Below are positions 1 to 36,136 of a stretch of DNA of 36,136 nt, in pieces. The stretch lies in IMG/VR virus record IMGVR_UViG_3300028394_000178, positions 1 through 36,136 of that record; one strand, 5' to 3'. The notes beneath the pieces were generated by a model. That model saw nothing but the letters and a program-made list of their open reading frames with translations. It was not told the DNA's origin and did no database searches. Position 1 is the stretch's first letter. The number at the start of each line of letters is the position of its first letter. Position numbers and translations under genes: made by a program. Source of the DNA: a virus.

Positions 1-1
1 T

Positions 2-3000
2 GGCGGTATCACTACTGGTCTTGCTGGTATTGAGGCTGCGGGGTCTGCTGCTGCGGCTGGAATTTTGGCGGTGGCGGGGGCTGCGGCGGCGTCGGTGGCT
101 GTGGTGGCTGCGATTGGTGCTGCTGCCGCGGTTGTCGGGAAGCAGTTTTATGACTTGGGGGCTGACGCTGACGAGTTGAACGACAAGCTGGCCATTAAGA
201 CTGGCGGCTCGGTTGAAGAACTGGCGGCGCTGAAGGATTCCATTCAGCGGATGGGCACAACGAATGTGCCGTTGGGGTTCAGTCAGATCGCTGACGTGGC
301 GGTCGACGTCACCCGGAACTTGAAGTTGACCGGGCCTGCGTTGGAGGAAGTGTCCAGCCGGATCGCCAATTTGGGGCGGATGACTGGCGAAGCGATCAAC
401 GTGAAGAAGTTGGGCCAGGCGTTCAAGCAGCTTGGCGTTGAGGGCACCGATCAGGTCACTGCACTCAATCAGCTAAATGAGACTGCCCAGGACACCGGTT
501 TGAGTATCAACGACATGGTGTCGTCGTTGGCGTCGGGCGGGTTGCAACTTAAAGAAGCAGGGTTGACGTTCGGGGAGTCGGCGGCACTGCTCGGCCAGCT
601 TTCCGACGCCGGCATTGATGCGCAGAAAGTTTTGCCCGGTCTGACGGTGTTCCTGCGTAACGCCGCGAAAGAGGGGAAGCCGACAGCGGCGGCGTTTAAG
701 GACGCCACAACGCAGATCAGCGAGCTGGTCAAATCAGGGAAAGAACTTGAAGCTAAGCAGCTCGCCGGGAACCTGTTCGGGCGTAGCTCAATCCCGCTGT
801 TTGAGGCCATCAAGAACGGCACCCTTGACCTAGACAACTTGTCGAGTGCGTTCGACGGAACCGTTGAGGACATCAACGCTTTATCTTTGCGGACTAGCGA
901 CTGGTCTGAGCGGTGGACTCTTTTAAAGAGTCAGATCGGCGTGGCGTTGGAGCCGTTCGGTACTGCGGTCTTTGATGGTGTTAACACGCAGCTCACACAG
1001 TTGGCGGATTGGATTACCGCCCATCAAGAGGAGATTGTCGGGTTCTTCGTCGATCTTGGTAGTGCGGCGCTTACCGCCGCCGACTTTGTGCTTGAGGGTG
1101 TTGGCCAGATGGTGCAGGGCCTCGGTGAGCTGATCGCCCCGATCGGCGATGTGATCGGTGCGTCCAACACACTTATGGCGGCGCTTGCCGACATAACTGG
1201 AAACACGGAAGAGGCAGATCGGCTTCGTAAGCAAGCTGAGGGCTATTACGCGTGGGGTGAAACGCTGACCAAGGTTGGTCAGGCTGCCCGGGACTTCGAC
1301 CCCACGGGGATGAAAGCCGGCTTGGTCGGTTTGGGCGACGATGCGATGCGCCTAGCCCGCGAATCCGCCAACGCCAAAGGCAACGTCGACCTGCTAGCCA
1401 CCGGGATCACCACGCTGCCCGACGGCACAGTGACCATCAACGACACCACCCCGGAAAACATTAAGCGGGTTCAGGATCTCGGCTACGAGGTCACTAATCT
1501 TCCCGATGGCAGTCTGACGATCAGTGTGGTCTACCGGGATCAGAACGGTAACGCGATCGACCCGTCGCAACTGGTTACGCCCCGGTCGGGGGCCGTGGAT
1601 TCCGGCGGGGCGCCGATCTACGGTGGGCGTGCTGACGGTGGCCCGATTTACGGTGTCGGCGGGCCTCGCGCCGACAATCAACTGATCTGGGCGTCCCCGG
1701 GCGAGCACATGCTGACTGCCCGCGAGGTGTCGCGGATGGGTGGGCACCAAGCGGTCTACCGGTTCCGGAACGCCATCAACACGGGCATGTTGGGGCGGTT
1801 CGCTGACGGCGGTGCGATTGATGGCACCACGCCGGGGCCGCTGACCCCCGAGCAGAGCAACATTGTTGCCGCGTTCACCGCCGCGCTGCGACCCATCACG
1901 GAGTCGCTGAACGCCATCAAGGTGGCGCTTGATACCGGCCTGTCGGGTGTCAAGGATGCGGTTGCGGCACCGAACAAGGCGGTCACGTCGGCAATGTCGT
2001 CGGTGCGAACCGCGACCGCCCCAGGCGGGTTCGACGCCGCACTGCTCGCCAAGGTGCCCAAGGGCGGCTACTACGACTCTTCCGGCGACCTGTCGAAAGG
2101 TTTAGCTGACTGCACCAGCGGTCTAGAAGACCTCGTTAATATCATCGACGGCAAGTCCACGGCAGGTAGGTCGTTCGCTACCAACGCCGACGTGGGCGGC
2201 TCTGCCGCGACGTGGCTGACAGCTAACGGGTTCATGCCCAACACGACCGGGGCGAACATTCCCGGTGCCTTCAACATCGGCTTTAACAGCCACCACGCCG
2301 AGGGCACGTTGCCGAATGGCACGAACGTCAACTATGGCAGCAACGCTTCAATCGCTTCTGGCGGCACGGCTGGCGCCCAAGGTGCGTTCGCTCCAGGGCT
2401 GACGTCGCAGTATTACCGGCCAATTAGTGCGGCGGCGGCTGCGGCCGACGATTTGACGAAGTCGACACGCGAACTATCGGTGGCGCAAACCGATCAGACC
2501 GACATCCTGAAAACGCAGCAAGACGCGTCGGCGGCCGCACCCGCGAAAGCGGAGCCGTTCGATTACACCTCGCTGCCGCTTGGCGATCCTCGGCGCATCG
2601 CCGCGCAGGGGTTTATGGGTGCTGGCGGTACGGCTGAGGAGTTCGCCGCTTTGATGGGTGGCAACGCGGGACCGGCGGCGCAGAACGCGGCGGCGTCGGC
2701 GACGGCGTCGGTGTTGCAGAGCGCGGCGCAGCCGTTCGGCGCGGTGGCCGGGGATGCGATCGCCGCAGCCGTCGCACCATCCCTGATCCCTACCGGCACA
2801 CCGACCGCACCGGACACCGAAACCTCCAAGCTGCTCGCCGAACGCAATCCCGCGGTGCTTGGGAAGCTGGCCGGATATGACGTACCGGATTACACCCGCC
2901 AAGGCGGCGACCCCGGCCAGGTGATGGGCAACACCGGGCCAGGGTTCAACGCCAACGGCCAGATGATGTCCGACATCTCCGCCCTCATCGACCGCACCTT

Positions 3001-5056
3001 CACCAACATGGAGGCCGCGAACAAAGCCCGCCAAGACCAACTGCTGGCGATACTCGCGCAGATCAAACAGCAAGTCGCCACCGAAGTTGTGGCCCCGGTA
3101 GTGGAAGCATCCACCACCGCCGCCCTGACTGGCATCGCCGCCGACATCGGCACCTCAATGGGTGAGACAGCCGGCCCGATCATCGCCGACAAGACCGCCG
3201 CTGCTGTTGCCGCATCGTCGGGGGGGTCATCGTCCGGGCCGCTCGGATTCGCTGGTGGTGGCGGCATTTATGGCGGCACACCGGGCAAGGACTCTGTGCC
3301 GGCGATGCTGATGCCCGGCGAGTACGTGTTGACGACCCGCGACGTTGCCCGCATGGGTGGCTTTGCCGGGGTGGAGCGCCTCATCGGCGGGCTGCAAGCC
3401 AACGGGCGCATCCAATACTTCGCCACTGGCGGCGGCGTGGGACGCGCCACGACAGGTAACCCGCAAGGCGGGCAGAACGTCAACTCCACTGTTGGCGCGG
3501 ATTTCTTCGGCGTGTCGCAAATCCCGGTCTTGGCGCTGGCGATCAACGCACTCACCGAAGTGTTACTCACGTTGATCGGTGTGGAGATCCTGCAACGCGA
3601 TGCCCTCATTGAGGTCGGCAAAGAGTTCAAGGACTTCCGCGGCGACTTCAAAGCGTTCGACGCCGCCGGCCGAATCAAGAACGATAATTCTGGGCTGTCT
3701 GATCGCACTTCGTCGAGTGAGAAGCAGGCCGCCGATGAGCGCCTCCGCATCTTGAAGCTGGTCATTAACGGCATCGTCAAGTACGTCATTGAGAAGATCA
3801 TCGTGCCTTTGGGGAAGGCGATCGGCAACGCTGTGGTGTCGGCGTTGGCTGGCGCGGCTGGTGGTGCGATTGCGGGTGCTGGTGGTGGTTTCGCGAGTGG
3901 CATTGTGTCGGCGGCGGTGTCGGCGGCGGGCCAGGTGGCGATTGATATTGCGGCTGAGGTGTTCACGATCGCCGCCGAAACGTTCATCGACATCGGCCTT
4001 GAGGCTCTGGGCGAGTTTGTTCAGACGGTGTTCCCAGGGTTGACCACCGAGTTGTTTGGTGGCGCTCTGATGGAGCAGATCGCCGGGCCGGTGTCGGCGG
4101 TGATGACGGGTGCGATCGGCGTTGTGACGAGCGCGATCGGTAACTTGATGGGCAACCTTGGCGGCCTGTTTGCCGGGTTCCTGCCTGCGTTGCAGGGCTT
4201 TTTGGCGGGGTTTGCGCCGTTGACGTTGTCGTTGTCGGCCGTGGTGGGTGTGCTGTCGTCCATTGCGGCGGTGTTGCAGCAGATTTTCGGCGGCTTGGTG
4301 AGTTTGGGGATGTCGATTGCGGCGCCGATTGTGGCGGCGGTGACGTCGGTGCTGGGCGGGTTTACGTCACTGAATGTGTCGATGGCGGGTATCACGAATG
4401 TGCTTGCGTCGATTGCCGCGATTTTGCAGCAACTCTTTGGTTCGCTGCTCAATTTGGGTGCGGGTATTGCGGCACCGATTGTGTCGGCGGTGTCTTCGGT
4501 GATGTCGTCGGTGTTGTCGGCGCTGTCTGGGTTTACGTCGTTGAATGTGTCGTTGACCGGGATCACCAATGTGTTGTCGTCGATCGCGGCGGTGTTGCAG
4601 CAGATCTTCGGTTCGCTGTTCAACTTGGGTTCGGGGATTGCTTCGCCGATCGTGTCGGCGGTGACGTCGGCGGTGTCCGGGTTAAACCCGCTTGTGTCGA
4701 ACTTGAACCTGACAACGAACGCTTTGGGCGGCGTTGCGCAGGTGTTGACCGGTTTGGCCCCAAATCTGGGCAGTGTGGTGTCGTCGTTCGGGGTGACGGG
4801 TGCAGCGTTGTCCACGGCGATGGGTGGTATTGCGACCTTGGCCAGTGCGGTGAATCCGCCGAAGGCCACCGTTAATCCTGTTGCGGCAGCAGCCGCCTCC
4901 ACGGTGTCCACCGTGAACCAGTTGACCGCGGCGTTGGCGTCGGGTGTTACGAAGCCGACCACCAACACCACGGTGAACGCCCCGATCACGGTGATCTCGG
5001 CTACGGCCGCCACCCCGGGCAGGATCGTTAATAGCCTCCAAAGACTGACGGGATAG
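2..5056 (+). CDS. Tape measure protein (5' end outside window)
   Basis: The reading frame is open from base 2, so the gene starts upstream; at least 1684 residues lie here. Tape measure proteins set tail length and lie inside the tail tube. Visible features are Ala/Gly-rich hydrophobic stretches, alpha-helical segments, and two copies of the tape-measure motif in which a Gly-rich run leads to a PGE(H/Y)xLT-R-V-RMGG signature (about 1640-1745 and 3260-3365). Codons 2111-2350 encode a Cys (DCTSGLEDL) and later a His-His-Ala-Glu segment followed by GTLPNGTNVNYGS, resembling the hydrolase-like motif embedded in other mycobacteriophage tape measures. The C-terminal third has hydrophobic tandem repeats (4220-4780). 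Minor tail genes follow 4 bases after the stop, as expected. The identification rests on size, composition, motifs and position. Confidence 0.93.
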   Translation, partial: GGITTGLAGIEAAGSAAAAGILAVAGAAAASVAVVAAIGAAAAVVGKQFYDLGADADELNDKLAIKTGGSVEELAALKDSIQRMGTTNVPLGFSQIADVAVDVTRNLKLTGPALEEVSSRIANLGRMTGEAINVKKLGQAFKQLGVEGTDQVTALNQLNETAQDTGLSINDMVSSLASGGLQLKEAGLTFGESAALLGQLSDAGIDAQKVLPGLTVFLRNAAKEGKPTAAAFKDATTQISELVKSGKELEAKQLAGNLFGRSSIPLFEAIKNGTLDLDNLSSAFDGTVEDINALSLRTSDWSERWTLLKSQIGVALEPFGTAVFDGVNTQLTQLADWITAHQEEIVGFFVDLGSAALTAADFVLEGVGQMVQGLGELIAPIGDVIGASNTLMAALADITGNTEEADRLRKQAEGYYAWGETLTKVGQAARDFDPTGMKAGLVGLGDDAMRLARESANAKGNVDLLATGITTLPDGTVTINDTTPENIKRVQDLGYEVTNLPDGSLTISVVYRDQNGNAIDPSQLVTPRSGAVDSGGAPIYGGRADGGPIYGVGGPRADNQLIWASPGEHMLTAREVSRMGGHQAVYRFRNAINTGMLGRFADGGAIDGTTPGPLTPEQSNIVAAFTAALRPITESLNAIKVALDTGLSGVKDAVAAPNKAVTSAMSSVRTATAPGGFDAALLAKVPKGGYYDSSGDLSKGLADCTSGLEDLVNIIDGKSTAGRSFATNADVGGSAATWLTANGFMPNTTGANIPGAFNIGFNSHHAEGTLPNGTNVNYGSNASIASGGTAGAQGAFAPGLTSQYYRPISAAAAAADDLTKSTRELSVAQTDQTDILKTQQDASAAAPAKAEPFDYTSLPLGDPRRIAAQGFMGAGGTAEEFAALMGGNAGPAAQNAAASATASVLQSAAQPFGAVAGDAIAAAVAPSLIPTGTPTAPDTETSKLLAERNPAVLGKLAGYDVPDYTRQGGDPGQVMGNTGPGFNANGQMMSDISALIDRTFTNMEAANKARQDQLLAILAQIKQQVATEVVAPVVEASTTAALTGIAADIGTSMGETAGPIIADKTAAAVAASSGGSSSGPLGFAGGGGIYGGTPGKDSVPAMLMPGEYVLTTRDVARMGGFAGVERLIGGLQANGRIQYFATGGGVGRATTGNPQGGQNVNSTVGADFFGVSQIPVLALAINALTEVLLTLIGVEILQRDALIEVGKEFKDFRGDFKAFDAAGRIKNDNSGLSDRTSSSEKQAADERLRILKLVINGIVKYVIEKIIVPLGKAIGNAVVSALAGAAGGAIAGAGGGFASGIVSAAVSAAGQVAIDIAAEVFTIAAETFIDIGLEALGEFVQTVFPGLTTELFGGALMEQIAGPVSAVMTGAIGVVTSAIGNLMGNLGGLFAGFLPALQGFLAGFAPLTLSLSAVVGVLSSIAAVLQQIFGGLVSLGMSIAAPIVAAVTSVLGGFTSLNVSMAGITNVLASIAAILQQLFGSLLNLGAGIAAPIVSAVSSVMSSVLSALSGFTSLNVSLTGITNVLSSIAAVLQQIFGSLFNLGSGIASPIVSAVTSAVSGLNPLVSNLNLTTNALGGVAQVLTGLAPNLGSVVSSFGVTGAALSTAMGGIATLASAVNPPKATVNPVAAAAASTVSTVNQLTAALASGVTKPTTNTTVNAPITVISATAATPGRIVNSLQRLTG
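4220..4780 (+). repeat. Hydrophobic tandem repeats in tape measure
   Basis: Three clear units start near 4220, 4364 and 4535 and a degenerate fourth near 4687. Each encodes about 48-57 residues with the pattern SLNVS-x2-GITNVL-x-SIAA-x-LQQ-x-FGSL-x-NLG, then IA-x-PIV-x-AV. DNA identity between units is also high, which suggests recent duplication. Confidence 0.85.
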
Positions 5057-5060
5057 GGCC

Positions 5061-6485
5061 ATGACCTATAGGGGCTATTTCGCACTTGACGGCACAGAGT
5101 TTGCGAACTCTTCGCGTATCGCCGCGCACCTCGGCAAGCAGGTGCCCCAAAACGACGCCCAAGTGTTTGCCCCCGCCGGCCGCGCCAACCCCGGCGACTG
5201 CAACCCGCCCGCCGTGGACGACGGCCTCGCCCCCATCACCGGTGGCGTCGAGGTGTCCGAGAACCTATACACCCCCCCTAATGGGGCTGAACGGGTCTCT
5301 CCCGGCCTCGCCACCATCGACCAATGCTGGGAGCACCCCCCAATGTGTGGGTGCCGCCTGAACGTCGTGGTAGACGATTCCTGGTCCGGTATGCGCGAAC
5401 TGCTCGAGCAGCCGCCGTACCGCATCGAATTAGCGCCGTGGCACAACGCCCAATACCCGGAGTCGGGGGAGTTTGTGGGTGTGTGGGTGACGAAGGTGGA
5501 CGGCTTGGATGTGACGCCGATCAGCCGCAAAGTCACCGAGATGACCGGTAGTGGTGGTGTGGCTGGGCGGGCCCGCGATACGGCCCGGGTGATCACCTTT
5601 GAGGCCGTCCTGGTGGCGTGCACGTCGGCGGGGTTGCAGTACGGCTTGAACTGGCTGTCGTGCCAGTTGCGGGCAACCAACGATGCGGACGGGTCGGTGC
5701 TCGAGTATTTGGCCGCCCATCCCGGTGGCAGTGCGGTGGATCCGGGTTCGTTGTGGCGTGAGGCGCATGGTGTGGTGCTGACGAGCGCCCCAGAGGTGGG
5801 CGAGTCCACGGGTGGTGGCCGGGATCAGCAGGCCACCATGTACAGGGTTTCGTGGGAGATGACCGCGGCGAGCCCGTATGCGTTCCGGCCGGGTGCCACA
5901 GTGATCGTCGACTGGGACACCGTGACAAATCAGCCGGTGAACTGGGTGCACGATGCGGGCTGTGAGCGCCCGGAGTCGTGTGCGGACATGCCGGTGCTGT
6001 TCTCCACGAATTGTGTGCCTGAGCTTTTGCCCGAGGTCACCAGCCCGCCCCCGGTGTGCGGCGGCTGTCTACCGGTGGGCGGTTTGGAGTCCTTCAAGTT
6101 CCATTTGCCCACGTTGTCTGCGCCGGAACGGTGCCGATCAAGCGCGGTGAGCGTCACGATTCACAACACTGGGGAAGAGCCGCTCAGCTTGCAAGGGTTC
6201 TTCCGGCCCACCCCGGAGGACACCCGCTGCGAAGACACCTGGTTCCCATTCCAGATCAACGGTTTGGTGGCGGGCGCAACGATCCATTTGGATGCGATCA
6301 CCGGCCGGTTCCATGCTGTCTATGACGGGTTGAAGCGCCGCCCTGTCGGCGTGGTGGGCACACCGTCGGGTGCGCCGTGGCGGCCGGCGATGATCAACCG
6401 CTTCGACGACTGGGACTTCATCTGCCAGACGGTGCCGGGTGCGGTGTTTGAGATTGAGCTGACCCTGCACGATCGCGAACCGTGA
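5061..6485 (+). CDS. Minor tail protein
   Basis: 474 residues beginning MTYRGYFALDGTEF at an ATG 4 bases after the tape measure stop. Its place directly after the tape measure and its composition match the first large minor tail protein of mycobacteriophages, which takes part in the tail tip or distal tail. The middle part (about 125-250) has the pattern RKVTEMTGSGGVAGRARD, found in this family by my recollection. Several Cys residues (CGCRL near residue 97, CGGC near 335) are conspicuous and could form disulphides or bind metal. The stop overlaps the start of the next gene. The exact structural role cannot be read from sequence alone. Confidence 0.8.
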   Translation: MTYRGYFALDGTEFANSSRIAAHLGKQVPQNDAQVFAPAGRANPGDCNPPAVDDGLAPITGGVEVSENLYTPPNGAERVSPGLATIDQCWEHPPMCGCRLNVVVDDSWSGMRELLEQPPYRIELAPWHNAQYPESGEFVGVWVTKVDGLDVTPISRKVTEMTGSGGVAGRARDTARVITFEAVLVACTSAGLQYGLNWLSCQLRATNDADGSVLEYLAAHPGGSAVDPGSLWREAHGVVLTSAPEVGESTGGGRDQQATMYRVSWEMTAASPYAFRPGATVIVDWDTVTNQPVNWVHDAGCERPESCADMPVLFSTNCVPELLPEVTSPPPVCGGCLPVGGLESFKFHLPTLSAPERCRSSAVSVTIHNTGEEPLSLQGFFRPTPEDTRCEDTWFPFQINGLVAGATIHLDAITGRFHAVYDGLKRRPVGVVGTPSGAPWRPAMINRFDDWDFICQTVPGAVFEIELTLHDREP

Positions 6486-7510
6486 TGCGGATTGTTGGCG
6501 GCCAGGTGGCGTCGGTGCACACTGTGTCGGGGGTGCAGTTGTATCAGTTCGGTGGCCCGGATTTGGAGTCGTTGTCGTGGCGGCGTGAGTTGTGTGAAAC
6601 GTCTACCGCGCAGGTGGTGGTGCCGACGGGGCTGCTTGAGGATGTGACGCCGTGGCTGCATTGGCTGTCGGTGTGGGATGAGGACAGTGGCGACCTGTCG
6701 TGGACGGGCCCGATTCAGACGGTTGAGATGGGTCGCGAATCGACTTTGATCGCGGCGTCGGATGTGTCGGCGTTGATGGGCCGCACCAGGGTACCGCTCA
6801 CCAAAGCGTGGGAAGCCACCGACCCGGCACTGATTGCCGCCGAGCTGTGGCGGTCCATGTTGGAGGCGCAGCGCCTAGTCGGGGCCCCGGTGGTGCGGCG
6901 GGATCCGCTCAATGATCCGTTCAACTTTGAGTGTGTCGCGGACTCTGCCATGTTGGATAAGACTTTTGATGACCTTGTCGGATTGGGTTTGTGCTGGACG
7001 GTTGTCGCCGGAACCATGTTCCTGGGGCCAGCACCGAGGGTATCTATCGCCGGCCTCGGTGAGGACGACTTCGTTAACGGTGATTTGACGTTGGTACGGG
7101 ATGGGACGCGCACATTCACCGACGTCCTGGTCCGTGCCGCTGATGATCAGACTCGGGCGCGAACGAACCTGGGCGGTTTGAACCTTCAGACCATTGTGGA
7201 TGTGGACAGCCTGTTTGGTGTGTCGAATGCGGATCGGGCAGCTAGGCAGTATTTGCGGTTCTGTTCTGAGATTCGTCAAGCGGTGCGACTCGACGGGTCT
7301 GCGGTGTTACACCCTGCCGCGCCCGTCACCATCGCGTCCCTCGTCCCGTCTGCGCGGGTGACGGTGGCCGCCTACAACGTCCTAACCCCAATGGAAATTC
7401 AGACCGTAGAAGTGAACCAGGACGCCGAGGACACCACCGTCGCGGTCGGCCTTGAGTCAATCGAGGACAACCCCCCAGAGTTAATTCAAACGCAGCGACC
7501 GAATGGGTAG
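6485..7510 (+). CDS. Minor tail protein, Gp37-like
   Basis: About 341 residues. I chose the ATG at 6485, which shares its A with the preceding TGA; a GTG at 6482 would add one residue. The N-terminal half (WRRELCETSTAQVVV, then a Trp-rich beta segment ending WTGPIQTVEMG) and the later LVGLGLCWTVVAGTMFLGP resemble the actinophage minor tail family known as ReqiPepy6 Gp37-like, a baseplate-hub-like component. It sits between two other tail genes with coupled translation. The family assignment is from memory of sequence patterns; the tail role is supported by context. Confidence 0.75.
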   Translation: MRIVGGQVASVHTVSGVQLYQFGGPDLESLSWRRELCETSTAQVVVPTGLLEDVTPWLHWLSVWDEDSGDLSWTGPIQTVEMGRESTLIAASDVSALMGRTRVPLTKAWEATDPALIAAELWRSMLEAQRLVGAPVVRRDPLNDPFNFECVADSAMLDKTFDDLVGLGLCWTVVAGTMFLGPAPRVSIAGLGEDDFVNGDLTLVRDGTRTFTDVLVRAADDQTRARTNLGGLNLQTIVDVDSLFGVSNADRAARQYLRFCSEIRQAVRLDGSAVLHPAAPVTIASLVPSARVTVAAYNVLTPMEIQTVEVNQDAEDTTVAVGLESIEDNPPELIQTQRPNG

Positions 7511-7513
7511 GCA

Positions 7514-7813
7514 ATGACTGATAACACGCCAGGCCGTCGTGGCCGCCCCCCGCGCAACGATCCTGAGTGGGCCCGCGACATCCAACGCCGCGTCGAAGAG
7601 TTGGAGAACTCCACCAGCGTCCGCATCGGCAACTGGGTGCTCAACGTGAAAGACGGGAACCTTGTGGCGTCCACCATGTCCGGGGTAACAGTGGTGCTCG
7701 CTGAGTCGCCGACAACAGCAGCCACCACCCGCTCAGCGATGCCAGGGCGCGGCGAAACCGCCGGGCCGCAACCAGAAACGGCCACACCCATCGACCGTAA
7801 AGTCGAATCGTGA
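7514..7813 (+). CDS. Small tail-region protein, unknown
   Basis: 99 residues, ATG start 3 bases after the previous stop. The N-terminus is basic and Pro/Arg-rich (GRRGRPPRNDPEWARDIQRR), followed by a short coiled-coil-like helix RRVEELEN and a beta-rich part containing NWVLNVKDGNLVAST. The second half is Ala/Thr-rich. Similar small proteins lie at this point in mycobacteriophage tail operons. Its stop overlaps the next GTG start as GTGA. No function can be assigned; a tail-tip accessory role is inferred only from position. Confidence 0.7.
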   Translation: MTDNTPGRRGRPPRNDPEWARDIQRRVEELENSTSVRIGNWVLNVKDGNLVASTMSGVTVVLAESPTTAATTRSAMPGRGETAGPQPETATPIDRKVES

Positions 7814-8439
7814 CCGACTTCGTAAGGCCGAACGTCTGCCTAGACGAGCACCTGAATGTGGAGAACGGTCTGCTCCAGCTTGAGAAGTGGTCGGTGCCGC
7901 GCCTTGTCGCCGATCTGCGGGCCGAGTCTGCCGGCGACGGATCGTTGGCATCCACCATCGCGTTACCCGGAAAGCTACTGATTCAGGCTGAGGTTGGCTG
8001 GACGAACGACAGCCCCGTCGACATGATGCTGCTCATCCGGGTTATTCGGTCGTGGCGTGGCTGGCTGACCTCCAACCCGAACGCTATTCAGTTCCGTGAT
8101 CGCTGGACGTGGGCTATTGACCGCGAACCGTCCATCCCGGTCACGACCGGCATCTACAACTCGCAGTGCGGCTCCGCGATCGACGTCGGCACCAACTCGG
8201 TGTCGGAACCCAACCCGGGCCGGCAGTGGGTGTGGACACCCACAACCATGTCTGATGAGTGGGTGGGGCCGCTCGCACCCGGCCAACGGTTGAACGTGCA
8301 CTACCGCACCTACGTGTGGACCCCGCCACCGTGGTCCGACAACGCCAACAAGAACAGTCCGCAGCACCAAGCCGCAGCCCGCTATAGCCGTGTGCAGTTG
8401 CAGGCGTTCCCAACTCAAGGAAGTTTGGTGGTGGGGTGA
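7810..8439 (+). CDS. Minor tail protein, tandem paralogue 1
   Basis: 209 residues from a GTG that overlaps the preceding stop. It is the first of three consecutive related proteins. The shared core is a beta-rich segment VGWTNDSPVDMMLLIRVIRS followed by RDRWTWAI and, later, W-x-PL-APGQ-LNVHYRTYVW. The same layout (W-(T/F)-NN/D-(S/T)P, then a receptive D-x-W, then a P-x2-x-L-x-x-RY segment) recurs in the next two genes. The fold looks like a beta-sandwich tail-tip protein. Function is inferred from position in the tail operon. Confidence 0.75.
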   Translation: MTDFVRPNVCLDEHLNVENGLLQLEKWSVPRLVADLRAESAGDGSLASTIALPGKLLIQAEVGWTNDSPVDMMLLIRVIRSWRGWLTSNPNAIQFRDRWTWAIDREPSIPVTTGIYNSQCGSAIDVGTNSVSEPNPGRQWVWTPTTMSDEWVGPLAPGQRLNVHYRTYVWTPPPWSDNANKNSPQHQAAARYSRVQLQAFPTQGSLVVG

Positions 8440-9032
8440 TCAAAGTCTGTGTGGATGACTACATGCTTGCCACGCCTGGCGCGGTGGGGATGCGCCGCAA
8501 CTGGTTTCCGAGGATTGTGTCGGAGCGGTTCCTCACCTCGAGCCGGGACGGGGAGATTAAACGCTGCCCCGATCCGGTGACAATGATTGAGGGCGACCTG
8601 ACTTGGTTCAACAACAGCCCTGATGACCAGGAGGTTGTTGTGCAGGTGTTGCGGGCTCCGCGCACGGTGGTGGCGCAGTCCCCGACGACGGTGGTGATCC
8701 ACGACGCCTGGTCCCACGCAGTCGGTGTGGATCCGACCGCCGACTACCCATCGGTCATGCAAGACACGATGGGCGGCCGGATGCAGATCGACCGCCCCGA
8801 AACGGTAGCCGCGGATTTGCGGTACTCAAGGTTCTTTTTTGATACCGATACCTGCCAGGAGTGGGTGCCGATTGGTGTGGTGCCGTCGATGCAACTGCTG
8901 CACTTCAGGTATATCGCTGCGGTTCAGACGCCGGGGGTGTGGACGACACCGTCAGAGTTTGAGCCGTCGTGGGAAGCCCACGCACGGTGGGCGAGGTTGT
9001 TGGCTTTTGCTACTCCGGTGGGGTCGAAGTGA
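8436..9032 (+). CDS. Minor tail protein, tandem paralogue 2
   Basis: 198 residues; the GTG start overlaps the previous stop as GTGA. It keeps the core of its upstream neighbour: LTWFNNSPDDQEVVVQVLR, then VIHDAWSHAVG and W-x-PIGVVPSMQLLHFRYIA. It differs from paralogue 1 at the ends and begins with VCVDDYMLATPG, echoing VCLDEHLNVENG of paralogue 1. Duplication followed by divergence is the simplest reading. It is probably a tail-tip component; no enzymatic motif is seen. Confidence 0.75.
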   Translation: MIKVCVDDYMLATPGAVGMRRNWFPRIVSERFLTSSRDGEIKRCPDPVTMIEGDLTWFNNSPDDQEVVVQVLRAPRTVVAQSPTTVVIHDAWSHAVGVDPTADYPSVMQDTMGGRMQIDRPETVAADLRYSRFFFDTDTCQEWVPIGVVPSMQLLHFRYIAAVQTPGVWTTPSEFEPSWEAHARWARLLAFATPVGSK

Positions 9033-10354
9033 CGACACCTACTGATCATTTCGACGTGTCGGATGGCTCGTTGTCGCCGCAGCCGTGGATGCAGATGCGG
9101 CATGTGGCTACGTCGGAGACGCCGTCGGTGGCCCGCACCTATGCCTCAACGGGTGGGGTCAACAAGAACGAGCAGCTCCAAGTTGTGTCGGTGTCGTGGA
9201 CGAATAACACGCCGCTGTCGCAGTGGTCGTATGGGATGGTGCATCACGGTGGTTCGGCGGTGGCGTTGCAGGCCCGCAGCCGCGGCTACATCAAGGTGTC
9301 GCATTCGTTGACTGTGGGCTTGGCGCCCAAAGCCAACCCCCCGAATCCGTTGACTGAGGTGTCGCGGTTCGGTGGTGGCGCTGACATTGGTGTGGGTGGC
9401 CTCTTGGGCATTGGCACCGATTTTGCGATGCATGAGGTTCGGGCCCATTCCAGCACGGTGCCGTTGATGCCGCACGTCACGGGCTGGACCGAAGTGCCGC
9501 CCGGGCACACCATCACCGGCACCGTTGAGGTGCGGTTTGTGTCGGAGAAGTGGGAAGCCACGTCGATCACCAACGGGAAATCGAATACCGACTGCACTGT
9601 GCTGGCCGGTGATGTGCGGATCGACTTGTGGGCCGTACCGATCATTGAGGATCCGCCGGCCCGCACAACCCCAACCATCATCGGGTCAAACGCCAAGATG
9701 GAATCCTCAAAGTCGGTGACCGTGGCCACCCCAGCGGGCACCCAATACGGCGACGTCCTGCTAGCAATCGTCGGAAACAACTTTGGTGACGCGACGGCAA
9801 TCACGGCCCCGGCTGGGTGGACGCTGCTGCACGCCGTGAACAACAACAAGTTTGACTGGTTCACAAGCCACCTGTTCGTTTACGGCCGCCAGGTTTCTGC
9901 CACGGAGCCGAAGTCGCACACGTTTACGAATGCGTTTGGTGCTGAGCAGATTGTGCAGGTGATTGCGTTGCGTGGTGCTGTGGCCCCGTCGAGTGGGGTG
10001 GATGCGAACGGCTGGTCGATCGGGTCGACACGCACGAAATACAACGCTCGCGGCCAAATGCATGTTGCCCCGTCGATGGCAGTTGATGGGCAACTGCTGA
10101 TCTGTGCGTCGTTCTTCGGCCTGGCCGACAACATCTTCGACGGATTTGGTGTGGTGCAGGTGAAGGATTCGCCGCCTGAGGGCATGTCTGAGCTGCTGAA
10201 TTTGAATGGAACGAACTCAAATCTGTGTGTGGCGTCGTTGTCGGGGCCGCCGAATCCGACGCAGGAGCGGGTGTTTAGGACTGAGCCGCGGGCATATTTC
10301 GCGGGGGATGCGGTGTCGGTGGCGATTGTGGTCGCCGGCACCCAGCAGTTCTAG
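9029..10354 (+). CDS. Minor tail protein, paralogue 3 with extra C-terminal domain
   Basis: 441 residues from the GTG at 9029, which overlaps the previous stop like its neighbours; an in-frame start at 8969 would overlap the upstream gene by 64 bases and is less likely. Residues 1-210 repeat the paralogue core (VSWTNNTPLSQWSYGMVHHG, later W-x-EVPPGHTITGTVEVRF). Residues about 215-440 add a second beta-rich domain (VTVATPAGTQYGDVLLAIVG, then TAPAGWTLLHAV) of the kind common in actinophage and mycobacterial surface proteins; a related domain occurs in the protein at 19323-20468. Likely a tail-tip protein with a fused binding domain. Confidence 0.75.
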   Translation: MTTPTDHFDVSDGSLSPQPWMQMRHVATSETPSVARTYASTGGVNKNEQLQVVSVSWTNNTPLSQWSYGMVHHGGSAVALQARSRGYIKVSHSLTVGLAPKANPPNPLTEVSRFGGGADIGVGGLLGIGTDFAMHEVRAHSSTVPLMPHVTGWTEVPPGHTITGTVEVRFVSEKWEATSITNGKSNTDCTVLAGDVRIDLWAVPIIEDPPARTTPTIIGSNAKMESSKSVTVATPAGTQYGDVLLAIVGNNFGDATAITAPAGWTLLHAVNNNKFDWFTSHLFVYGRQVSATEPKSHTFTNAFGAEQIVQVIALRGAVAPSSGVDANGWSIGSTRTKYNARGQMHVAPSMAVDGQLLICASFFGLADNIFDGFGVVQVKDSPPEGMSELLNLNGTNSNLCVASLSGPPNPTQERVFRTEPRAYFAGDAVSVAIVVAGTQQF

Positions 10355-10356
10355 CC

Positions 10357-10995
10357 GTGTTCGATCCGCCCGCGGGATACTTGGACCTGATCGGTGATGC
10401 TGAGACTGCGCCGTTTTCGGAGCGGTTTGAGCCGTTGGTAGTGCCGGAGGTGGGGGTGTTGACGGCTCGGAGGCCGATGCCGTCGGGGTTAGCAGATTTG
10501 GCGATGGCGGCTAATCCGGAGGTTGCGGATGTGGACCGCTCCGATTACCTGGTGAACTTTGTGCAGAGCCATCTTCATGGTGACGAGTTGGAGCGGGTCT
10601 ATGTCGCGATGATGGCGGGGGAAGCGCCCGTGGACAGCATTGAACGCATCGCCCGCGCTATCGCCACCTGGGGCACAGCCCGCCCATATTTGGCTGTGGT
10701 GACGCTAGCCGTTATGGCCGGGCATCATTGGAGAACCGTGAGGACATCCCTGGTCAAGTCAGGCATCAGCAATGTGATGCAACTTCCCACCATGCACATC
10801 TTGCTTGACACGATCGAGGCGGCGGTACTGGAAGCCATGCATGGGCAGCGCGACAGCGACTCAAAAGTACGTATCTTCGTAGATAGGCTTTACTCGCCGC
10901 TGTCTGATCCAGGCGCCCCGGCTGGCCCGCCTCGAGGGTTCACCGATGAGGACACCGAGGACAGCTTTGATGCGTTCGCGGCGGCGGCACGCTGA
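10357..10995 (+). CDS. Tail assembly chaperone-like protein (tentative)
   Basis: 212 residues. The start given (TTG/GTG region at 10357, MFDPPAGYLDLIGDAE) follows the previous stop by 2 bases. The pattern FEPLVVPEVGVLTARRPMP, then AIATWGTARP, then LPTMHILLDTIEAAVLE and RLYSP is one I associate with tail assembly chaperones of actinophages. Those normally lie before the tape measure gene and continue by a -1 frameshift; here the gene lies downstream of it, and I find no slippery heptamer near its end. It is followed by a 93-base gap and an HNH endonuclease. The tail role is likely from context; the chaperone call is uncertain. Confidence 0.5.
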   Translation: MFDPPAGYLDLIGDAETAPFSERFEPLVVPEVGVLTARRPMPSGLADLAMAANPEVADVDRSDYLVNFVQSHLHGDELERVYVAMMAGEAPVDSIERIARAIATWGTARPYLAVVTLAVMAGHHWRTVRTSLVKSGISNVMQLPTMHILLDTIEAAVLEAMHGQRDSDSKVRIFVDRLYSPLSDPGAPAGPPRGFTDEDTEDSFDAFAAAAR

Positions 10996-11030
10996 TCCTG
11001 TCGGGCCTGTCGGTATCATTAGACGAAAGC

Positions 11031-11067
11031 GGCCCAGGCGGTGCTACCAACACCGTGGTCCTGGGCC
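11031..11067 (+). other. Strong hairpin upstream of HNH gene
   Basis: GGCCCAGG (11031-11038) pairs with CCTGGGCC (11060-11067), and CGGTG (11039-11043) pairs with CACCG (11051-11055), leaving a CTACCAA loop and a 4-base bulge. No U-run follows, so it could be a mycobacterial-style terminator, an RNA structure that reduces HNH translation, or part of the element that carries the HNH gene. Confidence 0.6.
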
Positions 11068-11088
11068 TAACCGATTAGGAGATCGGCT

Positions 11089-11907
11089 ATGGCCAAGCGT
11101 AACCCCCTTCCCTGCACGCCTGCGAACTGCGGCGAGAACTTCCCGGTCTGCGGAAAAACAAGCACCTACTCACACCGCAAGTGTCGGTGCGACTCATGTA
11201 GCGCGGCGGTATCTGAAGAGCGCAGACAGCACTACGCCAAGAAACGCGAGGCAAAGCTTGCGTACGCGAAACGTTATCGTGAAGACAACCGCCAGCAGGT
11301 CGCTGAGAAGAAGAAGCGTTACTACGAGGAGAATCGCGAAGCTGCCTGCGAAAAGCAGAAGCGGTATTACGCCGAGAACCGCGAGGCGTGCGCTGCGCAG
11401 GGGAAGCGATGGCGTGAAGCGAACCGCGAGAAGGTCGCTGAGGAACAGCTTCGTTACCGGGAAGAGAACCGCGAGAAACTTGCTGAGTATGCCCGTCAGT
11501 GGAGGCTCGCCAATCCCGACTATGCCCGTGAATACATGCGCGATTACTCGCCACGTTACCAAGCAGAAAACCGCGATAAGGTTCGTGCGAATCAGAAGCG
11601 ATGGCGGCTCAACAACCCTGAACGCGCTCGGGAAAGCGCGCGTCTGGCATCTCATCGTCGCCGCGCCAGGATTTACGCAACCCAGGTGGTGGACTTCACG
11701 CCTGAGCAGTTGGAGCAGAAATTCGCCTACTACGGGCACTCTTGCTACCTGAAGTTGCCGGGCCTGTGCACGGGTGCGTTTGATCAGATTGAACACGTCA
11801 AACCTTTGAGCAAGGGCGGCGCTCACCTACTCGCCAACTTGAGACCATCATGCGAACCATGCAACTCTCACAAACGTGCGAAGTGGCCGTTCAAGTTCGC
11901 GGCCTAG
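11089..11907 (+). CDS. HNH endonuclease with 15-residue DNA-binding-like repeats
   Basis: 272 residues; ATG at 11089 with AGGAGA at 11077-11082 as ribosome binding site. The N-terminus has a Cys-rich module (CGKTSTYSHRKCRCDSCS) common in actinophage HNH proteins. About residues 60-190 hold eight basic, helical repeats with the pattern N-R-E-x10-R-(Y/W), nearly all of exact 15-residue period. The C-terminal HNH domain has CYLKLPGLC, EHVKPLSKGG, LANL and a CEPCNSHK motif, so the metal-binding Cys and catalytic His-Asn-His set is complete. Free-standing HNH genes with such repeats behave as homing endonucleases. The gene interrupts the tail operon, has its own spacing and ribosome site, and is likely a mobile insertion. 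Confidence 0.88.
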   Translation: MAKRNPLPCTPANCGENFPVCGKTSTYSHRKCRCDSCSAAVSEERRQHYAKKREAKLAYAKRYREDNRQQVAEKKKRYYEENREAACEKQKRYYAENREACAAQGKRWREANREKVAEEQLRYREENREKLAEYARQWRLANPDYAREYMRDYSPRYQAENRDKVRANQKRWRLNNPERARESARLASHRRRARIYATQVVDFTPEQLEQKFAYYGHSCYLKLPGLCTGAFDQIEHVKPLSKGGAHLLANLRPSCEPCNSHKRAKWPFKFAA

Positions 11908-11948
11908 CCAACCCTGCCGGGTGCACCGCAGCTTAATACCGTGTGCTC

Positions 11949-14900
11949 ATGACAGATTTGTGGGTGGCCTACGACCCGGCTAAAGAACCTGGCGACCGGC
12001 TAGCGCCCGAAGTCGTTGACGAGATCCAGATCATTGCGCAGGCGGGCGTGGACTCTGTGGTGGGCTCCGCTGATCTTGAGGACGGCGCGGTCACCACTCC
12101 CAAGATCGCTGACCTAGCCGTCACGGCGCCTAAGCTGGCGAGCAACGCGGTCACAACGTCCAAGATCGCCGGGAACGCCATCTCAAGCGACAAACTCGGA
12201 CCCGGTGCAGTCACACCGGCCAAAGTCGGCGCGGGCGTTGTCACAAGCCACGACGTAGACAACAACGCAATCGCAATGGACGTCGTGCCAATCACGGCTG
12301 AGCAGTACGCGGCACTTCCAGAGAAGGATCCGCGAGTATTGTACCTGGTCACGGATGGGAACTCGTCGGTTGAGGTTCCTGGCGGCGGCGGTAGCGGCGG
12401 CGGTGGGGGTACGGGTCCGCAGGGGCCTGCCGGGCCAGCGGGACCGCAGGGGCCATCGGGGCCCACGGGTGCGACTGGACCGGCGGGGCCGGAAGGGCCA
12501 GCCGGTATCCAAGGCGAACCTGGACTCGGCATTCGATTTCGTGGTGAGGTCGCTACGGTGGCTGAGCTGCCGACTACCGGTCAAGTGCAGGGCGATCTTT
12601 GGATAATCGGAAACCGCGACGACGACAGTTCGCCGGCTGAGTCGTATGTGTGGGATGAGACTGACGGCTGGTTGTATGCGGGGAAGATTCAGGGGCCGCA
12701 GGGGCCGCGGGGTGTTCAGGGTCCGGCGGGGCCTGCGGGTGCTGATGGCACGCCGGGCGTTGATGGCGCGACCGGGCCGCAAGGCCCTGCGGGTGATGCT
12801 GGCGTTCAGGGTGACACGGGGTTGCAGGGGCCTGCGGGGCCGGCTGGCGCTGACGGTGCGACGGGGCCTGAGGGCCCGGCTGGCGCGGATGGTGCTCCGG
12901 GCCCGAAGGGTGATCAGGGCGACCCGGGCAACGATGGCGTTCAAGGTATTCAGGGCGAGCAGGGAATCCAGGGTGAGCCTGGCCTTGGACTGAGATACAA
13001 AGGCGAGGTCGCGACGCTGGCGGAGCTGCCCACGACTGGGAACGTGAACGGTGATCTGTGGGTTCTCGGAAACCGCGACGATGACACCCAGCCGGCTGAG
13101 TCCTATATCTGGGACGAGGCCATTAACGACTGGGTATATGGCGGCAGGATCCAAGGGCCGCAAGGCGTTCCGGGCGTCCAGGGCGTTGAGGGCCCGAAGG
13201 GCGATCAGGGTGTGCCCGGTGCTACGGGGCCTGCTGGGCCGTCTGCGGTGTCGAAGGATGCCAATAATGCGACGACGTTGGGTACTGATGGTTTGGTTTA
13301 TACGCCGTTGGGTGGTGGCGCTGTTGGGCCGCAAGGTCCGGAGGGGCCTGCGGGTCCGGCTGGCGCGAAGGGCGACACTGGGCCTGCGGGCGCGGATGGT
13401 GCCCCGGGCGTGGACGGTGTTGATGGGCAGCAGGGCATTCAGGGTGAGCCGGGTCTCGGTATCAGGTACTGCGGCGAGGTTGCTTCGCTGGCGGAGTTGA
13501 ATGCGATCACTGGTCAGAAGAATGGCGACCTGTGGGTGATCGGGAATCGCACGGATGATTCGACGCCTGCTGAGGCGTATGTGTGGGATGAGGCGCAGCA
13601 GGTATGGATTTATGCTGGCCACATCCAGGGTGTGCAGGGTGTGCCGGGTGTTGATGGTAAGGATGGTGCGGCGGGTCCGAAGGGTGACGCGGGTGCGACC
13701 GGTCCTGCCGGTGCTGATGGTGCCGTAGGGCCTGCGGGTGCGGACGGTGCGGTTGGCCCTGCGGGCGCGGATGGTGCCCCAGGAGCCGATGGTGCGGATG
13801 GTGCTGATGGCCCTCCTGGCCCGACAGCCGTGTCGGCTGATGCGGGCAACGCGAGCATCTTGGGCACTGATGGTTTGATTTTCACCCCTGCGACTGCGGG
13901 TGGCGCGTTGGTGACTGCCCCGTCTGCGTCGGCATTCCCGGCTACTGGTGAGCCCAACAAGGTGTATCTGGCGGAGGACACCGGGGATGCGTTTAGGTTC
14001 GATGCCACTGCGAAGGCTGGCACTGACAGCTATGTCCGCATCTCGGAAACCACGCTGTCTACCAAGATTGAGGACTCGACGCAGGTTGGCCGCGATCTGG
14101 TCACGGCGGTTGATGAGGCTGCTGCACGCGCCACGATTGGCGCGGAGGATGTTGCGCTGAAGGGTCAGCCTGACGGTTATGCCCCGTTGGACAGTGACGG
14201 ACTGGTGCCGTCTGTGCATCTGCCGCAGGTAGGGCCGGTTGATTTGCGGGAATGGCCCGATATCCGTAAGGCCGAGTGGAAGATGACGCTGGGTGCGGAG
14301 TACACCAGCGGCCAGAAAACTTTGAAGAACAACGTCAGCCCGTTCACTGCTGATGATGTTGGCAAGGTTGTTGTTGTGTCAGAAAATAATGGCACTGGCG
14401 GCAACGGCGGCTACACCCGGTTCATGGCGAAGATTGTGTCGGTCGATGCCGGTGGTGTTGCGACGATGGATTCGGCTGCGCCGTCGTCGGCGGCGAATCA
14501 GCGCATCAATTGGGGCTTCGATGCCACTGATGCAATCAATGCGGCGTTGGCTTCGCTTGCCGTTGATGGTGTGACTCCGCGTGAGGCGTATCTTCCTGGC
14601 CGGTATCGGGCTTCGCAGATTGTGATTCCTACATCGGTGACGTTGCGTGGTTCGGGTTGGGGTAGTTACGGCGGCACTGGGGTGACGATTGCGGGAACTG
14701 TTATCACGCAGTTGCCGGGTTCCGAGAAAAGCCTTGTGGTGTTTGCACCGTATCCTGGCTCCACCGATTTTGTTGGCCCGGTCGGTTTGTCGCACATCAA
14801 CTTGTGCGGCCCGGAGGCGAACGTCCGCAATAACGCCCCCACTAAGGGCAGTGGTGTGAGTTTCCGTACCGCTGCCGGTGTGGGTGTTGCCTCGCAGGAT

Positions 14901-16241
14901 GGTTGCGAGTTCCGTGGTGTGCAGACGGCGTTCTTCCCCGAGAACGGCTTTGAGGTTCCTGCTGGCGGGTTGCCGTTGACGTTGGAGGGCTGCCGGTTCT
15001 TCTACAACGGCAAGTATGGGTTTGATTACGACGGCCAAAACGATATGCGGACCCAGATGATTCACTTGTTGAATTGTTCTGCTGACGGCAACGTGTCGGG
15101 TGGTGTTCGGTTCCGCAACATCACGTCGTATAGCGCGATTTCGGTGACGGCGTTTAAGTCTGAGGCCGATTCGAGTGCCCTGTATGGGCAGCAGACCGGA
15201 TGGAATTACGTTCCTGGTTGGCCGGGTGTCGGTGACACGCAGATGGAAGCGTTGATCTTTGAGGATTGCGATAATTCTCCGGTCACGGTGTGTGGTGTGA
15301 ACCATGTGTACGGGGGGAACTCTCGCGGTCCTGGGCCTGCGATTCGGGTGAAGTCTGCTACGACGAAGGTGCCGCGCATTTTCTTCAGCGGTATCGCTAT
15401 TCGGGCTACGACGGGCACGGTCACTGATTCGGTGACGTTGCGGGATTCTGTGAATGCGGTGGATATTCCGCTTGCGGAGTCGGGTGGTTCGTGGCCGCCG
15501 GCTTCGCCGCGTGTTGCGGCGTTGAAGAACAAAGCCGGTGAGAACACGGTAGTGGTTCCTACTGCGACGGGTGTCGTGAACTATTTGACCGTGACTGGTG
15601 GTGTGGCTACCGGGTCGCCGACGATAGGTGTGCAGGGCGCAGATGCCACCTCGTCTATTGCGCTTGCTCCTCGCGGCGCGGGTGGGGTGCAAATCTATTC
15701 CACGTCCGGTAACGCCCGACTGGTTGCGAACGGCTCCACCGCCGACGTGAACATCAAAATTGAGACACGCGGCACCGGGGCGCAGTTCTTCGCCAACAAT
15801 GACCGCTTCGGCATCAAAGTCAACGTCCCAGCGGACTCGGCTGCCGCAGGCAAGATGGGTTACTGGGCGTGCAACGCCACCCACCTGTTCATCTACACCG
15901 GGGACAACACCACCCACACTTGGGCGAGGTTGCAGATGGAAACGACGTGGACAAGTAGTGATACGGCTGTCGATCTGAAGAACACGGTGAAGGGTTCCGC
16001 AGCCGGAACCCCAACGGGTGCTTTGACCCTCTGGACGGGCACCAAATCCCAGTACGATGCGATCCCGTCAAAGTCTGGAAATACCACCTATGTGGTCGTT
16101 GGAACGACAGCGGTAACCGGCGACATCATGGTCGATGAGGGTGCCGAGACAGGCGACATCGCGGTCGAGCCGGTTGTTGAGCCGGTGGCCGAAGAGCCGG
16201 TGGCTGACGCACCTGTCACCAAGTCCACGCGGAAGAAGTAG
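11949..16241 (+). CDS. Collagen-like tail fibre with beta-helix domain
   Basis: 1430 residues from ATG 11949 (a GTG at 11943 would add two). In order: a six-unit ladder of 10-residue repeats (AVTTPKIADL type), a Gly/Ser linker, blocks of collagen-like Gly-X-Y, three copies of a about 57-residue module starting GLG(I/L)R and containing GDLW-x-IGNR-D-D, two copies of a DANNATTLGTDGL-type motif, then a right-handed beta-helix region (about 890-1260; RASQIVIPTSVTLRGSGWG and many short beta rungs) of the pectate-lyase fold used in receptor-binding depolymerase-type spikes. The C-terminus has LWTGTKSQYDAI, a fibre-tip motif, and a Glu/Val/Pro tail ending TRKK. It probably binds or digests host surface glycans; no catalytic residues could be assigned with confidence. 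Confidence 0.88.
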   Translation: MTDLWVAYDPAKEPGDRLAPEVVDEIQIIAQAGVDSVVGSADLEDGAVTTPKIADLAVTAPKLASNAVTTSKIAGNAISSDKLGPGAVTPAKVGAGVVTSHDVDNNAIAMDVVPITAEQYAALPEKDPRVLYLVTDGNSSVEVPGGGGSGGGGGTGPQGPAGPAGPQGPSGPTGATGPAGPEGPAGIQGEPGLGIRFRGEVATVAELPTTGQVQGDLWIIGNRDDDSSPAESYVWDETDGWLYAGKIQGPQGPRGVQGPAGPAGADGTPGVDGATGPQGPAGDAGVQGDTGLQGPAGPAGADGATGPEGPAGADGAPGPKGDQGDPGNDGVQGIQGEQGIQGEPGLGLRYKGEVATLAELPTTGNVNGDLWVLGNRDDDTQPAESYIWDEAINDWVYGGRIQGPQGVPGVQGVEGPKGDQGVPGATGPAGPSAVSKDANNATTLGTDGLVYTPLGGGAVGPQGPEGPAGPAGAKGDTGPAGADGAPGVDGVDGQQGIQGEPGLGIRYCGEVASLAELNAITGQKNGDLWVIGNRTDDSTPAEAYVWDEAQQVWIYAGHIQGVQGVPGVDGKDGAAGPKGDAGATGPAGADGAVGPAGADGAVGPAGADGAPGADGADGADGPPGPTAVSADAGNASILGTDGLIFTPATAGGALVTAPSASAFPATGEPNKVYLAEDTGDAFRFDATAKAGTDSYVRISETTLSTKIEDSTQVGRDLVTAVDEAAARATIGAEDVALKGQPDGYAPLDSDGLVPSVHLPQVGPVDLREWPDIRKAEWKMTLGAEYTSGQKTLKNNVSPFTADDVGKVVVVSENNGTGGNGGYTRFMAKIVSVDAGGVATMDSAAPSSAANQRINWGFDATDAINAALASLAVDGVTPREAYLPGRYRASQIVIPTSVTLRGSGWGSYGGTGVTIAGTVITQLPGSEKSLVVFAPYPGSTDFVGPVGLSHINLCGPEANVRNNAPTKGSGVSFRTAAGVGVASQDGCEFRGVQTAFFPENGFEVPAGGLPLTLEGCRFFYNGKYGFDYDGQNDMRTQMIHLLNCSADGNVSGGVRFRNITSYSAISVTAFKSEADSSALYGQQTGWNYVPGWPGVGDTQMEALIFEDCDNSPVTVCGVNHVYGGNSRGPGPAIRVKSATTKVPRIFFSGIAIRATTGTVTDSVTLRDSVNAVDIPLAESGGSWPPASPRVAALKNKAGENTVVVPTATGVVNYLTVTGGVATGSPTIGVQGADATSSIALAPRGAGGVQIYSTSGNARLVANGSTADVNIKIETRGTGAQFFANNDRFGIKVNVPADSAAAGKMGYWACNATHLFIYTGDNTTHTWARLQMETTWTSSDTAVDLKNTVKGSAAGTPTGALTLWTGTKSQYDAIPSKSGNTTYVVVGTTAVTGDIMVDEGAETGDIAVEPVVEPVAEEPVADAPVTKSTRKK
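12087..12266 (+). repeat. Six 30-bp (10-residue) repeats in fibre N-terminus
   Basis: Units start at 12087, 12117, 12147, 12177, 12207 and 12237. The consensus at protein level is A-(V/I)-T-x-x-K-(I/L/V)-x-x-N/G. This ladder is a known fibre element that gives an extended triple-stranded shaft near the tail attachment end. Confidence 0.85.
12522..13630 (+). repeat. Three copies of a globular module between collagen-like blocks
   Basis: Copies lie at about 12522-12696, 12981-13158 and 13452-13630. Each begins GLG(I/L)R, contains GEVA-x-(V/L)-AEL and GDLW-(I/V)-(I/L)-GNR, then an Ala-Glu-(S/A)-Y-(V/I)-WDE segment, and ends (I/V)QG. A fourth, more divergent copy is in the second fibre at about 18367-18528. 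Confidence 0.88.
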
Positions 16242-16243
16242 CG

Positions 16244-16930
16244 GTGCTGATTCCGGGAGCGTCGAACAAAGACGCCGAAGCGGTGTTCGTCGGCGGCACG
16301 CAAGCTGCCGCCGTCTACCTGGGCACCACCTTGGTGTGGCCCACCGCCACCCAAGGAACAGGCGTCATGGGTGAACAGTTGATCATCAACCCCACCAACG
16401 ACTCGGCAGGAGTATTGCAACGGTTGACCATCCCGGCAGCAGCCACCAAATTCGATGTCGTATTGATCGGCGGCGGCGGTGGCGGCGGGGACGGCGGCAC
16501 ACTCGGCCCCGGCGAAGGCGGCATCTGCGGGGTGTGGCAAACCGCCACCTACACCGTGGGCACCGACTTCCCGGCCGGGCACAACCTCACCATGTATGTC
16601 GGTGCCGGCGGCGCTGGCGGAGGCGCACTCATCAACACAGGCGGCGCACAAGGCGGCGGGTCTGCCCTGCTGGACAAAAACGAGGGAGTAATGCTCCTCC
16701 TTGGCCCTGGCGGTAAACCCAACAAAGCCCCCGACAGATCCGGCCTCACCCCACCCGACTGCGTCTTCAACGGCCGCACCTACAAAGGCGGCGCAGGCGG
16801 CGTGTCAGCCAACCAAAACGGTGTCGATGGTGCAGCCCCCGGCGGCGGCGGCCAAGGCGGCAACGACGAAGTCAACGGCAACAACGGCGGACGAGGCGGC
16901 TCCGGCGGCATCTACCTGTACTTCTACTAG
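16244..16930 (+). CDS. Glycine-rich tail tip protein
   Basis: 228 residues, GTG start 2 bases after the fibre stop. The N-terminus carries FVGGTQAAAVYLGTTLVWP, a short attachment-like motif shared with the protein at 19323. The C-terminal two thirds is very rich in Gly, with runs such as GGGGGGGDGG and GGGGQGG and ending in SGGIYLYFY. Such Gly-rich proteins in phages can form polyglycine-helix sandwiches in receptor-recognising adhesins. Being right after the main fibre supports a tip or adhesin role. The specific fold is inferred. Confidence 0.72.
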   Translation: MLIPGASNKDAEAVFVGGTQAAAVYLGTTLVWPTATQGTGVMGEQLIINPTNDSAGVLQRLTIPAAATKFDVVLIGGGGGGGDGGTLGPGEGGICGVWQTATYTVGTDFPAGHNLTMYVGAGGAGGGALINTGGAQGGGSALLDKNEGVMLLLGPGGKPNKAPDRSGLTPPDCVFNGRTYKGGAGGVSANQNGVDGAAPGGGGQGGNDEVNGNNGGRGGSGGIYLYFY

Positions 16931-16939
16931 GAGCTGCCG

Positions 16940-17710
16940 ATGTCGCAGGAAAAGATCGTTGCAGCCTCAATCGGCGATGTTCCCGTCGTCAACTACTTTT
17001 GGGGCGGCGGCCCCAAACAGGAGTCCAGCCGCCAAACAATTATTGCGGTTCGGTGGGGCGAAATCCCTGTCGTCCGCGCCATCCTCGGCCTGACTACCGT
17101 CATGCGTGTCGCCCACGTGTGGGACACCTTCAACCGCCCCAACGCACCACTCGACGCCGACGGCCGTTGGGTTGACTACGGCACCGCCACCGAATACCGG
17201 GCAGTAATCGAAAACACCGTCGCCCGCATCGGCATCCCCGACGGACTCACCACCCAAACCCAAGCCACCTCATACATGCGGTGCGCAACACGCAAATCCA
17301 CCACCGACGACGGCTACATCCAATGCCGCGTATTCAGTGTTGGCGACACCACCGGCCTGAAAACCTTTGACACCGCCGTATTCGCCAAAGTGAATGACGA
17401 TTTCACCGCTGGTGTCGGCATCCATTTATCTGGCAACACCCTCGGATTGGTGGTCCGCAACAACAGTGTCGACACCGTCGTCGGCACATACGGGCAGTTC
17501 TCCACCAACGACATCATCCGCATCACTTTCAGCGGCGACGACTACACCGTCAACTGCAATAGTCAACAGCGTGGAACGTGGACGGACAGGCTTGGCCAAA
17601 TCGTGTCCGACGCTGGGCATCGCAGCCTCGGGATCCGCGTCGAAGGCGCATCCGGCAGTGATGGTGTCCGCGCTTTCTCGCCGGCACTTGACCACGTCGA
17701 ACTCGGTTAA
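16940..17710 (+). CDS. Minor tail protein, lectin-like fold
   Basis: 256 residues; ATG at 16940 with AGGAG at 16929-16933. The N-terminus has two copies of a V[13 protein letters not shown] motif related to the attachment motif of neighbours. From about residue 58, [19 protein letters not shown] followed by alternating beta strands to the end (DHVELG) is the pattern of a concanavalin-like beta-sandwich domain frequent in actinophage tail proteins. Likely part of the receptor-binding complex between the two fibres. No enzymatic residues identified. Confidence 0.72.
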
Positions 17711-17724
17711 AGAAGGGCAACGCT

Positions 17725-19314
17725 GTGTCTGACAAACTTATTGCGATTGATACCGCCGATCCGCGTGGGTCGCAGTTCGCCACGGTGGTGAACGACGAAA
17801 TCAAGTATTTGATCGCGCAGAACGGCGGCGGTGCGGGCAGCACTGGGCCTGCGGGTCCAGCGGGACCGGCGGGACCGCAGGGGCCTGCCGGTGCGACTGG
17901 TGCCACCGGCCCTGCCGGGCCTGCCGGTGCTGACGGCCAGGACGGTGCGGTCGGACCTGCCGGGCCTGAAGGTCCGCAAGGCCCCCCCGGAGCGGGTAGT
18001 GGCGAAGGTGTCCCTGGCCCCGAAGGCCCCGCAGGACCAGAAGGGCCCGCCGGTCCCGAAGGCCCCGCCGGTCCCGCCGGAGCTGACGGAGCTGACGGAG
18101 CCCCAGGCGTTGACGGAACGGACGGAGCAGACGGTGCGGTTGGCCCTCAAGGTGTACCGGGTGCAGACGGCAAGGACGGGGCTGACGGTCCACAGGGTGA
18201 CCCGGGGGTGGCGGGTCCGACTGGGCCGACGGGTGCTGCGGGTGCAGATGGTGCCGTAGGGCCGGTCGGTCCCAGCGGCGTCGAAGGGCCCGCTGGCGTT
18301 AAAGGCGACCAAGGCATCCAAGGCGAACCCGGCATTCAGGGTATTCAGGGTGAGCAAGGCCCCCCCGGTCTGGGCATCACATTCAAGGGCTCTTTGCCCA
18401 CGGTCGACGATCTGCCTGACGGTGCCACACAGGGCGACCTGTATGTGGTGGAAACCCCCGCCCCGGCAACGGCATGGGTGTGGGACGAAGCGGAAGCCGC
18501 CTACGTTGATGGCGGCCCGGTCCAAGGCCCGCAAGGCATCCAAGGTCAACAGGGCATCCCGGGTGTGCAGGGCCCGGCCGGTAATGATGGTGCGCCTGGT
18601 TCGCAGGGCCCGGCGGGCGCGGACGGCGCGGCAGGCCCGACAGGTCCGAAAGGCGACACCGGGGCGGTCGGGTCGAAGGGTGACACCGGCCCTGCCGGTC
18701 CCGCGGGCGCGGACGGTGCCACTGGTCCCGCCGGCCCGGCTGGCCCGACCGCTGTGTCTGCCGACGCAGGCAACACCAGCAAGCTCGGCACCGACGGTTT
18801 AATCTTCACGCCCGCCGCGTCGGGTGGCGGCGCATACCTGCCCACCGCGGGTGGGGAAATGACCGGGGCCATCACCCTGCCCAGCGGAACAAACGGTCTG
18901 GTCATCAAAGGCACGAATTACAACCTGTTGGGTGGTAGCGGCGGTGTCGCTTTCCGCAACAACACCAGCAATATCGTCAACTTCTCTGGCGGTGAGGTCG
19001 CGGCCTACGTCCCGATCACCACCGCTGGTGCCGGTGTGGGTGTGAAGTTCGGCTCCGGCGGCCCCACGCTGTCCAAGTCGGGCACGATGATCGCCGCCTC
19101 GGCCCCGATCACCGTGGCGGCGGCACCGGCCACCAACACCGAGCTGGCGAACAAGGCGTATGTCGATGCCCAGGTTGCAGCCGGCGGCGGTGGCAGCTCG
19201 GTCACCAACCCCGTCGCGGGGTCGGTGGCAGGGATGACGATCTGGACAGGCACCCAGGCCGCCTATGACGCCCTCACGAAGTCGGCCACCGGCGTCTACT
19301 TCATCACCGGTTAG
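17725..19314 (+). CDS. Second collagen-like tail fibre
   Basis: 529 residues from GTG 17725, preceded by AGAAGGG. A short N-terminal domain ([20 protein letters not shown]) leads into long Gly-X-Y blocks (about residues 35-215 and 265-345), broken by one copy of the globular module of the first fibre (GLGITFKG...GDLYVVE...WVWDEAE). The motif [17 protein letters not shown] matches two copies in the first fibre. The C-terminus has a beta-prism-like part ([23 protein letters not shown]) and ends [14 protein letters not shown]-x8-YFITG, the same tip motif as the first fibre. It is probably a trimer and a receptor-binding fibre. Confidence 0.85.
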
Positions 19315-19322
19315 GGGTCGAC

Positions 19323-20468
19323 ATGCCATTCGATACCGCAGTCGGCGACACACCGATCGTCAAAGCCTATGTCGGGACCACCCCGGTGATCCGCACCTAC
19401 GTCGGCGACAAACACGTCTGGCCGCCGTTCAGCGCCACCGTCACCTACGTCGGCTCGCAGGTGTTCACCGGGACCGCCAGCGCCACGTTCCCGGTACACA
19501 CGCCTAACGATCTGCTGGTGATCTACGCGGTGGGCGGCGGGGCTCCTGTCGCCCCGGCGGGATGGATTGATGTGCCTACCGGCCAGTCCGGTAACCCGGC
19601 AGGGACACTGGCCTACAAGTGGGCCACCGGCACCACCGCGAATACCGGAGTGTGGAACGGCAACGCCGCAGGGATCATGTATGTGTTCCGCGATGTCAAC
19701 AAGACCACCCCGTTCGGGGCGGTCGGCACCAGCCTCGGCAACGGTCTGGTTGCCACCGCCCCTGCGATCACCCTGACTGAACCCAACGGCTCGTCGCTGG
19801 TGGCGCACCAGTATTTCAACAACGGCACCACCGGGGCGTGGACGAACAAGGCACCGACGAACTTCATCATCAAGAACCTGAACGCCCGCATGGCGAGCAC
19901 CCTGGCCGTCGACACCGCCAGCACCGTGGTGGGGGAGTCCTCGCTGACGCACTCGTCATCGCAAGCGTGGCGGTCGCTGGCCTTTGAGGTTCTAGCAGAG
20001 GCAGTATCGCCCGGCCTGTACGACGTGGAGATTGAGTACCTGCCCGCGTATGAGGTCCGGTTCACCGCACTGACCGATTACGCCGAGTCCGCCAACGATG
20101 CGTTCTTCTTCCGCTGCTCCAACGAGACCGGCCTGGACGGGTACGTCGGTCGCACGTTCACTAAGAAGTTCTCGGGCACAGCGCCCAAGACCTGCACGTT
20201 GCAGGACTACTACGGCGGCGGTGCTGGCGGCACGATGAACACCATCACGTTCAGCGTCTCCCCGAAGTCCACCGTCGCCGACGCACTCGACGGCGTCACC
20301 GCTGACGCGCCTGCTGGGGCCATCAAAGGCAACGCCGACAGCGGCCTCTACCACATGCCAGGCGACCCCCACTACGACGAAACCATCGCCGAAGCCACCT
20401 TCACCACCGAAGCCGAAGCCAAAGCCGCCGGCTACACCAAATACACCAAACGCCGGAAGAAGACGTAG
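19323..20468 (+). CDS. Minor tail protein with C-terminal GN..YH.PG..Y domain
   Basis: 381 residues, ATG at 19323. The N-terminus has two copies of an attachment motif (VGDTPIVKAYVGTT and VIRTYVGDKHVWPP). Residues about 40-220 form a beta-rich domain (FTGTASATFPVHTPNDLLVI, then APAGWIDVPTG) related to the C-terminal domain of the protein at 9029. The last 45 residues have IKGNADSGLYHMPGD, a Y, then FTTEAEAKAAGYTKYTKR. This matches a small domain (called sunset in some annotations, as I recall) found at the ends of nucleases and surface proteins. Here the usual Cys after PG is Asp. It ends the tail module. Role: probable tail tip. Confidence 0.72.
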   Translation: MPFDTAVGDTPIVKAYVGTTPVIRTYVGDKHVWPPFSATVTYVGSQVFTGTASATFPVHTPNDLLVIYAVGGGAPVAPAGWIDVPTGQSGNPAGTLAYKWATGTTANTGVWNGNAAGIMYVFRDVNKTTPFGAVGTSLGNGLVATAPAITLTEPNGSSLVAHQYFNNGTTGAWTNKAPTNFIIKNLNARMASTLAVDTASTVVGESSLTHSSSQAWRSLAFEVLAEAVSPGLYDVEIEYLPAYEVRFTALTDYAESANDAFFFRCSNETGLDGYVGRTFTKKFSGTAPKTCTLQDYYGGGAGGTMNTITFSVSPKSTVADALDGVTADAPAGAIKGNADSGLYHMPGDPHYDETIAEATFTTEAEAKAAGYTKYTKRRKKT

Positions 20469-20470
20469 TC

Positions 20471-20587
20471 GTGACCCGCGTCGTCGTCATCATCTGCGCC
20501 GTCATCTGCGTCACCACATTCACCATCGTCTACGCAGGTGTCAACGCCATCGCCGGAGAAACCTGGCCAGAAATGGGAGCTAACTGA
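20471..20587 (+). CDS. 38-residue membrane peptide
   Basis: GTG at 20471, two bases after the previous stop; TGA overlaps the endolysin ATG as TGATG (shared A at 20587). The sequence is one transmembrane helix (VVVIICAVICVTTFTIVY) with a short acidic C-terminus. Its coupling to the lysin gene suggests a lysis-related membrane peptide, possibly a small holin or pinholin-like partner; that role is inference. Confidence 0.65.
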   Translation: MTRVVVIICAVICVTTFTIVYAGVNAIAGETWPEMGAN

Positions 20588-21891
20588 TGCCCGCCACAGT
20601 GCTGAGCTACAACACAGCCCCCGAACTGGTCACCCAGGAGACGTATTACAACTGCGGTCCCGGTTCGAGCCAGCTCGTCCTTGAAGCCCGCGGCATCCAT
20701 GTGTCCGAAGCTGAACTCAGTGGCGTCCTCGGAACCACCACCGACGGAACCCCATCGATCGACAGCATCGCCAACGGCCTAAACCACTACGACGGCGAGT
20801 CGCAGTACGCCTCGATGTGGATGCCGAACGACCCACCCACCCCGGACGAAGTCAACCTCATGCGGGAGCGGATCTTCCGCACCATCGCGTGGGGTCGCGG
20901 CTGCGTCGCCAACGTCGTCGTCCCCCCATCAAACTACCCGCGAGCAGTCCCGAAACACGACCCCAACCTGCCCGGTGCTGAGGGTGTTTCGCCGAACTAC
21001 GGCGGCGGCATCGTCTACCACTACATATCGGCGCTCGGAGCCGACGACTTCGACGACACCGTGATGATCGTGGACCCCGGGTTCCAGCCCAGCACCTACT
21101 GGGTGACAGTGTCGCAACTGGCAACAATGGTGAGCCCGCACGGCATCGTCTACGCCAGCGGCGCACCGACCGTGGCACAACCCGGCATCCCCACCCTGCC
21201 CGGCCCTGCCGGCCCGATGGTCGCCAACGCGCAAAAGTATTGGCCCGTCACCGCCGACCGGTTTGTCACCTCCCCGTTTGGGCCGCGTGACGGCGGGTTT
21301 CACTCCGGTGCGGACTTCGGGTTTAACGGCGGCTCCGGTGACCGGCCGGTGTTCGCCGTCCAGTCAGGCACCGTGCAGTACGCGGGGCCTGCGCAAGGGT
21401 ATGGCGGCCCGGATCCGGCGGGCTGGCTTGTTATTGATTCTGATGACAGCCAGGGCGGCGGGTGCTGGGAGTACGGGCACATCGTCCACCTACCGAACAT
21501 CGCGGTGGGTGCGGCGGTGCGGGCTGGGGATCAGATCGCCACTATCAACCCGAACGAAGCAACGAACGGCGGTGTGGCGCCGCACTTGCATTTGGCTTAT
21601 ATGGCGCGTGGTTATGACCCGGGGTCTAAGCAGGATCCGCTGCCTGTGTTGGATGGTGCGGCGGAGCCGGGTGTTGTGGTTGCGCCGTCCGCACCTAACC
21701 ACGCCGCACCGCCGGAGCAGACGTGTCTGACTGGGCGCCCGCATCATCACAGCGAGAATCCGCCGACTGACGGCCAAATCTTGGATATGCGTGCCGAGGG
21801 TTTGTGCACGCAGGCTTTGGTGTTCAAGATTGCGGAGAAGTTGGGTCTGGACGCCGCCGGGATCTACCAAGCGGCCCGGGAAAGCTTCTAG
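20587..21891 (+). CDS. Endolysin (lysin A): C39-like and M23 peptidase domains
   Basis: 434 residues. It degrades host peptidoglycan at the end of infection. Residues about 10-190 look like a C39-type papain-fold peptidase: Cys23 in YYNCGPGSSQ, His145 in GIVYHY, Asp163 in IVDPG. Residues about 215-355 are an M23 zinc metallopeptidase: His239 and Asp243 in HSGADFG, His333 and His335 in HLHL. All expected catalytic or zinc ligands are present. The remaining C-terminus has a His-rich linker (RPHHHSE) and a short helical domain (TDGQILDMRAEGLC) likely to bind the cell wall. The ATG overlaps the preceding stop. Lysins pairing N-terminal peptidase and M23 domains occur in mycobacteriophages. Confidence 0.92.
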   Translation: MPATVLSYNTAPELVTQETYYNCGPGSSQLVLEARGIHVSEAELSGVLGTTTDGTPSIDSIANGLNHYDGESQYASMWMPNDPPTPDEVNLMRERIFRTIAWGRGCVANVVVPPSNYPRAVPKHDPNLPGAEGVSPNYGGGIVYHYISALGADDFDDTVMIVDPGFQPSTYWVTVSQLATMVSPHGIVYASGAPTVAQPGIPTLPGPAGPMVANAQKYWPVTADRFVTSPFGPRDGGFHSGADFGFNGGSGDRPVFAVQSGTVQYAGPAQGYGGPDPAGWLVIDSDDSQGGGCWEYGHIVHLPNIAVGAAVRAGDQIATINPNEATNGGVAPHLHLAYMARGYDPGSKQDPLPVLDGAAEPGVVVAPSAPNHAAPPEQTCLTGRPHHHSENPPTDGQILDMRAEGLCTQALVFKIAEKLGLDAAGIYQAARESF

Positions 21892-21893
21892 TC

Positions 21894-22355
21894 ATGTCTA
21901 TGCCGTGGGATGCGGCCCCGCCACCGCCCCCGGCCCCCGCACCAACCCCGCCGGCACTGTTGATGGCGGAGCAGATGCAGCCCGATTCGCCGATCCCGGC
22001 TGTGGTTCCGCCGCCGGTTTCGGCGACCGCCACTAACACGGCGACGGGGCAGAGGGTGGCTGTGGAGATTGGTGGGCCGTTGCGTGCGGCGATTGATGCG
22101 GCGATCGCCGACGCGGTCACCGCTCACCCTGTTCTCGGGACGGCTGTGACGGCGGTTGTGCGGGATCGGGAACGCGCCGACAGGACATTGATGCAGTCAT
22201 CACTCATTGACGTCGTGGTGGCCATTGTGGCGGCCTTAGTGACCATCGTGTCGCCGGACAGTCAGGCGGTCGGCGTGTTGTGGCTTGCCGCCGCTGTGTT
22301 GGCGTCAAGGACGATGCTGACAGCGGCGATCGACCGAATGGTGGTGGTGCCGTGA
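21894..22355 (+). CDS. Membrane protein, holin candidate
   Basis: 153 residues from ATG 21894, two bases after the lysin stop; longer in-frame starts lie inside the lysin gene. The first 60 residues are Pro/Ala-rich (PPPPPAPAPTPPALL), a middle amphipathic part follows, and the end holds two hydrophobic helices (DVVVAIVAALVTIVS and VGVLWLAAAVLAS). Two helices, small size and position right after the lysin make it a holin candidate. Its last bases overlap the next GTG start. Which of the three membrane proteins is the holin cannot be decided from sequence. Confidence 0.7.
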   Translation: MSMPWDAAPPPPPAPAPTPPALLMAEQMQPDSPIPAVVPPPVSATATNTATGQRVAVEIGGPLRAAIDAAIADAVTAHPVLGTAVTAVVRDRERADRTLMQSSLIDVVVAIVAALVTIVSPDSQAVGVLWLAAAVLASRTMLTAAIDRMVVVP

Positions 22356-22735
22356 AGTTCAGGGGTAAGGAGCTGCCGACGCCTGCGGTGATTACTGGTG
22401 TGGCGGGGGTGTTGTGGTTGGGTTCGTTTGGGTTGCGGGCGATCAAACCGGATATGGCGATCGGCCCTGCCGCGGACACGTTGATGGCGACGTGCGTAGC
22501 GTGGCTGGCGAAAACCCGGTTGGCGAAGAACGGCCAAGACGATTTGTTGTCTCAGGTGTTGACGACGTCGGTGCTGCCGTTCGTGTCTTCAGCGCACTCC
22601 GACCCCGACACCCCCACCCAGGGCAGCCCGGCCCCGTACACCCCAAAACCGACCACCTACAACCCACCGCCGTACACCCCGCCCCGGCCATCAACACCGC
22701 CGAAACCGACCCCAGGAGGACTCCCGTGGAGCTGA
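22352..22735 (+). CDS. Membrane protein with proline-rich tail
   Basis: 127 residues from the GTG at 22352, overlapping the previous stop as GTGA. An N-terminal hydrophobic pair (PAVITGVAGVLWLGSFGLRA and a weaker segment around GPAADTLMATCVAWL) is followed by a cytoplasmic-type helix and a 45-residue Pro/Thr tail (TPKPTTYNPPPYTPPRPS). This layout resembles small membrane proteins in the lysis cassettes of mycobacteriophages. Its 3' end overlaps the next gene by 10 bases. Likely part of holin or lysis timing. Confidence 0.68.
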   Translation: MKFRGKELPTPAVITGVAGVLWLGSFGLRAIKPDMAIGPAADTLMATCVAWLAKTRLAKNGQDDLLSQVLTTSVLPFVSSAHSDPDTPTQGSPAPYTPKPTTYNPPPYTPPRPSTPPKPTPGGLPWS

Positions 22736-23022
22736 CCCCCGGAACCCTAGTTTTACTTGGCCTGCTCGTTCTGCTGTACGGCATCCTCGTCGGCGGCACC
22801 TGGGTTAGGCGCACCCCCGGCAAAACATGGGACACCGTGTCCACCATCATTTTCATCGTCGTTGCGGCCGTCGCCACCCTCAACCTGGTGGTGGTGGGGG
22901 CGCGGCAAAACGACGCCTTCGCGAAAGCCAAAAACCGCCTCGATTGCGTAAGTGAGCAACTTGATGCGGTGCGGGCGCAAGCCCCAATGCCAAAATGCCA
23001 GATCGCCTGGGACGCCGACTAG
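22726..23022 (+). CDS. Two-helix membrane protein, holin candidate
   Basis: 98 residues from GTG 22726 with a perfect AGGAGGA at 22714-22720. Two transmembrane helices (GTLVLLGLLVLLYGILVGG and VSTIIFIVVAAVATLNLVVV) joined by a short basic turn are followed by a charged coiled-coil tail (FAKAKNRLDCVSEQLDAV). This is the classic class-II holin shape and the best holin candidate here, with a stronger ribosome site than its neighbours. The stop TAG lies in a CTAG palindrome shared with the stop of the converging minus-strand gene. Confidence 0.75.
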   Translation: MELTPGTLVLLGLLVLLYGILVGGTWVRRTPGKTWDTVSTIIFIVVAAVATLNLVVVGARQNDAFAKAKNRLDCVSEQLDAVRAQAPMPKCQIAWDAD

Positions 23023-23246
23023 TCGCTGCGGAGTTCAGTGATGTTGAGGTTGATCTGTGAGAGTGGTTTGTCGGTGATGGTGCTGATGAAGTCGCGGGCT
23101 TGGCTGGTGATGTCGGAGTAGCGGCGGGCTTGGGTGAGGTCGGAAGTATTGATGCCGCCATCGGGGTAGGTGTAGCCGTCAAGTTCGGGTACTTGGATCA
23201 TCCACCAGCGGTCTTCGCGGTAGACGGTGACTTTGTAGGTGTGCAT
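23019..23246 (-). CDS. HicB-like antitoxin, minimal form
   Basis: 75 residues; the ATG at 23246 shares a base with the upstream TAA (TAATG), so translation is coupled to the toxin gene. KVTVYREDRWWMIQVPELDG followed by TQARRYSDITSQARDFI matches the partial RNase-H-like fold of actinobacterial HicB-type antitoxins. HicB proteins bind and block HicA. Most full-length HicBs also carry a C-terminal DNA-binding domain; none is present here. The separate HTH protein encoded at the start of the operon could supply it. A longer in-frame upstream extension exists but would overlap the toxin gene and is not used. Confidence 0.72.
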   Translation of the reverse strand: MHTYKVTVYREDRWWMIQVPELDGYTYPDGGINTSDLTQARRYSDITSQARDFISTITDKPLSQINLNITELRSD

Positions 23247-23749
23247 TAGGTGTCCTCGCATTCGTTTTGGCAGAGCTGGATGGCTTTGTTGACTTGGTGT
23301 CGGATATCGGAATTGACCTTTGCAGAGTGGGTCGGGATCACGACGCTGTAGGTGCTGCGGGAGCAGGTCCACCTAGTGTGGCTGCCTTTGGCGGGCCGTT
23401 TGGTGAAGCCAGCGGTATTGAGTTGTTTGATGGCCCCGGTGAGTAGGCCGTCGGACTCAGTGTTGACGGGCGGTTTTAAGGTCGGTTGGGGCACCGCTGG
23501 TTTTTGCCGCTTATGAACGTTGAATCGCGGCTTCTCGGCTCGGATTGCGGCAGTCTCTGCGGCAAGCAACTCAAATGATGAAGCAAACCCGCGTTGCATG
23601 GTCACCGTCGCGGCCTCGGGGAAGAACGCTGAATCCTGACGATGCTGCGAGAACCGCGCCCACACGTTGACCGAGATCCCGACGTACAGCAGGCCATCGT
23701 CAGCATCAAAGAACCGGTACAACACAAGTTTATCTGCCGCTGAATTCAT
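23246..23749 (-). CDS. GIY-YIG nuclease domain fused to HicA-like toxin
   Basis: 167 residues; ATG at 23749 preceded by AGGAAGG. Residues 8-80 are a GIY-YIG fold: LYR (Tyr11) and YVG (22-24) replace the name motifs, then ARFSQHR with Arg32 and His36, catalytic-type Glu65 in AAETAAI, and Asn77 in KPRFNV. Residues 81-100 are a Pro-rich linker. Residues 101-160 fit HicA (an mRNA interferase with a double-stranded RNA-binding-like fold): LNTAGFTKRPAKGSH with the catalytic His124, then VVIPTHSAKVNSDIRHQVNKAI. Both active sites appear intact. It sits between the HTH gene and the antitoxin gene. Free-standing HicA is about 60-80 residues, so the fusion is unusual. Likely a toxin, perhaps for defence of the lysogen; that is inference. 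Confidence 0.8.
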   Translation of the reverse strand: MNSAADKLVLYRFFDADDGLLYVGISVNVWARFSQHRQDSAFFPEAATVTMQRGFASSFELLAAETAAIRAEKPRFNVHKRQKPAVPQPTLKPPVNTESDGLLTGAIKQLNTAGFTKRPAKGSHTRWTCSRSTYSVVIPTHSAKVNSDIRHQVNKAIQLCQNECEDT

Positions 23750-23764
23750 TTTGTGATCCTTCCT

Positions 23765-23968
23765 CTACTTGTCTAGCCAGCGCCGGAGCGTGTTGGCGCG
23801 GTCAACTCCGAAGAGTTGGGCTAGTTCGACTTCGGTTATTCCGAGCTGCTTGCCGTCCTTGGCGGCCTGGACCGCGTCTTCGGTGGCGTCTTTCCAGCCT
23901 TTGCGGTGGGTGGCTAGCCGTTTGGCGATCTTGGCAATCCGTGCCCGCACTTCTAGTTCCTCGTCCAT
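23765..23968 (-). CDS. Small HTH protein, first gene of toxin operon
   Basis: 67 residues from ATG 23968; a GTG at 23977 would add three residues. The N-terminal half is a charged helix (ARIAKIAKRLATHRKGWKD); residues about 41-66 (LGITEVELAQLFGVDRANTLRRWL) form a helix-turn-helix. Its stop is 15 bases before the toxin start, so the three genes form one operon. The likely role is DNA-binding autorepressor and third partner of the HicA/HicB pair. Next to its start lies the palindrome GTAGA-N4-TCTAC, a candidate binding site. There is no Shine-Dalgarno before the ATG, and a TAGAGT -10 element ends 7 bases upstream, so the mRNA may be leaderless. Confidence 0.72.
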   Translation of the reverse strand: MDEELEVRARIAKIAKRLATHRKGWKDATEDAVQAAKDGKQLGITEVELAQLFGVDRANTLRRWLDK

Positions 23969-23982
23969 GTAGAACACTCTAC
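23969..23982. promoter_or_regulatory. Operator O1, covers minus-strand -10
   Basis: Palindrome GTAGA-ACAC-TCTAC. It touches the start codon of the HTH gene and covers the minus-strand TAGAGT (23976-23981). Same GTAGA-N4-TCTAC form as the site at 24015-24028. Confidence 0.65.
23976..23981 (-). promoter_or_regulatory. -10 element of the toxin operon (leaderless)
   Basis: TAGAGT fits the mycobacterial TANNNT -10. Seven bases separate it from the ATG at 23968, so transcription would begin at or next to the start codon. Confidence 0.45.
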
Positions 23983-23993
23983 ACCGTTACGTG

Positions 23994-24021
23994 TTGACAT
24001 ATCTACAGAGTTCTGTAGACT
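23994..24021 (+). promoter_or_regulatory. Strong sigma-A-type promoter for secreted-protein genes
   Basis: TTGACA at 23994-23999, 16-base spacer, TAGACT at 24016-24021. This is near consensus for a housekeeping promoter, with expected start near 24028. It drives 24069-24811. Confidence 0.72.
24002..24019. promoter_or_regulatory. 18-bp palindrome O2 in promoter spacer
   Basis: TCTACAGA (24002-24009), GT, TCTGTAGA (24012-24019): perfect 8-base arms, with the same TCTAC/GTAGA half-sites in the opposite order. It lies between the -35 and -10 of the plus-strand promoter. Confidence 0.62.
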
Positions 24022-24028
24022 GGTCTAC
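24015..24028. promoter_or_regulatory. Operator O3, covers plus-strand -10
   Basis: GTAGAC-TG-GTCTAC, perfect 6-base arms. It covers the plus-strand TAGACT and expected transcription start. Its centre is 46 bp from that of O1. Confidence 0.65.
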
Positions 24029-24068
24029 ATCACCGGGGAAACGCCCTGACCGACCAAAGGAACAAGCC

Positions 24069-24395
24069 ATGAAGAAGACCATCACCGCCGCCCTGATCGC
24101 CGGAGCCGCCACCGCAGCCCTCATGGGCGCCGGCACCGCCCAGGCCGACAGCAACGACGTCGCATTCATCAACGTCCTCAATAGCCGCGGCATCAAGCCC
24201 AGCGGCAACGACTACACCGGCCTCACCAACTGGGGCAAGGCCGTGTGCAATCAGATCGACGCAGGCAACTCAGTCCTGTCGGTTGCGCGATCCGTGTATC
24301 GCGTCACCCCACTGTCCGATCTCGACTCCGGCTACTTCGTCGGCGCATCCATCCGCGCGTACTGCCCGTGGGACTTGCCTCTTCTCGGCATGTGA
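24069..24395 (+). CDS. Secreted DUF732 protein
   Basis: 108 residues; ATG at 24069 with AAAGGA at 24056-24061. Residues 1-26 are a signal peptide (KK, hydrophobic core, AQA before Asp27). The mature part (VAFINVLNSRGIKP, GLTNWGKAVCNQID, VLSVARSVYRV, GASIRAYCP) matches DUF732, a family of small secreted mycobacterial proteins; Cys60 and Cys99 likely form a disulphide. Such proteins are usually host genes, so it looks like a moron acquired from a mycobacterium. It has a strong promoter of its own and diverges from the toxin operon. Probably expressed from the lysogen and exported; molecular function unknown. Confidence 0.85.
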   Translation: MKKTITAALIAGAATAALMGAGTAQADSNDVAFINVLNSRGIKPSGNDYTGLTNWGKAVCNQIDAGNSVLSVARSVYRVTPLSDLDSGYFVGASIRAYCPWDLPLLGM

Positions 24396-24433
24396 CCCCC
24401 CTTCCAAATCCACTCCACCCGAAAGGCACTCTC

Positions 24434-24811
24434 ATGAAGTTCAAGACTCTGACCGCCGCGGCCGCGCTCACCGCCGTCGTGCTGGGCGCTGGCGTCACCG
24501 CGCCCGTCGCATCCGCGTTGCCCCCGAACTGCGTCCAGCAGTTTTGGATGATTGGTTTGCGAAAAGGGCAGCGCACCATCTGCGATGGCCCGATGGCCGC
24601 TGACGGTTCGTGGTTGCGGGGCCGCTCGTTCAACGCGCCGGCGTTCACTGCGGACGGCTACTCCGTGTGCTACGGCTACGGCTTCTGCACCTTCACCATG
24701 CCCAAGGAGGTCGCCGCGATTGACCAGCTCGAAACCTACCGCGTCACGCCTGACACGGTCCTCGGCGACGAGCCCGGCTATTTGGGTGTCACACCGGCCG
24801 CTGTCGCGTAG
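24434..24811 (+). CDS. Secreted CDGP-motif protein
   Basis: 125 residues; ATG at 24434 with GAAAGG at 24421-24426, 38 bases after the DUF732 gene. A longer in-frame start at 24245 lies inside that gene and lacks a signal peptide. Residues 1-28 are a signal peptide (cleavage after ASA). The mature protein has four Cys (33, 50, 79, 85), including TICDGPMAADGSW and CYGYGFC, as in small secreted mycobacterial proteins described by their CDGP motif. It shares the promoter at 23994 and ends before a hairpin. A lysogenic-conversion role in the cell envelope is inferred. Confidence 0.82.
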   Translation: MKFKTLTAAAALTAVVLGAGVTAPVASALPPNCVQQFWMIGLRKGQRTICDGPMAADGSWLRGRSFNAPAFTADGYSVCYGYGFCTFTMPKEVAAIDQLETYRVTPDTVLGDEPGYLGVTPAAVA

Positions 24812-24821
24812 CTCGACGTTC

Positions 24822-24860
24822 GCAGGGGAGCCCCGGCCGGTCTGGTCGGGGCTTCCCTGC
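24822..24860 (+). terminator. Hairpin terminator candidate
   Basis: A 14-base arm at 24822-24835 (starting GCAGGGGAGC) pairs with 24847-24860 (ending TTCCCTGC) with one G-U pair and an 11-base loop. No U-run follows, as is common for mycobacterial terminators. It is placed at the end of the secreted-protein operon and before attP. Confidence 0.65.
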
Positions 24861-24869
24861 GTGACTATC

Positions 24870-24888
24870 GGGTACAGATGGAGTACAC
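24870..24888. promoter_or_regulatory. P-arm integrase sites (pair)
   Basis: GGGTACAG at 24870-24877 and GAGTACAC at 24881-24888, 11 bp apart and in the same orientation. Each is one mismatch from GAGTACAG of the other arm. Confidence 0.5.
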
Positions 24889-24913
24889 CTGACCCGCCGA
24901 TAATGCTTTGAGC

Positions 24914-24957
24914 TGCACCTCCGGTAGGAATCGAACCTACGACCTAAGGCTTAGAAG
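24914..24957 (-). other. attP core: 3' half of a tRNA-Arg(UCU)
   Basis: Read on the minus strand this gives an anticodon loop CTTCTAA (anticodon UCU), the 3' side of its stem, a 5-base variable loop, a perfect T-arm (GTAGG-TTCGATT-CCTAC) and the 3' acceptor strand with discriminator G. The 5' half of the tRNA is absent beyond the anticodon loop. A truncated tRNA copy directly before an integrase gene is the usual attP core that rebuilds the host tRNA upon integration. Confidence 0.8.
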
Positions 24958-25067
24958 TTCGCGACATCGTGGGTGCTGAACAGGGTCTTTGCACGTAAAC
25001 CGGCATACCGCACCACAATTGAGTTGCACCGGGTTGCAGGGAAAAGCACCGGGATGAATCACATATG

Positions 25068-25085
25068 GAGTACAGCCGAGTACAG
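25068..25085. promoter_or_regulatory. P'-arm integrase sites (pair)
   Basis: Two exact copies of GAGTACAG at 25068-25075 and 25078-25085, 10 bp apart. The second overlaps the TACAGT -10 candidate of the integrase. Confidence 0.52.
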
Positions 25086-25086
25086 T
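25081..25086 (+). promoter_or_regulatory. -10 candidate of integrase (leaderless)
   Basis: TACAGT followed by six bases and ATG 25093. No Shine-Dalgarno is visible. The element overlaps the second P'-arm repeat. Confidence 0.4.
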
Positions 25087-25092
25087 CCCCAC

Positions 25093-26358
25093 ATGCGCAG
25101 CAAGGGCGACGGCACACTCTTCAAACGAGCAGACGGCTACTGGGTCGGCGGCATCGAACTCCCACCCGGCCCCGACGGGAAACGCCGCTACAAACGAGTC
25201 GTCCGCAAAAACCGCAACGACACCATCACCGCGCTCCGCAAAATCAAAGTGGATCTTGACGCCGGCCGCATTACCAACCCCACGACCCTGACCGTTGAGA
25301 AGTGGATGAACTATTGGTCTCGCGAGATCCTGCCCCACCGCAACCTCAAACCCGAAACGAACAAGACGTACCGAACGACCATCCGGTTGTACATCGTCGC
25401 GTACATCGGGGCTTTGCGCCTAGACCGGCTCCACCCGTCCGATATCCGCACCCTCTACGTCAACCTTCAGAAGGACGTGTCATCGAGGGCGGCGCAGAAG
25501 GCACACCAAGTGCTATGCCTGGCGCTGAAGGCCGCGGTGCGCGACGGCGTGATTGTCAGCTCAGTCATGGAACGTGTCGATAAGCCGGCGCACGCTAAGA
25601 AGGCGTCGCAGGCGTTCGACAAGCCGACGACCTTGCACCTACTCAACACTGCTGCGGCGACGCAGGGCGCGATGTGGACGGCACGGTGGATGCTTGGCTT
25701 CGCCACCGGTTTGCGCGAGTTGGAGCTGCTGGGCCTGGAGTGGGATCGGGTGCATTTGGATCGGGCGGTCATCGACTGCGCCTGGCAGATGCAAAGGTTG
25801 CAGAAGGCCCACGGCTGCGGTGAGCCCACCGACGGCGCATATCCGTGCGGCTACAAGAAGAGCGCCTACTGCCCCGAGGGTGGCTGGGATTTCCCGGCCG
25901 GGATGCAGTACCGGGAATGCACCGGCACCCTGGTGTGGACCCGCCCGAAAACGAAGGCGGGCACCCGCATGATCCCGCTCGTTCCAGGCATGGGGGAGGT
26001 GCTACGAACCCTCAATGATGGCGGCCCGAACCCACACAACTTGGTGCTGCACCACCCCGACGGGAAACCGTTCACCCAAGACCAGGATCAGAAGATGTGG
26101 CGGCGCCTGTTGAAGGATGCGGAGATTCCGCATGTTCCGCAGCACACGATCCGGCACACCACCGTGACACTGCTGTTGGATGCCGGGGTGGACTCGTATG
26201 TGGTGGAGTCGGTGATCGGGCATTCGGATATTGCGACGACCCGTGATTATCAGCATGTTTCGTTGGAGTTGGCGCGTCGGGCGTGGGCATCGTTGGAGCC
26301 GGTATTGACTACTAAAAGCGATTTTGGCAACGCCGCGCCAAACCGGGAAGTGGGCTAA
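25093..26358 (+). CDS. int: Tyrosine integrase
   Basis: 421 residues from ATG 25093; the frame is open to 24973 but that region contains the arm sites. Residues 1-60 (GTLFKRADGYWVGG, RRYKRVVRKNRND) form an arm-binding domain; 65-165 is the core-binding SAM-like domain; 175-400 the catalytic domain. Catalytic residues are Arg208 (TGLREL), Lys288 (KTKAGTR), His351 and Arg354 (HTIRH), His377 (IGHSD) and nucleophile Tyr386 (TRDYQH). A Cys-rich insertion (Cys242, 252, 260, 276) lies in the catalytic domain and may bind zinc. It catalyses recombination between attP just upstream and a host tRNA gene. Its arm sites overlap its own promoter candidate, suggesting autoregulation. Confidence 0.95.
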   Translation: MRSKGDGTLFKRADGYWVGGIELPPGPDGKRRYKRVVRKNRNDTITALRKIKVDLDAGRITNPTTLTVEKWMNYWSREILPHRNLKPETNKTYRTTIRLYIVAYIGALRLDRLHPSDIRTLYVNLQKDVSSRAAQKAHQVLCLALKAAVRDGVIVSSVMERVDKPAHAKKASQAFDKPTTLHLLNTAAATQGAMWTARWMLGFATGLRELELLGLEWDRVHLDRAVIDCAWQMQRLQKAHGCGEPTDGAYPCGYKKSAYCPEGGWDFPAGMQYRECTGTLVWTRPKTKAGTRMIPLVPGMGEVLRTLNDGGPNPHNLVLHHPDGKPFTQDQDQKMWRRLLKDAEIPHVPQHTIRHTTVTLLLDAGVDSYVVESVIGHSDIATTRDYQHVSLELARRAWASLEPVLTTKSDFGNAAPNREVG

Positions 26359-26414
26359 ATATGACGGGTTTAACGAAAATTCGACGTGTTGGCAAAAGAT
26401 CGGTAGGTTAACGG

Positions 26415-26428
26415 AAAGTTACAACTTT
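26415..26428. repeat. Perfect 14-bp palindrome after integrase
   Basis: AAAGTT-AC-AACTTT. It lies in the 167-base gap 26359-26525 between integrase and the small gene at 26526. It may be an operator; nothing else convincing is seen in the gap. Confidence 0.35.
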
Positions 26429-26525
26429 GGTTGCAACGCCAGCTATCTGGTCTGCGATCCGCTTGACACTGACCCCCCGTTCGCAGCCCAGACCACCGCT
26501 GCCCAGATCCCTCGGAGCCAGCCGT

Positions 26526-26681
26526 ATGGTAAGTCAATTTCGTAAACTGCTGGACACCGTGGATCCCCGCGAGCTGACCGCAGAAGATCAACAAGCCCTG
26601 CTCGATTTGTTCGTGGCTTCACGTCAAGCCCAGAGTTCTGGGGGGGGGGGCTTTCTTGTCCAGGCCCCTCTTACGGCGTAG
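26526..26681 (+). CDS. 51-residue protein of unknown function with G11 tract
   Basis: ATG 26526 starts a short acidic-helical protein (DTVDPRELTAEDQQALLDLF) that ends in a run of four Gly followed by FLVQAPLTA. The Gly run is encoded by 11 consecutive G at 26640-26650; loss or gain of one G would change the C-terminus. The helical N-terminal part looks like a real protein (charged and hydrophobic periodicity). It converges with the repressor gene, 4 bases apart. Function unknown; position would suit an integration or immunity accessory. Confidence 0.45.
   Translation: MVSQFRKLLDTVDPRELTAEDQQALLDLFVASRQAQSSGGGGFLVQAPLTA
26640..26650 (+). repeat. Run of 11 G
   Basis: Eleven consecutive G, the longest homopolymer noticed in the window. 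It follows a small palindrome CCCAGA-GT-TCTGGG (26629-26642). It could be a slippage site or a sequencing-length error. Confidence 0.85.
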
Positions 26682-26685
26682 CCGG

Positions 26686-27078
26686 TTAGCGTCGTCCCTG
26701 CGGGCCGTTTAGCCCCACCCTGCGGCTCAGCTCGCCAACCAGTTCCGCCTCGGTGAGGTCGGTGACGGGCCGGCGCATGTTGAACCGCTGGCGCAGCTCG
26801 TCCATCAACTCCATGTCGGGGTAGTCGGCGATGGGTGTGCGGCCTTCGGTGGCGGTGCCGGCCTCGTCGGCGGTGACGTAACCCGCCACGATGAGTGCCT
26901 CGACGGGGTTGAGGTTGAATCCGCGTGCGAAGGCGACAACATATTCGGCGCGTGGCGCGTTGGTGTCTTCGCGGAGCCATCGGCTGATTGCGGTTTGGCC
27001 CAGGCCGGTACGTTCAGCGACCTCAGCTTGCGTCAACCCTTTGGTGTGTCGCTCTACATACGGTCTCCATGTACCCAT
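26686..27078 (-). CDS. HTH (XRE-type) immunity repressor
   Basis: 130 residues from ATG 27078. Residues about 14-36 (GLTQAEVAERTGLGQTAISRWL) are a clear XRE/Cro-CI helix-turn-helix, followed by YVVAFARGFNLNPVEALIVAGY, the usual continuation of this domain. The C-terminal part (about 85-130) is helical and may oligomerise. It diverges from the early operon at 27294 and lies next to the integrase, the usual position for the lysogeny repressor. No autocleavage (LexA-type) domain is present, so induction would need another route such as the antirepressor at 27512. A TACAGT -10 ends 8 bases before the ATG and no ribosome site is visible. Confidence 0.82.
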   Translation of the reverse strand: MGTWRPYVERHTKGLTQAEVAERTGLGQTAISRWLREDTNAPRAEYVVAFARGFNLNPVEALIVAGYVTADEAGTATEGRTPIADYPDMELMDELRQRFNMRRPVTDLTEAELVGELSRRVGLNGPQGRR

Positions 27079-27293
27079 AGGGCCGAACTGTAGCCCCTAA
27101 TCGCTACTTATGCGAGCCGAAATTGCTGGTCAGAGAGTTACACGTATGTCATTTAGCAGGTCGGCCAGTTTTGCGACCTGAAACTGTGACCTGCGGTTAG
27201 CACTTAAATGCTGTTTTAGCAGTCCTGCGACACTCATGCGTGTTGCCATAAATCAGCGGTGCTACCAAGTTTAGTTGTGCTACGGTGGCCGAC
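27079..27293. promoter_or_regulatory. Divergent immunity control region
   Basis: 215 bases between repressor and early operon. Dyads: CAGTTT-N9-AAACTG at 27166-27186 and the near-palindrome GCGACAC-TCATGC-GTGTTGC at 27227-27246 (one mismatch). TTTAGCAG occurs at 27152 and 27215; TGCGAC at 27172 and 27226. -10 candidates: TACAGT on the minus strand (27087-27092) and TACGGT on the plus strand (27281-27286). Probably holds the repressor operators and both leaderless promoters. Confidence 0.6.
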
Positions 27294-27515
27294 ATGGCTG
27301 ACCAAACCGCACCGGATAGCGGTGGCTTGCGCTCACGCTCCGAAGCCGCCGAATACCTATCCATGTCGATGCGCCGCCTCGACGAACTGATCAAATCCGG
27401 GGCTCTGTGCGCCGTCCGCGACGGCCGCTCAGTGAAAGTGTCCAAAGTCGAGCTGGAGCGGTACATCTCTGCCCTGCCCGCCTACGAGCCAGTGAGCTAC
27501 GGGGTGTCGGCATGA
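27294..27515 (+). CDS. Small HTH protein (excisionase/Cro-like)
   Basis: 73 residues from ATG 27294; TACGGT lies 7 bases upstream, and a GTG at 27285 would add three residues. SRSEAAEYLSMSMRRLDELI followed by ALCAVRDGRSVKVSKVELERYI is the helix-turn-helix and wing of the MerR-like excisionase family. As the first gene of the early operon, it may direct excision or act as a Cro-type regulator. Its stop overlaps the antirepressor start (ATGA). Which of the two roles holds cannot be told from sequence. Confidence 0.75.
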   Translation: MADQTAPDSGGLRSRSEAAEYLSMSMRRLDELIKSGALCAVRDGRSVKVSKVELERYISALPAYEPVSYGVSA

Positions 27516-28285
27516 GCGCGGAAATGGATTTGTTCTCCGCGTCGGCTAGCCCGTTCGACGCCATTCGCATGACCGATCCTGTTGACGGCGATCTGTGGTC
27601 TGCACGCGATCTGATGCCGCTGCTTGGCTATGACGAGTGGCGAAATTTCGCGGGGGTCATTGATCGCGCTCAGGCAGCGTGCGCCAATGCTGGCGTCAGG
27701 GTGACGGGAAACTTTGTTGCCGCCAACAAAGTTTCAGGGGCACGCGGACCAGCTCAGCTTGACTTCATCCTCTCCCGCTACGCCTGCTACCTCGTCGCCA
27801 TGAATGGCGACCCGCGTAAGCCGGAGATTGCTGCGGCGCAAACCTACTTCGCTATCAAGACCCGCGAAGCCGAAATTGCACTGCCGGCACTGACTGAGGA
27901 CGAGATTGTTCACCAAGCCCTCGCCATCACCGCCCGCCGCGTCGATGAACTCACCGCCAAAGTCGCCGAACTGGAACCGAAAGCCGAGTTCTACGACGAC
28001 TTGATGGATGCCGACGGCACCTACTCATTCCAGGCCGTCGCAAACATCCTCGGCTGGGGCCGCAACGTGATGATCCGAGAACTACGCCGCGCCGGAGTGC
28101 TACAGGGCAACCGACTTCCGTATCAGCGGTATGCGCACCACTTCAAGGTCATACCGACGACCTACGTCAACCGCGGCACCGGGGAAACCGTTCCGACTGC
28201 GACAACAACGGTTCTACCGAGCGGTATTGAGTTCATCCGTAAGCGCCTTGCCCGCACGGAACTGGGTGTCGAGGTGGGCGCGTGA
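27512..28285 (+). CDS. Antirepressor, DinD-like N-terminus and KilAC C-terminus
   Basis: 257 residues from ATG 27512, overlapping the previous stop. Residues 27-120 (LWSARDLMPLLGYDEWRNF, LSRYACYLVAMNGDPRKPEI, AAQTYFAIKTREAE) match DinD/BRO-like antirepressor domains. Residues 132-160 are coiled coil (VDELTAKVAELEPKAEF). Residues 160-250 (YSFQAVANILGWGRNVMIRELRRAGVL, then YAHHFKVIPTTYVNRGTG) are the KilAC/ANT domain found in phage antirepressors. Such proteins inactivate repressors or regulate the lytic switch. Immediately downstream of the excise/Cro-like gene and divergent from the repressor, this fits a lytic-switch role. Confidence 0.85.
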   Translation: MSAEMDLFSASASPFDAIRMTDPVDGDLWSARDLMPLLGYDEWRNFAGVIDRAQAACANAGVRVTGNFVAANKVSGARGPAQLDFILSRYACYLVAMNGDPRKPEIAAAQTYFAIKTREAEIALPALTEDEIVHQALAITARRVDELTAKVAELEPKAEFYDDLMDADGTYSFQAVANILGWGRNVMIRELRRAGVLQGNRLPYQRYAHHFKVIPTTYVNRGTGETVPTATTTVLPSGIEFIRKRLARTELGVEVGA

Positions 28286-28593
28286 TCACTTTGTTCATTG
28301 ACGGTCTCACTGCGACAGTCAAATTCGTCGACCGCGTGTTCACTGCGGCCGAACAGAACGTGCGTCTCCGGGCTGCCCTCCAGCCTGTCGATGATGCGCG
28401 GCCCGCCGGGGTTGTCCCCGAAACCAGCCCCGGCGGGCAGCCCATCGAATCCACATCGGAGTTGTTGGCGATGGCGGCGACGGAGATTCAAAACCTGGCC
28501 CGCATGTCGTTCACCACTTCGATGCCGTGGGTCGAGACGTTCGCCGCTGACCTTCGTGACCGTGCCGCCCAACTCTGGGCGGCGGGGGATTAA
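28282..28593 (+). CDS. Unknown early protein
   Basis: 103 residues from a GTG overlapping the previous stop. Residues 1-40 have alternating hydrophobic and charged residues (LFIDGLTATVKFVDRVF); 60-100 are helical (ELLAMAATEIQNLARM, FAADLRDRAAQLW). No motif recognised. It closes the first block of the early operon; a hairpin follows before the next gene. Confidence 0.65.
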   Translation: MITLFIDGLTATVKFVDRVFTAAEQNVRLRAALQPVDDARPAGVVPETSPGGQPIESTSELLAMAATEIQNLARMSFTTSMPWVETFAADLRDRAAQLWAAGD

Positions 28594-28611
28594 AGCCCCA
28601 TCAAATAAAGC

Positions 28612-28640
28612 GGCGCCGCCCGGGACTAGCGGGCGACGCC
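28612..28640 (+). other. Intergenic hairpin in early operon
   Basis: GGCG/CGCC and GCCCG/CGGGC arms separated by a 2-by-2 internal loop and capped by GGACTAG. It lies in the 75-base gap between 28593 and 28669. No U-run; it could be an attenuator or mRNA stabiliser. Confidence 0.5.
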
Positions 28641-28668
28641 ATACCCACTGGAAATCAAAGGAGAATCA

Positions 28669-29214
28669 GTGAGCAAGCAAAGAATAACTGGCAGCGACAA
28701 CATCACTTTGTTGTGGACGCCTCGGGACAGCATCGACACGGCCAGCCAGTTTCACCTCGAAATGGACAACGCTGAACGTGGCGTCCGCGACGACGTTGAG
28801 ATCGCCGACCCGGTGCAGATGCGGCAGGCGTTTGATCCGCAGGGATGGCTGATGTCGCAGTCCCGGTTCCGCAAAGCCAAGGTGTACGACTTCTTGGCGG
28901 TCCTGTTGATGTTGGCGACGATGGCCGCGCTGGGCTGCGCCGTGTTCTTCCTGTCCACGCCGCAAGCCAAAGCCGACCCAATCGACCCGGTCGCGGTCGC
29001 ATACGCAGCGCACTACGCGGGTGCGGTGTGCGCCACCCTGGACGACTTCCCCAACCTGAACGGCATCCTGGGTTTGGTTTCGGCCATCCAAGACGACGGC
29101 CTGACTGCCGGCCAAGCCGGTGCCGCCATCGGGCTGTCCGTGGCTGAAGCGTGCCCGCGCTACGAACCACTGCTGGAAGCCTTCATCAACCGGTACGGGT
29201 CGGTGAACGTATGA
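28669..29214 (+). CDS. Membrane-anchored DUF732-like protein
   Basis: 181 residues; GTG with AAAGGAG at 28657-28663. Residues 1-70 are a charged cytoplasmic part, 73-96 a transmembrane helix (DFLAVLLMLATMAALGCAVFF) and 100-181 a domain with Cys121 and Cys162 (AVCATLDDFPNLNGILGLV, LTAGQAGAAIGLSVAEACPRYEP) that fits the DUF732 pattern. The secreted version at 24069 has a cleavable signal, but this one has a long N-terminal tail, so it is anchored with the domain outside. A role in altering the envelope during early infection is inferred. Confidence 0.75.
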   Translation: MSKQRITGSDNITLLWTPRDSIDTASQFHLEMDNAERGVRDDVEIADPVQMRQAFDPQGWLMSQSRFRKAKVYDFLAVLLMLATMAALGCAVFFLSTPQAKADPIDPVAVAYAAHYAGAVCATLDDFPNLNGILGLVSAIQDDGLTAGQAGAAIGLSVAEACPRYEPLLEAFINRYGSVNV

Positions 29215-29420
29215 ACCAGCGACGCCACCTCGAGTTGCTGTTGAACCGGCCCGGCGGCCACATCGTCGCCGTCAACCCACACCACTGCCGATTCGGCAAC
29301 ACCCACCAACCCGTGTGCGTCGAAGACGGCTGCCACTACGTCGGCCCGTTCGTGAACGAAGCCCGCGCCCGCGAAATCGCCGAAGAACACCGACGCAAAA
29401 CATTGGAGAACCACCGATGA
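29211..29420 (+). CDS. Small Cys/His-containing protein
   Basis: 69 residues from ATG 29211, overlapping the previous stop (ATGA). It has NPHHCRFGNTHQPVCVEDGC followed by an H and a charged C-terminal helix (EAREIAEEHRRK). The spacing of Cys and His suggests zinc binding. No function recognised. Part of a chain of coupled small early genes. Confidence 0.65.
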   Translation: MNQRRHLELLLNRPGGHIVAVNPHHCRFGNTHQPVCVEDGCHYVGPFVNEARAREIAEEHRRKTLENHR

Positions 29421-29656
29421 GCGACGACTGGCCCATCATCCAATTCAAACCCGGCCCTACCGACGCCGAGCTGGAAGCTGAACGCGACCGCAAACACAAC
29501 CTTGAAGTTGCTCGCGAAACCGGCGTCGAGCACCTTTGCCTCGCCCCGGCCCCGCAACGCTACGGCGCATTCGGAGTGTGGCCGCGGTGCGCCCTCGTCC
29601 GACACCACACCGGCGTCCACTCCACCACTTACGGCAAAACGTGGGCGGCATCGTGA
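29417..29656 (+). CDS. Small protein of unknown function
   Basis: 79 residues from ATG 29417, overlapping the preceding stop. An acidic start with a Pro (DDWPIIQFKPGPTDAELEAE) is followed by a helix and a His/Cys-containing tail (HLCLAPAP, RCALVRHHTGVHSTTYGK). Similar RHHxGxHsT endings occur in small actinophage early proteins, by my recollection. No function assigned. Confidence 0.62.
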   Translation: MSDDWPIIQFKPGPTDAELEAERDRKHNLEVARETGVEHLCLAPAPQRYGAFGVWPRCALVRHHTGVHSTTYGKTWAAS

Positions 29657-29769
29657 AGGGCTTCGCGATCCTCGCCACGATCTTGGCGTCGCTGGTGGGT
29701 TGGCTGTTCTTCGCCGCCAGCGCACGCGCCGACACGACCACGCCAGCCGCGATCGTGGTGGTCGTGTGA
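29653..29769 (+). CDS. 38-residue secreted or membrane peptide
   Basis: GTG at 29653 overlaps the previous stop. The peptide is a Lys followed by a hydrophobic core (ILATILASLVGWLFFAA) and a signal-peptidase-like ARA before Asp-Thr-Thr-Thr, leaving only about 12 mature residues. It is too short for most gene finders. Function unknown; coupling with the next tiny TM peptide suggests they act as a pair. Confidence 0.55.
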   Translation: MKGFAILATILASLVGWLFFAASARADTTTPAAIVVVV

Positions 29770-29843
29770 GCGACATCGTCTGGTACGTCGCTGTGGTGAT
29801 CGTCGCCATCGCAATGGTCGTCCACACCGGCTGGTGGCGGTAA
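29766..29843 (+). CDS. 25-residue transmembrane peptide
   Basis: GTG at 29766 overlaps the previous stop as GTGTGA. DIVWYVAVVIVAIAMVV is a single helix ending in HTGWWR. Stop TAA shares its last base with the next ATG. The coupled arrangement on both sides supports it as real, though its shortness limits confidence. Confidence 0.45.
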   Translation: MSDIVWYVAVVIVAIAMVVHTGWWR

Positions 29844-29977
29844 TGAACAACGACAACCGCCGCACATTCGTGGAACGCCTCGACGCCGCAAAAACCGGTG
29901 AGCAGTTCGGAGCCGTACTCAACGACCTGTTCGCCCACCTCGACAACGCACGCGACCAAGAAGAGGACAACGAATGA
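29843..29977 (+). CDS. 44-residue acidic helical protein
   Basis: ATG at 29843 shares a base with the TAA before it. FVERLDAAKTGEQFGAVLNDLFAHLDNARD is an amphipathic helical hairpin with an acidic tail (EEDNE). No family recognised. Confidence 0.55.
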   Translation: MNNDNRRTFVERLDAAKTGEQFGAVLNDLFAHLDNARDQEEDNE

Positions 29978-30144
29978 CCAAAATCTATTTGTGCCCGGTT
30001 TGCCGCCGGGCCGTCAAACCCACGCGGGGCGGCAACATTCCCGCTCACCTTGACTCCATCCGTGAGGACACCTGCCCCGCGGGCGGCTATCCGTTCGACA
30101 TCACGTTGGTGTTGACACCGGAGTTCGGGCTGGTGGCGTCGTGA
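29974..30144 (+). CDS. 56-residue zinc-ribbon-like protein
   Basis: ATG 29974 overlaps the preceding TGA. IYLCPVCRRAVK, then GGNIPAHLDSIREDTCP gives a C-x2-C...H...C set typical of small phage zinc fingers. Stop overlaps the GTG of the exonuclease gene. Likely nucleic-acid binding. Confidence 0.62.
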   Translation: MTKIYLCPVCRRAVKPTRGGNIPAHLDSIREDTCPAGGYPFDITLVLTPEFGLVAS

Positions 30145-31046
30145 GCGTTGCGATTCAGCCCGGATCACCGGAACACATGCGCCTGATAACTCCAAGCAAG
30201 GTGAGCGCGATTCTCGGCGTGTCGCGCTTTACAAGTGCATACCGGATCTGGAATCAGATGGCCGGTCTGGTTGAACCTGAACCTGCCAAAGAGATCTTCG
30301 CCCTCGGCCACGACTTTGAGCCGGCAATGGCTTCCATTTGGAAACGGCAAAACCCGGGCTGGCGACTCTCCGCAGACGAAGTGCAGATCGTCGTGCCAGC
30401 CGAACGGTTCGGGTTCCCGGCCGCCGTCACGCTGGACCGCAGAGCATCCCGAGGCAGGGCACGCAAAGTGGTGGAGTTCAAGACCGCGAGGGATCTGTCG
30501 CAGTGGGGTGATTACTTCACCGACCAGGCGCCCGCCGACTACGTCGCCCAAGTCACCGCACAAATGCTGTTTAGCGGCTACACCTCGTATCCGGCTCACT
30601 TGATGGTGTTGGGCCCATTTTTTGAGGCGCACACCTACGTCATCGAGTTTGACGCTTTGGTGGCAGCCACGATCGTGTCGCGCTGCAAAGCGTTCTACGA
30701 CTCTTTGCAAGCCGGTGTCCCACCCCACCTTGACGATTCGGTGTCGTCGTACCAGACCGTGCGGGAGCTGCATCCCGACATCACGCCCGACAGTGTGGTT
30801 GAGGTCGATCCTGAACTGGCGGTGCAAGTCCTCCAACTCGACGCCGCACTGAAGGACACGGAACGCGCCACACGCGGCCACAAGTCGCTGCTCCTCGACG
30901 CGATGGGCAACGCCCAAACCGCCATGTGCGGGGGCGTGAAGATCGCCGACCGGCGCCCGCACGCCAAAGGCGGCGTCGCCCTGGCGCTCGCCACAAAGAA
31001 CCTCAACCAACTCAACACCAACACCGAAGGGGAACTATCAGCATGA
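30141..31046 (+). CDS. YqaJ/lambda-type recombination exonuclease
   Basis: 301 residues, GTG start overlapping the previous stop. The fold is of the YqaJ viral recombinase group of PD-(D/E)XK nucleases: LITPSKVSAILGVSRF, Glu60 in ALGHDFEPA, Asp99 in AAVTLDR, Glu112 and Lys114 in VEFKTARD, then YVAQVTAQMLF. It would resect double-stranded ends 5'-3' to expose single strands. The next gene encodes a RecT-type annealing protein, as in the mycobacteriophage Che9c pair gp60/gp61, so the two make a recombination system of the RecE/RecT kind. Confidence 0.88.
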   Translation: MSVAIQPGSPEHMRLITPSKVSAILGVSRFTSAYRIWNQMAGLVEPEPAKEIFALGHDFEPAMASIWKRQNPGWRLSADEVQIVVPAERFGFPAAVTLDRRASRGRARKVVEFKTARDLSQWGDYFTDQAPADYVAQVTAQMLFSGYTSYPAHLMVLGPFFEAHTYVIEFDALVAATIVSRCKAFYDSLQAGVPPHLDDSVSSYQTVRELHPDITPDSVVEVDPELAVQVLQLDAALKDTERATRGHKSLLLDAMGNAQTAMCGGVKIADRRPHAKGGVALALATKNLNQLNTNTEGELSA

Positions 31047-32101
31047 CCATCGAACCGATCAACACCAACGAGATTGAACTGCTGCCACCGGCCCGGCCGG
31101 CGCAGGCGAACTCGACCGCGCAGTTGATGTCGCACGTCCAGGCGATGGGCGCCGCCAAACAGCTCGCCGACGCCCTGTGCGACACCGACATGGTGCCCGC
31201 CACCTACCGAGGGAAACCCGGCAACGGCGCCGCAGCCATCCTCTTCGGCCAGGAACTCGGGCTCAACCCCATCCAGTCGTTGCAGCACATCTTCGTCGTG
31301 CACGGCAGCCCCGCGATCTACGCCCGCACCGCCGTCGCGTTGTTGAAGCGCCACGGCATCAAGTTCCGCACCATCGAAGAATCCCCGACGTGCGTCACCA
31401 TCCGGGCCGAACGAGGAGACGAAGCCGAAGAGTCCACCTGGACGATCGAACGCGCCCAAAAAGCCGGGTTCACTAACAACAAAAAGTATTCGACCGAGCC
31501 GCAACAGATGTTGTATGCGAAGGCCGCGATGGAAGTGTCGCGGCGGATTGCCCCCGACATCCTGTTGGGCATCGCCTACTCCACCGAGGAGTTGGAGCTG
31601 TCCGAATCGCAGCAGTCGTCTCGGCCAGTGCAGTCTCAGCGCCCCGCTCCGGCTGCGCCGCGGCGTGGTGTGGAGGGGCTACGCAACGCGATCACCCCCG
31701 CCGCCCCGGTAGAGGCTTTGGTGGTCGACGTCGAACCCGAGCCGGCACCCGAACCCGCCCCAGCGAAGCGTGAGGCGGGTCAAGCCCCCACCGGCATGGC
31801 ACCCACCACCCGCAAAAAGTGGGTTGCGTCCATGTTCGCTGCGCTCGCTGAAGCGGACTGCGAAGAACGCGACGACCAACTCACCGTCATCACCGATTTG
31901 GCGCAACGCCGCCAAAACCCGCCGGAGCATCGCGACGGCATCACCGACGACGAACTCCGCATGGTGGTCAACGCCTTGAATGCGGCCCGCAAAGACGGTG
32001 CACTCGGCCAGGTCGTCACCGACATCCTCAACAACGCCGCAATACGCGAAGCCGGCATCACCGAGGACGACGACCTGTTCGCCGAAGACGATGACGCATG
32101 A
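31043..32101 (+). CDS. RecT-type single-strand annealing protein
   Basis: 352 residues from ATG 31043, overlapping the exonuclease stop. The core (about 25-190) contains GNGAAAILFGQELGLNPIQS, HIFVVHGSPAIYARTAVAL, AGFTNNKKYSTEPQQMLYAK and RRIAPDILLGIAYSTEEL, the pattern of phage RecT-like annealing proteins. The C-terminal 150 residues are Pro/Ala-rich then acidic (EDDDLFAEDDDA), a typical tail for binding partner SSB. It binds ssDNA made by the upstream exonuclease and anneals it to complementary strands. Confidence 0.85.
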   Translation: MTIEPINTNEIELLPPARPAQANSTAQLMSHVQAMGAAKQLADALCDTDMVPATYRGKPGNGAAAILFGQELGLNPIQSLQHIFVVHGSPAIYARTAVALLKRHGIKFRTIEESPTCVTIRAERGDEAEESTWTIERAQKAGFTNNKKYSTEPQQMLYAKAAMEVSRRIAPDILLGIAYSTEELELSESQQSSRPVQSQRPAPAAPRRGVEGLRNAITPAAPVEALVVDVEPEPAPEPAPAKREAGQAPTGMAPTTRKKWVASMFAALAEADCEERDDQLTVITDLAQRRQNPPEHRDGITDDELRMVVNALNAARKDGALGQVVTDILNNAAIREAGITEDDDLFAEDDDA

Positions 32102-32544
32102 CCGCCCCCGCACTGTGCCGCGTTGAGTTTTGGGTACCAGGCAACCCCGCCCCACAAGGCTCAAAATCGTTTAAAGGGTTTGCCGGTAACGGCCGCGCCA
32201 TCCTCGCCGAGTCGTCCAAATCGGTCGGGCCGTGGCGTGAACGTGTCGCCTTCTTCGGGATGCAAGCCATGCAATCCGATGCCGCCACACCATTCGCTGG
32301 CGCGGTCACCGTGAGCCTCGAGTTCATTTTGCCGCGGCCTGCGTCGGCGTCGAAACTCAAAGTGCTACCCGCAACGAAACGCCCCGACCTTGACAAATGT
32401 GCCCGGGCCTGTTTGGACGCACTCACCAACGTGTGCTTCCTTGACGACTCTCAGGTCGTCCAGTTGGTGGCGTCGAAACGGGTCGCGTTGTTTGGTGAGC
32501 CGTCGGGCTGCCAGTTCACTGTCACGGCGGGGCCCGCGGCGTGA
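32098..32544 (+). CDS. RusA-type Holliday junction resolvase
   Basis: 148 residues; ATGA overlap. FWVPGNPAPQGSKSF at the start, then RPDLDKCARACLDALTNV with Asp97, Asp99 and Asp107 and FLDDSQVV with Asp116 and Asp117 match the RusA acidic cluster; Lys127 follows. It resolves four-way junctions made by the preceding recombination enzymes or during replication. Confidence 0.9.
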   Translation: MTAPALCRVEFWVPGNPAPQGSKSFKGFAGNGRAILAESSKSVGPWRERVAFFGMQAMQSDAATPFAGAVTVSLEFILPRPASASKLKVLPATKRPDLDKCARACLDALTNVCFLDDSQVVQLVASKRVALFGEPSGCQFTVTAGPAA

Positions 32545-32876
32545 GCGACAACGAGTTTGACGAAGCCGCCGCCGAAGCATTCCTACAAACCCCGGCCACC
32601 CCGCTACACAGCGGCGTCACCGGCATCCTCGCGGCCGCCGACAAAATTGAGGCCCGCATCGTTGAGGCCGAGAAACTCCACGCCGCCCTCGAGCAGATCA
32701 AACAGCTCCACGCGGCGATCGTCATGCCCATCAACGACCATTTGTTGCTGCTGTGTGATCACTGCTGCTTCGACGACGCCGGCCAGCAGACCGATGATTG
32801 CGCCAACAGCCACGAACACACCGTGGATGGGCCTGCCTGCCACACCGCCGAAATCATCGCCAGGAGCGGACTGTGA
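32541..32876 (+). CDS. Cys/His-rich early protein
   Basis: 111 residues, GTG start overlapping the RusA-like stop. Residues 25-65 are a helical segment (LAAADKIEARIVEAEKLHAA). The C-terminus has LLCDHCCFDD, then DDCANSHEH and CHTAEI, with ligands spaced as in zinc-binding domains. Function unknown; similar proteins sit among actinophage recombination genes. Confidence 0.65.
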   Translation: MSDNEFDEAAAEAFLQTPATPLHSGVTGILAAADKIEARIVEAEKLHAALEQIKQLHAAIVMPINDHLLLLCDHCCFDDAGQQTDDCANSHEHTVDGPACHTAEIIARSGL

Positions 32877-34399
32877 TCACACTGACCGACCTGTTCTGCG
32901 GCGCAGGCGGCAGCTCCACCGGGGCCGTCAACATCCCCGGCGTTCAAGTACGCATGGCATCCAACCATTGGGATCTCGCCGTAGAAACCCACAATCGCAA
33001 CCATCCTGACGCAGATCATCTGTGCGCCGACCTGTCGCAGATCGACCCCCGCTACTTCCCGCGCACCGACATCCTCTGGGCATCACCGGAATGCACCAAC
33101 CACTCAGTGGCACGCGGCAAAAGACGTGCCGACGCCCAACCCGACTTATTCGGAGAAATACTGCCCGACGCCGCCGCGGAACGCTCCAGGGCCACCATGT
33201 GGGACGTTCCCCGCTTCGCCGAGGTACACCGCTACGAAGCCGTGATCGTGGAGAACGTCGTAGACGCCTGGAACTGGGAGCCGTTCAGGGCGTGGCTCAT
33301 GGCAATGGACTGCCTCGGCTACGACCACCAGCCCGTGTTCCTCAACTCGATGCACGCCCAAACATTCGGGCTCGGTGCACCGCAGTCCCGCGACCGCATG
33401 TACGTGGTGTTTTGGCGGAAAGGCAACCCGGCACCCGATCTGGCTCGGGTGAACCGCCCCGACGCACTGTGTCCGCAGTGCGGGCCGGTGAAGGCTTTGC
33501 AGTGGTGGAAAAGGCCGGCACCGAACTGGGGCCGCTACCGGGCGCAATACCTGTACCGCTGCCCCAACGTGAAATGCCGCAACAGTGTGGTGGAGCCCAT
33601 GTTTCGGCCCGCCGCGGAGATCATCGACTGGGAGTTGATGGGTCAAAGGATCGGCGATCGTGCTAAGCCGTTGGCCGATAAGACGTTGGCCCGCATCCAA
33701 GCCGGGATTGACAAATACTGGGGCCCGTTCATCACTGAACACCGGCATGAGTACCGGACCCGGGACATCACCCACCCGATGCAAACCGTCGCGGCATCCG
33801 GTAACCACTTCGGGTTAGCCGTTCCCGTGGAAGGCCGCGACGGTAAGCAAGCCCTACCGGTCTCGGTGCCGGCGCGAACTATGACGACCCGCAACGAGAC
33901 CGGGTTGGCATTCATTGCGGAGCTGCGCGGCGGCGGATCGAAACATCGGGCCGTCACCGAACCCCTCGCCACCGTCACCGCATCCGGTAATCATCACGGC
34001 TTGGTCACCACCTACTACGGCAACGGATCAACCAACACCACCGACGACGCCCTATCGACCTGCACCACCGTCGAACGCCACGCACTGCTGATGCGCAACA
34101 ACAGCAGCAAAACCAGCGGCGCCGAAATGTCCACACCGGTCACAGAGGCAATCCGCACCATCACCACCACCGGCCACCAATCCCTCCTCGAGGCGCAACA
34201 GCCCACAGTCGACGTCAACGATGTGCTGTTCCGCATGTTGGAGCCGTCTGAGATCAAACGGGCAATGGACTTCCCAACCGACTACCTCATCCTCGGCAAC
34301 CGCCGCGAGCAAGTCCGCATGTCCGGCAACGCGGTCACACCGCCAGCCGCACGGGATCTCGTCGGGGTCGTCGCCGAATCACTGCGGGCCACCCGATGA
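32873..34399 (+). CDS. C5-cytosine DNA methyltransferase, divergent
   Basis: 508 residues from GTG 32873 (overlaps previous TGA). Motif I is DLFCGAGGSSTG; motif IV is WASPECTNHS with catalytic Cys74, replacing the usual PPCQ; motif VI VIVENVVD (127-129); motif VIII QSRDRMYVVFW (171-175); motif X SGNAVTPPAARDL (485-491). The target-recognition region holds a zinc-ribbon-like insertion (Cys200, 203, 230, 235) and five imperfect copies of a P-(L/M/A)-x-T-(V/M)-T-x7-L pattern between residues 301 and 440. It likely methylates cytosine in phage DNA, giving protection from host restriction. Site specificity cannot be read from sequence. Confidence 0.88.
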   Translation: MITLTDLFCGAGGSSTGAVNIPGVQVRMASNHWDLAVETHNRNHPDADHLCADLSQIDPRYFPRTDILWASPECTNHSVARGKRRADAQPDLFGEILPDAAAERSRATMWDVPRFAEVHRYEAVIVENVVDAWNWEPFRAWLMAMDCLGYDHQPVFLNSMHAQTFGLGAPQSRDRMYVVFWRKGNPAPDLARVNRPDALCPQCGPVKALQWWKRPAPNWGRYRAQYLYRCPNVKCRNSVVEPMFRPAAEIIDWELMGQRIGDRAKPLADKTLARIQAGIDKYWGPFITEHRHEYRTRDITHPMQTVAASGNHFGLAVPVEGRDGKQALPVSVPARTMTTRNETGLAFIAELRGGGSKHRAVTEPLATVTASGNHHGLVTTYYGNGSTNTTDDALSTCTTVERHALLMRNNSSKTSGAEMSTPVTEAIRTITTTGHQSLLEAQQPTVDVNDVLFRMLEPSEIKRAMDFPTDYLILGNRREQVRMSGNAVTPPAARDLVGVVAESLRATR

Positions 34400-34521
34400 A
34401 CCACGCCTGCGAATGCGAACACCCGCCCGCCGACCACTACAACCAGGTCGGCCCCTGCGAACACTTCGAGGACGACTTCCCCTGCAACTGCCCGTTCTAC
34501 ACCTTCCAGGGAGATGACTAG
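34396..34521 (+). CDS. 41-residue Cys-rich protein
   Basis: ATGA overlap with the methyltransferase stop; the TAG is followed directly by the next ATG. CECEHPPADHYNQVGPCEHF and FPCNCPFY give six Cys and three His in 41 residues, so it is probably a zinc-binding micro-protein. It may partner the methyltransferase, judging only from coupling. Confidence 0.6.
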   Translation: MNHACECEHPPADHYNQVGPCEHFEDDFPCNCPFYTFQGDD

Positions 34522-35022
34522 ATGCCCTCCGACTGTGGTTCCACCCGACGTTTACAAGCCCTCACCGCCATCGGCTGGGACACCGACACCCTCGCCCACG
34601 AACTCGGCTGGACAACCACCCAACTCACCCAAGCCCTCACCGGACACACACCACCACACACCCGACACCACATCACCCAGCTCTACAACCAACTCTCCAT
34701 GACCCCCGGACCATCCACACAAGCCCGCCAACACGCCCAACAACACGGCTGGCCACCACCACTCGCCTGGGACGACGACGACCTCGACAACCCCACCGGC
34801 ACACCCGCACCCGGCTGGCAACCCAAAACCAGCACCCGCCAACCATTCCTCACCCGCTACCAAGAATGGCGCACCCTCGGCTACACAGACCTCGAAATCC
34901 TGCACCGCTTCAACATCCGCCCCGACACCCTCGCCACCATGCTCCAACGCGCCGGCCAACCCGTCAGCCCCCAACTCTCCCAAGCCAGCCACCAACACAA
35001 AAACCGGCAAGCCTACGCATGA
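34522..35022 (+). CDS. HTH-containing protein of actinophage type
   Basis: 166 residues, ATG directly after the previous stop. Residues 8-50 (TRRLQALTAIGWDTDTLAHEL, then WTTTQLTQALTG) form one HTH-like unit and 113-140 (YQEWRTLGYTDLEILHRFNI) a second. A Pro/Asp-rich middle links them. The DNA is unusually rich in C and A on this strand, with nearly all third positions C, unlike the upstream genes. Probably a DNA-binding regulator; targets unknown. Confidence 0.68.
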   Translation: MPSDCGSTRRLQALTAIGWDTDTLAHELGWTTTQLTQALTGHTPPHTRHHITQLYNQLSMTPGPSTQARQHAQQHGWPPPLAWDDDDLDNPTGTPAPGWQPKTSTRQPFLTRYQEWRTLGYTDLEILHRFNIRPDTLATMLQRAGQPVSPQLSQASHQHKNRQAYA

Positions 35023-35267
35023 CCCGAAACAACCGTTACCGAAAAACGGAACCGCAGCGCAAACCCCTTGCCTGGCAACACTTTGCCGCCGCAGTCGCAA
35101 ACGGATTCCAGCCACCACAAGGACGCGGCCGATGCCGAGAATGCGGGTTTCACGTAGCCACACAGCAACACCGGGCCGGATGCCCCAAGGAACGCAGCAG
35201 TGCACCCTCCGCGAGTACACAGAAACAGCCACACACGCGCAGAAGCAAACAGGAGCCGACGCAATGA
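35019..35267 (+). CDS. Small basic zinc-finger protein
   Basis: 82 residues, ATGA overlap. Basic N-terminus (RNNRYRKTEPQRKPLAW) followed by CRECGFHVATQQHRAGC, a C-x2-C-x3-H-x5-H-x3-C finger, and a Ser/Gln-rich basic tail. Likely nucleic-acid binding. Confidence 0.65.
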   Translation: MTRNNRYRKTEPQRKPLAWQHFAAAVANGFQPPQGRGRCRECGFHVATQQHRAGCPKERSSAPSASTQKQPHTRRSKQEPTQ

Positions 35268-35449
35268 CCGAACGTAGGTGGGCCACCGAACTCGAAGCCG
35301 CCGACTACGCACGAATCAGCGGAAACACGTTGCGGCGCTGGCGCTCCGAAGGCCGCATCGCCGGCTACAAGATCAGCCGCACCGTCCGCTACGACCTCAA
35401 CGAGATCGACGCCGTCCTCGCAGCCGCAGCGGACAACGCCGATGGCTAA
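35264..35449 (+). CDS. Small HTH protein (MerR/excisionase fold)
   Basis: 61 residues; ATGA overlap, AGGAG at 35251-35255. LEAADYARISGNTLRRWRSEG followed by AGYKISRTVRYDLNEIDAVL is the compact winged HTH of the excisionase/MerR group. It precedes the replication-like gene by an 8-base overlap and may regulate it or the origin within it. Confidence 0.72.
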   Translation: MTERRWATELEAADYARISGNTLRRWRSEGRIAGYKISRTVRYDLNEIDAVLAAAADNADG

Positions 35450-36136
35450 CGCGACCGGGATGATCCGTGAATCCATTTGGCGTGACGGCGACTGGCGACT
35501 TCTGTCTCGCGGCGCCCAGGCCCTCTACATGCAACTGATCTCCCAAAAGGAACTCGACTGCGCCGGCGTCCTACCCTTACAGCCACACAAATGGGCCAAA
35601 GGGTGCGCCGACCTCACCGTCGAACAAGTGTGGGCCGACCTAGACGAGCTACAGCAGTGCCGATTCGTGTTCTACGACGTCGACACCGACGAAGCATTCA
35701 TCCGCAGCTACGTCCGCAACTCAAATGTGTTGAAGATCCCGAACATGCGCAAAGCCGCCGGGAGGGCAGCCCTACTCGTCGGATCACACCGCATCAGAGC
35801 CGCCCTCGCCGTCGAACTCAAAGCCACCAAACACCCCGACTTCGCCCCCATCGTCACCCAACTCGCACCCCCCAAAACCCCCAAAAATACGAACCCTTCA
35901 CCTAACGGTTCCATTAACGGTTCACCGAACGGTTCCGCAACCCTAACGGAACCCACGGGTGTGGGTATGGGTATGGGAGAGGGTGTAACTGTTGGTAATC
36001 AGTTAAGGGAGGGAGCGCAAAACGGCCGCCCCCAATGCCCCCGACACGAAACCAACACCGAAGACACCCACTGCCGGCCATGCATGAAACGCCGCGAATG
36101 GGACGAAAAACACCAAGCCCAACAACAAGCCAACGA
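35442..36136 (+). CDS. Replication-initiation-like protein (3' end outside window)
   Basis: At least 231 residues, open to the right edge. The N-terminal part (MIRESIWRDGDWRLLSRGAQ, LYMQLISQKELDCAGVLPL, KWAKGCADLTVEQVWADLDEL, FVFYDVDTDEAFIRSYVR) is a winged-helix domain conserved in actinophage replication regions. Then come a Pro-rich linker, a repeated NGS stretch coded by iteron-like DNA and a Gly/Met run, followed by a Cys/His motif (CPRHETNTEDTHCRPC). Winged-helix plus linker and downstream domain suggests a helicase-loader or initiator role. The last gene in the window and after HTH gene; the repeats inside it may be its own binding sites. Confidence 0.65.
   Translation, partial: MANATGMIRESIWRDGDWRLLSRGAQALYMQLISQKELDCAGVLPLQPHKWAKGCADLTVEQVWADLDELQQCRFVFYDVDTDEAFIRSYVRNSNVLKIPNMRKAAGRAALLVGSHRIRAALAVELKATKHPDFAPIVTQLAPPKTPKNTNPSPNGSINGSPNGSATLTEPTGVGMGMGEGVTVGNQLREGAQNGRPQCPRHETNTEDTHCRPCMKRREWDEKHQAQQQAN
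35904..35935 (+). repeat. Three AACGGTTC iterons, 12-bp period
   Basis: Exact AACGGTTC at 35904-35911, 35916-35923 and 35928-35935, and a degenerate AACGGAAC at 35945-35952. All lie inside the replication-like gene. Confidence 0.8.
35957..35983 (+). other. Five GGG runs at 6-bp spacing (G-quadruplex motif)
   Basis: GGG at 35957, 35963, 35969, 35975 and 35981, each separated by three bases. The regular spacing meets the G-quadruplex rule. AACTG-N8-CAGTT at 35987-36004 follows. Confidence 0.7.

Follow-up and report, generated by a model that had tools for sequence, protein, structure and literature searches.

A replication initiator gene at the right end of the phage record

The window, the whole 36,136-base stretch of viral DNA analysed here, carries tail, lysis, integrase, repressor, RecE/RecT-like, RusA-like and DNA-methylase genes, and at its right end lies a replication initiator gene (35442-36136, plus strand), of which 231 amino acids are visible, the 3' end being cut off by the end of the contig. 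The assignment is based on phage relatives and on a profile match of the product to phrog_3171, 'replication initiation protein' (E 2.3e-53, residues 1-228). A C-5 cytosine DNA methylase gene at 32798-34396 is ~77% identical in DNA to gene 64 of Gordonia phage Bosnia, and near DNA matches of the region 28000-36136 in the phage collection are to methylase genes only.

Relatives of the initiator turn up in 360 phage records, the majority from phages of Mycobacterium, Gordonia and Arthrobacter; 'replication initiation protein' and 'RepA-like replication initiator' are frequent annotations among them. Among viral contigs a single-sequence scan detected only two relatives and an alignment-based scan 58, and a search of plasmids returned only four matches, all weak. 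Searching solved structures with the initiator by sequence profile gave no match, Foldseek of its model against the PDB gave none at E 0.001, and Pfam and NCBIfam searches returned no meaningful family.

The AlphaFold2 model divides the protein into three parts. The N-terminal winged-helix domain, the presumed iteron-binding domain (35454-35867, residues 5-142), is modelled with pLDDT mostly above 90, and its best structural matches include the RepA N-terminal domains 4PQL, 4PT7, 5KBJ and 4PTA (Z 6.4-6.7), tied with other winged helices: the match to 4PQL has Z 6.7 and rmsd 2.6 over 83 aligned residues, and Zur, CRP and others score within 1 of it. The following linker (35886-36020, residues 149-193) is disordered (pLDDT <50), and its DNA holds the candidate origin. 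Beyond it begins a Cys/His (zinc-type) C-terminal domain (36033-36110, residues 198-223), whose Cys/His positions are invariant among relatives.

Repeats, a periodic tract and a least stable segment in the linker DNA

As the initial annotation had proposed, the repeats lie within the linker region of an initiator-like winged-helix gene. Three exact iterons of the sequence AACGGTTC, with a 12-bp period, are read on the plus strand at 35904-35911, 35916-35923 and 35928-35935. Counting both strands of the 36 kb, AACGGTTC occurs 6 times against 1.45 expected, a number that none of the shuffles reached. Upstream of the three iterons lies an iteron-like site on the minus strand (AAGGGTTC, 35891-35898). 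What had been taken for a degenerate fourth copy does exist as a site, but is better read as an inverted iteron-like site on the minus strand (GGGTTCCG, 35947-35954), which lies in another reading frame.

The iterons are followed by a 6-bp-period tract (ACGGGTGTGGGTATGGGTATGGGAGAGGGT, 35955-35984, plus strand) containing the five GGG runs described earlier at exact 6-bp spacing (starts at 35957, 35963, 35969, 35975 and 35981); a comparable short-period tract occupies the same place in most relatives. Overlapping the end of the tract is a candidate DNA unwinding element (35978-36007): no other 30-mer of the gene region is less stable, and within the whole window it belongs to the least stable 0.13%. 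Its AT-rich core (35985-36007, 65% AT) contains TTGGTAA and the inverted repeat AACTG-N8-CAGTT, present as reported at 35987-36004; this inverted repeat is also found at 14696 and by itself is unremarkable. The plus-strand GGGAGGG at 36007-36013 corresponds to TTGGGGA, the block with which the element closes in relatives.

Coding constraint and selection on the DNA

Since the protein linker is itself repetitive, with NGS and G-x repeats, the DNA repeats might merely follow from coding constraint, and the initial annotation allowed that this could explain part of them. Using a null in which the protein was held fixed and the codon usage was that of the phage, repeated 6-, 7- and 8-mers in the window gave p = 0.009, 0.011 and 0.015, respectively, and the presence of three identical 8-mers given three NGS gave p = 0.026. 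The GGG tract of the window did not rise above coding constraint (p = 0.17), and the three exact iterons share one frame with a period of four codons. Taken alone, the window exhibits repeats that exceed coding constraint only modestly. By raw repeat score, 13 of 1801 segments rank above the linker, collagen-like tail-fibre genes among them; the strongest repeat scores of the window belong to two genes of tail-fibre type (11943-16241 and 17725-19314), which encode long collagen-like Gly-X-Y repeats.

The relatives argue against this explanation. Protein-preserving codon shuffles of 28 relatives revealed an excess of repeats in the linker (combined p 2e-42, compared with 0.01 for the N-terminal control), and although these combined p-values overstate independence, as the genes form 11 clusters at 65% N-terminal identity, frame, strand and spacing are unaffected by this. 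The iteron spacing produced an autocorrelation peak at lag 11 with a z of 11.4 over the protein-preserving null, and an 11-bp period breaks the reading frame. Besides the window, 27/28 relatives carry iteron cores in 2-4 strand/frame classes, their spacing often being 11 or 22 bp. The motif TCACCT, absent from the window's own gene, was found in 15/28 genes and in all three frames, compared to a null maximum of 6. In other relatives the tract has a period of 5 bp (GACCC repeats), or the gene is shortened and the array follows it.

In 25 distinct sequences of the M. abscessus type, synonymous variation was 0.025 in the iterons and 0.041 in the tract and less stable element, compared with 0.060 in the N-terminal domain. 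These lower values may hint at constraint on the DNA and are suggestive only. In the alignment of homologous genes, which had been put forward as a check, the DNA repeats persist despite changes of residues, of reading frame and strand, and even of whether the DNA is coding. Pure coding constraint is largely ruled out by frame, strand, spacing and extragenic arrays, and we consider it highly improbable that the DNA repeats merely follow the protein. By comparison of these sequences the repeat block is shown to be under selection as DNA.

A common layout among actinobacterial phages

For comparison, 70-odd homologous loci were reduced to 29 non-redundant genes. In these the linker block consists of iterons about one helical turn apart, followed by a short-period tract and then by the gene's least stable DNA, this third part being a less stable element that often includes TCACCT and ends in TTGGGG. 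The layout recurs in Mycobacterium, Gordonia, Corynebacterium and Arthrobacter phages, and the iteron cores vary from phage to phage (AACGGTTC, GAACCCT, GACCCC, TCGATA, TTGACCCC and others). With 1.35 kb examined for each gene, a manual count placed the least stable 30-mer in the tract or just 3' of it in 22/29 genes. At locus L054 (2501-3454) the iteron section seems to have been tandemly duplicated, giving 10 ACGGTT cores, a sign of array expansion.

Two groups of phages provide natural experiments. Arthrobacter phages Sonny, Beans, Wyborn and Mufasa8 have a short initiator gene with the array downstream of it, where it exhibits a sharp 12-bp period (autocorrelation 0.48-0.63). Across the array no gene is annotated in Sonny, Beans and Wyborn, and in Mufasa8 an annotated hypothetical gene covers part of it. 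Such downstream iteron arrays with their tracts were located in Arthrobacter phage loci L116 (2538-2796), L117 (2538-2827), L010 (3520-3756) and L115 (2466-2839). The second group is another initiator family, that of Wee and its relatives (L009, 2404-3255, and L104-L112), which differs both in its N-terminal domain and in its repeats, palindromic ones such as TGTCCACCGGGGACA, and has a tract of 5-bp GACCC units that is unable to follow codons. This family and the phrog_3171-type family have in common only the C-terminal domain (hhalign probability 99.2). As the N-terminal domain and the iterons were swapped together and the C-terminal domain was kept, the type of iteron travels with the N-terminal domain.

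The periodic tract and the proposed G-quadruplex

The initial annotation had pictured a lambda-like origin with an added quadruplex-forming tract. At least four GGG runs are indeed present in the window and in several relatives, yet with both strands of the linker considered only 15/29 genes had a G4 motif. Tracts such as CAGTATCAGTATCAGTATC contain no GGG, other relatives have CAGTAT, CAGTTC, GGATCT or CTCCTA units (CAGTAT- or CAGTTC-type tracts in L059, L060 and others), and in some the pyrimidine-rich strand is on top. As the period and the place persist and the G-runs do not, the quadruplex is ruled out as a conserved element, and an origin whose G-tract acts as a G-quadruplex is unlikely. 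What persists is a short-period tract and an easily melted segment. Of the earlier proposal, the lambda-like layout of an origin within the initiator gene is strongly supported by the homologues, and the added quadruplex is not supported as a conserved element. Homology to lambda O itself is not supported either.

Discussion

Based on our data we propose that this temperate actinobacterial phage very probably starts replication inside its own initiator gene, at an origin in the linker DNA. This reading is well supported because iteron cores occur in several reading frames and on both strands, with a spacing that breaks the frame, because arrays occur outside the gene, and because the N-terminal domain is swapped together with the iterons; the origin activity of the linker block itself is what we infer from these comparisons. 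The winged-helix N-terminal domain would bind AACGGTTC-type iterons, and their spacing of about one helical turn would align the bound initiators on one face of the DNA. The bound initiators may then strain and open the adjacent periodic tract and the AT-rich element at 35978-36007, the predicted site of melting, upon which the zinc-type C-terminal domain could recruit the host replication machinery.

An array that binds the initiator could instead be there for copy control, incompatibility or autoregulation, and replication would then truly begin at another place. Plasmid iterons also act in copy control, sites inside a gene could repress that gene, and GC skew is inconsistent among the four relatives with complete genomes, its turn coinciding with the site or lying close to it in Wyborn and Tortellini, while GAL1 and Eyre show no such turn there. 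On the other hand, the fixed order of iterons, tract and least stable DNA in most relatives fits an origin with an unwinding element, and in all four genomes (4/4) the linker or array site is the strongest repeat cluster, so that a purely regulatory array seems rather unlikely to us. Less probable still, and by a long way, is that the array acts in partition, as a centromere of the prophage or of the phage DNA: parS-type sites, too, typically have arrays of direct repeats (PMC7157519), but the phage has an integrase gene, a scan of window genes recognised neither parA nor parB, and the array stays with the initiator gene rather than with partition genes.

Relatives of the initiator are present in hundreds of sequenced actinophages, including prophages of Mycobacterium abscessus, and a simple rule, to search the initiator linker or the DNA just 3' of a shortened gene, would predict where the origin lies in many of these phages. 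For origin architecture in GC-rich hosts, natural experiments are on offer in the form of domains swapped along with their iterons, iterons shifted in frame, and arrays outside coding sequence, and such origins could give new replicons for mycobacterial and Gordonia genetics. In the literature searched we found no description of this origin, nor an origin mapped for phages with this initiator.

Among known systems, phage lambda carries its iterons in gene O, between the parts encoding the DNA-binding and C-terminal portions, followed by the least stable DNA (PMC5043065). Lambda O served as a positive control: the repeat test recovered its known iterons, and the least stable 30-mer lay just 3' of them; the test also rings in the N-terminal part of O and is thus sensitive but not fully specific. 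In both systems the initiator gene contains iterons with easily melted DNA after them; they differ in that lambda has 18-bp iterons ~20-24 bp apart, whereas here 8-bp cores are 11-12 bp apart and a tract lies between the iterons and the AT-rich part. No counterpart of lambda P was recognised here, and as to a sequence relation with lambda O, there was no Pfam match in 17 members and hhalign against lambda O gave a probability of 0.1. The oriL of the Bacillus phage SPP1 has direct repeats and an AT-rich unwinding element inside initiator gene 38, which encodes gp38 (PMC6316719), a likeness drawn here by layout; unlike the phage studied here, SPP1 encodes a helicase and a loader of its own and has a second origin.

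The pSK41-type RepA_N replicons combine a winged-helix N-terminal domain, Rep boxes in the centre of rep, an origin-encoded linker domain and a lineage-specific C-terminal domain, and pPR9 is a natural RepA_N chimera in which the N-terminal domain and the origin were swapped (PMC5703833). Both features have their parallel here, as the repeats coincide with the disordered linker and the N-terminal domain and the iterons are exchanged together. On the RepA_N pattern the N-terminal domain would bind the iterons, and primase would be contacted by the C-terminal domain. The differences are the Cys/His-type C-terminal domain, the GC-rich iterons and the additional periodic tract; the structural match is weak and tied, and the RepA_N domain (PF06970) had no match in 17 relatives at E 1 and none in the window. 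In Cluster A mycobacteriophage RepA prophages (Miko, Rachaly, Jeeves) the origin is thought to lie in or next to the initiator gene; their RepA is described as plasmid-type, with a length of 320-350 aa, and the DNA from the tail genes to parS-L yielded no identified repeats (PMC7157519). In contrast, the repeats are plain here.

The DnaA-trio, too, is a tract of short period that separates initiator boxes from the site of opening; it is made of repeats of one trinucleotide, 3'-(G/A)AT, beside DnaA boxes and is bound by DnaA (PMC10797057). The tract described here has a similar position but a period of 5 or 6 bp and a sequence that varies freely. By analogy it is conceivable, though we put this forward only tentatively, that the tract is a separate, sequence-flexible and register-dependent origin element where a filament of the initiator or of a host factor assembles on one strand and opens GC-rich origins; such an element would be an analogue of the DnaA-trio without being one, and common to two initiator families with different N-terminal domains and one C-terminal domain. 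The logic of the layout is known from oriλ in gene O, SPP1 oriL in gene 38 and pSK41-type RepA_N replicons, and the origin proposed here is a variant of that kind.
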